From NCBI GenBank assembly GCA_036703985.1, contig DATNQN010000084.1, positions 1-64,000 of the forward strand: a stretch of 64,000 bases of DNA. The letters are read 5' to 3'. Below, piece by piece: positions 1 through 64,000 of the stretch. The notes beneath the pieces were generated by a model. It was given only the letters and a program-made list of their open reading frames with translations, was not told the origin of the DNA and made no database searches. The translations under genes and the position numbers were made by a program. This DNA comes from Leptolyngbyaceae cyanobacterium (GTDB lineage Bacteria > Cyanobacteriota > Cyanobacteriia > Cyanobacteriales > Aerosakkonemataceae). Position 1 is the first letter of the stretch. Every line of letters starts with the position of its first letter.

Positions 1-446
1 GGGCAGCGGGCAGGGGGCAGGGGGCAGGGGGAAAGAGAATTAAAGGATTTTTACCTTTATTGGAAAATGTGTGATTTGAATGCACATTAGTTTACAAAAC
101 CCGATTATTCTAATTTTTTTTTAATCATTATCATTTGCGGATTCTCTGCCTTAGAAAATGAAGTCATACCTTAACTGCTAGATCGGTAAATAGCAAAAAT
201 ATCTATGGAGTCAATAGGCTAACTAAAAATAACTTAGACAAAGATGATAATTTACCATTTTTATTCTGCAAAACCAAAAATATGCCTGTCTTTTGCAATT
301 AATTAATATTAGGCGCTCGCGATCGCCTTCATCTGTATTTATCTGTGTTCATCTGTGGTTAAAAAACAGCTAACAACTCTTGCCGCAATCGTCTCTTAAT
401 TCAAACACATTTTTCAAATCAACAAAAAACATTGAGGATAACAAAA
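1..446. other. Gene-free left edge with G-rich tandem repeat
   Basis: No credible gene is seen here. The first 31 bases are a tandem G-rich repeat built from GGGCAGG units, of the type also seen at 35859-35889. The rest is AT-rich and holds a HIP1-like GCGATCGC near 317. It should contain the promoter of the downstream DUF3352 gene, but no clear -35/-10 pair stands out. A ribosome-binding GAGGA lies at 434-438. Confidence 0.5.
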
Positions 447-2078
447 ATGCCAGAAAAAAAACCGCGTTCCTTAACTCCTTGGCTAATTGGTGCTGCCGTA
501 ATTGCTACAGGTGGCATAGTTGCTTATTTTTACCTTAACGGTAACTTTGGGGATGCTACCAGCCCTTTAGCTAGCGCCAAAATCGTGCCAAGTGACGCAT
601 TAATGGCTGGTACGATCTCTACAGACCCCCAAGCTTGGGCTCAATTGCAAAAATTTGGCACTCCCGAAGCGCAAACTGCCGTTAACCAAGGATTAAACGA
701 GTTTAACAAACAAGTATTTACTGACTCCAAGATTAATTACGAAAAAGATATCAAACCTTGGCTTGGTAACGTGATGTTTGCCGTCATTCCATCCAATTCG
801 GCAGAGGGGGGACAAAAATCCAGCGTGCTAGCTGTAGTGGGAATTAAAAATAAAATCAGTGCTTGGAATTTCGCCAATAAATTCAAATCAGGAACTCAAA
901 CAAAAGAGACTGACTATAAAGGAATTAAGGTGATTGAAACGGGCGATACCAAAAAAGATTATCTCGCCGTTTTGAATAATCATTTAGTTTGGTCTTCGGA
1001 AAGAAAGCCAGTAGAATTAGCGATCGACACTTTCAAGGGTCAGCGTTCATTTGCTAGTAAACAAGATGCTGCTACTATCCTAAGTAAAGGTGTAGATATG
1101 CAAAATACGATCGCGCAAATCTACATCCCAGAATACGGTAACTCAATTCAAAAGTTACTGGCTAACAATCCCAGCACGACGGCGTTACCTCAACAATCTC
1201 TCGACCAATTGAAGCAGGTGAAGTCTTTGGTGATGGGATTGGGGATCGATAATGATGGTTTGCGGATGAAGGCGATCGGCAAAGTAGATCCATCTTTAAT
1301 TCAGGTAGAATATAAACCGAGTCCGGGCAAAGTAGTCAGTCAATTTCCCCTCGAAACAATTGCTTTAATTAGCGGACACGGGATCAGCACTGGTTGGTCG
1401 GTTTTTGTCAATCAAGCTAAAAATGATGCTCAAATTCAACAACAACTCGAACAGACGAAACAACAATTAAAAACTACCTACAATCTTGACTTGGATAAAG
1501 ATGTTTTTAGTTGGATGAATGGGGAATTTGCTTTGGGCGCGATCGCATCTAATCAAGGATTATTAGAACCCATCGGAGTAGGGGGTGCTTTAGTTTTGAA
1601 AACAAGCGATCGCGCTACCGCCGAAGCCACTTTTGCCAAGCTAGATGAAATCGCCAAAACCAACCAAATTAGTATTTCCCAAAGAGACATTCAAGGAAAA
1701 ACTATTACCGAATGGAAATTACCCAACGAGCAAACATGGTTGGGCCACGGTTGGCTAGATCGAGAATCGGTATTTGTTGCCGTTGGTCAACCGATTATCG
1801 ATGTAATGGCGACTAATTCTAGTGGGTTAAATAGTGGGGAATCATTTAAAGCCATCACGAGTTCTTTACAACAGCCAAATGTTGGTTATTTTTACATAGA
1901 TGTGGAAAAATTAATGATGTTAGTGAATCGTCATTTACCAGAACCGCAAAAGACTGCCATTCCCCCAGAAACAACCGCCATTCTTAATTCGATTCGCGGG
2001 ATTGGCATTACTGCAAATCAACCCGATCGCTCAACTAGTAATGTAGAAATGTTACTAGCTCTCAAGCGGAAAGTTTGA
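447..2078 (+). CDS. DUF3352 domain-containing, membrane-anchored protein
   Basis: The product (about 543 aa) has an N-terminal positively charged stretch followed by one hydrophobic segment (roughly residues 10-30), so it is probably anchored in a membrane with a large soluble domain outside. The remainder reads like the cyanobacterial DUF3352 family, whose function is unknown. I place the start at ATG 447 because GAGGA sits 8 bases upstream; an in-frame TTG at 432 would overlap that site. The gene stands alone on the plus strand, with a MITE-like repeat after it. No catalytic motif is apparent. The family call is from recall of sequence style and moderately sure; the CDS itself is safe. Confidence 0.8.
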   Translation: MPEKKPRSLTPWLIGAAVIATGGIVAYFYLNGNFGDATSPLASAKIVPSDALMAGTISTDPQAWAQLQKFGTPEAQTAVNQGLNEFNKQVFTDSKINYEKDIKPWLGNVMFAVIPSNSAEGGQKSSVLAVVGIKNKISAWNFANKFKSGTQTKETDYKGIKVIETGDTKKDYLAVLNNHLVWSSERKPVELAIDTFKGQRSFASKQDAATILSKGVDMQNTIAQIYIPEYGNSIQKLLANNPSTTALPQQSLDQLKQVKSLVMGLGIDNDGLRMKAIGKVDPSLIQVEYKPSPGKVVSQFPLETIALISGHGISTGWSVFVNQAKNDAQIQQQLEQTKQQLKTTYNLDLDKDVFSWMNGEFALGAIASNQGLLEPIGVGGALVLKTSDRATAEATFAKLDEIAKTNQISISQRDIQGKTITEWKLPNEQTWLGHGWLDRESVFVAVGQPIIDVMATNSSGLNSGESFKAITSSLQQPNVGYFYIDVEKLMMLVNRHLPEPQKTAIPPETTAILNSIRGIGITANQPDRSTSNVEMLLALKRKV

Positions 2079-2130
2079 TAATGGTTATTAGCCATTAGTC
2101 ATTGGTCATTGGTCATTAATGGCAATTAGC

Positions 2131-2216
2131 TATAGCGATCCTAAATGAATTGCCAACAACTAAACCCCTCCCAACCCTCCCCTTGGTAAGGGGAGGGCTA
2201 GGGTTAGATCGCTATA
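2131..2216 (+). repeat. MITE-like repeat with TATAGCGATC ends (copy 1)
   Basis: The stretch starts TATAGCGATCCTAAATGAA and ends TTAGATCGCTATA, so the ends are near-perfect inverted repeats. The middle holds a C-rich/G-rich hairpin (CCCCTCCCAACCCTCCCC then GGGGAGGGCTAGGG). Closely similar copies lie at 14051-14156 and, inverted, at 21902-22004. It has no coding capacity and is probably a non-autonomous mobile repeat. Confidence 0.75.
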
Positions 2217-2282
2217 TTAAGTGCTAACGCGGTAGTATCCATTAAGCATTAGTATTAACAAATGACAAATGACAGTTGACCA

Positions 2283-3215
2283 ATGACTAATCAAATGACT
2301 GCTGCTGTAGGTACTGCCGATCCGGGGATCGCTTCTCGCTTAGTAAATGGGGTGTTAGCCATTAAACCCCTAGCCGCTTTAGCCAAGCATCAAGCGCGTC
2401 AGATGATGATTAAACGCGCCGAGAAGATGGGAGTACCTTGGAGAAAGCGAGTAGAGGAATTGCGATCGCACAACTGGGAACCCCACCTCACAAAAGTAAA
2501 AAACCCTACCCTTACTTACCCGGATTACTACGTATGCTCTTTTCATGCTTATGACGAAGGTAATCTCGGTTGGCAACCTGCTTTAGAAGTGGAAGTTGCT
2601 GCCTATGCAGTTCACGCGACAATTTGGCCTGGTTCTGGTGCCGAAGGTGACACCAAACTACGGAAAAGCTATCACGACATTTTAAAAGAGCAAATTCCTA
2701 CCCCGCCTCAAGATATCGCGGATCTCGGTTGCAGCGTGGGAATGAGCAGTTTTGCCCTTCAAGATACCTATCCCCACGCCAAAATCACGGGAATTGACTT
2801 ATCTCCTTATTTTCTGGCAGTCGCAGATTACCAAGCACAGCAGCAACAGCGATCGATAAATTGGGTACACGCCGCCGCCGAGTCCACTGGTTTACCCGCC
2901 GCTTCTTTCGATTTAGTATCCACGTTTTTGATGTTTCACGAACTGCCACAAGCCGCTACTCGCGAAATTCTCCGAGAAGCACGGCGTTTGCTGCGTCCCA
3001 ACGGACATATCGCGATTATGGATATGAATCCTCAATCAGAAAAATTTCGCCAAATGCCACCTTACGTTCTGACATTGCTCAAAAGTACCGAACCTTATCT
3101 GGATGAATATTTCAGTTTTGATATGCACAAAGAATTGCTAGAAGCTGGTTTTCATCCTCCGACGATTACTCGCAACAGTCCCCGTCACCGCACGATCGTT
3201 GCCAAACTTAGATAG
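2283..3215 (+). CDS. Class I SAM-dependent methyltransferase
   Basis: A 310-aa protein with a UbiE/Methyltransf_11-type Rossmann core in its second half. Motif I is DLGCSVGMSS (about residue 148), followed by an acidic residue in GIDLSP and the later motif FDLVSTFLMFHELP and LRPNGHIAIMDMNP. The first 110 residues are an N-terminal extension not typical of the minimal domain and may decide substrate choice. The substrate is unknown. The 5' end lies in a run of short TGACAAATGAC-like repeats, so the exact start is uncertain; ATG 2295 (MTAAVG) is an alternative. It shares no operon with its neighbours. A hairpin-bearing dispersed repeat follows the stop. Confidence 0.85.
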   Translation: MTNQMTAAVGTADPGIASRLVNGVLAIKPLAALAKHQARQMMIKRAEKMGVPWRKRVEELRSHNWEPHLTKVKNPTLTYPDYYVCSFHAYDEGNLGWQPALEVEVAAYAVHATIWPGSGAEGDTKLRKSYHDILKEQIPTPPQDIADLGCSVGMSSFALQDTYPHAKITGIDLSPYFLAVADYQAQQQQRSINWVHAAAESTGLPAASFDLVSTFLMFHELPQAATREILREARRLLRPNGHIAIMDMNPQSEKFRQMPPYVLTLLKSTEPYLDEYFSFDMHKELLEAGFHPPTITRNSPRHRTIVAKLR

Positions 3216-3262
3216 TCACGCAAATTGCTAGTAGTCTGCCAAAGTAGTTTTGAGGGGTTAAA

Positions 3263-3338
3263 GAAACCCGGTTTTTTAGAAAAACCGGGTTTCTGGCTCT
3301 TCAACAACCAATCAAAATCAATTTGGTGAACTACTAGT
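3263..3338 (+). repeat. Dispersed repeat with GAAACCCGG hairpin (copy 1)
   Basis: A strong hairpin is formed by GAAACCCGGTTTTT and AAAAACCGGGTTTC. It is followed by about 45 bases ending in CTACTAG that also match the copy at 13250-13325 base for base with few changes. The conservation extends past the hairpin, so this is a repeated element rather than only a terminator. It could still act as a transcription stop for the methyltransferase gene 48 bases upstream. Confidence 0.7.
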
Positions 3339-3611
3339 TATCTGTTGGAATCGTGTTTCATATCATAAAGAGAAACTCTTGACAAGAAAATGCCCTTGGT
3401 TTACTATAGTTTTCGTGAATCAAAGCGGGAGCCAAATCCTGGGGGGATTCACGAAAAACCCTAGAACCTTGACAATCAAATAATTTCAGCGTTTTGCCAA
3501 AGAAACTTATTGCAAATTAGTAGCAATAAGTGCGGCTGAAATGAAGGTGAAAATGAGATTGACGAAAAACAGTTTCAGAATACCTTGTCTGTCTTGGTTT
3601 CAGAAGGCAGT
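3339..3611 (+). promoter_or_regulatory. Probable leader of CRISPR array 1
   Basis: This gene-free AT-rich stretch lies directly 5' of the first repeat. The repeats end in ACTGAAAC, which in type I and III systems becomes the 5' handle of the crRNA, so transcription should run left to right and the leader should be here. No promoter could be assigned with confidence. Assignment rests on position and repeat orientation only. Confidence 0.45.
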
Positions 3612-4534
3612 CTTTCAATTAACAGAATCCCGGCAACGGGACTGAAACGTGCAAAAATTGGTTAACCAGAAGAATAACAGTAAACTTTCAATTAACAGAA
3701 TCCCGGCAACGGGACTGAAACATCACCCTCGCCGTTGGTCACCCACGTCAGCCAACTTTCAATTAACAGAATCCCGGCAACGGGACTGAAACAACATACC
3801 CAAAGTTTTACCGCGTCCGCGTCGTCCTAAACTTTCAATTAACAGAATCCCGGCAACGGGACTGAAACACAAAGGTGATGTAGCTGGCAACTTGGACACT
3901 TCACTTTCAATTAACAGAATCCCGGCAACGGGACTGAAACCTGTAGGCGCAACTTTATCTATTATGGAGTGGAGTTAACTTTCAATTAACAGAATCCCGG
4001 CAACGGGACTGAAACTTTTCATTGAAACTCCTATATTGTGAGATTGGACTTTCAATTAACAGAATCCCGGCAACGGGACTGAAACAAGGGATTCTGAATC
4101 CCCAAGGCTAGCCACACCTAAAGCCTTTCAATTAACAGAATCCCGGCAACGGGACTGAAACTGTGGGGGAAATTTTCTCAAGCCGCACTAGAAGATTTCC
4201 ACTTTCAATTAACAGAATCCCGGCAACGGGACTGAAACGAAAGTTTTGGGGGGATATCCCCCCTTTCTTGAAAAAGTCTTTCAATTAACAGAATCCCGGC
4301 AACGGGACTGAAACTTTATACAGCAACTACCAATTTATACGGCCAAGAAGACTTTCAATTAACAGAATCCCGGCAACGGGACTGAAACTATTTTCCTTTT
4401 TGCTTGTCTTTTGGGTTTTCTTTGCTTTCAATTAACAGAATCCCGGCAACGGGACTGAAACAGAGATATCAATGAAACTACTGCACAGATGGCAGAACTT
4501 TCAATTAACAGAATCCCGGCAACGGGACTGAAAC
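3612..4534 (+). CRISPR. CRISPR array 1: 13 repeats of 37 bp, 12 spacers
   Basis: Repeats begin CTTTCAATTAACAGAATC and end CGGCAACGGGACTGAAAC; all 13 look identical. Starts are 3612, 3685, 3756, 3832, 3904, 3979, 4049, 4125, 4202, 4278, 4352, 4425 and 4498. Spacers are 33-40 bp. The repeat holds a TCCCG/CGGGA stem with a GCAA loop. It resembles the repeat that I recall for the type I-D array of Synechocystis (CTTTC at one end, CGGGACTGAAAC at the other), so a I-D partner is possible; this is inference. No cas gene occurs within the window on either side. The absence of degenerate terminal repeats leaves leader polarity to be judged from the GAAAC end alone. Confidence 0.98.
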
Positions 4535-4604
4535 TTTCCACTAAAATCTAAAATCCAAATCAATCCAACAACCCAGGACTGACGCAGCGGTATCAAATAT
4601 AGTA

Positions 4605-4644
4605 GTGTGGTGCGTTACGAACGAAGAAAGCTAACGCACCCTAC
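4605..4644. repeat. Dispersed GTGCGTTA inverted repeat (copy 1)
   Basis: GTGTGGTGCGTTAC and TAACGCACCCTAC form an imperfect inverted repeat between CRISPR array 1 and cinA. A second copy in the opposite sense lies at 41775-41806. It is a short dispersed repeat without coding capacity. Confidence 0.6.
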
Positions 4645-4676
4645 AGATCGATTCTTTGCTTAAGTGCTGAATTAAA

Positions 4677-5930
4677 ATGAGTGCTGAAATTATTTGCGTT
4701 GGAACAGAAATATTACTAGGTGACATTCTGAATACGAATGCTCGGTTTTTAGCTCTGCAATTGGCTGAACTGGGCATTCCTCATTATTATCAAACTGTGG
4801 TAGGAGATAATCCAGACCGTCTCAAACAAGTGCTTGATATTGCTTGTAGACGATCGCAAATTCTCATCTTCACCGGTGGCCTTGGCCCAACTCCAGATGA
4901 CCTGACAACAGAAACGATCGCGGATTTCTTTGGCGTTCCCCTCATCGAAAAACCGGAAATTATCGAAGATATCGCCGAAAAATATGCCAGTCGCGGACGC
5001 CAAATGACCGAAAGCAATCGCAAACAAGCTTTAATTCCCCAAAGCGCCGACATTTTACCCAATCGATTGGGAACCGCACCGGGCATGGTTTGGCAACCCC
5101 GCCCCAATTTAATAATTCTCACTTTTCCCGGCGTTCCTTTGGAAATGCACCAGATGTGGCAAGAAACCGCCGTTCCTTATCTGAAAAGTCAAGGTTGGGG
5201 TAAACAGATCATCCACAGTCGGATGTTAAAGTTTTGGGGCATCGCTGAATCTGCATTGGCAGAAAAAGTAACTGACTTACTCAATTTACCTAACCCGACG
5301 GTTGCCCCTTATGCGAGTATGGGTGAAGTGAGGTTGCGGATTTCTGCCAAAGCCGAATCAGCCCTGGCAGCAAATAATTTAATCGAACCAGTAGCGCGAG
5401 AAATCCAGCAAATTGCAGGTTTGGACTACTACGGCGCAGATGAAGACAGCTTGGCTTCCGTAGTAGGCGAATTACTCCAAAAATCCCATCAAACCCTTTC
5501 CGTCGCCGAATCCTGCACTGGTGGCGGTTTGGGGAGTATGCTGACTGCTGTCCCCGGCAGTTCCAGTTACTTCTGGGGAGGGATTATTTCTTACGATAAT
5601 CGGGTAAAGATCTCTTTATTAGGGGTTAGTCCGGATGACTTAGTGCAAGTAGGTGCGGTGAGCGAAACGGTAGCCAAACAAATGGCTCGAGGCGTGCGAG
5701 AGCAGCTTTCCACTACTTGGGGATTAAGTATTACCGGAATTGCTGGCCCTGGCGGTGGCAGCGAAGCTAAGCCTGTGGGGTTGGTTTACATCGGTTTAGC
5801 TGGGCCAAACAACTTAGTTACGAGTTTCGAGCATCGCTTTAGTCCGCTACAAGAAAGAGCTTTGATTCGTCACTTCAGCGCTTGCACGGCACTCGATCGC
5901 TTGCGACGGCATTTATTGTCCGCAGGTTGA
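4677..5930 (+). CDS. cinA: CinA family competence/damage-inducible protein
   Basis: A 417-aa full-length CinA. The N-terminal half is the MoCF/molybdopterin-binding-like domain (GTEILLGDILNTNA near residue 8 and FTGGLGPTPDDLT near 64), which in studied homologues has ADP-ribose or FAD pyrophosphatase activity. The C-terminal half is the CinA/PncC-type nicotinamide-nucleotide amidohydrolase domain (VAESCTGGGLGSML near 276, SITGIAGPGGG near 355). The order and length match the two-domain bacterial form. It starts 142 bases after CRISPR array 1 and appears monocistronic, with no relation to the array. A pyridine-nucleotide salvage or housekeeping role is the established view of the family; a competence role here is not shown. 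Confidence 0.95.
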   Translation: MSAEIICVGTEILLGDILNTNARFLALQLAELGIPHYYQTVVGDNPDRLKQVLDIACRRSQILIFTGGLGPTPDDLTTETIADFFGVPLIEKPEIIEDIAEKYASRGRQMTESNRKQALIPQSADILPNRLGTAPGMVWQPRPNLIILTFPGVPLEMHQMWQETAVPYLKSQGWGKQIIHSRMLKFWGIAESALAEKVTDLLNLPNPTVAPYASMGEVRLRISAKAESALAANNLIEPVAREIQQIAGLDYYGADEDSLASVVGELLQKSHQTLSVAESCTGGGLGSMLTAVPGSSSYFWGGIISYDNRVKISLLGVSPDDLVQVGAVSETVAKQMARGVREQLSTTWGLSITGIAGPGGGSEAKPVGLVYIGLAGPNNLVTSFEHRFSPLQERALIRHFSACTALDRLRRHLLSAG

Positions 5931-6144
5931 GAAAATGTTAATACTTTTTAACCTAACGGAATTATTGGTTATGATGAAGTAAAGAACTCAAAACCAAACA
6001 TTACTTTACTGGAACTAAATTTTTTTTGTATTCTAGTATACAGATGGATATAAGGTTTAGAGTTCGCAACAACCACATATCTAACAGAGGGTATTTCGCT
6101 ATTTTGGCGAAAAACTATTACGTATCGTAGGAGTTGTCTGTTCA

Positions 6145-6282
6145 ATGGACTACATCGAAAACCTGCTGGAGACGCTAAAAGAGTGGGCGCAAAGACTGAT
6201 CGAATTGCTACTTGGCCCAGAAGGTGAACCGGAACCAGAGCCGATACCCATTCCCGTTAACGAACCAGGGCGTCGCCGCTAG
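6145..6282 (+). CDS. Small acidic, Pro/Glu-rich peptide (45 aa)
   Basis: The frame encodes 45 residues: an amphipathic helix-like start (MDYIENLLETLKEWAQRL), then a leucine patch, a PEGEPEPEPIPIPV tail and a final RRR. A good ribosome-binding site (TAGGAG, 6128-6133) lies 11 bases before the ATG. It precedes aroQ by 24 bases on the same strand, so the two are probably co-transcribed. I do not know a function. The helix could lie on a membrane surface. Support is the Shine-Dalgarno site, the position and the non-random composition; a homology search of cyanobacterial small proteins would decide. Confidence 0.6.
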   Translation: MDYIENLLETLKEWAQRLIELLLGPEGEPEPEPIPIPVNEPGRRR

Positions 6283-6306
6283 TCCTTATCTGATTAAATA
6301 AAACCA

Positions 6307-6765
6307 TTGCAAAATCTTAGTATTTTGGTGTTGCATGGCCCCAATCTGAATCTTTTGGGAAAAAGAGAACCAGGGGTTTATGGGCACGTAACTTTGGATG
6401 AAATTAACCGTCTGCTCCAACAGGACGCGCTGGGACTCCAGGTTGAGGTTTCCACCCTTCAATCAAATCACGAAGGCGTCTTAGTCGATGCCATTCACGA
6501 TTGTTTAGGGCGTCATCAAGGAATTGTGATTAACGCTGGTGCTTATACCCATACCAGCGTAGCGATTCGCGATGCTCTAGCCGGGGTTGCCATTCCTACC
6601 GTAGAAGTTCACTTGAGTAACATCTACCGTAGGGAAGAATTTAGGCATCATTCTTGGATTGCACCGATCGCGATCGGGCAAATCAGCGGTTTCGGAGCCG
6701 AAAGCTATCGCTTAGGGTTACAAGCTCTGGTTAACTATATCAGACAATCCTTAACATCTGCTTAG
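6307..6765 (+). CDS. aroQ: Type II 3-dehydroquinate dehydratase
   Basis: A 152-aa protein that matches the small, dodecameric type II dehydroquinase, converting 3-dehydroquinate to 3-dehydroshikimate in the shikimate pathway. The signature [17 protein letters not shown] holds the catalytic Arg and Tyr of the flexible lid; [18 protein letters not shown] holds the catalytic His and the substrate-binding Arg. The only possible start is TTG 6307, since an in-frame TAA lies at 6295 and no ATG follows before the conserved N-terminus. No clear Shine-Dalgarno precedes it, so translation may be coupled to the upstream 45-aa gene. Its stop overlaps that of the convergent gene by 3 bases. Confidence 0.95.
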
Positions 6766-7289
6766 GAAGGGGTTGAGCGAACAGAAGTTCCCTCAACTTT
6801 TACTTTGAGGGGAAAAGTCACCGTAAAGGTAGAGCCAACCGCTTTTTGAGAAAATACTTTAATTTCACCTTGTAGCAGTTTTACCATTCGGGAAACAATT
6901 GCTAAACCTAAACCCGTGCTTTCTTTGTCTCGACGGCGGTCTAAACCGTAAGCTTGGGCATAGGGTTCAAATATGCGTTCTAAATCTTCTCGATCAATTC
7001 CAATTCCCGTGTCAGTAACGCTAAAAGACCATTTTTCGTTTGCTTGGACGACGCACTCCACCCGAAGGTAACCTTCATCGGTATAGCGAACGGCGTTGCT
7101 GAGAAGATTGGTTAAAATTTGTTGAAGCCGAAAGGGATCGGTTAGTACTTCCTTTGGAGCGCGATCGCAATTTACTTGTAATTGTAAGTTCTTAGCTTGT
7201 GCCAGAGGTGCGATCGTATCAATTACTTCTTCAATAGCAGATTTAACATCGATCGGTTGCGGATTTAACTTAATTCGCCAATTCGCCAT
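6762..7289 (-). CDS. HATPase-only histidine-kinase-like protein, probably truncated
   Basis: The 175-aa product is essentially one GHKL ATPase domain of a sensor kinase: N box [10 protein letters not shown] (about residue 66), G1 box DTGIGID (about 93), F box FEPYAQA, G2 box STGLGLAIV. The first residues ([16 protein letters not shown]) look like the linker that normally follows a HisKA domain, but there is no HisKA or phospho-acceptor histidine. An in-frame TAA stands four codons before the ATG. So it is either the remnant of a longer kinase or a stand-alone ATPase acting with a partner. It is divergent from the gene at 7421 and convergent with aroQ. Confidence 0.75.
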
Positions 7290-7420
7290 TGCTGACTGAT
7301 TTTAAGCTAAACCGTCTCAATACATCAGGCTTCTAACGAGAGATAGGTATTTAGCAGAAGTAGATGAGTTACCATAGGCAATTGAGCGTCTCCTTGCAGT
7401 TGCTAAATAAAATCAGGTTA

Positions 7421-8413
7421 ATGCGGTATTCCCTTTTGAGTAGATTTCGCGGTGCCTTTGTGGGTACTGCCATAGGAGAAATTCGGGGCGCTTATGGTGA
7501 GTCGTGGCAGTTAGGCGTAAAACAATCTCCTCTGTCACCGTCTAGCTGGGGGCGTCTGGTGGTGCGTGGCACTGAAGGCTTGATCCGACATGGAAAGTTG
7601 GATTTGGCAGATTGGCAAGAACCTTCTCAATCGAGTATTCCCACTCTTACGGATAACTATATTCGTCAAGAAGTCGGTTCTGCAATTTCATCCTTGTCTT
7701 ATCCTGCGAAGAAAGAAGGCGATATTGCAGGTATCGTTACTACTTTGCCAGTAGCGTTATTTTTTCATGAAGATGAGACAAAGTTGCGGCAAAATTTGCA
7801 GCAGGTGGCAGATGTTTGGCAGGATGACTCGGTGCTTAAGGATGGCACTTTAGCAATCGGTTATGCAATTGCTTTGGCACTCAAAGAAAGGCTCGATCCG
7901 GCTACCTTAATTGACGACACTATTAATTATTTAGATGTGGAAACACCGCTGGTAAGTCAGCTTAGACAAGTGCAAATTTTATTAGAAGAAGGAGCGGGAT
8001 TAGATAAGACTCTGGCGATTTTGATGCCTCGGAAATCAATGCCTTTAATGAATACTCCGGTTGCACTGGCTTTTTATTGTTTCTTGAGTACTATAGAAGA
8101 TTTACGGATGGCGGTTTTGCGTGCTTCTCGCTGTCCTCAAGCGCAGGTAACGAGCGCGATCGCAGGGGCGTTATCGGGCGCTTACAATAGCATCGCGGGT
8201 ATTCCAGTGGGCTGGCGTTTGGCATTGGGTAAGTATCAAGAAGATGATTCTCCTTTAGTAAAACTTTGGGGATTAAATTCAGAGGCTGAATTACTGAGAT
8301 TAGCGGCTCGTTTGTTGGCAGCTTGGTCTGGTGTTTACGATGCAGAAAAGTTTTTAATCGATACTAGTTTTGTGCCGGCTGTGGCTGCTCCGAAAGTAAT
8401 TAAGCCCCGTTAA
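7421..8413 (+). CDS. Conserved protein, ADP-ribosylglycohydrolase-like
   Basis: The N-terminus LLSRFRGAFVGTAIGE resembles the FRGALLGLAIGD opening of the ADP-ribosylglycohydrolase (DraG/ARH) fold, and the alpha-helical makeup agrees. But the family's usual metal-binding DDT cluster near the N-terminus is not found (LTDNYIRQEVG stands where it would be expected), so hydrolase activity is doubtful. I prefer ATG 7421 (MRYSLLSRF) as the start; an in-frame ATG at 7364 would add 19 residues with no better ribosome site. The product would have 330 aa. The gene is divergent from the ATPase fragment, with a short shared upstream region. The family link is tentative. Confidence 0.7.
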   Translation: MRYSLLSRFRGAFVGTAIGEIRGAYGESWQLGVKQSPLSPSSWGRLVVRGTEGLIRHGKLDLADWQEPSQSSIPTLTDNYIRQEVGSAISSLSYPAKKEGDIAGIVTTLPVALFFHEDETKLRQNLQQVADVWQDDSVLKDGTLAIGYAIALALKERLDPATLIDDTINYLDVETPLVSQLRQVQILLEEGAGLDKTLAILMPRKSMPLMNTPVALAFYCFLSTIEDLRMAVLRASRCPQAQVTSAIAGALSGAYNSIAGIPVGWRLALGKYQEDDSPLVKLWGLNSEAELLRLAARLLAAWSGVYDAEKFLIDTSFVPAVAAPKVIKPR

Positions 8414-8515
8414 AAGTATATTAGATATTAGTTATTAGTTAGCGATCGACTCAAAAATGCTAATTATTAAATTATTACAAATGACCGATGACCGATGACA
8501 AATAACGATCGAAAT

Positions 8516-8998
8516 ATGGCAACAGAACAAAAACCTTTACTTTCTCCCAGTGGCGCGATCCAAAATTTCTCGCAAATGTCATCTGCCACTTGGTTTGAAT
8601 ATCCGATTCGAGTCCAACCTCATCATACTGACTATTCGGGTAATGTGTGGCACGGTTCTTACATTGCCTGGATGGAAGAGGCGCGGGTAGAATGTTTGCG
8701 ATCGATCGGCGTTGAATTTGCCAATTTGGTAGCATTGGGTTGCGATTTGCCCGTGGTAGAGCTTTCCGTCCGCTATCATCGCGCTTTGCAAATGGGAATG
8801 ACTGCGATCGTAAAAGCGAGAATGATCGAGGTTGATGGCGTGCGAATCAATTGGGATAACCAAATTCAATCTTTAGATGGCAAAGAGTTGTATGTCAGCG
8901 GACGAGTGACTTTGGTAGCAGTCGATCGCGAAAAAGGCAAAATCATGCGCCAATTGCCACCAGCAGTCAAAGATGCGTTAACGCGACTTTCTTTTTAA
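8516..8998 (+). CDS. Acyl-CoA thioesterase, 4HBT hot-dog family
   Basis: About 160 aa with a single hot-dog domain. The 4-hydroxybenzoyl-CoA thioesterase/YbgC signature is clear: RVQPHHTDYSGNVWHGSYI, with the catalytic Asp, then WMEEARVECLRSIG. It should hydrolyse an acyl- or aryl-CoA thioester in the cytosol. In cyanobacteria one member acts on 1,4-dihydroxy-2-naphthoyl-CoA in phylloquinone synthesis, but nothing here fixes the substrate. An in-frame ATG at 8495 lies in a tandem TGACCGATGAC-type repeat, so I favour ATG 8516. It ends in the intergenic repeat that separates it from the convergent TPR genes. Confidence 0.85.
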   Translation: MATEQKPLLSPSGAIQNFSQMSSATWFEYPIRVQPHHTDYSGNVWHGSYIAWMEEARVECLRSIGVEFANLVALGCDLPVVELSVRYHRALQMGMTAIVKARMIEVDGVRINWDNQIQSLDGKELYVSGRVTLVAVDREKGKIMRQLPPAVKDALTRLSF

Positions 8999-9075
8999 TT
9001 TTAATCAGAATCGCGTCGCAGATAACCGTATTTTGTAGTAATTGTAGTAATGACTTTAGTTTTTAGTTCGCCATT

Positions 9076-9104
9076 GTGAGAGGACTAAAGTCCTCACTAC
9101 AAAC
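9076..9104. repeat. AGGACT..AGTCCT dispersed repeat (copy 1)
   Basis: GAGGACT and AGTCCTC form a hairpin with a two-base loop, followed by CACTACAAAC. Longer copies of the same family occur at 31462-31526 and 41895-41958. It lies between the convergent thioesterase and TPR genes and may act as a bidirectional transcription stop. Confidence 0.6.
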
Positions 9105-9112
9105 AATATTAC

Positions 9113-9655
9113 TTATCTAAGTTGCTCGATCGCCTGCTGTACTCTTTGATAAAAAGCAATGTTTTTAAGATAAGAACAAATTCTTAAAGAATTTTCTAAA
9201 TCTTCAATTGCTTCCTGGTAATTACCGAGTAAATAATATATTACGCCCCGATGGTAATAGTTATTGTAGTTAGGATGAGGATTTAAATTAATAAACTGGG
9301 TGAAATCTTCAATTGCTCCTTGATTGTCGCCAACGTAAGAACGGATAGCACCTCTTGCGTAATAGGTACGATCGATATCGGGATGGAAAACAATAAACTG
9401 CGTAAAGTCATCAATTGCTCTTTGGTAATCTCCAAACTTACAATAAATATTACCCCGCATATAATAGGCGTCTGCAAACTCAGGATTATTTTCGATTGCT
9501 TGAGTATAATCGTTTATTGCTGCCCAATAATTACCCCAACTTTCGCTGCTAGTTCCCAAAAAGTAATGAACAGGAGCAAGGTTGGGATTAACCCAAATCG
9601 ATTCGCCAAAATCTGCGATCGCACCCAGAAAGTCTCCTTGCCCGAATTTATTCAT
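9113..9655 (-). CDS. TPR protein with interrupted 5' end
   Basis: The product from ATG 9655 has 180 aa and about five tetratricopeptide repeats (for example AYYMRGNIYCKFGDYQRAIDD), so it is a protein-interaction scaffold of unknown partner. Upstream, ATG 9683-9685 has a good AGGA ribosome site nine bases before it and reads M-N-S-E-E-L-F-N, then a TAA stop (9659-9661), then A-M-N-K-F-G-Q-G-D. The paralogue at 10013-11407 begins MNAEEFFNQAVAKFGQGD, so the stop replaces a Gln codon (CAA to TAA). The surviving ATG two codons later could allow re-initiation. It could be an early pseudogene, a re-initiating gene or a sequencing error. Confidence 0.75.
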   Translation of the reverse strand: MNKFGQGDFLGAIADFGESIWVNPNLAPVHYFLGTSSESWGNYWAAINDYTQAIENNPEFADAYYMRGNIYCKFGDYQRAIDDFTQFIVFHPDIDRTYYARGAIRSYVGDNQGAIEDFTQFINLNPHPNYNNYYHRGVIYYLLGNYQEAIEDLENSLRICSYLKNIAFYQRVQQAIEQLR

Positions 9656-9730
9656 GGCTTAGTTAAATAGTTCTTCAGAGTTCATAAAATTGCATCCTGC
9701 GTGTAATTTTTGCTCAAGACTTCACTTCGT

Positions 9731-9952
9731 TTATTGTCCCGTTACCGTTTGCCAAATAAACTCTGGAATTTGGACGATTTGCTGCCAAAGTTGTTGAGGG
9801 CCAATCCCAAATAGTAATTGCAAAATCAGCACGATAATGGCGATTGAAATAGCCGTGCTAACAGTTGCTTTGACGATTTTAATTAACCATGCAAATACTA
9901 GAAAAGCTACGATGAAAGCCGCAATCCAAATAATAAGGCTTAAAGATATCAT
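9731..9952 (-). CDS. Small membrane protein, 73 aa
   Basis: The 73 residues hold two hydrophobic segments (about 3-24 and 30-50), separated by a short LIKIVKAT stretch, and an amphipathic tail rich in Gln (PQQLWQQIVQIPEFIWQTV). It is most likely an inner or thylakoid membrane protein with both ends on one side. I recognise no family function. It lies between two related TPR genes on the same strand, and may belong to the same transcript. Confidence 0.7.
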   Translation of the reverse strand: MISLSLIIWIAAFIVAFLVFAWLIKIVKATVSTAISIAIIVLILQLLFGIGPQQLWQQIVQIPEFIWQTVTGQ

Positions 9953-10012
9953 AATTATTAAATGAGCCAGTGAACAACTAATCTGTTATAATCATGAAAA
10001 TGCTGTTTGATA

Positions 10013-11407
10013 TTATAGCGTTTCCATTTTGATAATCAGATCGATTATTTTTTGATTCGCTGCGATGTTGCGATTTTCCGTAGAAATTTGTTTGGCTGTT
10101 TGTAAATCTTCATAGCTTTCTTGACGATTGCCAATTTGGGAGCGAACTACTCCTCGATTGAAGTAAGCTTCTACAAAGTTAGGTTTGAGATTTATTGCTC
10201 GATCGAAATCGGCGATCGCATTTTGAATTTCTCCTATTTGATAGCGAACTACTCCTCGATTAGAATAAGCTTCTGCAAAGTCGGGATTGAGTGCGATCGC
10301 ATAATCAAGATCCGCGATCGAAATTTGGTATTCTGCCAAAGAATAACGAGTTGCACCCCTGCTAGAGTATGCTTCTGGCAAATTAGCGTTTAAATTTAAT
10401 GCTAGATCGAAATCTGCGATCGCTTCTGGATAATTTCCTATTGCATAGCGAACTGCACCTCTATTTAAGTAAGCTTCTGGCAAATGGGAAGAAAGTTCGA
10501 TCGCGCGATTAAAATCAGCCATCGCTAGCTCGTAATTACCCACTGTATAATAAACGATACCTCTGCTAGAATAAGCTTCTAATAATTCTCTATTTAGATC
10601 GATCGCGTGCTGGTAATCTGCCAGCGCTTCTGAATAATTTCCTAGATATTGCTGTAAAGAACCCCGAATATAATAATTTTCCGCAAAATCAGGTCTGAGA
10701 TTAATCAGATCGGTATAATCTTCAACTGCACCCCGATAATCTCCCATTTCATTAATCCGAACTAAAAATATGCGGGAAGCAGCTGACGAATAATCAGGTT
10801 GGCTGCGAAGCAATGATTTATAATCGTCAATTGCACCTTGATGATCTCCCATTTGTTCGCGAGTATAAGCTCGTTCGTAATGAGCTTTTATACATTGTGA
10901 ATCGAGCATCAGCCAACGGTTATAGTCATCAATTGCCCGTTGATATTCTCCGATCTTTCTAAAAACGTAAGCCCGGTTTTTATAACCATCAGTATAATAA
11001 GGTTTGAGTTCGATTAAACGATTATAATCATCAATAGCAGCTTGGTAGTTTTCCATTTTTTCCCAAGCATAAGCCCGTTTTTCATAAGCATTGGTATAGT
11101 TGGGCTTGAGACGAATTAATTGGGTACAATCTTCCATTACTCCTTGATAATTTTCGATCCAATCGCGAGCTTCGGCTCGTTTTTCATAAGCATCGGCATA
11201 GTTAGGATTGATTTGAATTGCTAAATCGAAATGTTCGATCGCACCTCGATAATCTAATAATTGTAAACGGGCATTGCCTAATTCATAATGAACGGGTGCA
11301 ACTTCTGGATGATGGATCGCACTCTGAGCGAAATCTCCCAAAGCGCCGAAAATATCTCCTTGCCCAAATTTTGCGACAGCTTGGTTGAAGAATTCTTCGG
11401 CATTCAT
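10013..11407 (-). CDS. TPR repeat protein (about 12 repeats)
   Basis: A 464-aa protein made almost entirely of tandem 34-residue tetratricopeptide repeats, with recurring A-Y-x-x-R-G/A and Y-x-x-A-I-x-D-x-x-x-A-I patterns. No signal peptide or membrane segment is visible, so it should be a cytosolic superhelical scaffold. A ribosome site AAGGAT lies about 8 bases before ATG 11407. It is a paralogue of the shorter TPR gene at 9113-9655; the two share N-terminal sequence (KFGQGD and APVHY) and appear to be a local duplication. It lies downstream of dxr and the TPR lipoprotein on the same strand. Confidence 0.9.
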   Translation of the reverse strand: MNAEEFFNQAVAKFGQGDIFGALGDFAQSAIHHPEVAPVHYELGNARLQLLDYRGAIEHFDLAIQINPNYADAYEKRAEARDWIENYQGVMEDCTQLIRLKPNYTNAYEKRAYAWEKMENYQAAIDDYNRLIELKPYYTDGYKNRAYVFRKIGEYQRAIDDYNRWLMLDSQCIKAHYERAYTREQMGDHQGAIDDYKSLLRSQPDYSSAASRIFLVRINEMGDYRGAVEDYTDLINLRPDFAENYYIRGSLQQYLGNYSEALADYQHAIDLNRELLEAYSSRGIVYYTVGNYELAMADFNRAIELSSHLPEAYLNRGAVRYAIGNYPEAIADFDLALNLNANLPEAYSSRGATRYSLAEYQISIADLDYAIALNPDFAEAYSNRGVVRYQIGEIQNAIADFDRAINLKPNFVEAYFNRGVVRSQIGNRQESYEDLQTAKQISTENRNIAANQKIIDLIIKMETL

Positions 11408-11481
11408 TTTATTTATCCTTAAAAATTAATGGCTGATGTTTTTTAGGGATGTTGTGAATAGTTCGATGTTATCGAATTTAA

Positions 11482-11979
11482 TCAGATATTGCTATCCCGA
11501 ACGATCTCCTTTGAATATGTTTGGTATTTTTCCATCGTCTGTTGGTATAGGGGTAGATTTCCTTCTTGTCGATAAATTGATGCTGCCATTAGCAAATCTG
11601 CGATCGCTCCCCGTCGATCTCCCATAAAATAAAGGAGATGCGCCCGTTTGGAACGGGCGTCACCGTCTTTGGGGTTGATTTGAACTGCTCGATCGCAATC
11701 TGCCTTAGCTGCGTTAACGTCTCCAGTTTTAATCAGGGCGATACAGCGATGGCTATAAGCTTGGTAATGGCTCGATTGTCGCTGAATTACCTCGTTAAAA
11801 TTTGCGATCGCATCTTTATAATCCCCATTGTCCAGTCTTTCTAATCCCCGATCGTAAAAATACTCCGCCGTTTTCTGATTGACGAAGATACGGAGATTTT
11901 GGCTTTGACAAGCAGAGAGTATTCCGCCACTGGCAAAGAGGATTGCTAAAGGCGCGATCGCTCTAACAAGAGAATTCAT
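11482..11979 (-). CDS. TPR lipoprotein
   Basis: The 165-aa product has a lipoprotein signal: a short charged start, a hydrophobic core and the lipobox LSAC (Cys at about residue 24). After that come about three TPR units (YFYDRGLERLDNGDYKDAIA, then AYSHRCIALIKTGDVNAAKA). It should be lipid-anchored on the outer face of the inner membrane or on the outer membrane. Its ATG directly follows the TAA of dxr (TAAATG, no gap), so it is translationally coupled to dxr. No functional link between the two is known to me. Confidence 0.88.
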   Translation of the reverse strand: MNSLVRAIAPLAILFASGGILSACQSQNLRIFVNQKTAEYFYDRGLERLDNGDYKDAIANFNEVIQRQSSHYQAYSHRCIALIKTGDVNAAKADCDRAVQINPKDGDARSKRAHLLYFMGDRRGAIADLLMAASIYRQEGNLPLYQQTMEKYQTYSKEIVRDSNI

Positions 11980-13170
11980 TTATCCAACTGAAATTAAAGG
12001 TTCTTCCACCATCTTACTCGCTTCCAAAACTTGTTGTCTTGCCCATTTATCGGCAGTCAAAATATCATCTAAAGAAGGATTTGAACGATTATCTACTTGA
12101 TGTTTATCGCACACCAATTCAATACAGCGAGGAATATCCAAAAAGCGAATTTTTTCCTCCAAAAATAGCGCCACAGCCTGTTCGTTTGCCGCATTCAAAA
12201 CCGCAGGCATCGAACCACCCGCCCGACCAGCCGCATAAGCTAACTGCATACAGGGATATTTTTGGTGATCCGGTTCTCTAAAAGTTAAATTGCCAGCTTT
12301 AACTAAATCTAGCCTTTCCCAATCAGTATAAATTCGTTCCGGCCAAGACATGGCATAAAGCAAAGGCAAGCGCATATCAGGCCAACCCAATTGAGCTAAA
12401 ACTGATGTATCTTGCAATTCAATTAAAGAGTGAATGATGCTTTGAGGATGGATGACAATATCGATATCATCGTAATCCATACCAAATAGAAAATGCGCTT
12501 CAATTACTTCCAAACCTTTGTTCATTAAAGTCGCAGAATCGACGGTAATTTTGCGGCCCATCGACCAGTTAGGATGCTTCAGCGCATCTGCCACCGTTAC
12601 TTCTGGCAACTTTTCGACCGGCCAATCTCGAAAAGCACCACCGGAAGCTGTTAGTATAATTCGGCGCAGACCACCTGCGGGAACTCCCTGGAGGCACTGG
12701 AAAATTGCCGAATGTTCCGAATCTGCTGGTAATAATTTAACGCCGTGTTTTTCGATCAGGGGGTTGACTACTGGCCCACCAGCAATCAAGGTTTCTTTAT
12801 TTGCCAAAGCGATATCTTTGCCAGCTTCAATAGCTGCAATGGTAGGTAGCAACCCCGCACAGCCTACAATACCCGTAACGACTGCTTGTGCGTCGCCGTA
12901 GCGTGCCACTTCAATTACACCCGCTTCTCCCGCCAGTAAAATCGGTTGGGGGTCGAGGTCAGCGATGGCTTGTTTTAGTTCTGGTAACTTATTTTCATCG
13001 CAAATAGCGGCAATTTGGGGTTTAAATTGCCGAATTTGCTGCGCTAGCAATGCTACGTTGTTACCGGCAGCTAATCCCACGATTCTAAATTGGTTGGGAT
13101 ACTGTGCAACGATATCGAGAGTCTGAGTACCAATGGAGCCAGTAGAGCCAAGAAGTGTTATCGCTTTCAC
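11980..13170 (-). CDS. dxr: 1-deoxy-D-xylulose 5-phosphate reductoisomerase
   Basis: This 396-aa cytosolic enzyme catalyses the first committed step of the MEP isoprenoid pathway: DXP to 2-C-methyl-D-erythritol 4-phosphate with NADPH. The NADPH-binding [12 protein letters not shown] opens the protein; [15 protein letters not shown] holds the metal-binding Asp and Glu, ILTASGGAF the substrate-binding loop, and [20 protein letters not shown] the conserved central motif. Length and motif order are normal. It heads a minus-strand gene row with TPR genes. In a cyanobacterium its product feeds chlorophyll, carotenoid and quinone synthesis. Confidence 0.97.
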
Positions 13171-13722
13171 AATTGCTTAATTATCTCGTCCCCATCAACT
13201 ATAAATTGCTTGGGATACATATTGCACTTTGAGAGAGAACCCCAGTCAAGAAACCCGGTTTTTCTAAAAAACCGGGTTTCTAGCTCTCCGACAACCGATC
13301 GAAATTAATTTAGTAGACTACTAGGTTAGCAATTTTACCTATATCAATGGAGAGATAAATATCACAAAATCAGGCATTTAAGTGTTCCTATAGATACAAA
13401 AACCTTTAACTTATGTCAAGATTTAGTGAAATTTTGGCTGGCTCGATTTATGCTTACAAGATATCGGGGTGCAAAATCCGATCGAATCATATCTTAACTC
13501 TGATTTAGTTCGGTTACGTCAGTCTTAAACTTGCTGGCAATGCACTCAGTTATTTATTCTTTTTCCATCTAAACAAGTTGGTTGGGTTTTTGCGTTAAAC
13601 CCAATAAATCTTTCTTCAACATCTCAAAAATCAACCAATTTTTTCGCTCTGAGTTGGATTTAGTCAACTCAAACCAATCTACTTCGCTATTTTTTTACCA
13701 CATTTTATAGAGCAGGTGTGTT
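13171..13722. other. Intergenic region between dxr and the Nif11-like gene
   Basis: About 550 bases without a gene separate two divergent genes. A dispersed hairpin repeat occupies 13250-13325. The rest is AT-rich and must hold both promoters, but I cannot assign them. A possible ribosome site (GCAGG) lies about 8 bases before the plus-strand start at 13723. Confidence 0.5.
13250..13325 (+). repeat. Dispersed repeat with GAAACCCGG hairpin (copy 2)
   Basis: It matches the element at 3263-3338 over its whole length: hairpin GAAACCCGGTTTTT / AAAAACCGGGTTTC, then CTAGCTCT(C)CGACAACC and a CTACTAG end. Differences are scattered single bases, which argues for an old copied element and not a chance hairpin. 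Confidence 0.7.
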
Positions 13723-13956
13723 ATGACACAAGAAACCGCTGCCCATTTTTTCAAAGCCATTCAAAAAAACGAAGAGCTAAAAGCTAAACTCAAAGCAATT
13801 AACAATCCAGAAGCTTTTATCAAAATGGCTGAATCACAAGGCTATAACTTTACGGTAGAAGAATTGCAAGCTCAAATTGAACAAATGTCTCCGGAAGAAA
13901 TAGCTTCTACGATCAATCCCGGTATTGGCCCTCGTCGGCATCTCGTACCGAGATAG
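13723..13956 (+). CDS. Nif11-type leader peptide family protein (orphan)
   Basis: A 77-aa protein with the Nif11/NHLP leader pattern: helical start with AAHFFKAIQKNEELKAKLKA, then AFIKMAESQGYNFTVEELQ, and a short tail after INPGIG. This family includes N-terminal leaders of ribosomally made, modified peptides, and also stand-alone Nif11 proteins of unknown role. Here the tail (PRRHLVPR) has no Cys, Ser or Thr, so lanthipeptide or thiazole chemistry is not expected from it. No modifying enzyme or peptidase-transporter lies nearby. It is a single-gene transcript with a perfect-palindrome terminator after the stop. Confidence 0.8.
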   Translation: MTQETAAHFFKAIQKNEELKAKLKAINNPEAFIKMAESQGYNFTVEELQAQIEQMSPEEIASTINPGIGPRRHLVPR

Positions 13957-13988
13957 CTGGTACTTTTTACTTTTAAATTAGAAAATCT

Positions 13989-14036
13989 GGGTCGATCGAT
14001 AATTATCGATCGACCCAATTTTGTTAATTTTTTTTG
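13989..14036 (+). terminator. Rho-independent terminator after the Nif11-like gene
   Basis: A perfect 28-bp palindrome (arms GGGTCGATCGATAA and TTATCGATCGACCC) is followed by AATTTTG and then TTAATTTTTTTT. The hairpin plus T-rich run starts 33 bases after the stop codon. This is a textbook intrinsic terminator. Confidence 0.85.
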
Positions 14037-14050
14037 GTTAATATCCGCTA

Positions 14051-14156
14051 ATATAGCGATCCTAAATGAATTGCGAACAACTAAACCCCTCCCAACCCTC
14101 CCCTTGGTAAGGGGAGGGCTAGGGTGGGGTTGATTACTTAAATAGGATCGCTATAT
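14051..14156 (+). repeat. MITE-like repeat with ATATAGCGATCCTA ends (copy 2)
   Basis: The two ends are perfect 14-bp inverted repeats: ATATAGCGATCCTA at 14051-14064 and TAGGATCGCTATAT at 14143-14156. The inside has the same C-rich then G-rich hairpin as the copy at 2131 and adds GTGGGGTTGATTACTT, which the copy at 21902 also has. The flanks give a possible TA duplication. This is the most intact copy of the family in the window. Confidence 0.85.
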
Positions 14157-14219
14157 ATTGACTTATACTTACGTTTACAATATAATTGCCAAAATTTTTT
14201 AGATTACGGGTTAATCAGG

Positions 14220-15821
14220 GTGGATATCATTATTATTTTTGCTGAAGTTACTTTGCTTGCTTTATTTTTTTATTTGTTTAACTGGGTATTCGGTTTAATT
14301 TGCCAGCAATTGACGGGTATTCCTTGGTTAAAAGAAGGAACTCAAAGTATCAAGATTTTACGCCGTAATATCAGGCTAATTTCATTAACGCTTTGTATAG
14401 TCCTTTGTTTAGCTTTAATTAGCGTCAATGGATGGCTAATTTATCAAGGTAAAAATATTCAAGAATATCAATTAAATTTAATCCGCAGTATACCCGCTCA
14501 ATTTTGGCTCGATATTAGTACTACTATCGCCAAAAGTATTATCCTTCTTATTTTAGTAGGATTTCTCATCAAACCACTGCATAAATTCATAAATTTAGCC
14601 TGCGATCGCACTAAAGCATCTGGTAAAATCGCCGCTAATAACGAAACAATAGAAAAAATTTTTAGAAATTTTAAAATCAATTTAACTAACAGTATTTGGT
14701 TACTGGTATTTATTTGGTGCGCCGAATTTTTATATTCACCAGCAATTATTATTACTAACTTTTACACGGCTTTTAAAATTTATATAATTATTGCGATCGG
14801 CTTGCTTTTTATTCAAGCTATTTCGGCCATTGTCGATACGTTGGATGCCATAGCTATTAAATACTCGCGTTCTTATAAACTGCTGCACTATTACGATAGT
14901 TTTCGTCAACTAATTCCCTTAGCTAAAAAATACCTAGAGTATGTTAGTTATGTCGGGATCGCAACCATCGTTGTATCGCAAATAAATGCGATCGCTGGAA
15001 TGGCAATTTATGGCCCAAGGATAATTCAAATCATCACCATTTTCTTTTTTAGCGGTCTGTTAGTACAAATTACCCATTTAGCGATCGAAAAGCTTCTCCT
15101 GGAAAATAAAACTCTCTCCGATCTCCAAAAACAAAGACGCTTAACTATTATTCCGCTAATTCAAAGCTTTCTGAAATATCTCATTTATTTTACTGCTGGT
15201 ATTGCCGTATTGAAAAATCTGAATATAGACCCGACACCTATTTTAGCAGGTGCGGGTATTGTAGGTTTAGCGGTTGGTTTTGGGGCGCAAAACTTAATTA
15301 ACGATATGGTTTGCGGATTCTTTATTTTATTTGAGAACTATTACTTAGTTGGGGATTATATTCAAGTCAAAGACTCTCACGGATTTGTCGAAGCAATAGA
15401 TTTAAGAACTACGCGAATTCGGCATCCAAACGGGCAAGTGCAAATTCTGAGAAATGGGGAAATTAAAGATATTATCAATTATTCCAAGCAGTATGTTTAT
15501 GCAGTTGTAGAAGTGCGCGTTTCTTATGAAGAAAAGCTCGATCGCGTTTATGCAGTCATCGAAAAAATGGGTAAAGATTTAAAGGAAAATAACCCAGATG
15601 TACTAGAACCTACTTGGGTCGATGGAGTAGAAAAATTTGACGAACACAATATATTAATCCGAACTCTTACGAAAGTAAAACCAGGCACCCATAATAAGAT
15701 TCAAAGATTGGTACGTAAACTGATTAAAGATGTATTCGATCGAGAAGAAATTGAAATTCCCTTCGTGCGCCGAGTGTTAATTGTTAATAAAGACAATCCA
15801 AACTTAGATTCCGTACTCTAA
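14220..15821 (+). CDS. Mechanosensitive ion channel, MscS family (large)
   Basis: A 533-aa channel with several hydrophobic segments before the MscS core. The pore helix and upper vestibule are clear: GAGIVGLAVGFGAQ, then LINDMVCGFFILFENYYLVGD (about residues 340-378), followed by the beta domain (FVEAIDLRTTRIRHPNGQ). The extra N-terminal membrane helices make it larger than E. coli MscS. It should gate on membrane tension during hypo-osmotic shock. The start is GTG 14220; the AGG just before it is very close, so the ribosome site is poor. A second, smaller MscS gene lies at 29262-30191. Confidence 0.93.
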   Translation: MDIIIIFAEVTLLALFFYLFNWVFGLICQQLTGIPWLKEGTQSIKILRRNIRLISLTLCIVLCLALISVNGWLIYQGKNIQEYQLNLIRSIPAQFWLDISTTIAKSIILLILVGFLIKPLHKFINLACDRTKASGKIAANNETIEKIFRNFKINLTNSIWLLVFIWCAEFLYSPAIIITNFYTAFKIYIIIAIGLLFIQAISAIVDTLDAIAIKYSRSYKLLHYYDSFRQLIPLAKKYLEYVSYVGIATIVVSQINAIAGMAIYGPRIIQIITIFFFSGLLVQITHLAIEKLLLENKTLSDLQKQRRLTIIPLIQSFLKYLIYFTAGIAVLKNLNIDPTPILAGAGIVGLAVGFGAQNLINDMVCGFFILFENYYLVGDYIQVKDSHGFVEAIDLRTTRIRHPNGQVQILRNGEIKDIINYSKQYVYAVVEVRVSYEEKLDRVYAVIEKMGKDLKENNPDVLEPTWVDGVEKFDEHNILIRTLTKVKPGTHNKIQRLVRKLIKDVFDREEIEIPFVRRVLIVNKDNPNLDSVL

Positions 15822-15944
15822 TTTGAAAAAGAAAAAATTTCGGAGCCTGATTAAAAAACTCATACAAAGCCCCTGAAAAAAAGGGTAGTAAACCCGAATT
15901 TAGTCTCAGTCTTGAAAACGCATTCCTCTAACTTTTAGCGTCTG

Positions 15945-16063
15945 ATACCAAATCCGGCTCAAATACCCCCGTTATTCTTTCGTCCGCGTAGGCGGGCTTT
16001 GTTTGTTTAGCAGCGATTTCAATCGCCATCTGATATAGGGGGTAATCAACCCGGATTTGTTAT
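15945..16063 (+). repeat. Inverted-repeat element with GTCCGCGTAGGCGG core (copy 1)
   Basis: The ends ACCAAATCCGG and CCGGATTTGTTAT, extended by ATACCCCC and GGGGGTAAT, form an imperfect terminal inverted repeat. The centre has the hairpin GTCCGCGTAGGCGGGC and AGCGATTTCAATCGCC. A second copy is at 27476-27563. It separates the convergent MscS and acyltransferase genes. Confidence 0.7.
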
Positions 16064-16110
16064 GACTCCTGAATTATGGCTTCTGACTCCTGAATTCTGA
16101 TTCCTATTTT

Positions 16111-17508
16111 TTAACTCTCTGCTAATTCTTGTAAGGTTGTTTGCAAATCTTGCGTTAAATCTGCTACGGCTTTGCGACGGCTATCTAGATAAGTATCCCA
16201 CCGAGCAGAAACAGATATAGGTTGTCCCACCGTTACTTTTACTTTTTGTTTGCCAAGTTTAGGACGCCCGAAGGGATTCCCTCCTTTAATGCGAGTTAGC
16301 ATATCCCACACCAATAAAGTTGTTTCGGCAAATCGTTCTACTGTTGGTTTTTCACGCACGTATCTACCAGTCATTTCCACAAAACTTTCTACCAGTCTCA
16401 TGTGCCACATTCGCAAGCTGGCTTCTTCAGCAATGCGATCGGCTAAACCCCTTTCTAGGGGCGACAAAGCTTCCAAATTTTTGATATCTTCGCGATAAAT
16501 CCAATCCCATCCAGCTTGTTCTAAACGACGACAGCGATCGATTAAATTACCTTTTGGCTGAATGTTGAAAGATTTTTCTGCAACTTGCAATGCCACATCT
16601 AATAACGCTTTTAATCGGAAAGCAAATACTTCATTAGTGTCGGTAGTTGATGACTCCGGTGGTTTTGGCAAAGTTTGATGATAAAACCGGATATAAAAAT
16701 CTTCCATTAAGCTTAAAATATGTTCTCCTAGACGATAAAGCCGCTTGTATAAGACAAATGAAGGATGAATAATTTGAGATATATCTTCATTCATCATGGC
16801 AGCTTCATCTTTCATTCCCACAGATAAACCGCTTTCCATTTCTAGTTGACTCAAAAGTTTTTCTAAAGCATCCCAAGGTGCTTTTAGATATTGATAACGT
16901 ATGCCAACTGGCAAGATCCAAACTTCTTCTGTTCGTTGTGTTTTGAGTAAATCTTCTACACACCAAAATCCCATTTGAGCAATCCCCGGTTCTAAGGGAC
17001 TGACTATTTCATTGTGACCGTTGGTAGCGCCTTCTGGGGCTGCCATCATGGGAAATTTACCATTAGCAAATAAATCGCGAACGGAACGCAAACCTGCGCG
17101 ATCGACTTTTCCTCGCATAATAGGAGTACCGCCTAATTGGGAATAAAGCCAACCGACAGATGAACCTGCCCACAGTGGAATGCCGCGATCGTAAATAAAA
17201 TGAGCGTGAATGGGACTATTGAGGGCAATATGTTCTTTTTTCGCGATTCGCGGTACTAATTTCCATAGCAAGTATGTCATCGCAAACGGATCGGATGTGC
17301 TGGGATGGCGGAAGGCGATCAGAAAGCGAACTTTACCTGTCTGGAATTTGCTGTAGAAATCTGCTAAAACTTCCACATTTTTAGCTTCAATATCGGCAAT
17401 TTCAGTCCGATATTTTAACCAAGGTTCTAAAAATAATTGACTACCCTGCAATACCAAGGGGTTAAAAGCGGGTGGAATGAATTCTAATGGCGGTTGAACT
17501 TGGTTCAT
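16111..17508 (-). CDS. 1-acyl-glycerol-3-phosphate acyltransferase-like protein (PlsC)
   Basis: A 465-aa protein of the PlsC/LPLAT superfamily, which transfers an acyl group to a glycerol-phosphate type acceptor at the membrane. The HX4D motif is RHPSTSD (about residue 68) and a motif-III-like APEGATNG follows near 160. The protein is about twice the size of simple PlsC, with a helical C-terminal half of unknown role; this long form is common in cyanobacteria. An upstream ATG at 17583 would add 25 Pro/Ser residues translated from a tandem GGGAGAT-type repeat, so I place the start at ATG 17508 (MNQVQPP). Confidence 0.82.
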   Translation of the reverse strand: MNQVQPPLEFIPPAFNPLVLQGSQLFLEPWLKYRTEIADIEAKNVEVLADFYSKFQTGKVRFLIAFRHPSTSDPFAMTYLLWKLVPRIAKKEHIALNSPIHAHFIYDRGIPLWAGSSVGWLYSQLGGTPIMRGKVDRAGLRSVRDLFANGKFPMMAAPEGATNGHNEIVSPLEPGIAQMGFWCVEDLLKTQRTEEVWILPVGIRYQYLKAPWDALEKLLSQLEMESGLSVGMKDEAAMMNEDISQIIHPSFVLYKRLYRLGEHILSLMEDFYIRFYHQTLPKPPESSTTDTNEVFAFRLKALLDVALQVAEKSFNIQPKGNLIDRCRRLEQAGWDWIYREDIKNLEALSPLERGLADRIAEEASLRMWHMRLVESFVEMTGRYVREKPTVERFAETTLLVWDMLTRIKGGNPFGRPKLGKQKVKVTVGQPISVSARWDTYLDSRRKAVADLTQDLQTTLQELAES

Positions 17509-17515
17509 AGTAGTT

Positions 17516-17578
17516 GGGGAAAAGGGAAAGGGAGATGGGGGATGGGAGGATGGGGAGATGGGAGGATAGGGAGATAAA
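17516..17578. repeat. GGGGAGATGG short tandem repeats
   Basis: An irregular run of GGGAGATGG and GGATGGGA units lies directly before the acyltransferase start. Similar heptamer-like runs occur at 1-31, 35859-35889 and 43726-43757, always at gene borders. These are short tandemly repeated sequences of the kind typical of filamentous cyanobacteria. Confidence 0.65.
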
Positions 17579-17633
17579 TACAATTAATTTTTATCCTTTA
17601 TCCTTCACACTTCATCCTTCATCCTTTCGATAC

Positions 17634-20600
17634 CTATTCCCAATTTTGTAACTCATTTATCCAATTTCGCAATAAGGTAATAATTTGTTCGCGGCGAGTT
17701 TCAAAAGTAGCAGCAATCCAGATAAATAGGATACCGACAATTAAACCGATCAGCCATTTGAGAAATGAGTATATATTGTTGAGGATAACTAACTGAACCG
17801 TGGCGTTAATCAAAAACGCGATTGTTCCCATATATAAGAAAGCTCTGATTCTCAGGGCTAACCCTGCAAAAATAACTAAAATAGCGATCGTTCCCGAAAC
17901 TAAACCAGTCCATTGTTCAGTCCATAAAGACACGAAACAAATCGTACCAACTGCTAGCAAGCGCAAGTTATGGCGACTTTCTTTTTGGGCTGGCAATTTC
18001 AGATCGGGATCGACTTGAGCAATATATAACAAGGATAATCCAAGGGGAATTACATACCATAAAGCATTAGTAAATCGTAAATCGGACAGCCATCTCCATA
18101 GCGCCCAATCAATTAGTAAGGCACTGAGGTAGGTAAATCGAATTTGCCGTTGGAATTGAGCAAGTAAAATATAAAATCCTGCCACAATTAGCAATGCAGT
18201 TGGATGAATTACTAATGAGGTTTCTAATATCATAACGAGCGGCCAAACAAAAGCAGCTACTTGCCAAGGTCTTTTTGGCCAACCCCAATTTTCCCAAGGT
18301 AAAAGATAAATGAAAATAGCAGGAAGAGTTGCGATCGCAGCCCGCCAAGGTACTAACGGATCGGCAAATAATTGGGCAATTGGCGTGTTCATCCAATACA
18401 GCCGCATGGCGAATATTTCGGCAATTCCCAAATAAATCCAAATTTCTGCGATCGATTGTTTGGGGTGATTGCGTCCTTGGAAAATCGCATATCTGATTAA
18501 GAAAATTCCGGTTGCCAATCCCACTAAAATACTCGATTTAATCGGGTTTAGACTAGCAGAAATCAATAGAAAACTACTCCAAGCCCAATGTAAATGAGCT
18601 ACTATTTTCAACTCTTCTAAACTGATGTTTAAGTAAGTTAACAACCACGGAGATAGCACCCGGTAAACATACATGATACTCGTACCTAGTGCTGCCATTG
18701 CAATCAATCCATCGCCCAGTCCTCCTCCAGATAATAGTGATAGTTGATAAAACAAAATTTCATAAGCAGAAACCGATATTCCCAGTAAGCCTAAAAATAC
18801 TAACGGTTTTAATTTCCGAGAACGCCTACCAACGCCGATCGCAATTAAAGCAATCCCAACAGTTGTCAACCCGCTCCAATTACTAAAGAAACCCCACCGC
18901 AAACCAGCAGCTAAAATGCCATATAGCACGGGTATGACGTGGAAGCTGTTGTAAAAATTGTTAGTGCCTACTCGTCGTCGCCACCAATCTCCTAATAGTT
19001 GGGTAATTAAGCCTAAAGCTATGTTGGCTATGCTTAAATTGACGAGCGATCGACCTACTACGCCTAGCATTTCAGCCGTGAACAATTCTAATCCCCAACC
19101 TAATAAGTAAATGCCCCAATTATTAGGTTGCTGCCAAGTGCGATAAGCTAAACCAAGCCAGGTAATAATGACGGAAATTAAAACAGTAACAGATGCAGGT
19201 GCGTATCCAAAATATAAGACTAATGAGTGAGTTGTAATTAACGATAGCTCGAAAACGGACAGTCCGATCGCCCATCCATCGGATGCTTTGGCATAAATTT
19301 GTTCGATGGTGAGGGGAAACCTAACCCCCCTGCCCCCCTTAAAAAGGGGGGTTGGGGAGGGGGAGTCGGAAAGCCCCTCTCCTGGCAGGGGAGGGGTTGG
19401 GGAGGGGTCAACATTAACTCCTCGTCTCTGAAAACGCCAAACTAATGTATGCCGTAATAACCACAAAACATTGAGGGCGATCGCAAAAGCTAACAACCAA
19501 TTAGATAGCGCAAATTTGTCAAAGCCCGGGATACCTTCCCATAAGGTGAAACCATATAAAAGCAAGCCAAAACCGATCGTAATTATTGCTGCTAATATAT
19601 TTTGCCAATAGCGAGTGTTTACTAGCATCAGTCCGGTTGCTATCCCCAAACTAACTAACCTAGTGTCTGGGATATGTAAAGTTAATAATTGCGCTAGTAC
19701 TAATCCACCAATGCTTAACTTAGTAGCCAGTTCCTTACGGGATGTTTCGTTTTGACTGGCAACTAAGGTGAGACTCACAGGTGAAGTTAGCCACGCTAAC
19801 TTCCAAATAGAATCGCTTTCGATGTCAACGGTAAATAGTAAGTAACTCAGGGCTGCTAAACTTAAGCCGATATACCAAGCGCTATTTTGCCAATGTTGTA
19901 AAGAAATAATAGTATTTCGAGATGAAATAGGTAAAGGATTTTCTCCTTCTTCGCTTCTGCTATTTTCCTGCTGTCTCTTTCTTTCTATTTGCAAAGCAAA
20001 AACGCTAAATCCCCATTCTCCCACCATCAAAACTAATAAAATTAATGCCCAACTTTCTTCATGTAGGTTAGGCAATAGGTAATCAATAGCGGAAATAACG
20101 GCGATAATGCCAGTAACGTGAGTTAAATAAACTAAGTTAGTTCTGGGGCGTCGTTGGTTAACAATTGCTAAGGTGATAGTGGAAGCCAATAAATTAATCG
20201 ATCGCAACAAATCATTGAATAAACCAACCCCGGTTAAAATTAATCCAAAGGCAAGGGCGATCGCTTCCGTAAATTCAGCTAAATCTATTTTTTGGCGGCG
20301 GTAAAGCCAGTCTGACAAAATTACTACGCAAATTACATAAGGAAATAATGCCACGCTCAACAGTGCGTAGGGAGCATCTTGAGCGTTAGTTAAGTTTATT
20401 GCAATATGAAATAACTGTTCGCGAAGGGAGGAGGGAACTGCTCGCCAAAATAGCCAAATTGCCTGCAATCCGATCGCTAAAATAGCTGTTAAATCTATTA
20501 CCAGCCAAAATCTTTGCAACCGATTGGCAAAAAACCACAAACCCAGTCCGCTAACTGCGATCGCCTGCCAAGATGGATCTGATCCCACGGAAACCACCCA

Positions 20601-21662
20601 GCCTAAAAGTAACAAAACACCGCCAATACCTTCCCAACTACCTTGGGAAAATGGCGGCGCAAAACTTAACGGACTGGGACGTTGCAGCGATAACCAAACA
20701 CACAACCATCCACAAATCGCGATCGCTAAACCGAGTTGAGTGATTTCTACATAATTAGTAAATATTGCCCGCACCAGCAGCACCGTTAGGGCATAAACCA
20801 CGATCCCGATGTTTGTTTTCGTTGATTGTTGGCTGCTGGCAGAAATAGAAGTTGATGTCTTGTCTCCCTCTTCCTTTCTTTTCATCCCGTAGCGCCAAAT
20901 CAGCAGAATCGCAGTTCCGATAATTCCTAAATAAACAGCTACTAAGGAAAATCTGGCCAATCCCCAACCCCAATGCAGGTAGCATAGGGCTAAATAGTTA
21001 ATTGGCGTCAAATAAGCTAAACGTCGAGAATGAGTTTTCAGCAAAACAAGGATAATGCCAGTGAGGATTGCAGATGCGATCGCCACCGTCAGCCATTCCA
21101 GAGGATTTCCCCACAACCGAAAACCATCCATCGCCCAAAAATTCACCGGTACCAAAAATAATGTCACCAGTTGCAAAGTCTGCGCCGTCAGTTGCAAATT
21201 CCTCTGCTTACCCGCCCAAAAACTCACACCCCAAAAAATCAAGGTATAAGTCAATAAAACCCCATACTGCCCGAAAGCGGGGAATTTCTCCCACTGGGTA
21301 GCCGCTAGCAACCCAGAAGACACCACCACCATGAACACGCCCAAAAATAGCAGCCAGCGAACGCTGAGTTCCGCAATCAGGGAATCCCATATTTGCTTTA
21401 ACTTCGATGGTGGTGCTTCCGGTTCTGCCACCCTTGCAGGTCGAGCCTTTGTAGCAACTGCTACTGGTGTTGGAGTTGGTATCTTAGCAACTGGTACCTG
21501 TTGAGGTAAAGGACAAGTGAGATATGTTTGGCACAACTGTTTTACTTGTGCATCGGAAAGCAAACCTAAATGCAGCCAAATATCTAAACCTTCCAACAAT
21601 TGAGGCTGCGAAGAGGAAAGTATGACTTCCAGCCTGATCGAGCGTTCCGATTGTGGTGACAT
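17634..21662 (-). CDS. Giant polytopic membrane protein, DUF2157-like
   Basis: The 1342-aa product starts with a soluble segment (about residues 1-105) including LEGLDIWLHLGLLSDAQVKQ, similar to the start of DUF2157 proteins, and then has more than 30 hydrophobic segments to the end. Two interruptions are low in hydrophobicity: around 570-590, and around 750-780 where DPSPTPPLPGEGL and TPLFKGGRG are encoded by an inserted dispersed repeat. Function is unknown; it could be a transporter-like or scaffold membrane protein. Neighbours on the same strand are an acyltransferase 126 bases downstream, possibly in one transcript. The start ATG 21662 is the natural choice. Confidence 0.82.
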   Translation of the reverse strand: MSPQSERSIRLEVILSSSQPQLLEGLDIWLHLGLLSDAQVKQLCQTYLTCPLPQQVPVAKIPTPTPVAVATKARPARVAEPEAPPSKLKQIWDSLIAELSVRWLLFLGVFMVVVSSGLLAATQWEKFPAFGQYGVLLTYTLIFWGVSFWAGKQRNLQLTAQTLQLVTLFLVPVNFWAMDGFRLWGNPLEWLTVAIASAILTGIILVLLKTHSRRLAYLTPINYLALCYLHWGWGLARFSLVAVYLGIIGTAILLIWRYGMKRKEEGDKTSTSISASSQQSTKTNIGIVVYALTVLLVRAIFTNYVEITQLGLAIAICGWLCVWLSLQRPSPLSFAPPFSQGSWEGIGGVLLLLGWVVSVGSDPSWQAIAVSGLGLWFFANRLQRFWLVIDLTAILAIGLQAIWLFWRAVPSSLREQLFHIAINLTNAQDAPYALLSVALFPYVICVVILSDWLYRRQKIDLAEFTEAIALAFGLILTGVGLFNDLLRSINLLASTITLAIVNQRRPRTNLVYLTHVTGIIAVISAIDYLLPNLHEESWALILLVLMVGEWGFSVFALQIERKRQQENSRSEEGENPLPISSRNTIISLQHWQNSAWYIGLSLAALSYLLFTVDIESDSIWKLAWLTSPVSLTLVASQNETSRKELATKLSIGGLVLAQLLTLHIPDTRLVSLGIATGLMLVNTRYWQNILAAIITIGFGLLLYGFTLWEGIPGFDKFALSNWLLAFAIALNVLWLLRHTLVWRFQRRGVNVDPSPTPPLPGEGLSDSPSPTPLFKGGRGVRFPLTIEQIYAKASDGWAIGLSVFELSLITTHSLVLYFGYAPASVTVLISVIITWLGLAYRTWQQPNNWGIYLLGWGLELFTAEMLGVVGRSLVNLSIANIALGLITQLLGDWWRRRVGTNNFYNSFHVIPVLYGILAAGLRWGFFSNWSGLTTVGIALIAIGVGRRSRKLKPLVFLGLLGISVSAYEILFYQLSLLSGGGLGDGLIAMAALGTSIMYVYRVLSPWLLTYLNISLEELKIVAHLHWAWSSFLLISASLNPIKSSILVGLATGIFLIRYAIFQGRNHPKQSIAEIWIYLGIAEIFAMRLYWMNTPIAQLFADPLVPWRAAIATLPAIFIYLLPWENWGWPKRPWQVAAFVWPLVMILETSLVIHPTALLIVAGFYILLAQFQRQIRFTYLSALLIDWALWRWLSDLRFTNALWYVIPLGLSLLYIAQVDPDLKLPAQKESRHNLRLLAVGTICFVSLWTEQWTGLVSGTIAILVIFAGLALRIRAFLYMGTIAFLINATVQLVILNNIYSFLKWLIGLIVGILFIWIAATFETRREQIITLLRNWINELQNWE
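19319..19409 (-). repeat. Double-hairpin G/C-rich repeat inserted in frame in the DUF2157-like gene
   Basis: The stretch AACCTAACCCCCC...GGGGAGGGGTC holds two G/C-rich hairpins. It belongs to the same family as 37202-37287 and 45983-46074. Here it lies inside an open reading frame and is translated as a Pro/Gly-rich loop between two membrane segments. Flanking codon use returns to normal on both sides. Confidence 0.8.
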
Positions 21663-22572
21663 GACCTACTTTCACAGAACTAGATATCCAATTATCATCC
21701 TGCTTGACTATCCGTACTGTATTTTGCTATGCCACTTCTGCAACTGTTCTGCTTAATTAGATCGGCCTAACCTACTTTCCGTATTTAATTTTAAAATTTA
21801 TACCTATAATTTCACATAAATATGTATTCTAATTCTTGTTCTTGACTCTGCAAACTCTTAAAAATTTCTACTTTTTCGCCGAGCGATTTTAAATTGCCAT
21901 CATAGCGATCCTATTTAAATAATCAACCCCACTCTAGCCCTCCCCTTACCAAGGGGAGGGTTGGGAGGGGTTTAGTTGTTCGCAATTCATTTAGGCTCGC
22001 TATAGCGAATCGTAAAGTAAAAATCAAATAAATCAAATAAATGTCCCCATCCACTATTAGACTAAATCCGACGTGCGAAAAAGCTACAGGCTTTGATGTA
22101 GAGGTAAATATCAGCATTTACTGCTTTCGTAGTTCTTCATGCACTTTAGTTATCATTTTGGCAAGAGAAAAAATACTGATTTGTCTCTTAGCCAAAACTT
22201 CATAAAACTGGCTTAGCTAGGCAAAATCTATGAAGTTTCAGTAAAGTTATCCACTTTGGCGCTTGTGAAACACTTTGAGATGTAGTAAATCTCTAGTAAT
22301 ACTACTTGTACCATCACAAAACCAAACATGGTTTTGAGCCGCCCGATTTTAGCTGTGTAGATGAGCAGAATTTTTCAGATTCTTTTAGGTCTTGATTAAT
22401 TCATAAGCCCATTCTTCAATCTAAAATCACTTAAATTTTCGTAGAACTACTTAAAGTAATTCTATTTATTTAGTTAACGCTAGCCATATCTATTATCTAC
22501 ATTTAGACAGAGGAGATCTGTTGAAAATAAATAGATATTTTTGGACAACAAAGATTCTCGCCACTCACTCTT
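21663..22572. other. 910-bp intergenic region with one MITE-like repeat
   Basis: No gene of convincing quality lies here. It separates two divergent genes and should carry both promoters. A repeat fills 21902-22004; the rest is AT-rich. Several stretches around 22190-22330 contain repeated TTTGG/CCAAAA words but no clear hairpin. I see no riboswitch or RNA gene that I can name. Confidence 0.45.
21902..22004 (-). repeat. MITE-like repeat with ATAGCGATCCTA ends (copy 3, inverted)
   Basis: This is the reverse-orientation relative of 14051-14156: it starts ATAGCGATCCTATTTAAATA, runs through AATCAACCCCAC and the G/C hairpin, and ends AATTCATTTAGGCTCGCTAT. The right end has one extra change (GGCTCGC for GGATCGC). 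Confidence 0.75.
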
Positions 22573-23127
22573 ATGTATCAACTGAATCTACCTGAACAAT
22601 TACAAGATCGTTCGCTAAAGTTCTTGGAGCAAAATTCTTCTTTTTTACTTTCCTTAGTTAGCAACTGTAAGGATAATTTAGAAATAGTCTCAACTATTAT
22701 TCAACCAATATTAAACGCTCCTAAACGTTGTGATTTTGTTCCCTACTATATTCAGGCAGTTAACACTGGGATCACTACTTTTATGGTGACTAATCTTTGC
22801 GATAATGAAGTAGTCAAAATAATAGATAGTGATTCTAGCTGGTTAATTGGCAGGCGATCGACTTGTGCAATTTCTATTTTAAATCCTTCGATTTCTCGCC
22901 AACACGCTATGATTGGCCATGAATTTGGTAACCAGTTTTATATTTCGGATATGGGCAGCAAAAATGGTACCAAGATCAATCATCGTCAGTTGAGTGCTTT
23001 GGAGCGATCGACCCTGTGTGATGGGGATTTGATCGAATTAGGTTCCTTGTCAGTACAGTTTTTTGTAGCTACGTATCAACCATCATCTCCGATTGAGCCA
23101 GAAGAGGAACTCACGGATCTTTTTTAA
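22573..23127 (+). CDS. FHA domain protein
   Basis: A 184-aa protein with an N-terminal helical region and a forkhead-associated domain at about residues 88-165. The phosphopeptide-binding features are present: LIGRRSTC (Gly-Arg), SISRQHAMI (Ser and Arg-x-His) and DMGSKNGTKIN (Asn-Gly). FHA domains bind phospho-threonine, so a Ser/Thr kinase partner is expected; two such kinases are in this window, though not adjacent. No signal peptide is seen. The acidic tail EPEEELTDLF is unusual but short. No clear ribosome site precedes ATG 22573. Confidence 0.9.
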   Translation: MYQLNLPEQLQDRSLKFLEQNSSFLLSLVSNCKDNLEIVSTIIQPILNAPKRCDFVPYYIQAVNTGITTFMVTNLCDNEVVKIIDSDSSWLIGRRSTCAISILNPSISRQHAMIGHEFGNQFYISDMGSKNGTKINHRQLSALERSTLCDGDLIELGSLSVQFFVATYQPSSPIEPEEELTDLF

Positions 23128-23246
23128 AAGAATTCAGGAGTCAGAATTCAGGAGTCAGGAGAAGTAGTTAAGTTGAAAAAATTGTTTCCATTCTTATCGA
23201 CCTAAGCTATTCTTAGCAGCAATCTAAAATCTAAAATTAATTCGAT

Positions 23247-25265
23247 TTAGCTGACTGCTGTTTGAGCGGGTTGATCGATCGTTTCTTGGAACTTGATTAC
23301 GTCTAAACGGGGATCGACGTGGCTGACTCGCACTTCTAAACGATCGCCTAACGCGATCGAACGACGGAAACCCATCGGCAACTCTAGTCCCAAATCTTCC
23401 AGTAAAATTAAACCCAAGCGATCGTCTTCTCTCAACCAACGTAACAGCATCGCTTGCCAAACTCGCTCGGAATTGCGACGCAGATATTCCAAAGCCCAAT
23501 AACGATAAGTTTGGCGTTCTACTAACACCGCTTCTTGAGAAACTGCTCCGATACTCATCATCACTTCTTTCATTTCGTCAGCCGAGAAAGGTAGAGCGCC
23601 TCCCCGCAAGTGAGCTTTAATTTGGAAGTGTGCCAGTAAATCACTGTAACGACGAATCGGAGAAGTAACCTGAGCGTAACTATTTAAGCCCAAACCTGCA
23701 TGGCGGGATGGATAAATGCTCATTTCACTGCGGGGCATACAACGACGCATCGCACAAGCACGGGCTGGCCCAGCAGGTAACAGAAGTAATTCTTCTTCTG
23801 AGGGAAGTTCTGGTTGGGGTTGACTGCGGAAAGGCAAAGGAATTTGATGAGTTTGCGCGTAACTAGCCCCCACTTCACCGGCTAAGATCATCATCTCTGC
23901 TACGGTTTGCCGAGATAAAGAATCTTCTAAAACATAAATATCGATTTCGTCATCATCCACTTTGATCATTCCTTCTGGCAGGTGGATGTTGATCGAGCCT
24001 TGGGACTGTCGCCAACTTTGTCTGAGTTTAGCCGCCGATGCGATCGCCATCAACTCCAGTTCTGCCGGCACTCCCAACTCCAGCATTTCATCCACATCTT
24101 CATAAGTCAAACGATAAGTCGGCTTGATAATGCTGGCATGGATACTGTAATCTTTGACCGCTCCCCTTTCATCTAATTCGATGGCAAAACTGAGCGCATG
24201 ACAAATTTTTCCCTGCACCAAACTCATTGGCCCAGTCGCCAGTTCCGTCGGAAACATCGGCACCATGCCCGTCGGTAAATATAACGTAGTGCTGCGGCGG
24301 CGAGCTTCGATATCTAATTCATCGCCCGGTGTCAGCCAGCGAGTCGGATCGGCAATGTGAACCCAAAGCCGCTGAGTCCCATCTGTTCGGATCTCGCAAC
24401 TCAAGCCATCATCAATTTCACGAGTACTTTCATCGTCGATCGTGTAAACCTTCAGATGAGTTAGATCCAAACGGTTTTCATCCAAATCCGGGGGTGGGAA
24501 CTCTATACGCTGCTGAGCCACTTCTAGTACCTTCATAGGGAATTGAACGGGTATCTGGCTGCGCCGCAGAAACAGGTTTTCGTGGACGCTCCACAAGCCC
24601 AGCTGCACCAATAGGTCAAAAGCCGCTTGGGGAGTATTTGGTCTTTCCAACACTGTCAGAGTTTCTTGCGCTAAAGAGCGGCCAGAAGCTTCATCTCCTA
24701 GTGCTGCAAACCGTTCTAAAGCTTCCAAACGATTGCGAGCGCTATTTTGCCATTCTACCTTCTCGCCAGATAAGGCTTGCTGTACCAGGGCCAAAAATTC
24801 TTCTGATTCCCGTTTGCGCTGATTGGCTACTTCGACTTGATGTTTTAATTCTTCTACTAAACTGCGAGGGCGAGGTTCGTAGCGCTCTCCCTTCTGTTTG
24901 AAATAAAGTTTATCTTCCGATAATAAATAGTAAGATGCGTAACACTGGGCTGGATTTTGCTCGGAAAATAGCAATTGAGCCATTTCAATTACGTTTACGC
25001 TCTTCCCTTCTTCCACCAAGATTTCCCATGCTACTTCTACACTAGAAGGGTCGATATACTGCTCTACTTCTTGGCGAAATTGGGGTATCTGTTTTACCTG
25101 GAAAGTTTGACCGGGTACTTCATATGTAACTTGCCGGGGATGGATGGTATGAGCATGACTTCTCTCATCCAGAACGACCCAGTTTGTTTTGCCTTCTGGT
25201 CGTTCTGCTACGGCCAAGCGCCGTTCTCCATTTTGCCGAAATTCGATCAACCTTCCCTTTTCCAC
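23247..25265 (-). CDS. RNB-domain exoribonuclease (RNase II/R family)
   Basis: A 672-aa 3'-to-5' exoribonuclease. The RNB catalytic core has TIDDESTREIDDGLSCEI (about residue 280) with the Asp cluster that binds Mg2+, and SYAQVTSPIRRYSDLLAH (about 555) with the conserved RRYSD. A C-terminal S1-like segment (LGDRLEVRVSHVDPRLDVI) ends the protein. Length is nearer RNase II than RNase R. It follows rpmG and rpsR on the same strand, an arrangement common in cyanobacteria and suggesting co-expression with ribosome synthesis. The function should be RNA decay or rRNA processing. Confidence 0.92.
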   Translation of the reverse strand: MEKGRLIEFRQNGERRLAVAERPEGKTNWVVLDERSHAHTIHPRQVTYEVPGQTFQVKQIPQFRQEVEQYIDPSSVEVAWEILVEEGKSVNVIEMAQLLFSEQNPAQCYASYYLLSEDKLYFKQKGERYEPRPRSLVEELKHQVEVANQRKRESEEFLALVQQALSGEKVEWQNSARNRLEALERFAALGDEASGRSLAQETLTVLERPNTPQAAFDLLVQLGLWSVHENLFLRRSQIPVQFPMKVLEVAQQRIEFPPPDLDENRLDLTHLKVYTIDDESTREIDDGLSCEIRTDGTQRLWVHIADPTRWLTPGDELDIEARRRSTTLYLPTGMVPMFPTELATGPMSLVQGKICHALSFAIELDERGAVKDYSIHASIIKPTYRLTYEDVDEMLELGVPAELELMAIASAAKLRQSWRQSQGSINIHLPEGMIKVDDDEIDIYVLEDSLSRQTVAEMMILAGEVGASYAQTHQIPLPFRSQPQPELPSEEELLLLPAGPARACAMRRCMPRSEMSIYPSRHAGLGLNSYAQVTSPIRRYSDLLAHFQIKAHLRGGALPFSADEMKEVMMSIGAVSQEAVLVERQTYRYWALEYLRRNSERVWQAMLLRWLREDDRLGLILLEDLGLELPMGFRRSIALGDRLEVRVSHVDPRLDVIKFQETIDQPAQTAVS

Positions 25266-25406
25266 AATTTCTTGTTATCCCCGGTGCTATCCATTTTAAA
25301 TTTTAGATTTTAGATTTTGGATTGGGTAATCGCTGGGCTAGCAGAAAAAAATATTTTGGTCTATACCAGCAGTATGAAAGTCCAAAATCCAAAATCCAAA
25401 ACTGTT

Positions 25407-25622
25407 TTAACCTTCCTGGTTGATAAAAGGCAATAGTGCCACGATGCGGGCGCGTTTAATCGCCAGCGTAAGGTCTCTTTGTTGTTTTGCTGTCAAGCCA
25501 GTAATGCGACGGGGTAAAATTTTACCTCTTTCGGTGATAAATTTACGCAATAGGTCTACATCTTTGTAGTCAATTGGTTCGCTTGGCTTGATGGGGGAAA
25601 GACGACGACGGTAGTAGGTCAT
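25407..25622 (-). CDS. rpsR: 30S ribosomal protein bS18
   Basis: The 71-aa sequence matches S18: [22 protein letters not shown], then [21 protein letters not shown] and the basic [16 protein letters not shown]. It binds the platform of the small subunit with S6. It lies between rpmG (95 bases upstream) and the RNB exonuclease gene (141 bases downstream), all on the minus strand. Confidence 0.98.
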
Positions 25623-25717
25623 TAGTAGTTATCCTTTATCCTTCTCTCAATTTCTCCTTTGTCATTTGTCATCGGTCATTGGTGAGATGCAATTGACCCA
25701 TGACTGGTGACTAAAGA

Positions 25718-25906
25718 TTATTTGATTTCCTTATGTACGGTATGTTTGTTGCAATGGGTGCAGAACTTTTTCAGTTCTAGCCGTGCTGTCGTGTTACGAC
25801 GGTTCTTGGTACTGGTGTAACGAGAAACACCTTTCGAGCGCTTCGCCGGATTTGTGCGGCACTCGGTACATTCCAAAGTTATGATTATGCGAACGCCTTT
25901 AGCCAT
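25718..25906 (-). CDS. rpmG: 50S ribosomal protein bL33
   Basis: The 62-aa sequence is L33: [18 protein letters not shown], then [22 protein letters not shown] and a final [13 protein letters not shown]. The two Cys-x-x-Cys pairs (CTEC and CTHC) mean it is the zinc-binding form. It is the first gene of the rpmG-rpsR-RNB row. Confidence 0.98.
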
Positions 25907-26119
25907 TAGTCTACAAACTTAAAAGTCTGGGCAGAATTAGACACAAATATCTATCATTTCATACAACGGGTCAGTTGTGCAACTAATTTTTTAGGGTAAT
26001 GGGTAGTGGCTGAGCAAACGGAATCTTTCAATTTTTCGTTCCCAAGGTTTGGGAGGTTCTACCTCCCCTGCGGCAAGATGTGAGTATAAACTTGATAGTG
26101 AAGGAGCAGATACTTAACG
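25907..26119. promoter_or_regulatory. Shared upstream region of rpmG and moeA
   Basis: This 213-base stretch separates divergent genes. It holds a small inverted repeat, CGTTCCCAAGGTTTGGGAGG followed by TTCTACCTCCC, of dispersed-repeat type. AAGGAG at 26100-26105 is the likely moeA ribosome site, a little far (14 bases) from its ATG. I looked for a molybdenum-cofactor riboswitch before moeA and could not recognise one. Confidence 0.4.
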
Positions 26120-27364
26120 ATGTTGCCAGTCGATCGCGCCCAAACAATTATCTTAGATTTAGTACAACCGTTAGATCGAGAACTGGATGTAGAGGTTGTA
26201 GATTTGTTGGCAGCACGCGATCGCATTTTAGCCACACCAGTTACCAGTCATCTAGATTTTCCCCACTGGGATAACTCCGCAATGGATGGGTACGCCGTCC
26301 GTCATGCTGACGTACAAAATTGCAGCGCCGAACAGCCAGCCACATTAGAAATTATCGAAGAAATCCCTGCCGGACGACCGCCCCTCCATTCTATTCGATC
26401 GGGACAAGCCGCCCGCATTTTGACTGGTGCGATGATGCCAAAAGGTGCAGATACAGTCATCATGCAGGAAGTGACGCGCCGAGAAGACAGCAAAGTTTTT
26501 ATTTTATCCGCTCCACAACCCCAAGCATTCGTCCGCCATCAAGGGTCATTTTACCAAGCGGGAGAGCCGCTTCTATCGGCAGGAATCAAGATTGGGGCAA
26601 CGGAAATTGCCGTATTAGCCGCAGCGCAATGTACCCAGTTGTCAGTTTACCGCCGTCTTCGCGTGGCAATTCTCTCTACAGGTGATGAATTAGTAACTCC
26701 CGATCGGCCTTTGCAACCCGGTCAACTGGTAGACTCCAATCAGTATGCTTTGGCGGCGTTAGTTACCCAAAGTGGCGCAATACCCCAAATGTTGGGGATC
26801 GTTCCCGATGATCCAGAAAAGCTGAAAGATGCGATTTCTCAAGCGATGCAGTCTGCGGATGTGGTGATTTCTTCTGGCGGCGTGTCAGTGGGAGATTACG
26901 ATTATGTCGATCGTATTTTAGAATCTTTAGATGCCCAAATTCACATTCGCGCTGTCGCCGTTAAACCAGGTAAACCCCTCACTTTCGCCACTTTTCACTC
27001 TCCTCAATCTTCCCATTTAGGATTATATTTCGGCTTACCCGGAAATCCCGTTTCATCTTTAGTCACTTTCTGGCGTTTCGTCCAACCTGCCTTACTTAAG
27101 TTAGCCGGACTTTCTACCAATTACAAACCAATTTTCGTGCAGGCAAAAACTAACCACGAACTTAAATCGGATGGAAAAAGAGAAAGTTATTTTTGGGGCA
27201 AATTAAATTTAATCAATGGTATTTATGAATTTGATGTAGCTGGCGGCAGTCATAGTTCTGGTAACTTAATTAATTTGGCGCAAACTAATGGTTTGGCAGT
27301 TGTACCAGTGGGAGAAAAGTTGATTGAATCTGGTAAAACAGTGCAGGTTTTAAAAGTGAATTAA
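26120..27364 (+). CDS. moeA: Molybdopterin molybdotransferase
   Basis: A 414-aa MoeA, which inserts molybdate into adenylylated molybdopterin to finish the molybdenum cofactor. Clear motifs: FPHWDNSAMDGYAVRHAD (substrate domain), ILTGAMMPKGADTVIMQE, LSTGDELVTP, DSNQYALAALV, SSGGVSVGDYDYV (MPT-binding) and FGLPGNPVSSLVTF. Length and order are typical. It is alone on its strand. Its product serves enzymes such as nitrate reductase, none of which lies in the window. Confidence 0.96.
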   Translation: MLPVDRAQTIILDLVQPLDRELDVEVVDLLAARDRILATPVTSHLDFPHWDNSAMDGYAVRHADVQNCSAEQPATLEIIEEIPAGRPPLHSIRSGQAARILTGAMMPKGADTVIMQEVTRREDSKVFILSAPQPQAFVRHQGSFYQAGEPLLSAGIKIGATEIAVLAAAQCTQLSVYRRLRVAILSTGDELVTPDRPLQPGQLVDSNQYALAALVTQSGAIPQMLGIVPDDPEKLKDAISQAMQSADVVISSGGVSVGDYDYVDRILESLDAQIHIRAVAVKPGKPLTFATFHSPQSSHLGLYFGLPGNPVSSLVTFWRFVQPALLKLAGLSTNYKPIFVQAKTNHELKSDGKRESYFWGKLNLINGIYEFDVAGGSHSSGNLINLAQTNGLAVVPVGEKLIESGKTVQVLKVN

Positions 27365-27475
27365 TCCAGTTATAGCTAGGGATTAGCAATCAGAGTTTCA
27401 GCAATTAAGAATGCGTTAACCGCCTTGACAATTGCTATATCAGTAAACAGTTACCACTTGCCAAGGCGTATGGTA

Positions 27476-27563
27476 ATACCAAATCCCGCTTAAATACTCA
27501 TTTTATTCTTTAGTCCGCGTAGGCGGACTTTGTTTGTATAGTCGCGGTTTCAACCGCCGAGTA
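27476..27563 (+). repeat. Inverted-repeat element with GTCCGCGTAGGCGG core (copy 2)
   Basis: It shares ATACCAAATCC, TTATTCTTTAGTCCGCGTAG and GGCGGACTTTGTTTGTATAG with the element at 15945-16063, and GGTTTCAACCGCC matches its inner hairpin. The right end is less complete. It lies between moeA and the convergent kinase gene. Confidence 0.65.
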
Positions 27564-27576
27564 TAGAGAGGAGTAG

Positions 27577-28977
27577 CTAAATTCCTTTTTCTAATACCTC
27601 TTCAGCAATTTGATACCATTTTTCCCGTAAAGGCGCGTCTTCCGGTTTAGCTGTCAGCAATCGCCCTCGTAATTCAGGATATTCGGTGTAGAAACGCTTA
27701 TTTACTTCTGCATTAAAACGTGCTTCTGGAATTCCCGCTTCTTGGCGACGGCTCAAAATTTTCTCGATCCGGGTTTTCTCCTTACCAGAATTGGGTGACT
27801 CTCCAATTTTGCGATCGGTAAACGCGATCGATTTAGTCGTCTGGACTAACCAATTAAATCCCGTCCATACTCCAAAACCAGTTAAAGCAACCAAACTCAT
27901 ACTGGTAACTCTCATCAACCAACGCCGGAGAAATCCCGCACGATTAGATAATACAATTGTTTGGCTAGCAGGCGTGCTTACTGCCGCTTTAGCAGGATTT
28001 GGACTAGCAGGAGAAACTACTAATGTACGAACTTGGGAAATATTTTGATTGACGGGCTTTGGCGGTGCGGTAACTTGCAGATCTCGCAATACTTCATCAG
28101 CAGATTGATAGCGATCGCTTGGTTTATATGCCAGCATTTTCTTTAGCACTGCCTCTAATTGAGGACTAACTTTAATTGTTTTTCCCCAGTGCCAAGTTCC
28201 CTTATAATTATCGTATAATTCTTGCGGCTTTTTGCCAGTTAGCAACACCACAGATGTAACAGCTAAAGCATACAAATCACTGTTAGGAAAAACCTGTCCT
28301 CTTTGCAGTTGTTCTTCTGGCGCATAACCTGGTTTACCTAATAAAGTAGGCGGTTTACCCATTTGAGTTAATTTAGAAATCGCAGTAATTGCTACTTCTT
28401 TAACTCCGCCAAAATCAATTAATACGGGCAAATTATCGGTAGTTCTTTTAATTAAATTATCTGGTGAGATATCGCGGTGAACGACGCTCTGAGAGTGAAT
28501 GTATGATAAAACAGGTAATATTTTAACTAGTAATTCTTTTATTTCTGTTTCCGGTATATGCTTGCCAGATTTCAATAAATCAGCATAAGTTTCACCTTCA
28601 ATATAATCTTGTACCAAAAACAGACAACCTGCCCCATCTCCCATATTTGCCTGGAAAAACTCTCGGAAACCCGGTAACTGAGGATGATTCAGTTTATAAA
28701 TCGCACTTGCTTCCCGTTCAAATAATTCTTTAGCTTTGTCCAATTGGCGGGAACTGCTGACTTGAGGCGCAAATTCCTTGAGAACGCAGCGTTCGTTAAA
28801 GCGGTTCAAGTCCTCTGCTAAGTAGGTACGCCCAAAACCACCCCCTGCAAGATGCTTGAGAATGCGGTAGCGACTCTCTAAAATTTGCCCCACTGGAAAC
28901 CATAGGGGTTCTCCACACTGGAAACAAAAGCGGTTAGAGGTTTGGTTTTGGTGTTTTTGAGTGCAGTAGAGAGACAT
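27577..28977 (-). CDS. Serine/threonine protein kinase with N-terminal zinc-ribbon-like motif
   Basis: About 466 aa. The N-terminus (CTQKHQNQTSNRFCFQCGE) is a Cys/His zinc-ribbon-like motif frequent in cyanobacterial kinases. The kinase domain (about residues 35-305) has LAGGGFGRTYLAED (G-loop), CVLKEF (Lys), HRDISPDNLIK (HxD and Asn) and DFGG for DFG; GYAPEEQ is the APE region. It should be active. One hydrophobic segment near 355-375 anchors it to the membrane, and the tail is soluble and of unknown function. I use ATG 28977; a GTG five codons earlier is possible. Confidence 0.92.
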   Translation of the reverse strand: MSLYCTQKHQNQTSNRFCFQCGEPLWFPVGQILESRYRILKHLAGGGFGRTYLAEDLNRFNERCVLKEFAPQVSSSRQLDKAKELFEREASAIYKLNHPQLPGFREFFQANMGDGAGCLFLVQDYIEGETYADLLKSGKHIPETEIKELLVKILPVLSYIHSQSVVHRDISPDNLIKRTTDNLPVLIDFGGVKEVAITAISKLTQMGKPPTLLGKPGYAPEEQLQRGQVFPNSDLYALAVTSVVLLTGKKPQELYDNYKGTWHWGKTIKVSPQLEAVLKKMLAYKPSDRYQSADEVLRDLQVTAPPKPVNQNISQVRTLVVSPASPNPAKAAVSTPASQTIVLSNRAGFLRRWLMRVTSMSLVALTGFGVWTGFNWLVQTTKSIAFTDRKIGESPNSGKEKTRIEKILSRRQEAGIPEARFNAEVNKRFYTEYPELRGRLLTAKPEDAPLREKWYQIAEEVLEKGI

Positions 28978-29261
28978 CGTGGTATGGGGCACTTTCTGGA
29001 AAGATGCAGTAACTTATCCCAAATTCTAAGAGAAACTTTTATTATCTGAAAAATTTACCGCAGAAAAATTCAGAAGTCAGAATACAGAATGATTCTGTAT
29101 GAAACGCGATCGCTAGCTGTCCAGCTGGAGGTTCACCTTGGTAGTTTTAGTAGCGGTTGCTTTTTTATACCAATTTACTATAACAGTGTCACTATTACTG
29201 CGATCGGCCCCCTGCCTCCTTACCTTCATCGTAAATGTGGCAGTGCTTTGAGTGAAGTGTA

Positions 29262-30191
29262 TTATACTCCGGTTCTCCCGATCGAACTCTCTGTTCCCTT
29301 ACTCTCTTCACTCTTTCCGTTCCCTTTTACGGAGATATTATCGTTAAAATGCTCCTGATTATAATGATAAAGCGTGCGGATGGGATAGGGAATATTGATG
29401 CCAGCGCGATCGCACGCTTGTTTGAGGGCTATCATTACTTTAGTTCTGGTGCGGCGGACATTGACCTTTTGCGGTAACGTCCAGTAGCGTACCGCAAAAT
29501 CGATCGAACTTTCGCCAAATCCCACGCCATCTACTTCTGGTGCTGGGTGGGATAAAACACCATCAGCTTCTGAAACTGCTTTGAGGAGAACGTCAACCGC
29601 TTCGGATAGATCCGTGTTGTAATCAACGCCGATTTCTAAATCCGTTCTGCGGTAATTTTGGGCAGTGAGAACTTGTACGGCATTGGTAAATACCATCGCA
29701 TTCGGTACGACAATTCTTTCTCCTTGATAAGTGAGAATTTGAGTAGAACGAATGGCAATTTCTTCGACTGTACCTTCATAACCGTTGACAATAATTTGAT
29801 CGCCGAGCCGAAATGGTTCCTGTAATAATAACAGAACGCCTGCCAGAAAATTTTTGAAAATGTCTTGAAAGGCAAAACCAATCGCTACAGAACTCAATCC
29901 CAGTAAGCCAATAATGTCACCCAAGCGTAAGTCGGGAAAGGCAATGACACTAGCAAATAGTACTCCCACAACCCAGATGGCAACAAAACAGGTTTGAATT
30001 AATAACAATCGTAGGGATGGATTTTTAACTGCCCGTCCTCCTAAGAGGGTGATAAACCGACGAGATAGATTAGCGGCGTAGCGGGTTAAGCAAAGAATGA
30101 CGATCGCAGCGATGTATCCTGGTAAAGATTCGATCGTATAACCTAGCAAGTTTAATAAGCTTTCTCTAATTTGTTGAAATAAACTATTCAT
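29262..30191 (-). CDS. Small-conductance mechanosensitive channel (MscS)
   Basis: A 309-aa MscS-type channel close to the minimal size. There are three membrane segments (about residues 15-40, 68-88 and 92-125), the pore helix SVAIGFAFQDIFKNFLAG, and the beta domain QEPFRLGDQIIVNGYEGTV with RIVVPNAMVFTNAV. The C-terminal alpha-beta domain ends near residue 285 and a polar tail (SVKGNGKSEESKG) follows. It should open under membrane tension. It is unrelated in detail to the large MscS at 14220. Confidence 0.95.
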   Translation of the reverse strand: MNSLFQQIRESLLNLLGYTIESLPGYIAAIVILCLTRYAANLSRRFITLLGGRAVKNPSLRLLLIQTCFVAIWVVGVLFASVIAFPDLRLGDIIGLLGLSSVAIGFAFQDIFKNFLAGVLLLLQEPFRLGDQIIVNGYEGTVEEIAIRSTQILTYQGERIVVPNAMVFTNAVQVLTAQNYRRTDLEIGVDYNTDLSEAVDVLLKAVSEADGVLSHPAPEVDGVGFGESSIDFAVRYWTLPQKVNVRRTRTKVMIALKQACDRAGINIPYPIRTLYHYNQEHFNDNISVKGNGKSEESKGTESSIGRTGV

Positions 30192-30371
30192 GGATATATG
30201 GGGGCGCTCTCCGTTGCTTTTGCTTTTTTAACTGATGAGCAGTCGATCGGGCATCTCCCCCAAGATAGTTGTAGAGTGCCTCTTCCGGTTTGGCGATCGC
30301 AATTTGTGCGGTTTTGTATTATAAAATGTATTTTACGTGCTACACTAGCAATAAAAAGTGGTTGATTATAT

Positions 30372-31457
30372 ATGAATCGGCTAGAAATTGAAGAAAGAAC
30401 TATCTTAATTGCTTTAACAGGTAGCCGTGGTTATGGATTAGCCACCGCAAGTTCTGATTATGACTATCGCGGTATTTTTATCGCCAGTAAACCATATTAT
30501 CTGGGATTAAAAAAAATAGAGCAAAAAGATACTGGGTGGACGGAAGAACCGGGGAAGTTTGCTTATTTGAGTAAAGATACTTGCATTTATGAATTGAAGA
30601 AATATTTGGAATTGTGTATTGATAACAACCCAAATATTTTAGAATTACTCTGGTTTAAAGACTATCCTTATATAAGCGAAGTAGGCAGATTTCTCCAGCA
30701 GCACAAACAGATTTTTTTATCAAAAAAAGTCAAACAAACTTATGCGGGATACGGTTACGCCCAAATCAAAAGATTAGAGACTCACCGCCGTTGGTTACTG
30801 ACTCCGCCGCCAGACAAACCGAAACCAGAAGATTTTGGGTTGGAGTCAAATAAACCGATGACAATTATCCAAATAAATGCGTTTTTGGAATATCTTTATC
30901 AGTTGATTAGAGACCGAATCCAATTTTTTGAGGAGGCAGAACAACTGTATAATTTGCTGACCGCCGAAATTGATTTTAAAGCTGTATTGAAGCAGTATCC
31001 TTTACCAACAGAAAATCTGGAATATACCAGACAAATTACCCATAGTTCGGAAAATTTCATTCAACTACTGCAAAAAAGCCAGCAGTATCATACCGCTTTG
31101 CGAGAATATGACAATTATCAACAATGGAAAAAAAATCGCAACCCAGCTAGAGCGGCGATGGAAGCAAAAGTTGGTTATGATGCTAAATATGCGATGCAGG
31201 CGATCCGACTTTTGAAAACCGGGATTGAAATCTTGGAAACCCAAAGCGTCATAGTCGATCGTCGAGAGGCTGGTGATGCTGAGGAATTATTGAGGATTAA
31301 AAACGGGCAACACAGCTATGATGAAGTGATGGCGATCGCAAATCATTTCTACCAACAACTTGATGTGGCTTATACTAAATCCACTTTGCCAAAAGCCGTA
31401 GATAAAGAAGCAGTTAATCAGCTTTGTATTGATTTAGTGACGATGCAAAAATGGTAA
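30372..31457 (+). CDS. RlaP-like predicted nucleotidyltransferase
   Basis: A 361-aa protein with a DNA-polymerase-beta-like nucleotidyltransferase start: LTGSRGYGLATASSDYDYRG (Gly-Ser and the Asp-x-Asp metal ligands). This matches PF10127, the RlaP family (RNA-ligase-associated polynucleotidyltransferase), linked by genome context to RNA repair. The C-terminal half is helical, with KVGYDAKYAMQAIRLLKTG. No RNA ligase lies nearby, so a repair role is inferred only from the family. The gene stands alone, divergent from MscS, and its end meets a hairpin repeat. Confidence 0.85.
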   Translation: MNRLEIEERTILIALTGSRGYGLATASSDYDYRGIFIASKPYYLGLKKIEQKDTGWTEEPGKFAYLSKDTCIYELKKYLELCIDNNPNILELLWFKDYPYISEVGRFLQQHKQIFLSKKVKQTYAGYGYAQIKRLETHRRWLLTPPPDKPKPEDFGLESNKPMTIIQINAFLEYLYQLIRDRIQFFEEAEQLYNLLTAEIDFKAVLKQYPLPTENLEYTRQITHSSENFIQLLQKSQQYHTALREYDNYQQWKKNRNPARAAMEAKVGYDAKYAMQAIRLLKTGIEILETQSVIVDRREAGDAEELLRIKNGQHSYDEVMAIANHFYQQLDVAYTKSTLPKAVDKEAVNQLCIDLVTMQKW

Positions 31458-31461
31458 TTTG

Positions 31462-31526
31462 GTTTGTAGTGAGGACTTCAGTCCTCCCATTGCCAGGAGA
31501 TAAGGACTGAAGTCCTTACTACAAAC
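31462..31526. repeat. AGGACT..AGTCCT dispersed repeat (copy 2)
   Basis: GTTTGTAGTGAGGACTTCAG and CTGAAGTCCTTACTACAAAC are long inverted arms; inside is a smaller hairpin (GAGGACTTCAGTCCTC). It lies between convergent genes and could stop transcription from both sides. Related copies are at 9076 and 41895. Confidence 0.7.
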
Positions 31527-31543
31527 TATGAATCAATACCCAA

Positions 31544-32401
31544 TTACGCAGCCCCAACTTTAAGGTTAGCGTGTTCGTGTTCTACGACAAACACATTTGC
31601 ATATAAATTAGCTAAAATTTGTTTTCCCTCTTGAGTAAGTTCTAAATAGCGGAGGGCATCCTTAATATAAGGATAAACAACATTCCAATAAAATTTGGCA
31701 TAGTTTTGGCGCACATCACCTGGGTGATGGTAACCTAAGTTTTTATTTACCCCCGTCTCTTCAAACTCATAATAGAGGGCGCTTATTTTCTTTAGATATC
31801 GGGGGTCGCTAAGTTGACCGATTAAATCGGCGGCGCGAACTAAACCAGGACAATTTACGGTATCTTGATGATCGTCATCTGCTGGAACGGGAAAGCGAGT
31901 TAGTTCGATATTTTGTTTGATAATTTCCGCATCGATCAGTTTATGATAGCCAAAGCGCTCTTCAATAAACAGTTTGCCTCGGTCTACATGATAAGCGGCT
32001 AAACTGGCATCGGATGCTCCTAGAGGTAATTTGATCATCGTGCCATTAATGCCAGTAGCACACAAGCCTTCTGCTGGTCGGTCTTGTCTGCATACTCCTT
32101 TCACGTAACCGATATCATGGCATAACAAAGAGATAATGCCATGCAGCCAATCTTCGCAAGACACCCCACCCTCGCGGATGTGTTTGCCTCGCAAAACTTC
32201 TTGTCCGACTAAGGTAACTAAAATAGTATGTTCGACATTGTGGTAGAGGGCGTCGCTGTTGGCAATATTTTCTAAAGCCATATTGCCAGCCCAACCGATG
32301 ATGTCTGCGTAGTCTGGTTTCCAGCCTCCATAGGTGCGCTTGTAACCTTCTCGCAGTTTTTCCACAAAATGATCGATGATTAATTGAGTGGCATCAAACA
32401 T
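31544..32401 (-). CDS. HD-domain metalloprotein, Npun_R2479 family
   Basis: A 285-aa protein with an HD-type phosphohydrolase fold: YHNVEHTILVTLVGQEVL (first His ligands, about residue 53-70) and SLLCHDIGYVKG (His-Asp, about 92). The sequence style matches the cyanobacterial Npun_R2479 family of HD metalloproteins. A nucleotide or cyclic-nucleotide phosphohydrolase role would be typical of the fold, but the substrate is not known. It is a single gene on the minus strand. It ends in the convergent repeat region shared with the RlaP-like gene. Confidence 0.85.
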   Translation of the reverse strand: MFDATQLIIDHFVEKLREGYKRTYGGWKPDYADIIGWAGNMALENIANSDALYHNVEHTILVTLVGQEVLRGKHIREGGVSCEDWLHGIISLLCHDIGYVKGVCRQDRPAEGLCATGINGTMIKLPLGASDASLAAYHVDRGKLFIEERFGYHKLIDAEIIKQNIELTRFPVPADDDHQDTVNCPGLVRAADLIGQLSDPRYLKKISALYYEFEETGVNKNLGYHHPGDVRQNYAKFYWNVVYPYIKDALRYLELTQEGKQILANLYANVFVVEHEHANLKVGAA

Positions 32402-32572
32402 GGATATTTACAAAAGACGAGACACGACAGGGAGTTTACACAAGGTGGCGGTAATTCCGCATTACTTTATAAAATAAGTTTCTTACTATATATGATGATT
32501 TGTGTTGATTTGGATCTGGGTGATAGTAAGCACCCATGATTGTGACTTGAGTTCCATCATTAAGTTAACCAA

Positions 32573-34123
32573 TTAACCGACAAAGAACGCGATTCCGATC
32601 GGGCGAGTTAATTTGGTATCTGGTGGCACAAATAACGGGCCTCTATTTCCTGGGGCGGGAAAGGGAAGTGGTTGTCCGGTGGTGCCATCGTAACGGAGAA
32701 TTGCGCCTAAATTACCAGTGCCATTGCGGTTATCAAAACCAACTACGAATAGGTTACCATCAGGGCCAAAAGCCAAACTACCGATAAAGTTGCTGCTAGG
32801 CGAAGTTCCCGTGTAATTAGTCGATAAAACTCCTAATAAGTTGCCCGTGTTTATTTCATAGCGCCTGACATCGTTGGCGAAGTCGCTAACGTAGAGGTTG
32901 CCATCTTTGGGGTTAATCGCGATTCCCAACAAACTGACAAAATCAAAACTGTCAGGGGATGGGGATGGAGATGCGATCGCAGTTGATTGTCTGGTTTGTA
33001 GGTTATAGCGTAATAGTTGACTGGGTAACCCCGCACTAAAGTCCGGTGTTCCATTTACGGCAACGCTACCTTGGGTAGTAACGTAAAGGCTACCATCAGG
33101 GCCAAACAGCAAACCATTAGGCCCGTTTAAGCCCCCTGGCTGTTGGTTTCCAGAGGCAAATACATCAATAAATTGGCCGGTTCTGCCGTTGTAACGGAGA
33201 ATTTGGTCGCTGAGAAAGCTGCTAACGTACAGGTTACCATCAGGGCCAAAAGCGGAACCGTAGGGACGGAATAAACCGCTAGTTTCATCGATATTGGGCG
33301 TTCTGGGATTATCTCCCACAAATACATCAATAAATTGGCCGGTTACGCCGTCATATCGCAAGATAGCAGAAGCACCCTGTTCTCTGGAGGTGGCAGGTTT
33401 GTTTCCGCTACTTACATAAAGGTCTTCAATACCGTCCCCGTTGCCATCTGGCCCGTAAAGTAAGTTATCGGGAGAAAATAAACCGCCGCTATTGGCAGGA
33501 ATGAATTCTCCTAAAAAACCACCTGTTTTGGTGTCGTAGCGCAAGACGTTATTGCCAGTAGTATTACCGACTAAAAAGGTGTTGAGAACTTGGAAGGCTT
33601 GCGTGGGGGCACGTCCTTCATTTAAGCCAAATTTGAGGAAGTGTTGATAGGCGGTGAGTTCGTTTCGTCCGACGGCAGCGGCAATATCTGGGTTACGTTC
33701 TAAATAAATGCGAGTGTTAAATAAAGTGTTGGGGTTGCGTCCTTCAAATTGACCGTACTGTACGAAATGGTCGTAAGCGGTGATTTCGTCTCGCCCAACG
33801 GCGGCAGCGATATCTGGATATAGTTCTAAATAAGTACGAGTGTCGAAAAAATTACTGGGGTCGCGCTTTTCCAGGCGACCGAATTGCTGGAAGTGGTCGT
33901 AAGCGGTGATTTGCCCGTTTTGAACGGCTAGGGTAACATCGGGATTTTCTTCTAAATAATATTTGGTATTGAATAGGGCGCTGGGGTCGCGTTGTTCAAA
34001 TTTACCCACTCGATTGAAGTGATCGAAGCCACTGCTAAAACTTCCGTTGCTGACAGCAGCCGCTACATCTAGGTTTCTGGTTAAGTAATAGCTTTCGTCA
34101 AAAAGTGCGATCGCGTCTTGCAT
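32573..34123 (-). CDS. NHL/beta-propeller protein with N-terminal FDxxYYL repeats
   Basis: The 516-aa product has two parts. Residues about 7-180 hold four tandem units of some 42 residues, each with F(D/N)xxxYL.NPDVAAAV and YDHF.Q.G..E.RDPS. Residues 190-516 form a beta-propeller of NHL-like blades (LLYGPDGNGDG, SAFGPDGNLYVSSFLSDQIL, LLFGPDGSLYVTT, LAFGPDGNLFVVGF). The repeat type is common in large secreted or surface proteins. No Sec signal peptide is visible, so export, if any, would use a signal-less route such as type I; this is inference. The ligand is unknown. It appears monocistronic. Confidence 0.85.
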   Translation of the reverse strand: MQDAIALFDESYYLTRNLDVAAAVSNGSFSSGFDHFNRVGKFEQRDPSALFNTKYYLEENPDVTLAVQNGQITAYDHFQQFGRLEKRDPSNFFDTRTYLELYPDIAAAVGRDEITAYDHFVQYGQFEGRNPNTLFNTRIYLERNPDIAAAVGRNELTAYQHFLKFGLNEGRAPTQAFQVLNTFLVGNTTGNNVLRYDTKTGGFLGEFIPANSGGLFSPDNLLYGPDGNGDGIEDLYVSSGNKPATSREQGASAILRYDGVTGQFIDVFVGDNPRTPNIDETSGLFRPYGSAFGPDGNLYVSSFLSDQILRYNGRTGQFIDVFASGNQQPGGLNGPNGLLFGPDGSLYVTTQGSVAVNGTPDFSAGLPSQLLRYNLQTRQSTAIASPSPSPDSFDFVSLLGIAINPKDGNLYVSDFANDVRRYEINTGNLLGVLSTNYTGTSPSSNFIGSLAFGPDGNLFVVGFDNRNGTGNLGAILRYDGTTGQPLPFPAPGNRGPLFVPPDTKLTRPIGIAFFVG

Positions 34124-34349
34124 TAACTAAATTTTTTGGTTTATTAATATTAAGTGGCATTATTATACACCTTAATTGTAATTTAGTCAATAAAATACAG
34201 GAATCAGAAGTCAGAACTCAAAATTCGTGCCGGAAATCAAAAAAACAGATAAATCCGGTCGATCGATTCTTCAATTCTTCAATCGCCTGACTCCTGTATT
34301 TCAATTAAGCAAGGTTGCTCGATCGATTAGATATGGGTTGAAATTCCCA

Positions 34350-35147
34350 TCACAGTAAGCTGGCGGAAGCAGGATCTAAAAATAAAGTGGCTTGTGGATG
34401 TTGACGCAAAATAGAAGCAGGAATTTTGTTGCTAATAGGATTTTGCAACATATCTCTTACGACTGCGGCTTTGCGTTTTTCTGGTGCTAGGCAAAAGATT
34501 TTTTTGGTGGAAAAAATCATCGGGATGGTGAGGGTAAAAGCATATTGAGGTACGGCTTCTAAACGGGGAAAATGACCTTGGTTAACTTGTTGTTGGCGCG
34601 TTTTTTTGTCTAACTTTACTAAGTTTACCTTTCTGGTTTCCGTGAATGATGCGACAGAGGGCTCGTTAAAAGCTAAATGTCCGTTTTCTCCTACACCGAG
34701 ACAGCAAAGGTCGATCGGCTGTTGTTCCAAAAGTTGAGAATAGCGATCGCATTCTTGAAACGGTTGCGTCGTATCCCCTTCTATATAGTGAAAAGCTTGC
34801 GGATTTACTCGTTTTTCTACTCTCTGTCGGAGATACCGTCGAAAACTGGCGCTATGTTCTCCATCTATGCCTAAATACTCATCCAGATGGAAAAAGGTAA
34901 TTTTAGACCAATCTACCCCACCTCTCGCGATTAAGGCATCCAAAAATCTAATCTGAGAATTACCAGTGGCCAAAACTATTGTCGCCGATCCCCGTTCTTT
35001 AATTACATTTTGTAAATAATTTTGTGCCAATTGCGCTACGTCTTGCGCTAGTTTATCTTGGGACTCATAAACTCGCACGGATAAAGCATCGACTGCAAAA
35101 GTTTTCACGGCAGTAGGAACTTGTAAAGGGGTTTTTAAATCCAACAT
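34350..35147 (-). CDS. nagB: Glucosamine-6-phosphate deaminase
   Basis: A 265-aa NagB-family enzyme, which converts glucosamine 6-phosphate to fructose 6-phosphate and ammonia. Motifs: VLATGNSQIRFLDAL (sugar-phosphate loop), FHLDEYLGIDGEHSASFR (catalytic Asp and His), LCCLGVGENGHLAFNEP. A good ribosome site (GGAGG) lies 7 bases before the ATG. 6-phosphogluconolactonase shares the fold, but the ATGNS and GENGHLAFNEP motifs point to NagB. No GlcNAc catabolic genes are next to it. Confidence 0.93.
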   Translation of the reverse strand: MLDLKTPLQVPTAVKTFAVDALSVRVYESQDKLAQDVAQLAQNYLQNVIKERGSATIVLATGNSQIRFLDALIARGGVDWSKITFFHLDEYLGIDGEHSASFRRYLRQRVEKRVNPQAFHYIEGDTTQPFQECDRYSQLLEQQPIDLCCLGVGENGHLAFNEPSVASFTETRKVNLVKLDKKTRQQQVNQGHFPRLEAVPQYAFTLTIPMIFSTKKIFCLAPEKRKAAVVRDMLQNPISNKIPASILRQHPQATLFLDPASASLL

Positions 35148-35314
35148 GATTTGCCTCCTAATTTTAATTTAGTAGCGATCAAAACAAAATTCTTCTTATC
35201 TAATCTGTCTTTCTTTGTATACTTTTCACTTCCATCCAATAGGTGAAAGATAGATACTTTGTTAAGTACCTTTACCTATATCTCATACCGGATTTTTTGA
35301 GCGAGTTTATCGTT

Positions 35315-35860
35315 ATGGCAGATTATTCAAGAGAACGCTGGCGGGTCTGCAAACGGTTTTTAGAAATGCGATCGAGTTGGCTTACTTTAATTGGAGAAAA
35401 TTTACAAGACGATCGGGGAGATATTTTAGAATACTGGCGGATAGAAAAATCAGACTCCGTGATAATTATCACCCTTCAAAAGAATCAATTAATTTTGCCA
35501 CAACCGATGTATCGTCCTGGAGTAGGAGAATTTACTTTTGATTTTCCAGGGGGTCGAGTTCCTGATGGTGAAAGTCCCTTAGCAGTTGTACCGCTTATTC
35601 TCAAACGAGAATTGGGAATTGAAGCAGATTCAATTGTGGAAATTACCCCCCTAAACACTAAAGGTTGGGCGGTGAATAGTTCTTTTTCTAATCAAAAACT
35701 ATTTGGTTTTTTCGTTCAGATAAAGCCGAGTTTGGTACTGTCACCTGAGTACGTGGGTGCAACTTATCCGGCAAATGATTCGGGAGTGGGAGATTTGCTG
35801 GAAGTTCTCACCTGTCTGCAATGTCGTGCTTTGTTGCTGGAATGGTGGGTGGGGAGATAG
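35315..35860 (+). CDS. NUDIX-fold protein with degenerate NUDIX box
   Basis: About 181 aa from ATG 35315 (MADYSRERW); a GTG at 35243 would add 24 residues. The middle shows a NUDIX fold: FDFPGGRVPDGESPLAV followed by VPLILKRELGIEADSI. Compared with G-x5-E-x7-R-E-U-x-E-E-x-G-U, the G, first E, last E and final G-I are present, but the R-E pair is L-I and the first Glu of the E-E pair is R. Most metal-binding glutamates are therefore lost, so hydrolysis is doubtful. It may be a binding or regulatory protein. It lies upstream of psbA on the same strand with a promoter between. Confidence 0.75.
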   Translation: MADYSRERWRVCKRFLEMRSSWLTLIGENLQDDRGDILEYWRIEKSDSVIIITLQKNQLILPQPMYRPGVGEFTFDFPGGRVPDGESPLAVVPLILKRELGIEADSIVEITPLNTKGWAVNSSFSNQKLFGFFVQIKPSLVLSPEYVGATYPANDSGVGDLLEVLTCLQCRALLLEWWVGR

Positions 35861-35889
35861 GGGGCAGGGGAGTAGGGGAGTAGGGGGAA
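35859..35889 (+). repeat. G-rich short tandem repeat after the NUDIX-like gene
   Basis: AGGGGAGTAGGGG units directly follow the stop codon. This is the same style of tandem repeat as at 1-31 and 17516-17578. Confidence 0.6.
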
Positions 35890-35940
35890 AGATTAGTTAC
35901 ATGGTTAAAGAGAATTGGTATAGAAAAAATCTTATATGAC

Positions 35941-36050
35941 TTGACTACCACATAACTGTATGGTTATATAAAAAGTGTGGCAACCAAAAATAAGGGTTTG
36001 GCTGCCTACACACACACGCAAAACACACACGATCGATCATCTCAAAGGAG
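35941..36050 (+). promoter_or_regulatory. Candidate psbA promoter and leader
   Basis: TTGACT (35941-35946) and TATATA (35965-35970) are separated by 18 bases and match the sigma-70 type consensus at most positions. Transcription would start near 35977, giving an AT-rich leader of about 85 bases with a CACACACAC run, and the ribosome site AAGGAG (36045-36050) 12 bases before ATG 36063. Low-oxygen control is expected from the protein type but no named operator was identified. Confidence 0.55.
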
Positions 36051-36062
36051 ATATTTACTCAT

Positions 36063-37145
36063 ATGGCGACTACTTTAGCAAGACCCTCACGGGAGAACCT
36101 GTGGGAGCGGTTTTGCAATTGGGTAACCAGTACGGAAAATCGGCTTTATGTAGGCTGGTTTGGGGTTTTGATGATTCCCACGATCCTGACTGGCGCGATC
36201 GTATTTATCCTGGCTTTTATTGCAGCGCCGCCCGTCGATCTGGACGGCATTCGGGAACCCGTTTCCGGTTCATTACTTTCTGGCAATAATATTATTTCGG
36301 CAACGATCGTACCGACTTCTGCTGCCATTGGATTGCACTTATACCCGCTTTGGGATGCCGCCTCCCTCGATGAATGGCTGTATAACGGTGGCCCCTATCA
36401 GCTAATCGTGCTGCACTTTTTAATCGGCATTTTTGCTTATATGGGTCGGGAATGGGAACTCAGCTACCGCCTGGGAATGCGTCCTTGGATTGCCGTTGCT
36501 TTCTCCGCACCCGTAGCGGCTGCCACTGCCGTTTTGTTAGTGTATCCGATCGGTCAAGGTAGTTTCTCGGATGGGTTGATGTTGGGAATTTCCGGCACTT
36601 TCAACTTCATGATCGTTTTTCAAGCAGAACACAATATATTGATGCACCCTTTTCATATGTTGGGTGTTGCAGGTGTGTTCGGTGGTGCGTTGTTTGCCGC
36701 AATGCACGGTTCTTTGGTCACTTCCAGCTTGATTCGAGAAACGACTGAAGATGAATCTGCCAACTATGGCTATAAGTTCGGTCAAGAAGAAGAAACTTAC
36801 AATATCGTGGCTGCACACGGTTATTTCGGTCGCTTGATCTTCCAATATGCCAGCTTTAATAATGCGCGATCGCTCCACTTCGTATTGGCCGCTTGGCCCG
36901 TGGTTGGCATCTGGTTCGCTGCTTTGGGTATCAGCACGATGGCATTTAACCTGAATGGGTTTAATTTTAATAACTCCGTGTTAGATGCTGATGGTCGCCC
37001 GATCAATACTTGGGCTGATATTATCAATCGCGCTAACCTGGGTATTGAAGTAATGCACGAACGCAACGCTCACCAATTCCCTCTAGATTTAGCTTCGGCT
37101 GAAATGGAACCAATTGCTTTAACTGCTCCAGCAATTAACGGCTAA
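36063..37145 (+). CDS. psbA: Photosystem II D1 protein, low-oxygen D1' isoform
   Basis: A 360-aa D1 collinear with the standard protein. Tyr161 (YZ), His190, His198, His215 and Ser264 are in place, as are the Mn4CaO5 ligands Asp170, Glu189, His332, Glu333, Asp342 and Ala344, so it should support oxygen evolution after C-terminal processing at Ala344. It has Ala80, Leu158 and Ala286 in place of Gly80, Phe158 and Thr286, plus Met173 for Pro173 and Glu130: the set known for D1' (Synechocystis PsbA1, Thermosynechococcus PsbA2), induced at low oxygen. Only one psbA is in the window; ordinary copies must be elsewhere. The isoform call is by recalled numbering and direct residue count. Confidence 0.97.
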
Positions 37146-37201
37146 TTTCTTTCTCTAGTAAACAGTACACAGCTTCTCTGATACTGTTGGCCAAAGAGGA
37201 A

Positions 37202-37287
37202 AACCTAACCCCCCAGCCCCCTTCCCTTGCAGGGAAGGGGGAGCTTTTAAGCCCCTCTCCTGGCAGGGGAGGGGTTGGGGAGGGGTC
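37202..37287 (+). repeat. Double-hairpin G/C-rich repeat after psbA
   Basis: AACCTAACCCCCCAGCCCC opens the element, CTTCCCTTGCAGGGAAGG and CCCCTCTCCTGGCAGGGG are its two hairpins and GGGGAGGGGTC closes it. It belongs to the family at 19319 and 45983. It could work as a transcription stop for psbA. Confidence 0.75.
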
Positions 37288-37630
37288 AGCCCCCATAGGC
37301 AATTCGCTAACAGTATCTTCTCTACTCTTATATTTTTAGCCCGACTGTTAGCCTGAAAGCTAGCGATCGGGTTTAATGTTTGCGACTGAGAGTAGGTGTC
37401 ATTTTTAAAGTAAGTAAATTTTTACCTGAAAGCGTTACCATAAAAAGGCTTGAGTGCGATCGGCCTGAAAATTGGCGGTCGCAACCTCTGGAATACTTGC
37501 CCTGATTGACTTGTAGCTCCCAATCGTTGAATAGGTATTTACAAGCTGATGGCTGAAATGCTACTTTTAGTATTGTCAGTCGCAAGCGTACCTTGAAAAC
37601 TTCATATAGTAAGCGTTTCAGCCGTTGGCG
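37288..37630 (+). promoter_or_regulatory. Probable leader of CRISPR array 2
   Basis: No gene is credible here. It precedes the first repeat, and the repeats end in ATTGAAAC, so crRNA transcription should run rightwards from this stretch. A perfect promoter was not found. Confidence 0.45.
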
Positions 37631-40174
37631 GTTGCAACTAAATTGAATCCCTATTAGGGATTGAAACTACGATTCTCGTTATGAAAATTACAGTATTTTC
37701 TCGTTGCAACTAAATTGAATCCCTATTAGGGATTGAAACATCTCTTTTAAAAGCTTTATCAACCTTCACTAATTGCTTTGTTGCAACTAAATTGAATCCC
37801 TATTAGGGATTGAAACTTACGAAGGGAACAATAAAATAACGTAAAACAATTTGTTGCAACTAAATTGAATCCCTATTAGGGATTGAAACGTTCCGGTGAT
37901 TCTTGTATGACTGCTTCTGCTACGTTGCAACTAAATTGAATCCCTATTAGGGATTGAAACCCTCCCACAATTACCGTAGAAATACTTATTCCCTTTTGTT
38001 GCAACTAAATTGAATCCCTATTAGGGATTGAAACGGTGGGCATATTTTGAGGATATTGCTCTGACCGAAGTTGCAACTAAATTGAATCCCTATTAGGGAT
38101 TGAAACGCTATAAAATTCGCGAAGTTAGGGGCGTTGCTGTTGCAACTAAATTGAATCCCTATTAGGGATTGAAACGCAGCAATCGCCTTTTCATCAAGCA
38201 CAATCTGAGGGTTGCAACTAAATTGAATCCCTATTAGGGATTGAAACAATGATAGATTCATCCTGATGATTTTTGGAATAGGAAGCTAGTTGCAACTAAA
38301 TTGAATCCCTATTAGGGATTGAAACGATCGATCAAAAGGCCAGAATCTCGTAGATATTGCAAAGTTGCAACTAAATTGAATCCCTATTAGGGATTGAAAC
38401 GAATGCTAAAAACGGCTGCTGCACTCCCCTTGGCAGCAACGTTGCAACTAAATTGAATCCCTATTAGGGATTGAAACAAGAAACGCTTACAACAGGCTTA
38501 TGGCCTCAGCGTTGCAACTAAATTGAATCCCTATTAGGGATTGAAACTTGCTAGTGCCTGCGGGTGCGTCGGTTTTTTCGGTTGCAACTAAATTGAATCC
38601 CTATTAGGGATTGAAACAACGATCTGGCCTTAGTTTTGCTACCAAATTTGCTGTTGCAACTAAATTGAATCCCTATTAGGGATTGAAACTTGTTGTTGGT
38701 TTTTCGAGGACTCAAGGATTTAGAGGTTGCAACTAAATTGAATCCCTATTAGGGATTGAAACATTATGCTGGTCTGGTTTCAGAAAAAGAAGTACGTTGC
38801 AACTAAATTGAATCCCTATTAGGGATTGAAACACATAAGAAATTGGGGCGTTCGATGCGCTCTAGTGTTGCAACTAAATTGAATCCCTATTAGGGATTGA
38901 AACATATCAAGCAAGTCGTTCCCGCCCCTGGTGGCAGTTGCAACTAAATTGAATCCCTATTAGGGATTGAAACCAGATTATTCGCGGAACTGGAGGTCGG
39001 ACACGGGGTTGCAACTAAATTGAATCCCTATTAGGGATTGAAACTTATCATCTGCCTTAGCAGCCGATACCGCAGCTTTAGCAAGTTGCAACTAAATTGA
39101 ATCCCTATTAGGGATTGAAACCCTAATCATTCTCTTCCAGATTATCCTTCCGCTGTTGCAACTAAATTGAATCCCTATTAGGGATTGAAACTTTGAAGAT
39201 GACATGAGTGCTGGACTAGATTATGGGTTGCAACTAAATTGAATCCCTATTAGGGATTGAAACAGATTGAAAGCTTCTGAATCGGCTAGTTTAGCTGGCA
39301 GAGGTTGCAACTAAATTGAATCCCTATTAGGGATTGAAACCAGGATTTACAATCAGTCCGATGCAGCAAAAAAGTTGCAACTAAATTGAATCCCTATTAG
39401 GGATTGAAACGTTTGTCAGCCTCAATTTTATCTTCTAGCTGTTGTTTTTTGTTGCAACTAAATTGAATCCCTATTAGGGATTGAAACCCTGATTTTGGTG
39501 CTGGGTTTGGGGAATGCAATAGCCGATCGATGTTGCAACTAAATTGAATCACGATATCCCGTTGCAACTAAATTGAATCCCTATTAGGGATTGAAACTCG
39601 CGCTATACCTGGCTAAATCTTCCTGGGTGTAGTTGCAACTAAATTGAATCCCTATTAGGGATTGAAACACCAAAGGATTGATAGACAGCGTATAAAGTAG
39701 CAGTTGCAACTAAATTGAATCCCTATTAGGGATTGAAACCAGGGCGGAGAGCAGGCTGGAACTATCGCGGAAGTGTTGCAACTAAATTGAATCCCTATTA
39801 GGGATTGAAACTTTTCGACCTTTGGGTGACATATTTTAATTTTCGTTGCAACTAAATTGAATCCCTATTAGGGATTGAAACTTTGTTGCTCTAATTCTCC
39901 CTCCAACGTGCGTTTTAAGTTGCAACTAAATTGAATCCCTATTAGGGATTGAAACGCGAATTGATAAATTACTCCAGCTTCACACTGGTGTTGCAACTAA
40001 ATTGAATCCCTATTAGGGATTGAAACAACCAGTTCGATCCGCTTCTCCTCTTCCTTCTCCATCGCGTTGCAACTAAATTGAATCCCTATTAGGGATTGAA
40101 ACGCTGCACCTGCATCTGAAAGCCAGGAAGATTTTGAGTTGCAACTAAATTGAATCCCTATTAGGGATTGAAAC
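37631..40174 (+). CRISPR. CRISPR array 2: 35 full repeats of 37 bp plus one truncated
   Basis: Repeats begin GTTGCAACTAAATTGAATC and end TATTAGGGATTGAAAC; AATCCCT and AGGGATT form a 7-bp stem. I count 35 full copies, from 37631 to 40138 (last ends 40174), all apparently identical. One extra unit at 39532-39550 has only the first 19 bases and is followed by just 10 bases (39551-39560) before the next full repeat. Other spacers are 32-44 bp, mostly 33-40. No cas gene is in the window. The repeat differs from that of array 1, so a different effector or Cas6 is expected. The antitoxin gene starts 126 bases after the end. Confidence 0.98.
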
Positions 40175-40232
40175 AAAAGAGAAAACCAGCAGATAAGCCC
40201 GCAGATAAGCATCGCGTTCGATCAGTTTCCTG

Positions 40233-40261
40233 TTGACATCTCAAAGCTTTGTATATACGAT
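40233..40261 (+). promoter_or_regulatory. Candidate promoter of the DUF1778/GNAT toxin-antitoxin pair
   Basis: TTGACA (40233-40238), a 17-base gap and TACGAT (40256-40261) fit a sigma-70 type promoter. It lies 40 bases before the antitoxin ATG. Short GTAAACTA/TAACTACAT words nearby could be antitoxin-binding sites, which is only a guess. Confidence 0.5.
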
Positions 40262-40300
40262 GTAACTACATAAATAAAATAATTGTTAAAGTAAACTATC

Positions 40301-40591
40301 ATGGCAATTTTAAATAAAAAAACAAAGGCTAAACGCTCTGAACTAGTCAATATGAGGATTGAGCCAAATCAACTCGATCTCATAGATACTGCTGCCAGCC
40401 TCTGTGGTAAGAGCCGAACTGCTTTTATACTGGATGCTGCACACTTAGCAGCGCAGCAAGCGTTGTTAGAACAAAGATTGTTTATTCTTAACGATGAACA
40501 ATGGGAAGCCTTCAACAAAGCTCTTGACGCCCCTCCCGCGAAAAATGAAAAACTGCGCCAATTACTTCAAGCAAAAGCCCCTTGGGAGTAA
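40301..40591 (+). CDS. DUF1778 (TacA-like) antitoxin
   Basis: A 96-aa protein with an N-terminal ribbon-helix-helix (ELVNMRIEPNQLDLIDTAAS, then GKSRTAFILDAA) that binds DNA as a dimer, and a C-terminal part (LNDEQWEAFNKALDAPPA) that in the TacA family wraps around the acetyltransferase toxin. This is the expected antitoxin of a class of tRNA-acetylating toxin-antitoxin pairs. It should repress its own operon together with the toxin. The toxin gene follows after 11 bases. It lies directly after CRISPR array 2. Confidence 0.92.
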   Translation: MAILNKKTKAKRSELVNMRIEPNQLDLIDTAASLCGKSRTAFILDAAHLAAQQALLEQRLFILNDEQWEAFNKALDAPPAKNEKLRQLLQAKAPWE

Positions 40592-40602
40592 TTATCGTTT
40601 CA

Positions 40603-41100
40603 ATGAAATACAGCCCCCCAGAGCACATTCAACCGACACACGATTTAACAGAATTCGACTGTGGTAAACCTCTTCTAAATAACTGGTTGAGGAAACAAGC
40701 TCTCAAAAATGAGAAAGAGAGAGTATCCCGGACTTACGTTGTCTGTTGTGAGGGGAAAGTGGTGGCATACTACAGCATAGCTAGTGGCAGCGTTATCCAC
40801 TCTCAAGTTCCTAACAAGATCAAGAGAAATACGCCAGATCCCATTCCGGTTATGATTTTAGGTAAGCTTGCGGTTGATGTTAACCATGCTGGGAAAGGAC
40901 TTGGTAAGAGCTTAGTCAAAGATGCAGCACAGCGTATTTTACAAGCGTCTGAAATTGTTGGCATCAGAGCTATTTTAATCCATGCACTTGATGAGGACGC
41001 CCAAAAATTCTACGTAGAAAAGTGCGGTTTCACACCTTCTCCAGTTAACCCTCTACTCCTCTTGATTTCGCTGAAAGAGGTACAAGAAAACCTCGTCTAA
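40603..41100 (+). CDS. GNAT acetyltransferase toxin (TacT-like)
   Basis: About 165 aa. The start KYSPPEHIQPTHDLTEFDCG and NNWLRKQALKNEKERVSRTYV match TacT-type toxins, and the acetyl-CoA loop is VNHAGKGLGKSLVKDA (Q/R-x-x-G-x-G/A pattern); FYVEKCGF is the conserved end. Such toxins acetylate aminoacyl-tRNA and block translation. I use ATG 40603; a TTG at 40582 would overlap the antitoxin. The GGGAG at 40584-40588 is a little far from the ATG (14 bases), so coupling to antitoxin translation is likely. Confidence 0.92.
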   Translation: MKYSPPEHIQPTHDLTEFDCGKPLLNNWLRKQALKNEKERVSRTYVVCCEGKVVAYYSIASGSVIHSQVPNKIKRNTPDPIPVMILGKLAVDVNHAGKGLGKSLVKDAAQRILQASEIVGIRAILIHALDEDAQKFYVEKCGFTPSPVNPLLLLISLKEVQENLV

Positions 41101-41185
41101 AATCCTTAAATCCCGATCCTGATAGGGAATTGAGTACAAAGCAAATAACAATCCCATACCCTATACCCAATTCCCAATTCCCAAC

Positions 41186-41752
41186 TTAAGTTTCTGATTG
41201 CAATTGCGCCCTAGCTTGATTGCGACGACGAATTTTGCCATAGATTTGAAAAGTAGCAATCATCGCCACAATTAGCAAAACAATACTTAAAATAGCCGAG
41301 TTAACAGGTAAGCTATTCTTAAACACGGCTAGCAGAACAATCATTACTAAAAGTACGCTAGGCAGTTCGTTCAAAGCCCTAAATTGCTTGCTAGTCCATA
41401 GGCATTTTTCTGCTGCTAATCGTTTGATTAGCCAACCGCATAAAAAGTGATAACCAATTAAAACAACTACCAAACCCAACTTGAAGTGTAACCAGCCATC
41501 TTTTAGCACATCAGGTTCGGTGGTGATGAGTGCGATCGCCATTGCTGCCGTCAAAATCAATCCCGGCGTGGTAATAAAATTGTAAAGGCGTTTTTCCATC
41601 AACTCATATTGCTGCTTGAGAATGGTAGAAGCTGGTTCTGGTTTGTCTTTTGCTTCAGCGTGGTAAACAAACAAGCGTACTAGGTAAAATAACCCAGAGA
41701 ACCACACGACAATCCCAACTAAGTGAAATGTTTTATACCAGAAATAAGCCAT
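41186..41752 (-). CDS. hemJ: Protoporphyrinogen IX oxidase HemJ
   Basis: A 188-aa protein with four to five membrane segments, matching HemJ, the protoporphyrinogen oxidase of cyanobacteria (Synechocystis slr1790 type), which makes protoporphyrin IX for heme and chlorophyll. FHLVGIVVWFSGLFYLVRLFVYH carries the conserved His residues that in the family bind heme; KLGLVVVLIGYHFLCG is another membrane helix. Family resemblance to DUF2214/CopD-like proteins is known, but length and motifs favour HemJ. It is transcribed in the same direction as hemN, which lies 211 bases upstream. Confidence 0.88.
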   Translation of the reverse strand: MAYFWYKTFHLVGIVVWFSGLFYLVRLFVYHAEAKDKPEPASTILKQQYELMEKRLYNFITTPGLILTAAMAIALITTEPDVLKDGWLHFKLGLVVVLIGYHFLCGWLIKRLAAEKCLWTSKQFRALNELPSVLLVMIVLLAVFKNSLPVNSAILSIVLLIVAMIATFQIYGKIRRRNQARAQLQSET

Positions 41753-41774
41753 GATTGTTATGTTTTGCTAAATA

Positions 41775-41806
41775 GTAGGGTGCGTTAACGCAGTGTAACG
41801 CACCAC
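41775..41806. repeat. Dispersed GTGCGTTA inverted repeat (copy 2)
   Basis: GTAGGGTGCGTTA and TAACGCACCAC are inverted arms with a short loop. The opposite-sense copy is at 4605-4644. Confidence 0.6.
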
Positions 41807-41894
41807 ATATTACCAAATTTCTTGCCTCAGATCTTGCACTTGGGCTAGAAATCGGGTTTCTCAAGTTTTGTTGACAATGATGCCGATTGTATTT

Positions 41895-41958
41895 GTTTGT
41901 AGTAAGGACTTTAGTCCTTATTCATCTATCAGAAAGGACTGAAGTCCTTACTACGAAC
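41895..41958. repeat. AGGACT..AGTCCT dispersed repeat (copy 3)
   Basis: GTTTGTAGTAAGGACTTTAG and CTGAAGTCCTTACTACGAAC are long inverted arms. The element is just after hemN, between hemN and hemJ, and may reduce read-through between them. Confidence 0.7.
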
Positions 41959-41962
41959 GAAA

Positions 41963-43348
41963 TCAAATTGTTCTAGAAAGTCTTTTTTCCGTTCTAGTTT
42001 CCATGTGAGTATCGAACACCATTGCAATATTTCTGACTAAAAGCCTACCAATTTCAGTGACGATAATTGCATGGGGAGTTATTTTAACCAATCCATCTTC
42101 TTCTAGAGGTTTTAAAGCTTCTAGTTCCGGATAAAAATAGTCATCAAAATCGATGTAATACTTTTCTTCGATTTCTTCTTTGTGTAATTCAAAGTGCGAC
42201 ATAATTCTCATGATGACATCTCGCCGGAGAATGTCAGCACGACTTAATTTGACACCTTTACTAATTGGTAAAACACCCGAACTCACAGCTTGGTAATAAT
42301 CTTTTAAGTGCTTGTGGTTTTGGGCGTAGGCATCGTTTAGCATACTGATGGATGTTGCGCCAAAAGCAAACAATTCCGTTTCTGGTTGAGTAGTATAGCC
42401 TTGGAAATTGCGTTTGAGGGTGCGATTTCGTTGCGCGATCGCTAATTCATCATTCGGTTTTGCAAAATGATCCATTCCTATATAGACATAACCACGATCG
42501 GTAAGTTCTTGAATAGTCATTTTGAGGATTTCTAGCTTTTCTTGGGGTGGCGGCAAAGTTTCCACAGCAATATTTTTTTGCGCTGCTTTCATCCAAGGTA
42601 CGTAAGCGAAATTAAAAACAGCGATGCGATCGGGGTTTAATTTAATCGTTTTTCTTACCGTGTCTTCAAATGTTGACAAATTTTGATAAGGTAAACCATA
42701 AATCAAATCGACGTTCACGCTTTCAAAACCCGCTTCCTTAATCCAACTCATTACGTCAAACAGTAACTTCTCTGGTTGAATTCGGTTGACGGCTTCTTGC
42801 ACTCTGGGGTTAAAATCTTGAATGCCAAAACTAATTCGATTAAACCCAAGGGAACGGAGAAAGAAAATATAATTTCTGTCTACATAGCGGGGATTAATTT
42901 CGATAGAAACTTCGGCTTGTGAATCTAATGGAAAATTTTCGTTGATGTTTTCCCAAAGTAATTCGACTTGTGGCAAAGTGAGGTAGTTAGGCGTTCCCCC
43001 GCCCCAGTGGAGTTGAATTACTTTTTTATCCCGATTAATTAATTGGGATGTCTGCTTAATTTCTTGATATAGATGTTCTAAATAAGGAATGGCAATATTT
43101 TTATTGTTAGAAACTACGACATTACAACCACAAAAATAACAAGCGCTTTGGCAGAAAGGAATGTGAAAGTAAAGAGAAAGTGGCGAATTTCTTTCATTAG
43201 AAGCTTTAATAGCAAATCGGAAGTCTGACTCGGTAAACTCTTCTGTTAATTCCGTCGCCGCTGGATAGCTAGTATATCTAGGTGCTGGAGTATCGTATTT
43301 TTTAATTAAATCCAAGTCAAAATAAACGTTTTGGGTAGCGAACGCCAT
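41963..43348 (-). CDS. hemN: Oxygen-independent coproporphyrinogen III oxidase
   Basis: A 461-aa radical-SAM enzyme converting coproporphyrinogen III to protoporphyrinogen IX without oxygen. The CX3CX2C cluster is in PFCQSACYFCGCNVVVS, preceded by LYFHIPFC; GGGTPNYL and SVNVDLIYGLPYQ are typical. The HemN_C region (FGATSISMLNDAYAQN) is full length, so this is true HemN and not HemW. Start ATG 43348 has GGAGG eight bases before it; a longer frame from 43411 would include part of a repeat. It is used under low oxygen, and sits about 5 kb from the D1' psbA gene. Confidence 0.96.
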   Translation of the reverse strand: MAFATQNVYFDLDLIKKYDTPAPRYTSYPAATELTEEFTESDFRFAIKASNERNSPLSLYFHIPFCQSACYFCGCNVVVSNNKNIAIPYLEHLYQEIKQTSQLINRDKKVIQLHWGGGTPNYLTLPQVELLWENINENFPLDSQAEVSIEINPRYVDRNYIFFLRSLGFNRISFGIQDFNPRVQEAVNRIQPEKLLFDVMSWIKEAGFESVNVDLIYGLPYQNLSTFEDTVRKTIKLNPDRIAVFNFAYVPWMKAAQKNIAVETLPPPQEKLEILKMTIQELTDRGYVYIGMDHFAKPNDELAIAQRNRTLKRNFQGYTTQPETELFAFGATSISMLNDAYAQNHKHLKDYYQAVSSGVLPISKGVKLSRADILRRDVIMRIMSHFELHKEEIEEKYYIDFDDYFYPELEALKPLEEDGLVKITPHAIIVTEIGRLLVRNIAMVFDTHMETRTEKRLSRTI

Positions 43349-43398
43349 TAAAATTGCCTCCAATAACCAGTTTTCGGTTAATATTTCCAAAAAATTCT

Positions 43399-43484
43399 CT
43401 ATAGCAATCAAAAATGATTGTTTTCGCTCCTCTTTAGCGTGGCTTTTGGCTTAAAAAACCATCAATCAAATCTGATTGCTATAG
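43399..43484. repeat. Inverted-repeat element with CTATAGCAATCA ends
   Basis: CTATAGCAATCAAAAATGAT (43399 on) and ATCAAATCTGATTGCTATAG (to 43484) are 22-bp inverted ends with three mismatches. The element lies 50 bases upstream of hemN and could carry or disturb its promoter. Only one copy is obvious in the window. Confidence 0.7.
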
Positions 43485-43758
43485 ATCGTGAAACAGGGTA
43501 TGTGGACAACGTTTTCCGATCGGTGTTAGCAAATTATGGCAATATCTGAATTTTCAATCGATACGCTATGTTTGCCACTTCTCCTTTCTGAAAACATTTC
43601 ATGAAAACTATACAACGTTTAATAGCTGTTTGGCTATATACTGCTTAATATTAGTTAACAAAGGATGAAGTCTGAAGGATAAAGGATGAATTTAGAATTC
43701 TCTAAGTAAGTTATTTATCTATCTCCCCACCTCCCCATCTCCCCATCCCCCCATCCCT
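43485..43758. other. Intergenic region before hemN with CCCCATC tandem repeats
   Basis: Together with the element at 43399-43484, this makes about 410 bases with no gene between hemN and the pentapeptide gene. At 43726-43757 there is a tandem run of CTCCCCAT and CCCCATC units, matching in style the runs at 1-31 and 17516. Nothing else is recognised. Confidence 0.5.
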
Positions 43759-44487
43759 TCACTCATGAACGCTACCATCTGGCATAATTGCGCCTTTTAA
43801 ATTAACGTCGCTGAGAATAGTTTCAGTTAAATCTGCGCCTCTTAGATCGGCATTCTGTAACAGGACCCCTGTCAAATCGGCGTAGCTAAGATCTGCTCCT
43901 TGTAAACTAGCTTCGCGTAAATCAGTTTGATAAAATTTGGTGGTTCCCCAAACTCTTAAAATAGCGCGGCAGAGTTTTGCGCCATCCAGATTAGCGCGAC
44001 GTAGCATCGCACCGCTGAGATTTGCATAGCAGAGATCCGCACCTTTGAAAATTGCGTATCCCAAATCGGTTTGTTGATCGGAATTGGGACGAAAATCTGC
44101 TTCAAATAACATTGCATTAGTAAAGTTAGCGCTGTTTAAATTTGCGCCATTCAAACAAGCTTTGCCGAGTTTAGCTTCTATTAAAGAGGCTTGAATGATT
44201 TTGGCACCGCTTAAATCGGCTTCCCGCAATTGAGCGCGATCGAGATTTGCTTCTGTTAAATCCGTTCCCCAAAGCAGACTTTCACTCAAGTTAGCTTCTT
44301 TCAGATTGGCTTTGCTTAAATTAGCGCGTCCCAATCTAACTTCTCGCAAGTCAGCTTGAGCGAGAGTAGTACCTGTAAAATTAACTTTAACTAAATCAGA
44401 ACCCCGCAAAATAGCCGCAGACAAATCTAGGTGAGAAAAATCTCTTTCTCCTGCCGCATATTTCTCTAAAATTTCTTTAATATCCAT
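43759..44487 (-). CDS. Pentapeptide repeat protein
   Basis: A 242-aa protein that is mostly tandem A(D/N)LXX pentapeptides: ANLSKANLKEANLSES, ADLSGAKIIQASLIEA, ADLSYADLTGVLLQNADLRG. These fold as a right-handed quadrilateral beta-helix. A short N-terminal helix (MDIKEILEKYAAGERDFSH) caps it. No signal peptide is present, so it is cytosolic. A short insertion (RPNSDQQTDLGY) interrupts the helix near residue 134. The role is unknown. It lies 218 bases after the flavin oxidoreductase gene on the same strand. Confidence 0.92.
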   Translation of the reverse strand: MDIKEILEKYAAGERDFSHLDLSAAILRGSDLVKVNFTGTTLAQADLREVRLGRANLSKANLKEANLSESLLWGTDLTEANLDRAQLREADLSGAKIIQASLIEAKLGKACLNGANLNSANFTNAMLFEADFRPNSDQQTDLGYAIFKGADLCYANLSGAMLRRANLDGAKLCRAILRVWGTTKFYQTDLREASLQGADLSYADLTGVLLQNADLRGADLTETILSDVNLKGAIMPDGSVHE

Positions 44488-44705
44488 ATTTTTATCTATT
44501 TTTGCCTACTTTTTTGAAACTGATACTGACTCCGCTATCAAAACCTCTTCTTCTGGGCGGTTCATCCAAAAAGAGGTTAACAAGCGCAAATTCTCCAATT
44601 TGGGAAATCTCCCCAACTCCCAAAGCCGGAAGTTGAGGAAAATCGCTAAGAATATTAGTTGTAGCAGAAATCCAGATCGGAAATACCAGTTTCTTGAGTT
44701 CTGAG

Positions 44706-45800
44706 TTAGGCTGCCACGGGAATCCCAACAGTAGCAGGCTGAGTTAATTCTGCCATCAGTTCGGCAACTGAGACAATGCGATCGGCCCTTCCCGCATTAG
44801 AGCTAGAAAAGATTAAACCATTTTCCACGTCTCCTGTGGCAGCCCGATCGAGTGCTTGAATCAAGCAGTAAGTTTCTTTACGATCGCGACAAAGGCAACT
44901 TTGCAAGCAATTGGCTACACAACGCCGTTCCAAATCTGCGGAATTAGCGATCGCTTTTTCGGCAAACTCGTTGCGAATGGCGCGTCCCGGTATCCCGATA
45001 GGACTGGGTACAATTGCTACATCTTCTGCACTCGCCCGCAGATGAAATTCCTTATAACGAATATCGGCATCGCACTCATCGGTAGTGATAAAGCGAGTGC
45101 CAATTTGTACGCCGCTAGCACCTAGCGCCAACATCCGATCGATATCGCCGCGATCCCAAATCCCGCCAGCCGCAATTACCGGAATCACCACACCCAATTC
45201 GCAGCGCAAGTAATGCACTAATTCTGGAATCACTTGTGCGATTTGCGGAGAATTGGTGCTGACGTGTCCCCCAGCGGTTTTGGAACACTGAACGATCAAG
45301 GCATCGGGAATGCGATCGTACTCCGTTTCCCAATGTTGGCAGATCTGTTTAGCGGCATCTACTGAGGGTACGATCGGCACCAGGGCCACATCTGGATAAT
45401 CTCTCGTATACTCTGGCACATCCAGCGGTAACCCCGCCCCCGTAATTATCACATCAGCCCCATTTTCTGCCGCAGTCCGCACCAAATCGCGATAATTTCG
45501 CGTAGCAATTAAAACATTCACTCCGATAATTCCATTGGGGCTGATGGCGCGAGCTTTTTGCAACTGTTCGATCAGCGCCAAACGATTAGCTTGAAAAAAG
45601 TTGATTTTGCGGCGATGAGAGTCTCCCATGAAGAACGGTGAATTCAGCCCTAAGCCAACTGTTGACATGACACCAATGCCACCTGCGTTAGCAACTGCTC
45701 CAGCTAAGTTTGCCCCAGATACGCGGGTAGCCATTGCACCCTGAACGATGGGATAACGGGCAACGTATTTTCCGATTTGCAGTGAGGGTAGAGTTTTCAT
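44706..45800 (-). CDS. NAD(P)H-dependent flavin oxidoreductase (nitronate monooxygenase-like)
   Basis: A 364-aa TIM-barrel flavoprotein of the 2-nitropropane dioxygenase/nitronate monooxygenase family. FMN-binding features: PIVQGAMATRVSGANLAGAV at the start, NVLIATRNYRDLV, KTAGGHVSTNS (active-site His in GGH), VIAAGGIWDRGDIDRMLALGASGVQ-like glycine loop, and IGTRFITTDEC. The C-terminal segment CVANCLQSCLCRDRKETYC has an unusual cluster of Cys, which could bind a metal or Fe-S cluster; that is inference. The true substrate is unknown. It is transcribed towards the pentapeptide gene. Confidence 0.9.
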   Translation of the reverse strand: MKTLPSLQIGKYVARYPIVQGAMATRVSGANLAGAVANAGGIGVMSTVGLGLNSPFFMGDSHRRKINFFQANRLALIEQLQKARAISPNGIIGVNVLIATRNYRDLVRTAAENGADVIITGAGLPLDVPEYTRDYPDVALVPIVPSVDAAKQICQHWETEYDRIPDALIVQCSKTAGGHVSTNSPQIAQVIPELVHYLRCELGVVIPVIAAGGIWDRGDIDRMLALGASGVQIGTRFITTDECDADIRYKEFHLRASAEDVAIVPSPIGIPGRAIRNEFAEKAIANSADLERRCVANCLQSCLCRDRKETYCLIQALDRAATGDVENGLIFSSSNAGRADRIVSVAELMAELTQPATVGIPVAA

Positions 45801-45982
45801 CCGTTACTTACTTAAGTTTTGCATGGTTATGAAGTGTAGCAGCAAAGTTCTTTTTTCCAAATCAATCCCGACTATTTTAGTCGCATTTGATAAAACTTAA
45901 GTAGGATAAGGGTTTCAGCGTTAAAGATTTTTGTATAGATAAATGAAAATAAGTTAATTTATGTAGCGTTTTGGATGAAAGC

Positions 45983-46074
45983 GACCTAACCCCCCCGACC
46001 CCCCTTCCCTACTAGGGAAGGGGGGAGTCAGATTACTCCCCTCGCCTTGTAGGAGAGGGGCTGGGGGAGAGGTC
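45983..46074. repeat. Double-hairpin G/C-rich repeat at the 3' end of the DUF3891 gene
   Basis: The element runs from GACCTAACCCCCC to GGGGGAGAGGTC; its GACC and GGTC ends are inverted. The TGA stop codon of the minus-strand DUF3891 gene is formed with the element's last bases, so the insertion point defines the protein's end. It belongs to the family at 19319 and 37202. Confidence 0.75.
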
Positions 46075-46798
46075 ACTTGACAAATTGCCACTCTAAAGAA
46101 TCGATCGGTGCTTCTTGAAGCGCTTGTGACAGTTCCTCGTTACTCTCGAATTGCACTTGAGTCAGATAGCACGCTTCCACGCCGAGAGTCAGCTTTTCCT
46201 CTTCAAATGGCCAAGGCGCGATCGCCACCGTTCCATCTCCACGCTGCATAATCTCGTAGCGCTTGCCATCCGGCATGGTAGCGATTTCTAAAGCACGTTG
46301 TCCGGCGGGTAACTCGCGCTTACAGAGGATCAGGGAAAGGCGATCGCACCACTGCATAAAAGCATAAGCTTCCTCTGCTTCTTGCTTAGTAAGATTTAAT
46401 TCTTTTTGCCATTTCTCTTGATTGGCTTTTTGTTCATCTAAAAATCGATCTAACTCCTCTGACTCTCCCCTTTTACCTTCATTCAAAAAACTCATGTGCA
46501 TAGAAATTAACATTGCTACCCACCTGCCACGGTAGCGAGAATTTGTAGTTAGTTTCCTTAGCTTTTCTAGGGAAGATTTATTACTAAGAGTAAAATCTAG
46601 AGGCGTACCTGCTTCTGTTAAATGATCTCCTTCCCATTCCTTTTCTAAATCATCGTGATGGGAAATTGCCGCAATCGTTTCAGCCCAACGCAATGGTCGA
46701 TATTCTCTTCGCCAATGTCCTGCCAATACAGCAGCTAGCAAAGCATGAGCGCGATGATAAATCACTTCCCAACCGTTCTGGTGTTGATTAACAATCAC
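46073..46798 (-). CDS. DUF3891 family protein
   Basis: A 241-aa protein, with conserved EVIYHRAHALLAAVLAGHW at the start and ISHHDDLEKEWEGDHL (His-His-Asp-Asp, about residue 47), which looks like a metal-binding HD-type site. The residue pattern is that of DUF3891, of unknown function and seen in cyanobacteria. I infer a possible phosphohydrolase-like fold from the His/Asp motif only. It is monocistronic as far as seen. Its stop codon is part of a repeat element. Confidence 0.82.
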   Translation of the reverse strand: MIVNQHQNGWEVIYHRAHALLAAVLAGHWRREYRPLRWAETIAAISHHDDLEKEWEGDHLTEAGTPLDFTLSNKSSLEKLRKLTTNSRYRGRWVAMLISMHMSFLNEGKRGESEELDRFLDEQKANQEKWQKELNLTKQEAEEAYAFMQWCDRLSLILCKRELPAGQRALEIATMPDGKRYEIMQRGDGTVAIAPWPFEEEKLTLGVEACYLTQVQFESNEELSQALQEAPIDSLEWQFVK

Positions 46799-47100
46799 GG
46801 AAAAATTTTACTCCCAATCTTAATTTCGATACCTTTTAAAGATGGCAGGAATGCAGGTGATATAGCTTCTGCCATTAGATAGAAACTCTCGATTACTGGA
46901 GGTACGAGCAGGTCATTCGATTTTAGATTTTAGATTTTAGATTGGCTGGGCAGCGATCGGGCGGAGCTTGAAATAAGCGAAAATTTCTTTGATGATTCCC
47001 GTTGAAAGGGGAGGCTTGAAACCCTTTTTTCCGGTCAAAAGAAAGTTGATGATTTTTTTAAGTAGGTATGTGTGAAAAATTTAAGTTGAAGATTAAAATC
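46799..47100. other. Gene-free stretch between DUF3891 and the WecA-type operon
   Basis: About 300 bases with no gene. A TTTTAGATT tandem run lies at 46920-46945. It should carry the promoter of the minus-strand DUF3891 gene, but no clear -35/-10 was found. Confidence 0.45.
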
Positions 47101-47131
47101 AAAAAATAGGAGCAAGATTATCCTGCTCCTA
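47101..47131 (-). terminator. Rho-independent terminator of the WecA-type operon
   Basis: On the minus strand the sequence is TAGGAGCA, a 9-base loop, TGCTCCTA and then TTTTTT. The 8-bp stem and T run lie 41 bases after the stop of the small frame at 47173. It should end the transcript that starts at the WecA-type gene. Confidence 0.8.
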
Positions 47132-47172
47132 CTAATGGCTAAATATGAATCATCGTCTAGAGGAAATTTAGT

Positions 47173-47322
47173 TTAAATCCATATAAAATTGCTGTGGTTG
47201 TTGATATTTACTTGTACGGCGCTCCGAATAAATAAATCTTTGTTTAACAAGACAATCTTAGCATCCGTACCTGAATATTTGTCACTAGTCGCTATTGGCT
47301 GTTTTTCATTCAAGTTATTCAT
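47173..47322 (-). CDS. Possible 49-aa peptide coupled to the WecA-type gene
   Basis: The frame starts MNNLNEKQPIATSDKY and ends in SAVQVNINNHSNFIWI. Its ATG (47320-47322) overlaps the end of the WecA-type gene by 8 bases, and the terminator follows its stop. That position suits a coupled small gene, but the ribosome site is poor and I recognise no family. It could be non-coding 3' sequence. Confidence 0.35.
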   Translation of the reverse strand: MNNLNEKQPIATSDKYSGTDAKIVLLNKDLFIRSAVQVNINNHSNFIWI

Positions 47323-48385
47323 CCTTGATGCTGTCCAGATGCTTCCAAACTTTCCAACTAGTGTAAGCCAGCAGCACCGTTGCCGCAATACCATAGACCG
47401 ATCCGAAGGGAAGACCAGCAAAAGCCAATGCCAAACTGCCAGCCCAAAGAGTCAAAGAATAAATGAATAAAACCGTTAAGCGATGGGACAAGCCAGCTTT
47501 CATCAGGCGGTGGTGCAGATGTCGTTTATCGGCAATAAAAGGTGATTTGCCGTGGCGGATGCGATCGAGAATCACTGCTGACATATCCAAAATCGGCACT
47601 GCCAAAATCAAGTAAGGCAGCACGAAAGAAGTAACCGCAGTAGTTTTGACTAATCCAATTACTCCTACGGCAGCCAACACGAAACCGATAAAATAGGCAC
47701 CGCCGTCTCCCATAAAGATTTTAGCGGGGTTGAAATTATAGCGTAGAAAAGCCAGCAATGCACCAGCCAAAGCTGCCACGATCAAAGCTGCGGCTGGTTG
47801 ACCCATAAACAAGCTGACAATCATCATCACCACGGCTGCAATTCCCGATACCCCAGCCGCTAATCCATCTAAACCGTCGATCCAGTTAGTAGCATTTACC
47901 ATTCCCACCAACCAGACCGCCGTGATCGGCAGACTTACCCAATCTGGCAAAGTTACCAATCCTTCGCTGGGGATCGAGAGAAATTGAATTTGCACCCCCG
48001 CTTTCCAAGCCATGCTAGCCACGATTACTTGGATCAGCAGTCGCGTAAAAGGCGACAAGCCAAATAAGTCATCTGCTAAACCAATCAGGAAAAAGGCCAG
48101 ACCTCCCAGAGTAACTCCCCAAATTTCATACTCTTCTTGGGGGGGCAAAATTTGGCCGTTGGTATCTACGAACCCACCAGACCACCAAACGAATAGGAGT
48201 GCTAGAGCGGTTCCGGCGAAAATAGATACGCCTCCCAATCGCACCATTGGGCGTTGGTGAACTTTTCTTTTATCTGGGATGTCAAACAGTCCGCTTTTGA
48301 GGCCAATTTGTTTGACAATTGGCGTACTCAAGAGGACAACGACAGCAGAAACCAAGAAGGCAATCAGATGATAGAGATAAGGCAT
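47315..48385 (-). CDS. MraY/WecA-family undecaprenyl-phosphate sugar-1-P transferase
   Basis: A 356-aa polytopic protein (about 10-11 membrane segments). It transfers a sugar-1-phosphate (usually GlcNAc-1-P) from a UDP sugar to undecaprenyl phosphate, starting surface polysaccharide or peptidoglycan-linked polymers. Conserved loops: DIPDKRKVHQRPMVRLGG, GLADDLFGLSP (Asp-Asp for Mg2+), NATNWIDGLDGLAAGVS and FMGDGGAYFIGF. The RHGKSPFIADKRHLHHRL loop with the His cluster suits the WecA/TagO branch more than MraY. It is a single gene or has a small peptide gene after it. Confidence 0.92.
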   Translation of the reverse strand: MPYLYHLIAFLVSAVVVLLSTPIVKQIGLKSGLFDIPDKRKVHQRPMVRLGGVSIFAGTALALLFVWWSGGFVDTNGQILPPQEEYEIWGVTLGGLAFFLIGLADDLFGLSPFTRLLIQVIVASMAWKAGVQIQFLSIPSEGLVTLPDWVSLPITAVWLVGMVNATNWIDGLDGLAAGVSGIAAVVMMIVSLFMGQPAAALIVAALAGALLAFLRYNFNPAKIFMGDGGAYFIGFVLAAVGVIGLVKTTAVTSFVLPYLILAVPILDMSAVILDRIRHGKSPFIADKRHLHHRLMKAGLSHRLTVLFIYSLTLWAGSLALAFAGLPFGSVYGIAATVLLAYTSWKVWKHLDSIKDE

Positions 48386-48592
48386 CTGAAATATGCAAGG
48401 AAGTGGGACAAAAAAGCGTCAGCCAAAACGTACTACATTTCAGACCTTCAGTTTTCCCACTGCTAATCAGCAAGAAAAAGAATAGTTAGTGCCGAGTTTT
48501 TTGTCATTAGGCATTTTTCTTCAGTCATTAGTCGCGTTTGCGGACTGATGACCGATGACTACTGATTGCAAGGGTCTAAAGAGAAATCGGCA

Positions 48593-49876
48593 CTAAGCGA
48601 GGGCTGGTACTGGTATGGTGAGGTGGGAATAGAGAGGGAAGCTCGTGCAGAGTTTTTTCACCCGCTGCTTGCACTCTCCAGCCATTACTTCATCTTCCGG
48701 ATTCAGTAACCGATCGGCAATTATATCGCCTATTTCGGTAAACTCTGCTACGCCCATACCCCTAGTAGTCATGGCAGGAGAACCCAACCGCAAGCCACTG
48801 GTTACGAAGGGTGACTCCGTATCGAAGGGAACGGTATTTTTGTTGGCTGTGATGTTAACTTCAGCTACTAGTTGGTCTGCGCGTTTTCCAGTCATGCCGA
48901 TCGATCGCAAATCCAACAGCATTAAGTGGTTGTCAGTGCCGCCGGAAACGATCTTAATGTTTCTTTCTTGCAGTCTGGTCGCTAATGCACGAGCATTTTC
49001 GATCACTCGGGCTGAATAGGTTTTAAATTCCGGCTTGAGGGCTTCCCCAAAGGCAACTGCTTTGGCGGCGATGACGTGTTCGAGCGGCCCACCTTGAGTA
49101 CCTGGGAAAACTGCTTTATCCAGTTGCTTGCCCAGTTCCGGGTCATTGGTCATGATTAAACCGCCTCTTGGCCCGCGCAAAGTTTTGTGGGTGGTGGTAG
49201 TTACCACGTGACAGTGGGGGAGGGGGTTGGGATGATGACCGGTCGCTACTAATCCGGCAATATGGGCGATGTCGGCGAGCAGGTAAGCGCCTACTTCATC
49301 GGCGATCGCTCTAAATTTATCAAATTGAATGATGCGGGGGTAAGCCGAATAGCCGCAAACGATCAATTTCGGACGGTGTTGCAGCGCTAGTTCTCGTACT
49401 CGATCGTAGTCTAATTGCTCGGTTTCCTGGCTGACGCCATAATGACAAACCTTAAACCATTTTCCCGATACGTTAACCGGTGAACCGTGGGTTAAGTGTC
49501 CGCCGTGGGACAAGTCCATGCCCATAATGGTGTCCCCAGGCTGTAATAGGGACAGGAAAACGGCAAAATTAGCCTGGGCTCCGGAATGGGGTTGCACGTT
49601 AGCGTGGGCTGCCCCAAATAGTTGCTTGACGCGATCGATCGCTAGTTGCTCTATTTTGTCTATAAATTCGCAACCGCCGTAGTAGCGTTTGCCGGGTAGC
49701 CCTTCTGCATATTTATTAGTTAAAACCGAGCCTTGTGCTGCTAAAACGGCAGCCGAGGTGAAATTTTCGCTAGCAATCAACTCTAAATGATCCCGTTGGC
49801 GATCGAGTTCCTGTTGGATAAACTCTGTTACTAAGGGATCGGATTGGGCCAAAAAGTCTAAGTTAGTCTGATTCAC
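48593..49876 (-). CDS. glyA: Serine hydroxymethyltransferase
   Basis: A 427-aa PLP enzyme that interconverts serine and glycine with tetrahydrofolate, and in cyanobacteria also serves the photorespiratory cycle. Motifs: [75 protein letters not shown] (the PLP lysine) and TRGMGVAEF. Start: GTG 49876 ([14 protein letters not shown]) fits the family N-terminus; an upstream ATG at 49939 adds 21 residues unlike any SHMT. Ribosome site AGAG lies about 12 bases before it. It is a single-gene unit. Confidence 0.97.
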
Positions 49877-50261
49877 GTAAAAAATCTCTAGGAAAGCTCT
49901 TTCAAGGAATACAGGCAAAGGTTCTTTTATAGTACCCACTATTCAGGTGGTTACTATGGTAAGTCTGCTGCGTAGATCATGATAACGCTGTTCGCTCGAT
50001 ATGAAGAGGGATTTTCAGTGTATTTTCAGCAAATTTTTTTCACCTAAACCGGGCGACCGATTTGAGCAGTCGGACTTAAGTGGTGGAGATAAAAAATTTG
50101 GCGCAAGTCAGGAGATGGCTAATTGAAAATCTCAAATCGATTGGCAGCAGACGGCTTGCGCGATCGGCTGGTTATTAAGCTCTGTATTATTTTACACGAT
50201 CTACCGAAAACCTTGACATAAAATAAAGTCGGTGGCATTCGACTGAAGCGGAAGGTGTCAA
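49877..50261. other. Intergenic region between glyA and the Cys-rich small gene
   Basis: About 385 bases between divergent genes, carrying both promoters. I see the pairing CCGA/TCGG around 50061-50078, too weak to call. GGAAGG at 50250-50255 is the ribosome site of the small gene. No RNA gene recognised. Confidence 0.45.
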
Positions 50262-50459
50262 ATGCTAGTTATTTTGATGGACGATCGGATCGTTTCTCCC
50301 CAAATAGTTTGTCAGAACTGTTTGCTTGCCGACCACGGCGGTCAGCCCCGCTGGAGGGGCGGTCAACTTCGCTGCGGTCAAGCAGTTGGTAAACCTGCGG
50401 AGAATCAGCCAGACCAATATCAGTGTCAAATGGGTTTCCGCATTGCCAATATCGAGTAA
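50262..50459 (+). CDS. Small Cys-rich (zinc-ribbon-like) protein, 65 aa
   Basis: The 65-aa frame has four Cys in CQNC, RCGQAV and YQCQMGFRI, so it could bind zinc. It starts with a strong ribosome site (GGAAGG, seven bases before ATG). The second half (RWRGGQLRCGQAV then QPDQYQCQMGFRIANIE) reads as a designed sequence rather than random frame. I believe relatives occur in other cyanobacteria, but have no way to check here. Tic20 follows 134 bases later on the same strand. Confidence 0.65.
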   Translation: MLVILMDDRIVSPQIVCQNCLLADHGGQPRWRGGQLRCGQAVGKPAENQPDQYQCQMGFRIANIE

Positions 50460-50593
50460 ATCGAGCTAATTAAATTTAGTTTTTGCCCTTTGTAGACGTG
50501 GATAGGGTTTGGCAGTTAAGATATTTTTACAATGTTAAAAGCTATTTTTTGTGTAGAAAAATAGTTTTTAATTTTTGAGGCAGGAGTAATTGA

Positions 50594-51130
50594 ATGAGTT
50601 GGCGCGGCTCGGCATCCATCAAAGACAGAGTTTTAGCTAGTTTGCCATACATTTTGCCTTTAATTGAAGTGTATGCCTTAGGTATATTTTTATATCAAGA
50701 CTTTCCCATTCTGAGAACGCTATATATACCGCTTTATCCGGTGATGGCGATTTATGCCTATCTCAGTCTTTTTATACCGTATTTTGGTTTGGTAGTATTT
50801 TTGGCACTCTATCTTTTGATTGTCAGAAATGAGAGATTTTTACACTTTTTACGTTTCAATACGATGCAAGCTTTGATGCTAGGGATTTTTTCATCTCTAT
50901 GTCAAGCTATTCTAGAGCTACTGGGATTATTAAGAATACCAAATGTATATAATTTGCTAGTATCTCCGGTAATTCCTAATATCTCAGCGCCATTTATTAT
51001 AGAGATCGTCATTGATACGGTTTTCTTAGCAGTCGTAGTTGGCTCTTTATATTCGATCGTGCAAGCTTTGCGGGGTCTTTATGCAGAAATCCCCGTGATC
51101 TCAGAAGCCGCTTACGCGCAAACTCGTTAA
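50594..51130 (+). CDS. Tic20 family protein
   Basis: A 178-aa membrane protein with four membrane segments: about residues 14-32, 50-75, 93-113 and 132-152. YILPLIEVYALGIFLYQDFP and RNERFLHFLRFNTMQALMLG are the typical Tic20 motifs. In chloroplasts Tic20 is a core of the inner-envelope protein channel; the cyanobacterial homologue's role is unproven. It is preceded by the small Cys-rich gene. The TTGAGGCAGG before ATG 50594 gives a ribosome site. Confidence 0.92.
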   Translation: MSWRGSASIKDRVLASLPYILPLIEVYALGIFLYQDFPILRTLYIPLYPVMAIYAYLSLFIPYFGLVVFLALYLLIVRNERFLHFLRFNTMQALMLGIFSSLCQAILELLGLLRIPNVYNLLVSPVIPNISAPFIIEIVIDTVFLAVVVGSLYSIVQALRGLYAEIPVISEAAYAQTR

Positions 51131-51219
51131 AGAGAGAGAAAAAAGGGGAAGGGAAAAGGAAAAGAGAGAATAGTCAACAAATGTTCTCCTCTTCACCCGC
51201 TCTTGTCGATCGAAGTCGT

Positions 51220-52017
51220 TCAGATTTGAGCTACTTCTATTGATGGTCTGGGGATGACAGTATTGTTCAAATAACCAATACCTTCAATTTCCACGCGGAC
51301 GCGATCGCCCACCTGGATTGGCCCAATACCAGATGGAGTCCCGGTCAACACCACATCCCCGGGTAACAAGGTCATGATTTGGCTGATATAAGAAACTAAC
51401 CGATCTGGCCCAAACACCATTTCATCGATCTGAGCCGATTGCACTGGTTGCTCGCGATCGTTCAAAAAAGTCTGCAATCTAGCACCAGGACTCAATTCTC
51501 GGACGATCCAAGGGCCTAAAGGACAAAAAGTATCAAATCCTTTTGCTCTCGTCCATTGGCTATCTTTTTGTTGTAAATCTCGCGCCGTTACATCATTAGC
51601 GATCGTATAACCCCAAATTTTAGCTTGAGCTTGCTGAGGCGTACAATCAACGCATCGCTCTCCTATCACTAAAGCTAACTCCCCTTCGTAATCAACTCGC
51701 TCGGATTGAGGGGGATACCAAATAGGAGCCTCTGTGGGAATTACTGCTGTAGACGGTTTGAGAAATAAAAGCGGTTCCTTTGGGACATCCGATCCCATCT
51801 CCGCTGCGTGATCGGCATAATTTTTACCTACTGCCACTACCTTGGAGGGCGCGCAAGGAGCCAACAGTTGATAAGTATCCGGCGGTAACTCCGAATCAGT
51901 AGGTTGTCCTTGCAACCAGGGTGGGGCATCAAGCAAGATGACGCTACGGTTTAATTGCAGTAAACCGTAATAAATCTGTCCCTTAGCCGTTTGAACTCGA
52001 ACGTAGCGTTTCGCCAT
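51220..52017 (-). CDS. Fumarylacetoacetate hydrolase family protein
   Basis: A 265-aa FAH-fold enzyme. The metal-binding glutamates are in RVDYEGELALVIGERC (Glu-x-Glu), and the rest of the site follows in GYTIANDVTARDLQ and KGFDTFCPLGPWIV; the C-terminal core LLPGDVVLTGTPSGIGPI matches the family. Members cleave C-C bonds or decarboxylate or tautomerise oxaloacetate-like acids. The substrate here is not determined. I take ATG 52017 (MAKRYVRVQT) as the start; an upstream ATG at 52077 would add 20 unlikely residues. Confidence 0.9.
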   Translation of the reverse strand: MAKRYVRVQTAKGQIYYGLLQLNRSVILLDAPPWLQGQPTDSELPPDTYQLLAPCAPSKVVAVGKNYADHAAEMGSDVPKEPLLFLKPSTAVIPTEAPIWYPPQSERVDYEGELALVIGERCVDCTPQQAQAKIWGYTIANDVTARDLQQKDSQWTRAKGFDTFCPLGPWIVRELSPGARLQTFLNDREQPVQSAQIDEMVFGPDRLVSYISQIMTLLPGDVVLTGTPSGIGPIQVGDRVRVEIEGIGYLNNTVIPRPSIEVAQI

Positions 52018-52491
52018 AACTATGACAGAAGTCCTCTGGGAAAGCCGATTAAGAAAGTTCGTGTGAAGAGTAGGCACCTAAATTAACGCGATCGACCATT
52101 TTGCTGGAAAAAATGACAGCACAAATGGGCTAATCGACAAGCTGCGGCTTACACCTGCGGTAGGCTGCTGATTAGCACATCCTACGTAAGAGACCATCCG
52201 CAAGCTGGTAGTAAGATTTTGACACTACTGGGATTTATTTTCAAAGGTTGAAGATTTGGAACGGGAAATTATCGCTGGGGGCTGGGGTAAGAAGAGTCTG
52301 GCAATCTTGGTTTTGGTGGAATTAACAACATCCTAACCAACCAGAGCGATTGTTATGGCGATTACTACTCAGCGCTACCACTAATCAGTCTGAAAAATTG
52401 TAACGAATTTTACAAATTCACTATTTTTTCAAGATTGGCAGGTTACGCTACGGATAGATATTTACAGAAATCCTCTATTACAGACAAGAAT
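52018..52491. other. Intergenic region upstream of the Glu/Leu-type dehydrogenase
   Basis: About 470 bases with no gene. GCTAATC and GATTAGC around 52128-52178 enclose a GC-rich stretch with a repeated CTGCGG word, which could fold into a hairpin. I could not match it to a known nitrogen-responsive RNA. A promoter must lie here but is not evident. Confidence 0.4.
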
Positions 52492-53781
52492 ATGGTTGCA
52501 CCATCACTTCTACCGCTGGAAACGGCTTCTCCGGCGCATATTTGTCCGTTCGATCAAGCTTGCAGTTATTTAGACCAAGCAGCGAAAGAATTACAGCTAG
52601 ACCAAGGATTATCAGAAGTTCTCAGCCACCCCCGCAAAGTAGTTACGGTGTCCATTCCCGTCAAATTGGATAACGGTGAGGTGCGCGTTTTAGCAGGACA
52701 CCGGGTACAGCATTGCGATGTTTTGGGGCCATATAAAGGGGGAATTCGTTACCATCCAGCCGTTACGTTGCGAGAAGTATCGGCATTGGCGATGCTGATG
52801 ACTTGGAAGTGTGCTTTAGTTGGCATTCCCTATGGAGGTGCAAAGGGCGGAATTGCGATCGATCCTGCACGCTACAGTGTAGGAGAGTTAGAGCGGATTA
52901 CCAGACGTTATGCTAGCGAATTAATTAAAGATATTGGCCCTTCCGTTGATATTCCCGCCCCAGACGTCGGCACTTCTGCTCGCGAAATGGCCTGGATCAT
53001 GGATACTTATTCGATGAATGTAGGCCATGCCGTACCGGGAGTAGTCACTGGTAAACCAATTTCGATCGGTGGTTCCAGAGGACGGGAAATGGCCACCGGA
53101 CGTGGTGTAATGATTATCGTGCGGGAAGCCTTGACAGAAATGGGTAAATCCCTCGCAGGTGCAAAAATAGTCATCCAAGGATTTGGTAATGTTGGCGGTG
53201 CAGCGGCTTGGCTATTCCACGAAGCAGGCGCGAAAGTTTTAGCAGTTTCCGATGTATCTGGCGGCATCTTCAATCCAGAAGGCTTGGACATCCCAGCACT
53301 GAAAGTTTATGCTGCTCAAAATAACAGAAGCATTGCAGGTTTTCCTGGTAGTTCACCAGTTACCAACTCTGAATTGTTAGCTTTGCCTTGCGATGTGCTG
53401 ATTCCAGCTGCATTGGAAAACCAAATTACCGAAGATAACGTCCATGAAGTGCAAGCCAAAATCGTGGCAGAAGCGGCTAATGGCCCAGTAACCTTGATGG
53501 CGGATTTGGCATTGCAATCGCGAGGCGTTACTATTCTGCCGGATATTTTAACTAATGCTGGTGGCGTAGTAGTGAGTTATCTGGAGTGGGTACAAGGTTT
53601 ATCCTACGTTTTCTGGGATGAAGAACGAGTTAATCGGGAAATGGAAGGTTTGATGGTACACGCTTATCATCAAGTAACTAAAGAATCGAATATGCGACAA
53701 GTACCATTCCGAGTAGCCGCTTATACTTTAGGTGTGGGCAGAGTAGCCCAGGCTTTAGCTGACCGGGGTCTATATCCTTAA
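52492..53781 (+). CDS. Glu/Leu/Phe/Val dehydrogenase
   Basis: A 429-aa NAD(P)-dependent amino-acid dehydrogenase, most probably a glutamate dehydrogenase (2-oxoglutarate plus ammonia to glutamate). GPYKGGIRYHP and GIPYGGAKGGIAIDP carry the substrate and catalytic lysines; PAPDVGTSAREMAWIMDTYS follows; QGFGNVGGAAAWLFHEAG is the nucleotide-binding Rossmann motif. Start ATG 52492 (MVAPSLLPL) is preferred over TTG 52435. A hairpin terminator follows the stop. It is transcribed alone. Specificity within the family cannot be settled from motifs alone. Confidence 0.92.
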   Translation: MVAPSLLPLETASPAHICPFDQACSYLDQAAKELQLDQGLSEVLSHPRKVVTVSIPVKLDNGEVRVLAGHRVQHCDVLGPYKGGIRYHPAVTLREVSALAMLMTWKCALVGIPYGGAKGGIAIDPARYSVGELERITRRYASELIKDIGPSVDIPAPDVGTSAREMAWIMDTYSMNVGHAVPGVVTGKPISIGGSRGREMATGRGVMIIVREALTEMGKSLAGAKIVIQGFGNVGGAAAWLFHEAGAKVLAVSDVSGGIFNPEGLDIPALKVYAAQNNRSIAGFPGSSPVTNSELLALPCDVLIPAALENQITEDNVHEVQAKIVAEAANGPVTLMADLALQSRGVTILPDILTNAGGVVVSYLEWVQGLSYVFWDEERVNREMEGLMVHAYHQVTKESNMRQVPFRVAAYTLGVGRVAQALADRGLYP

Positions 53782-53811
53782 AATAGCTAGTGGGAATAAG
53801 CTTTAAACTTG

Positions 53812-53842
53812 TAGAGACGTTGTATGCAACGTCTCTATATTT
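53812..53842 (+). terminator. Hairpin terminator after the dehydrogenase gene
   Basis: TAGAGACGTTG (53812-53822), loop TATG and CAACGTCTCTA (53827-53837) form an 11-bp stem followed by TATTTTAT. It starts 31 bases after the stop codon. This hairpin word is also a common dispersed repeat in cyanobacteria. Confidence 0.7.
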
Positions 53843-53999
53843 TATGACAGGATATCCTTGGCTGTTCAGCAAAAAGAAAGCTAACCTAAAATAAGCTACT
53901 TTTTCAGTTGCTCCGATCGGAAAGAACAAATATATCGGTGTACGGAACACGGTGACAATTTCGTGTTCTGGTTACCGTAATAATACGAGGACTACCATA

Positions 54000-56900
54000 A
54001 TGTTAGTACTTCCCGGATATCAACTTACTGAAGCAATTCATGAAGGGGCAAAAACAATCATCTATCGCGGCGTTAAACTACCTTCACAAACATCGGTAAT
54101 TATTAAAACTCTTCTGGAAGAGTACCCGACTTTGGAAGAAATATCCCGATTGCGGCATGAATATAAAATTATTTTACCACTAAACATATCAGGTATTGCC
54201 AAACCAATTGCTTTAGAAAATTATAAAAATGGTTTAGCACTGATATTAGAAGATTTTCGGGGAAACTCCCTCAAAAAATTAATTAGCACCCAAAAAATAT
54301 CTATACTTGCTTTTTTATCTATTGCTCGTCAGTTGGCAGAAACTCTCCACGAGTTACATCAAAATCAGATTATTCATAAAGATATTAAACCTCAAAATAT
54401 CCTGATCGATCCTCAAAACTGGCTCGTTAAACTGATCGACTTTAGTATCGCATCTCGCCTATCTAGAGAAACTCCTTCAATTAGCAATCCCGATTTACTA
54501 GAAGGTACTCTCATCTATATGTCGCCGGAACAAACCGGGCGGATGAATCGCTCTCTAGATTATCGCACTGATTTCTACTCTTTGGGGGTTACCTTTTACG
54601 AAATCCTGACAGGCGAACTGCCTTTTAATACCAATGACCCTCTGGAATTGGTACATTGCCATATTGCGAAAATACCTGTATCGCCCCATCAGGTTAATCC
54701 GGAGATCCCCCTAGCGATATCCGAAATAGTAATGAAATTAATGGCGAAAAATGCTGAGGATAGATATCAAAGCGCTTTGGGATTAAAAGCTGATATAGAA
54801 ACTTGTTTTAATCAACTAGTTTTGGGCGGTGAAATTAGTAACTTCGTACCCGGAGAGATGGATAAATCCGGCCAATTCCTGATTCCCCAAAAACTATATG
54901 GCAGGGAAGAAGAAGTTGCCAAACTATTAGAAACTTTTAATCGCGTTGCTACTGGTGCAACTGAAATGATGCTAGTTTCAGGCTATTCCGGGATTGGCAA
55001 AACTTCCGTAGTTAACGAAGTACATAAGCCGATTGTACGGCAACGCGGTTATTTCAGTTCTGGTAAATTCGACCAATTTAAGCGAAATATACCTTACTCA
55101 GCACTCATCCAAGCATTTTCTGAATTAATACGTCAGTTATTAACAGAAAGTAAAGAGAAAATAGAAGTTTGGAAAACAAAATTATTAAAAGCATTAGGAC
55201 AAAACGGACAAGTTATTATTGATGTAATTCCGGAAGTAGAATGGATCGTTGGCAAACAGCCAGAAGTAGTGCAATTGGGGCCAACCGAATCTCAAAATCG
55301 GTTCAATCGAGTATTTCAAAAGTTTATTGGCATATTTGCCCAAAAAGAACATCCATTAGTCTTATTTTTAGATGACTTGCAATGGGCGGATTCGGCTTCT
55401 TTAAAATTGATTGAATTGATAATGACCGATACAGCAAGCCAGTACTTATTGCTGATAGGAGCATATCGAGATAATGAAGTTAGTCCGACTCATGCCACGA
55501 TTCAAACCATAGAAAAAATTCAACAAACTGGAGCAGTTGTTAATAATATTATTCTAGAAGCTTTGAGCTTGGAAAATATTTTGACTTTAGTTAATGATAC
55601 TTTCGTTGAAACAGTTACATCCCCACATTTAAAGCAAGCGGAAAATACCGAATTAGCAAGGGTAAGACCTTTAGCTGAGTTAGTTTTTAACAAAACTCAG
55701 GGAAATCCTTTCTTTTTGACTACTTTATTGTCTACTTTGTATTCTGATAAGCTGCTAACCTTTGATTTTACCGAGGGGCGTTGGTTGTGGGATTTAGAGC
55801 AGATTCAAGCTCTCGGTATTACTGATTATAATGTGGTTGAATTAGTAGCTAGAAATATCCAAAAATTACCTGAAACTACGCAACAGGTTTTAAAATTAGC
55901 TGCTTGCATCGGTAATACGTTTAATTTAGATAATCTGGCAGTGGTGAACGAGCAATCTTTATTGACTACTGCCGATGAGTTGTGGGAAGCATTGCAAGCT
56001 GGGTTGATTTTGCCCCTTTCATCAGATTACAAAATTCCCTTATTTGTTGATGAATTAGAACAGAAGTATTTGCAGGATAAGGATTTAAGAGTAAGTTATA
56101 AATTTTTACATGACCGAGTACAGCAAGCTGCTTATTCTCTGATACCGGAATCGGAAAGAAAAGTCACTCATTTAAAAATCGGTCGATTGCTGTTACAAAA
56201 AACGGCTAAGTTTGCTTTGGCAGAAAACATATTTGATATTGTTAATCAGTTGAATATAGGAATAGAATTTATTACCAAAGAAGCAGAGCAAGAAGAATTG
56301 GCGAGATTAAACTTGATGGCTGGAAAAAAAGCTTTAGCTGCTACTGCTTATGATGCTGCCGCTAGGTATTTGAATGTGGGATTGCAATTACTTCCCCCAG
56401 ATGGCTGGGAAAGAAAGTATGAATTGACGCGAGACTTATTTGTAGAAACGGCATCTGCGGAGTATCTCAATATTAACTTCGATCGGGCCAAGCAATTGTC
56501 TGAGGTCGTATTAGAACGGGCAAAAACTTTGTTAGAGAAAGTCCCTGTTTACGAGACTCAAATTCAGTTTTACATAGCGCAAAATCAGATGCAAGCTGCG
56601 ATAGATACTGCACTTCCGGTCTTGAAATTACTAGGGGTTAGGCTGCCAGAAAAACCAACAACACTCGACATTTTATTAGGTTTAATTCGCACGAAGTTAG
56701 TATTATCAGGAAAACAGATTGAGAACTTAGCGAACCTTCCGGAAATGACTGATTCCTATAAGCTAGCAGCAATGGGGATATTGATGAATATTACTTCCCC
56801 TGTTTTTATGGCCAGACCAGCCATGTTCCCACTAATTATATTTGCTATGCTGAATTTAGGATTCAAATATGGCAATTGTTCATTTTCGGCTTTAGCATAT

Positions 56901-59564
56901 GTGATTTATGGTTTGTTGCTATGTGGAAGTCTAGGAGATATCGAATCGGGTTATCGATTTGGACAACTAGCATTGCAAATTCTCGAAAAATATGATGCCA
57001 AAAAACTAAAACCGATCGTATATGTAACATTTAATTCGGGAATCAGACAGTGGAAAGAGCCTGCAATCAAGTCAATTCAACCTTTTGTGGAAACAATTGC
57101 TGTTGGGCTAGAAGTAGGAGATATAGAATATGCTTGTCATCATGCTAGGTATTACTGTTCTTACCCTTACTTAACTGGAGAGCATCTAGAATCATTAGCA
57201 CAGAAACAAGCAAAATATATGAAAATGTTGGTAAATTTCCAACAGGAAATTCAAATAAATTATACGCAAATATGGAGCCAAGTAGTTTTAAACTTACTCG
57301 GCGTATCTAAAGATAAATACCGTTTAGTAGGAGAAATGTTTGATGAAGATGAAAAGCTACCGATTTTTAAAAATACTAATAATGTGGTGTGCCTGTTTCA
57401 TTTTTATTGTTTAAAGGCTGGTTTATTGTATCTTTTTAAAGAATATACGCGGTCTCTCGAACTAGCAAAATTAGCTGAAAAATATATAGAAGGTGGGTTT
57501 GCAGCTTTGCCTCTGACTGCACACAATCTTTACTATTCTTTGGCGCTACTAGCTTTGTGTTATAACAGTTCAAAGAGGCAAAAAAGAGTTTATCTGAAAA
57601 AGGTAATCTCGAATCAGAAAAAACTAAAAAAATGGGCATTTCATGCACCAGATAATTATCAGCATAAGTACGAGCTTGTAGAAGCAGAGAAGGCGCGAGT
57701 TTTAGGTGAAGAGATCAGAGCGATCGAATATTACCAACGTGCGATCGAAGGAGCTAAGAAACAAGGATACATTCAAGAAGAAGCGCTGGCAAATGAACTA
57801 GCAGCAGAGTTTCATTTTTCACAGGGCAGGGAGAAGGTTGGTCAAACTTATTTGACGGATGCTTATTACGGTTATGTTCGTTGGGGTGCTAAAGCAAAAG
57901 TAAAAGATTTAGAAGAAAGATATCCTCAGTTCTTCTCTCAAATACTAAAACGGGAACCAACTGACATAGATATTAATCGCACAACAACCTCTACCAGTAC
58001 CACGGGAGGTAGTGCATCTGCTTTGGATTTAGTCACGGTGACGAAGGCATCACAAGCGATTTCTTCAGAAATTGTTTTGGACAAGTTGCTTTCTAAGTTA
58101 ATGCAGATCACGATTGAGAATGTTGGTGCTTCTAAAGGTTATTTGTTGTTATCAAAATCTGGTAAGTTGGTGCTGGTAGCAGAGGGTGCTGTGGAAAAAA
58201 GTAAAGTGCGCGTACTGCCATCAGTTCCCGTTGAATCTCGTCCGGATTTACCATTATCGATTATTAATTACGTAGAAAGAAGCCAACAAACTATAGTCTT
58301 AAATAATTCAACAGTTGAGGGACTATTTACTAACGATCCTTACATCCTGAAAGCTCAACCGAAATCAATTTTTTGCTGGCCGCTTACTCATAAAGGAAAG
58401 TTTACTGGCGTCCTTTATTTAGAAAATAATTTGAGTGTGGGTGCTTTTACGTCAGCGCGGTTGTCTGTTTTAAAACTTTTAGCGGCACAAGCATCTATTT
58501 CTTTAGAGAATGCAAATCTTTACGAGGAGTTGCAAACTTACTCTCAACAACTGGAAGCGAAAAATCAAGAATTGGATAGTAAGAATGAGGCTTTGCAAAA
58601 GTCAGAAGCGCAGTTAAAAGAAAAGAATGAAGCTCTGGAAAAATATTTGCACAAGTTGCAACAAACGCAAGCTCAATTAGTGCAAACTGAAAAGATATCT
58701 AGTTTAGGACAACTGGTGGCGGGCGTAGCTCATGAGGTGAATAATCCAGTGAGTTTTATTAATGGCAATTTGCATCATGCTTCTGAGTACGTACAAGATT
58801 TGTTGAATATTTTGAATCTTTACCAGCATCATTTCCCCAATCCTCCAGCTGAGATTCAAGAAGAGATAGAAACAATAGAGCTGGAATACGTGAAGGAAGA
58901 CCTGCCTAAAATGCTTTCTTCGATGCAAGTTGGTACTGACAGGATTAGAGAAATTATGCAGTCGTTACGGAATTTCTCGCGGGTTGATGATGGGAGTGCT
59001 AAGTCAGTAAATATCCACGATGGGTTGGAAAGTACGTTGATGATTTTGCAACATCGTTTGAAAGCTAAGGGAGAATTAAAGGCGATTCGGGTGGTGAAGG
59101 AGTACGGTAATTTACGGAAAGTTGAGTGTTACGGTGGACAGTTAAATCAGGTGTTTATGAATATTTTGGCAAATGCTATTGATGCAATGGAAGAGGAAAG
59201 AGTTGTTAGCGAGAAGGAAATTAGGATTAGTACCAAACTAGAAAATAGGCCATTAATAATCGATGAGGAAGAGTCTAAATATTCATCAATTCCTAATACC
59301 CAATTTGTTATAATTCGGATTAAGGATAACGGCCCCGGTATGACGGAAGAAGTACGTTCTAAGTTATTCAATCCTTTCTTTACTACAAAACCCATAGGTA
59401 AAGGTACTGGTTTGGGTTTGTCGATTAGTTATCAAATTGTGGTGGAGAAACACGGAGGTAAAATTGAGTGTATTTCTGCACCGGGAGAGGGAACAGAGTT
59501 TGTAATTATGATTCCCATTGAGCAGAAAAAATTTCAGAAAGTGGCTTACTCTGAACTTGCCTAA
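54000..59564 (+). CDS. Dual Ser/Thr kinase-AAA-GAF-histidine kinase (HstK type)
   Basis: One 1854-aa signalling protein. Order: Ser/Thr kinase (about 1-265; SVIIKTL, HKDIKPQNILID, LIDFSIASRL with DFS for DFG), AAA-type ATPase (about 298-500; GYSGIGKTSVV P-loop, FLDDLQWADS), a long helical region (about 600-1330) that could hold TPR-like repeats, GAF (about 1340-1500), coiled coil (about 1510-1565), HisKA with VAHEVNNPVSFINGN and HATPase (DNGPGM, GTGLGLSI). It belongs to the dual-specificity kinases of filamentous cyanobacteria. No response regulator gene is adjacent. ATG 54000 has GAGGA nine bases upstream; a GTG 16 codons earlier is unlikely. Confidence 0.95.
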   Translation: MLVLPGYQLTEAIHEGAKTIIYRGVKLPSQTSVIIKTLLEEYPTLEEISRLRHEYKIILPLNISGIAKPIALENYKNGLALILEDFRGNSLKKLISTQKISILAFLSIARQLAETLHELHQNQIIHKDIKPQNILIDPQNWLVKLIDFSIASRLSRETPSISNPDLLEGTLIYMSPEQTGRMNRSLDYRTDFYSLGVTFYEILTGELPFNTNDPLELVHCHIAKIPVSPHQVNPEIPLAISEIVMKLMAKNAEDRYQSALGLKADIETCFNQLVLGGEISNFVPGEMDKSGQFLIPQKLYGREEEVAKLLETFNRVATGATEMMLVSGYSGIGKTSVVNEVHKPIVRQRGYFSSGKFDQFKRNIPYSALIQAFSELIRQLLTESKEKIEVWKTKLLKALGQNGQVIIDVIPEVEWIVGKQPEVVQLGPTESQNRFNRVFQKFIGIFAQKEHPLVLFLDDLQWADSASLKLIELIMTDTASQYLLLIGAYRDNEVSPTHATIQTIEKIQQTGAVVNNIILEALSLENILTLVNDTFVETVTSPHLKQAENTELARVRPLAELVFNKTQGNPFFLTTLLSTLYSDKLLTFDFTEGRWLWDLEQIQALGITDYNVVELVARNIQKLPETTQQVLKLAACIGNTFNLDNLAVVNEQSLLTTADELWEALQAGLILPLSSDYKIPLFVDELEQKYLQDKDLRVSYKFLHDRVQQAAYSLIPESERKVTHLKIGRLLLQKTAKFALAENIFDIVNQLNIGIEFITKEAEQEELARLNLMAGKKALAATAYDAAARYLNVGLQLLPPDGWERKYELTRDLFVETASAEYLNINFDRAKQLSEVVLERAKTLLEKVPVYETQIQFYIAQNQMQAAIDTALPVLKLLGVRLPEKPTTLDILLGLIRTKLVLSGKQIENLANLPEMTDSYKLAAMGILMNITSPVFMARPAMFPLIIFAMLNLGFKYGNCSFSALAYVIYGLLLCGSLGDIESGYRFGQLALQILEKYDAKKLKPIVYVTFNSGIRQWKEPAIKSIQPFVETIAVGLEVGDIEYACHHARYYCSYPYLTGEHLESLAQKQAKYMKMLVNFQQEIQINYTQIWSQVVLNLLGVSKDKYRLVGEMFDEDEKLPIFKNTNNVVCLFHFYCLKAGLLYLFKEYTRSLELAKLAEKYIEGGFAALPLTAHNLYYSLALLALCYNSSKRQKRVYLKKVISNQKKLKKWAFHAPDNYQHKYELVEAEKARVLGEEIRAIEYYQRAIEGAKKQGYIQEEALANELAAEFHFSQGREKVGQTYLTDAYYGYVRWGAKAKVKDLEERYPQFFSQILKREPTDIDINRTTTSTSTTGGSASALDLVTVTKASQAISSEIVLDKLLSKLMQITIENVGASKGYLLLSKSGKLVLVAEGAVEKSKVRVLPSVPVESRPDLPLSIINYVERSQQTIVLNNSTVEGLFTNDPYILKAQPKSIFCWPLTHKGKFTGVLYLENNLSVGAFTSARLSVLKLLAAQASISLENANLYEELQTYSQQLEAKNQELDSKNEALQKSEAQLKEKNEALEKYLHKLQQTQAQLVQTEKISSLGQLVAGVAHEVNNPVSFINGNLHHASEYVQDLLNILNLYQHHFPNPPAEIQEEIETIELEYVKEDLPKMLSSMQVGTDRIREIMQSLRNFSRVDDGSAKSVNIHDGLESTLMILQHRLKAKGELKAIRVVKEYGNLRKVECYGGQLNQVFMNILANAIDAMEEERVVSEKEIRISTKLENRPLIIDEEESKYSSIPNTQFVIIRIKDNGPGMTEEVRSKLFNPFFTTKPIGKGTGLGLSISYQIVVEKHGGKIECISAPGEGTEFVIMIPIEQKKFQKVAYSELA

Positions 59565-59588
59565 TTGAGAAGAACCCCCGTTGTCAAT

Positions 59589-60968
59589 TTATAAGGCGGC
59601 TAGTGCTTTCTGATGCAGTACAGGATGCCTATCCTTGACAATCAGATGCAGGTTGTCTGAAGGGGCGAGGGTGGGGCCACGGCGTACAGGCTTGATGGAG
59701 TGTCCGGATGCTAAATCCAAGTCTAAGTTACGCAAGAGCGTAGCCAGTACTAACTTCATTTGAAACTGAGCAAATGCCATCCCAATACAACTACGATTAC
59801 CACCGCCAAAAGGAAAATATTCGTATGGTGAAAATTGCCTTTCTAAGAAGCGCTCTGGCTGAAAATGCTTCGGTTCTGGGTACAAATCTTCTCTTTGGTG
59901 AGTCAAATAAATGCAGGGAACTAACACAGTACCCGGATTGAATTGAAAATCCCCAATCTGTAATGGGGAATTTAAAATGCGACTTGGGGTAGCTAAACCT
60001 ACTGGATAGATCCGTAGTGTTTCAGAAACTACCGCAGTAAGATAGGGAAGTCGAGCGATCGCACTTAGGTCAGCATCAGCATCTATAGTGCCAATTTCAT
60101 CAAGAAGTTTGCTCTTAACTTCTGGCAGATAGTGAATCCAGTACAATGCCCAAGCTAGTGCGGTTGCTGTAGTTTCATGACCCGTGAACAATAGCGTGAG
60201 GAGTTGATCTCGTAATTCGGCATCGGTCAAAGGTTGACCTGTTTCATCTACAGTCATTAGTAATAAGGTAAGAATGTCGGTACGTTCTTCTTCAATTGGC
60301 TGCTGCCGTCGCTCTTCTATTTCGTCAATCAGCAATTGGATTATTTGCTTACGCAAGCGCACAAATTGCCCCCACGGACTCCAAGCGCCCAAGTCCTGGC
60401 GCATGGCAGGAAAAAAAAGCTGTGCAGCATTTAAAGGAGAACTTATTGAGTCTACGAAGGTGCTAAGTAGTTCTCGAAGGAGGTCGTATCGTTGTCCCTG
60501 ATTTATGCCAAAAATAGCTTGCAGGATTACGCGCAGGGTAATTTCTTGCATTGATGAACGGACTGGAAAAGCTTTACCAATTGTCCACCCACTCAATACT
60601 TGTTGGGCGATTTTGCTGATGAGTTGGCTGTAAGCCCGCATTCGTTCGCCATGAAAAGGGGGCAGGAGAAGTCGTCGCAAGCGTTGATGGCTTTGCCCAT
60701 CAAGCACTCCTAGAGATTGTTCTCCTAAAAGCGGTTCTAAAAGGGGCTTGCTACCACGACCAACATCAAACAAATTTCGATCGGCTGTAAAAATTTCTTC
60801 GATCGCTTGCGGGTGACTTAAGTACACTACTGGAGAATCCGTATTCCTTCCTATAGTGAAAGCATCACCGTAGCGCTTTTGCCGTGCTTCTAAGTATTCT
60901 ATGGGTCGGAGAACAAACTGAAGTGTCTCTAACCAAACTGGAGCCTGGGGGCCATCAGGGAGTTTCAA
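59589..60968 (-). CDS. Cytochrome P450 (CYP110-like)
   Basis: A 459-aa soluble P450. The heme-Cys motif FPFGGGNRSCIG, the ExxR helix (ETLRIYP) and the I-helix LFTGHETTATALAW are intact. The opening MKLPDGPQAPVWLETLQ, without a membrane anchor, is typical of the CYP110 family of cyanobacteria, whose members oxidise fatty acids, alkanes or terpenes. It reads towards the kinase gene, with 24 bases between stops. It is divergent from a UbiA prenyltransferase gene about 400 bases away, which suggests but does not prove a shared pathway. Confidence 0.95.
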   Translation of the reverse strand: MKLPDGPQAPVWLETLQFVLRPIEYLEARQKRYGDAFTIGRNTDSPVVYLSHPQAIEEIFTADRNLFDVGRGSKPLLEPLLGEQSLGVLDGQSHQRLRRLLLPPFHGERMRAYSQLISKIAQQVLSGWTIGKAFPVRSSMQEITLRVILQAIFGINQGQRYDLLRELLSTFVDSISSPLNAAQLFFPAMRQDLGAWSPWGQFVRLRKQIIQLLIDEIEERRQQPIEEERTDILTLLLMTVDETGQPLTDAELRDQLLTLLFTGHETTATALAWALYWIHYLPEVKSKLLDEIGTIDADADLSAIARLPYLTAVVSETLRIYPVGLATPSRILNSPLQIGDFQFNPGTVLVPCIYLTHQREDLYPEPKHFQPERFLERQFSPYEYFPFGGGNRSCIGMAFAQFQMKLVLATLLRNLDLDLASGHSIKPVRRGPTLAPSDNLHLIVKDRHPVLHQKALAAL

Positions 60969-61383
60969 GGGTTTTTTTTCCTTTTTATGTAAAAGTTGAT
61001 GCTGAGGAGATATTATCTCTTGAGTTTGGCTTTAGCGATCGACTTCGCACATTTTGGGCAGCCGCAAAATAGTTCACGAGCTTCTTATTTAACTGAAATC
61101 CTTATTAATTCAAGGTTTACGACGATTAAGCTAATAAAGCTGCGATCGGTTTTTCCCGTACTTGGTAAAAATTGATATTAGAAAAAGTTATTATATTTTT
61201 TTATTAAGTTAATGTATTCAAATAACATTAGAGTACAGTAAATCTACTAAATGGCAGATTTACTGATATGATTGACCATGTTCAGTGACACAAATCACCG
61301 ACAAATAAAGATTAACAGAATAATCATCCTACGGCTTCAGTTAGTTGATGGGAAAATTCTGGTTTACAGGGTGTGAAGAAAAA
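60969..61383. promoter_or_regulatory. Divergent promoter region between P450 and UbiA genes
   Basis: No gene is seen. AT-rich stretches around 61190-61260 would suit promoters. The 415 bases are long enough to carry divergent promoters for both genes. No operator motif could be recognised. Confidence 0.4.
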
Positions 61384-62298
61384 ATGTCAGTACAAGCAAA
61401 AGTGTTATCAACCGTTAGGGCTTTAATTGCAAAAATCTACCGAAGCCTCCGACATGAAGCGTGGCTGAGTTGGCAATTCATCGGCGGCGATATTTCAGCA
61501 TCGATGATACCTGGGTTACTATTTATGATGGCGGCGTGGAAAACTCATCCGACTAATGTGCTTGACTTATTGCTTGTACTGGCACGCGGCATTGTTTACT
61601 TTTGGCTGTATATCATGCCGTTTTGCATATCGAACCAAATAGTTGGTATTGATGAAGATCGGATTAATAAACCCCATCGTCCACTGGTGAAAGGTGATGT
61701 TTCACCTCTAGGTGCAAAGGTGCGATTGGCTGTGACGATGGTGTTGTTTGGATTGGTGGGATGGTGGTTTGGTGTTTTAGAGTGGGCGCTGCTTTGGCAA
61801 GGTTGTATTATTCTGCACAATTTAGGTAGTGGTTCTAAGCACTGGATTACCAAGAATCTGTTCATAGGAGTAGGTACTCTTGCTCTACTTGCAGCGGCTT
61901 GGCAATTGGTAACGCCGATTACATCGATCGCTTGGCAGTGGATCTTGGTGGTAGCTGGTGTGTGGCTATTTTTAGCGGCTATTCAGGATCTGCGGGATAT
62001 TGATGGCGATCGCGCAATTGGCAGAAACACTTTCCCGATCGCTTTTGGAGAAACTGCAAGTCGAGTGGTGTTAAGTTCCGGCTTTGCACTTTTACCTTTG
62101 GTGACTCATTTCGGATTGATGATGCCAGCAGGTTTAACCGAAAATGTGATATTGTGCGATGTTTTTTTGGCAGTTTTGAGTTTAACGATCGCGGTACGAG
62201 TGATTTCTTGCCGCTTCCCAAAAGCCGATCATTATAGTTATATGTTATTCACCTATTGGTTTTGTTCGGTACTCGGTTGTGCGATCGCGATTATTTAA
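61384..62298 (+). CDS. UbiA-type prenyltransferase
   Basis: A 304-aa membrane protein with about eight membrane segments. The two Asp-rich motifs of the UbiA superfamily are present: NQIVGIDEDRINKPHRPL (motif 1) and QDLRDIDGDRAIGRNTFPI (motif 2), which bind prenyl diphosphate through Mg2+. It should prenylate an acceptor or, as some UbiA relatives, cyclise a prenyl chain. It is shorter and different in detail from ubiquinone or chlorophyll synthases, so its acceptor is open. Start ATG 61384 (MSVQAKVL) preferred over TTG 61345 and ATG 61348. It faces the P450 gene divergently. Confidence 0.88.
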   Translation: MSVQAKVLSTVRALIAKIYRSLRHEAWLSWQFIGGDISASMIPGLLFMMAAWKTHPTNVLDLLLVLARGIVYFWLYIMPFCISNQIVGIDEDRINKPHRPLVKGDVSPLGAKVRLAVTMVLFGLVGWWFGVLEWALLWQGCIILHNLGSGSKHWITKNLFIGVGTLALLAAAWQLVTPITSIAWQWILVVAGVWLFLAAIQDLRDIDGDRAIGRNTFPIAFGETASRVVLSSGFALLPLVTHFGLMMPAGLTENVILCDVFLAVLSLTIAVRVISCRFPKADHYSYMLFTYWFCSVLGCAIAII

Positions 62299-62537
62299 AA
62301 TATTTGGTCGTTTTCACTCCACGTTCAGCGGTATTCTTATATATATATAGATAGTTCTAGTTAAACTACGCAAATACGCAAATTCTGTCCGACTCGGATG
62401 GATATTGAAACAGAAGCCTATATTTTGCTACTCTGCTTTCCCGCAAACCGCTATCCTTGATGTTAATCTCGACACATGGGGCAATTTCCTAGCGTTAATT
62501 GTCCTACGGCGCTAAAAATATTAGGGATGGCTGTATA

Positions 62538-63401
62538 TTGAATTTTAAAATCGAAAACCTTACGTCCGAGCAAGTAGTTGCGATCGGTGCGATCCGTAAC
62601 AAGTGGAGATCGATCGCTCTTTCCACCGAGAGGATCGATCGTCAAAAAGCAGCTTTAGCGATCGAAGCTGTTTACCGCGAAATCGGTCTTCCGGAACCGA
62701 AAATACAATTTTTTGATAGCCCCTATGCCGTTTTGCAAAAACCTCCCTCCTTACTGGGGAGTTTTCTGGGGAGTTTGTTGAGGGGCAAAATCGAGAAGCA
62801 ACTGGAAATTCCACCGGGTAGCCAATTGGGAAGTCTGGTAGAGAATAATTTGGAAATGGAAGCGATCGATCCGCTGAAAAGATATCTCTGGACTCCTCTG
62901 ACAAAACAACTGGGAGTTCAACTCGGTAATTCTTTATGGAAGCAACTGAGAAACCAACTGACTAGTCAAAATGATAACTGCATACAACCAGAATTATGGG
63001 CAGTTTATGCTAGTGCATTTGATTATTGTATTTCAGTTTTAAACTGCGAATACTCGCCCGACAAGTGGGAAGTACTTCAATCTGTCGCTAGAGAATGCGG
63101 TTGGATTTTCCCGTGGAAGAAAACTTGCTTTGTTTGCGATCGACCATCAAAACTCAGCTTTGATAACGAAAGACGCCTTCATGCAGAAGGGACGCCAGCA
63201 ATTGAGTTCACAGACGGATTTAGCGTGTATGCCTATCATGGTGTAGTCATACCCGAAAAATATGGCGCGATATCACCCCAAAAATGGGAAGCGCAGTGGA
63301 TTTTAGAAGAGAAAGACCCGGAACTGAAACAAGTGTTAGTTTACGGAATTGGGATGCTAAGAATTCGTCGAGAATTAGGAAATATTGAAATAGATTTTTA
63401 A
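62538..63401 (+). CDS. DUF6745-like protein
   Basis: A 287-aa protein. The C-terminal part RRLHAEGTPAIEFTDGFSVY and AYHGVVIPEKYG resembles DUF6745, a family of unknown role often seen beside leucine-rich or WGR-type repeats. The middle LLGSFLGSLLRGKIEKQLEI and QLGVQLGNSLWKQLRNQL are repetitive Leu/Gln segments. I place the start at TTG 62538, with AGGGA 11 bases upstream; a TTG at 62499 is an alternative, and no ATG lies in frame before the conserved region. It is convergent with the sirtuin gene. Confidence 0.75.
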   Translation: MNFKIENLTSEQVVAIGAIRNKWRSIALSTERIDRQKAALAIEAVYREIGLPEPKIQFFDSPYAVLQKPPSLLGSFLGSLLRGKIEKQLEIPPGSQLGSLVENNLEMEAIDPLKRYLWTPLTKQLGVQLGNSLWKQLRNQLTSQNDNCIQPELWAVYASAFDYCISVLNCEYSPDKWEVLQSVARECGWIFPWKKTCFVCDRPSKLSFDNERRLHAEGTPAIEFTDGFSVYAYHGVVIPEKYGAISPQKWEAQWILEEKDPELKQVLVYGIGMLRIRRELGNIEIDF

Positions 63402-63436
63402 CTAAGTAGGATGGTATGGATAAACGCACATGGGCA

Positions 63437-63496
63437 GGGCGGGTAAGATAAGCGAGTAAAACAGTTGGATACCAAGCACTATAACTAAACCCGCCC
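63437..63496. repeat. GGGCGGGT/ACCCGCCC inverted repeat
   Basis: GGGCGGGT (63437-63444) and ACCCGCCC (63489-63496) are perfect 8-base inverted arms 44 bases apart, in the space between two convergent genes. It could form a hairpin acting as a stop for either gene. It looks like a dispersed repeat type, with only one copy in the window. Confidence 0.55.
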
Positions 63497-63528
63497 CTAC
63501 AAATCTACCTTCGTATTTTCACGCTTAC

Positions 63529-64000
63529 CTACTTACTAATTGCTAACAGTTGCGGTAAAATTTCTTCCGCACGTCCCAGGTATTGTTCTTGGAAGGATGG
63601 ATTGGGCGGATCGATCGGCTCCAAATTTACCATAATCGTTCTGGCACCGACGTAAGCTGCTGACCTGACAAAGTTAGCCGCAGGATATACTACACCCGAT
63701 GTACCGACAGCAATAAATAAATTGCATTCGCGAAGCGATCGTTTTGACTGCCAATCTGCAAGTGCTGAAAGGTACTCGCCAAACAGTACGATATCTGGGC
63801 GCAACATATGACCGCACGAAGGACAAGAAGGAATCGAGTCTGTATGCAGGTTCTCTTCTGAATAAGGTTCTAAAGTACACTTTGGATTCGTACACTTTGT
63901 TCTGTGTACGTTTCCGTGCAATTCGATTACATTTCGACTCCCCGCACGCTGATGCAGTCCGTCTACATTCTGAGTAATTAAAGTGAAAGACTGCTCAGCC
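63529..64000 (-). CDS. NAD-dependent protein deacylase, Sir2 family (partial)
   Basis: The C-terminal about 157 residues of a sirtuin; the gene continues past the right edge. Reading from the edge: FTLITQNVDGLHQRAGSRNV, the catalytic His in IELHGN, the zinc Cys pairs CTNPKC and CPSCGH, PDIVLFGE, and the NAD-binding VGTSGVVYPAANF. The active site is therefore intact. It should remove acyl groups from lysine with NAD+. An apparent start at 63921 is only the Leu codon (TTG) of IELHGN and should not be used. Confidence 0.95.
   Translation of the reverse strand, partial: AEQSFTLITQNVDGLHQRAGSRNVIELHGNVHRTKCTNPKCTLEPYSEENLHTDSIPSCPSCGHMLRPDIVLFGEYLSALADWQSKRSLRECNLFIAVGTSGVVYPAANFVRSAAYVGARTIMVNLEPIDPPNPSFQEQYLGRAEEILPQLLAISK

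Follow-up and report, generated by a model that had tools for sequence, protein, structure and literature searches.

A UbiA-family gene with terpene synthase-type motifs beside a cytochrome P450 and a giant kinase: a candidate terpene minicluster in a cyanobacterium

The DNA studied here is a stretch of 64,000 nucleotides, which we refer to as the window, and it carries a divergent pair of genes. The first of these, at 59589..60968 on the minus strand, encodes a cytochrome P450 of 459 amino acids (PF00067, E 7.7e-78), which belongs to a multi-copy cyanobacterial group and is a proposed terpene oxidase. The gene is read from a TTG start at 60968 with an AAGGA-like site upstream, and the protein has the P450 marks ETLR (316), PERF (371), and the heme-binding motif FGGGNRSCIG (387; encoded at 59781..59810, minus strand). 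Its closest relatives are multi-copy P450s of other cyanobacteria, which are 41-70% identical; membership of the CYP110 family requires more than 40% identity to a named CYP110, and the label CYP110-like, given in an earlier reading, is used here as a provisional one. The second gene, at 61384..62298 on the plus strand, encodes an integral membrane protein of the UbiA superfamily (304 amino acids), which is a proposed UbiA-type terpene cyclase and matches PF01040 with 88.8 bits (cut-off 34.2; E 4.5e-25). Its ATG start at 61384 is in register with the starts of its homologues, and an alternative upstream TTG at 61345 would give a protein of 317 amino acids. Given the TTG start at 60968 and the ATG start at 61384, the two genes diverge from a shared upstream region of 415 bp (60969..61383; 33% G+C), just as an earlier, sequence-only reading of this DNA had described. 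Convergent with the P450 gene is a plus-strand gene (53952..59564) for an 1870-amino-acid protein with the order Ser/Thr kinase, AAA, GAF, and histidine kinase, which we propose as a regulatory third member of the locus. A gene for a DUF6745 protein (62499..63401, plus strand) follows the UbiA gene; its membership is doubtful, as all four copies from the window's own family have it after UbiA, but the two copies from Nostoc have no such neighbor.

The window's UbiA protein reached no NCBIfam cut-off: all 13 matches listed were far below, the best of them scoring 43 of 269 bits. The nearest curated family is the prenyltransferase PRK12884, at 43 bits. Elsewhere in the same genome there are six other UbiA proteins, each of which is named by NCBIfam over its cut-off, as heme O synthase, UbiA (4-hydroxybenzoate prenyltransferase), homogentisate phytyltransferase (HPT), ChlG, MenA, and decaprenyl-phosphate phosphoribosyltransferase, respectively. 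In a phylogenetic tree, the window protein and nine homologues formed one group (100/99) that was separate from these six paralogues, whose branches are long. The earlier statement that the protein is no obvious match to the chlorophyll, heme, or quinone prenyltransferases was therefore upheld, and the phylogeny that it had called for gave no grouping with ChlG, HPT, or MenA.

The window protein departs from the prenyltransferases in the first of the two Asp-rich motifs. Motif I of the window protein reads NQIVGIDED (N84..G88..D92; 61633..61659, plus strand), that is, NxxxGxxxD as opposed to the NDxxDxxxD of prenyltransferases, with Gly (G88) in place of their middle Asp. Motif II reads QDLRDIDGD (Q201-D209; 61984..62010, plus strand) and has the form QDxxDxxxD, as Q201-D202-LR-D205-IDG-D209. 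The sequence-only reading had credited the protein with both Asp-rich motifs, which is correct for motif II but has to be amended for motif I. The middle residue of motif I is Asp in five of the six paralogues of the window genome (MenA lies outside the pattern), as well as in all six comparators from related genomes. The window protein lacks both the middle Asp and the curated cut-off score by which the housekeeping UbiA prenyltransferases are recognized. It conforms instead, in both motifs, to the pattern NXXX(G/A)XXXD plus QDXXDXXXD, which is given for the UbiA-type terpene synthases Fma-TC, EriG, and Tps1A in the relevant passages of PMC9835599. The same passages list D100, D215, D218, and D222 as essential residues of Tps1A, and by motif position these correspond to D92, D202, D205, and D209 of the window protein. 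A tyrosine, Y155, is also reported there as essential in Tps1A, with Y139 as its counterpart in AfUbiA; we found no such Tyr 45-65 residues past motif I in six cyanobacterial proteins (a position taken as an offset from motif I and not from a structure alignment), and the passages on Y155 and Y139 do not name this Tyr as family-defining. Motif I bears most of the weight in this comparison, because the string xDxxDxxxD is also found, without the Gln, in the archaeal prenyltransferase MjDGGGPS (KDFEDMEGD) and in HPT (KDIPDLEGD).

The PF01040 match and the multi-helix membrane fold place the protein in the UbiA superfamily. An AlphaFold2 model (five sequences) had a mean pLDDT of 68.5 and a pTM of 0.62, and its top matches in the PDB were UbiA-fold enzymes, the first being MjDGGGPS (6m31) with a TM of about 0.63. 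The profile of the protein also matched 6m31 with an E of 1.9e-11, which makes MjDGGGPS the top match among solved structures by both sequence and fold. MjDGGGPS, which transfers a prenyl chain to a glycerol lipid acceptor, is, however, an archaeal lipid prenyltransferase whose motif I (NDIFDIEID) has the usual Asp. As the mean pLDDT of the model is 68.5, and the pLDDT falls below 50 at residues 200-223, motif II included, the model was left out of any consideration of active-site geometry; it confirms, as a prediction, the UbiA fold only.

Homologues of the UbiA protein are rare. A profile scan of 388 genomes of the class returned the window's own copy as the sole match at E<=1e-15, and a scan of relatives (n=60) gave three strong matches (94, 75, and 74%), each from a genome assigned to the window's own family. 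A contig scan found four homologue loci, in Argonema antarcticum (74%), Nostoc sp. 106C and T09 (63%), and Chitinophaga tropicalis (33%); a match was present in two of the 244 genomes scanned from the family of the Chitinophaga genome. Two further homologues are plasmid-borne and adjoin a polyprenyl synthetase gene, one from Streptomyces sp. YIM 121038 (32%) and one, near idi, from Bacillus subtilis (25%). All 10 proteins compared keep NxxxGxxxD. QDxxDxxxD is kept in eight (the cyanobacterial proteins, including that of the window, and those of the Chitinophaga family), and reads EDxxDxxxD in the Streptomyces and Bacillus plasmid homologues. The C. tropicalis homologue has two PF19086 class I terpene synthases as neighbors, of which one is encoded on the opposite strand (L021:7983-11190); near the other homologue from the Chitinophaga family (G432), no terpene synthase was evident when the ORF list was read by eye. 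The Streptomyces plasmid is linear (968 kb) and carries its UbiA homologue within a terpene island, in which a P450, a polyprenyl diphosphate synthase, a terpene synthase, transposases, the polyprenyl synthetase, and the UbiA homologue follow one another (L028:667-15849). On the 53-kb B. subtilis plasmid (CP123774.1; L029:12001-17422), the UbiA homologue with NxxxGxxxD lies by polyprenyl synthetase, idi, and FAD monooxygenase genes, a set that may constitute a plasmid-borne terpene pathway.

Products listed in the passages of PMC9835599 are beta-trans-bergamotene for Fma-TC, cyathadiene for EriG, and alpha-bisabolene for Tps1A and Tps2A. By the published motifs, the window protein resembles these fungal enzymes in NxxxGxxxD and QDxxDxxxD, and also in having a P450 in its cluster, since the fungal P450 Tps1H is described there as oxidizing the terpene product. 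It differs from them in its bacterial host, in its length of 304 amino acids, and in lacking the Y155-like Tyr. A bacterial example is StlTC, a UbiA-type diterpene cyclase of Streptomyces that makes lydicene, according to a section of the review PMC10301674. Like StlTC, the window protein is bacterial and, by our proposal, a UbiA-type cyclase, and the Streptomyces plasmid homologue falls in the window protein's group, although its motif II starts with E and not Q; the window protein is from another phylum, and no prenyl diphosphate synthase gene adjoins the window genes.

We then considered the neighbors. In all six cyanobacterial UbiA copies examined, the gene adjoins a P450 gene, which in turn adjoins a giant Ser/Thr-histidine kinase gene. 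G000, G002, G003, and G007, all of the window's family, share the arrangement kinase > < P450 UbiA > DUF6745 >, with outer flanks that differ among G000, G002, and the G003/G007 pair; both genomes from Nostoc have UbiA > P450 > < kinase instead. Common to both lineages are the tail-to-tail P450/kinase pair and the position of UbiA, which is always on the 5' side of the P450. The UbiA-P450 pair is thus kept in six cyanobacterial genomes, as the sequence-only reading had required, while its description of a two-gene pathway proved too narrow: the pair is real, but the large kinase/histidine kinase is a third conserved member. About 1.5 kb past the conserved block in G002 (L022:2301-6609) there are genes for a 125-amino-acid protein ending in CC, with a leader resembling that of a nitrile-hydratase-type RiPP precursor, a 562-amino-acid FAD-type protein, and a 748-amino-acid protein, possibly a RiPP cluster. 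DUF6745-like proteins that are 45-46% identical to that of the window are encoded within a few genes of like kinases at two other loci (L150 and L168), which may be a second recurrent association.

The P450 had 70 matches across 18 genomes, and neighbors were counted for 68 of them (two on G008:C277 were left out, and three of the 68 had one neighbor visible). Six of the 68 adjoin a UbiA gene of this kind; the same six, and no others, adjoin a full-length kinase gene, and a shorter kinase part lies next to one more P450. The six UbiA-linked copies represent two lineages and not six independent events. In a P450 tree (n=69, built without L120 and with two P450s beside class I synthases added), a separate clade (100/100) unites the four P450s of the window type. 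Those linked to UbiA in Nostoc are placed elsewhere, as sister (99/81) to a P450 of G328 (L191) encoded next to a class I terpene synthase. Such UbiA proteins have therefore been paired with P450s of this kind at least twice, or one partner has been replaced in place. In a quick kinase tree, the four window-type kinases likewise form one clade, and the Nostoc kinase lies in another, eight-row clade (SH-aLRT 100), together with both kinases found beside class I synthases and five kinases without an adjoining terpene synthase. Of the two beside class I synthases, that of G161 is intact and 65% identical to the Nostoc UbiA-linked kinase, and that of G374 is a fragment, 75% identical. We considered whether the entire block is simply orthologous in the window's family and in Nostoc and rejected this, as it fails for the P450 and for the kinase, each of which falls into two clades; plain orthology is confined to the UbiA protein (63%).

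This neighborhood has a published parallel. Passages of PMC4558948 describe a three-gene cyanobacterial cluster of a sesquiterpene synthase, a P450, and a hybrid two-component protein, along with a variant that has an FAD oxidoreductase, and in the part of PMC3411444 concerned with CYP110C1, this P450, encoded next to the germacrene A synthase NS1, is reported to hydroxylate germacrene A. The window locus looks like such a minicluster in that adjacent genes encode a terpene-forming enzyme (by our proposal), a P450 of the multi-copy group, and a large hybrid kinase. It differs in that no PF19086 match was found in the window genome, and the putative cyclase, in place of a class I sesquiterpene synthase, is a UbiA membrane protein. 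A PF19086 scan of the 388 genomes of the class gave matches in 20 genomes, and among these, we compared the synthase of G161 with three like it (from G328, G239, and G374; 45-53% identical). In G161, the synthase is accompanied by an FAD amine oxidase and a convergent kinase, corresponding to the FAD-type variant of the minicluster; in G328, it is followed by a P450; and in G239, it is divergent from a P450, in the same geometry as in the window. The G374 synthase is broken and lies next to the kinase fragment. A synthase, a P450, and a full-length kinase occurred together at none of these four loci, and for that arrangement we rely on the description in PMC4558948. The G374 locus appears to be a decayed terpene minicluster, with a 179-amino-acid synthase fragment that has an in-frame stop and overlaps the end of the kinase fragment (L194:8980-11474). 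As for the kinase family as a general marker of terpene loci, we rejected this idea, since none of the 40 regions around the top kinase matches (20 from each of two class scans) had, by BLAST, a terpene synthase beside the kinase, despite its presence in a 41st, that of G161 (L122).

An alignment of the shared upstream region from the four family copies showed that little is conserved between the two sub-lineages, apart from a block near UbiA. This block contains a palindrome, AGTAAATCT-N10-AGATTTACT (61237..61264), which is a proposed operator, lies 110-119 bp 5' of the UbiA start, and has zero or one mismatch in all four copies. Across 12 genomes, it was found with zero or one mismatch at these four loci only, all other matches having two mismatches, and a search upstream of the Nostoc UbiA genes did not find it. 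A second site, GTGA-N6-TCAC, is shared by all four copies at 76-85 bp upstream of the UbiA start; in the window it reads GTGACACAAATCAC (61285..61298), which we take to resemble a CRP-type site. Since the window contains two occurrences of GTGA-N6-TCAC against 0.54 expected, what argues for this site is its conservation and spacing. The other occurrence, GTGATAATTATCAC at 35459-35472, is far from the UbiA/P450 locus. Taken together, the conserved palindrome and the GTGA-N6-TCAC block suggest local control, and we regard both as putative sites.

Based on these observations, we think it most likely that the UbiA protein ionizes and cyclizes a prenyl diphosphate and that the P450 oxidizes the resulting hydrocarbon. 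In the proposed mechanism, the UbiA protein would take up a linear substrate within the membrane, farnesyl or geranylgeranyl diphosphate, and coordinate Mg2+ through D92 and D202/D205/D209; pyrophosphate would be released and the cation cyclized to a hydrocarbon, which the adjacent P450 would hydroxylate or otherwise oxidize, while the neighboring kinase/histidine kinase may sense conditions and control the locus. The sequence-only reading had left the product as a meroterpenoid or a terpene, and the terpene is the better supported of the two, given the motifs of UbiA-type synthases and a neighborhood like that of the sesquiterpene minicluster.

The main rival is a prenyltransferase of specialized metabolism, which would prenylate an aromatic compound or another small acceptor, leaving the P450 to oxidize a meroterpenoid. 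The UbiA fold in general is consistent with this, as are the nearest curated and solved families, both of which are prenyltransferases (PRK12884 and 6m31). We nevertheless consider it unlikely, because the Asp-to-Gly change in motif I is common to all 10 proteins compared, the neighborhood is that of a terpene-hydrocarbon minicluster, and no acceptor-making enzyme (PKS, or a chorismate/shikimate branch enzyme) was seen by the six cyanobacterial copies when their ORF listings were read by eye. A diverged housekeeping enzyme, acting on a tocopherol, quinone, chlorophyll, or heme side chain and located next to a P450 by chance, is far less probable still and was already disfavored. Motif I of the window protein is close to that of HPT (NQLEDIAID), the change of D to G aside, but we rejected a housekeeping role because six housekeeping-type UbiA proteins are encoded by separate genes elsewhere in the genome, all over their cut-offs. 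In addition, the presence of the gene is patchy, with a strong match in three of nine other genomes of the family, and the adjacency recurs with two clades of P450.

The UbiA protein could also be a terpene cyclase, with the P450 or kinase retained next to it through linkage, as a bystander. Such P450s are numerous, as are such kinases (48 first-look candidates in the window genome), and the window-type and Nostoc-type kinases are in different clades, all of which would suit a bystander. On the other hand, a P450 and a kinase are present at all six places even though the clades of both differ by lineage, which fits re-assembly and not simple linkage, and we judge a bystander role improbable.

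If the UbiA protein is indeed a terpene cyclase, the locus has a wider meaning. We tentatively suggest, as a reading with somewhat less than an even chance of being right, that the UbiA-type terpene synthases, known from fungi and Streptomyces, are a bacterial family spread across Cyanobacteria, Bacteroidota, Actinomycetota, and Bacillota, and that in cyanobacteria they have replaced the class I synthase of the minicluster at least twice, in a natural exchange of cyclases. The pathway had been called undescribed; this has to be qualified, in that the kind of enzyme and the kind of cluster are both published, but we recognized no paper joining UbiA-type terpene synthases with cyanobacteria in a search that covered open-licence papers (subscription papers and preprints were outside its scope). 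Because PF19086, which is used to mine bacterial genomes for terpene synthases, misses the UbiA-related diterpene synthases, as noted in a passage of PMC10055836, such loci are overlooked and tend to be annotated as prenyltransferases. The UbiA-type cyclases would be extended to the cyanobacteria, in the form of a small three-gene system that could be expressed and assayed directly. Were the exchange of cyclases also true, an unrelated fold would supply P450s of one type, controlled by one type of kinase, and the locus would be a case of two unrelated cyclase folds swapped within one regulatory and oxidative setting.
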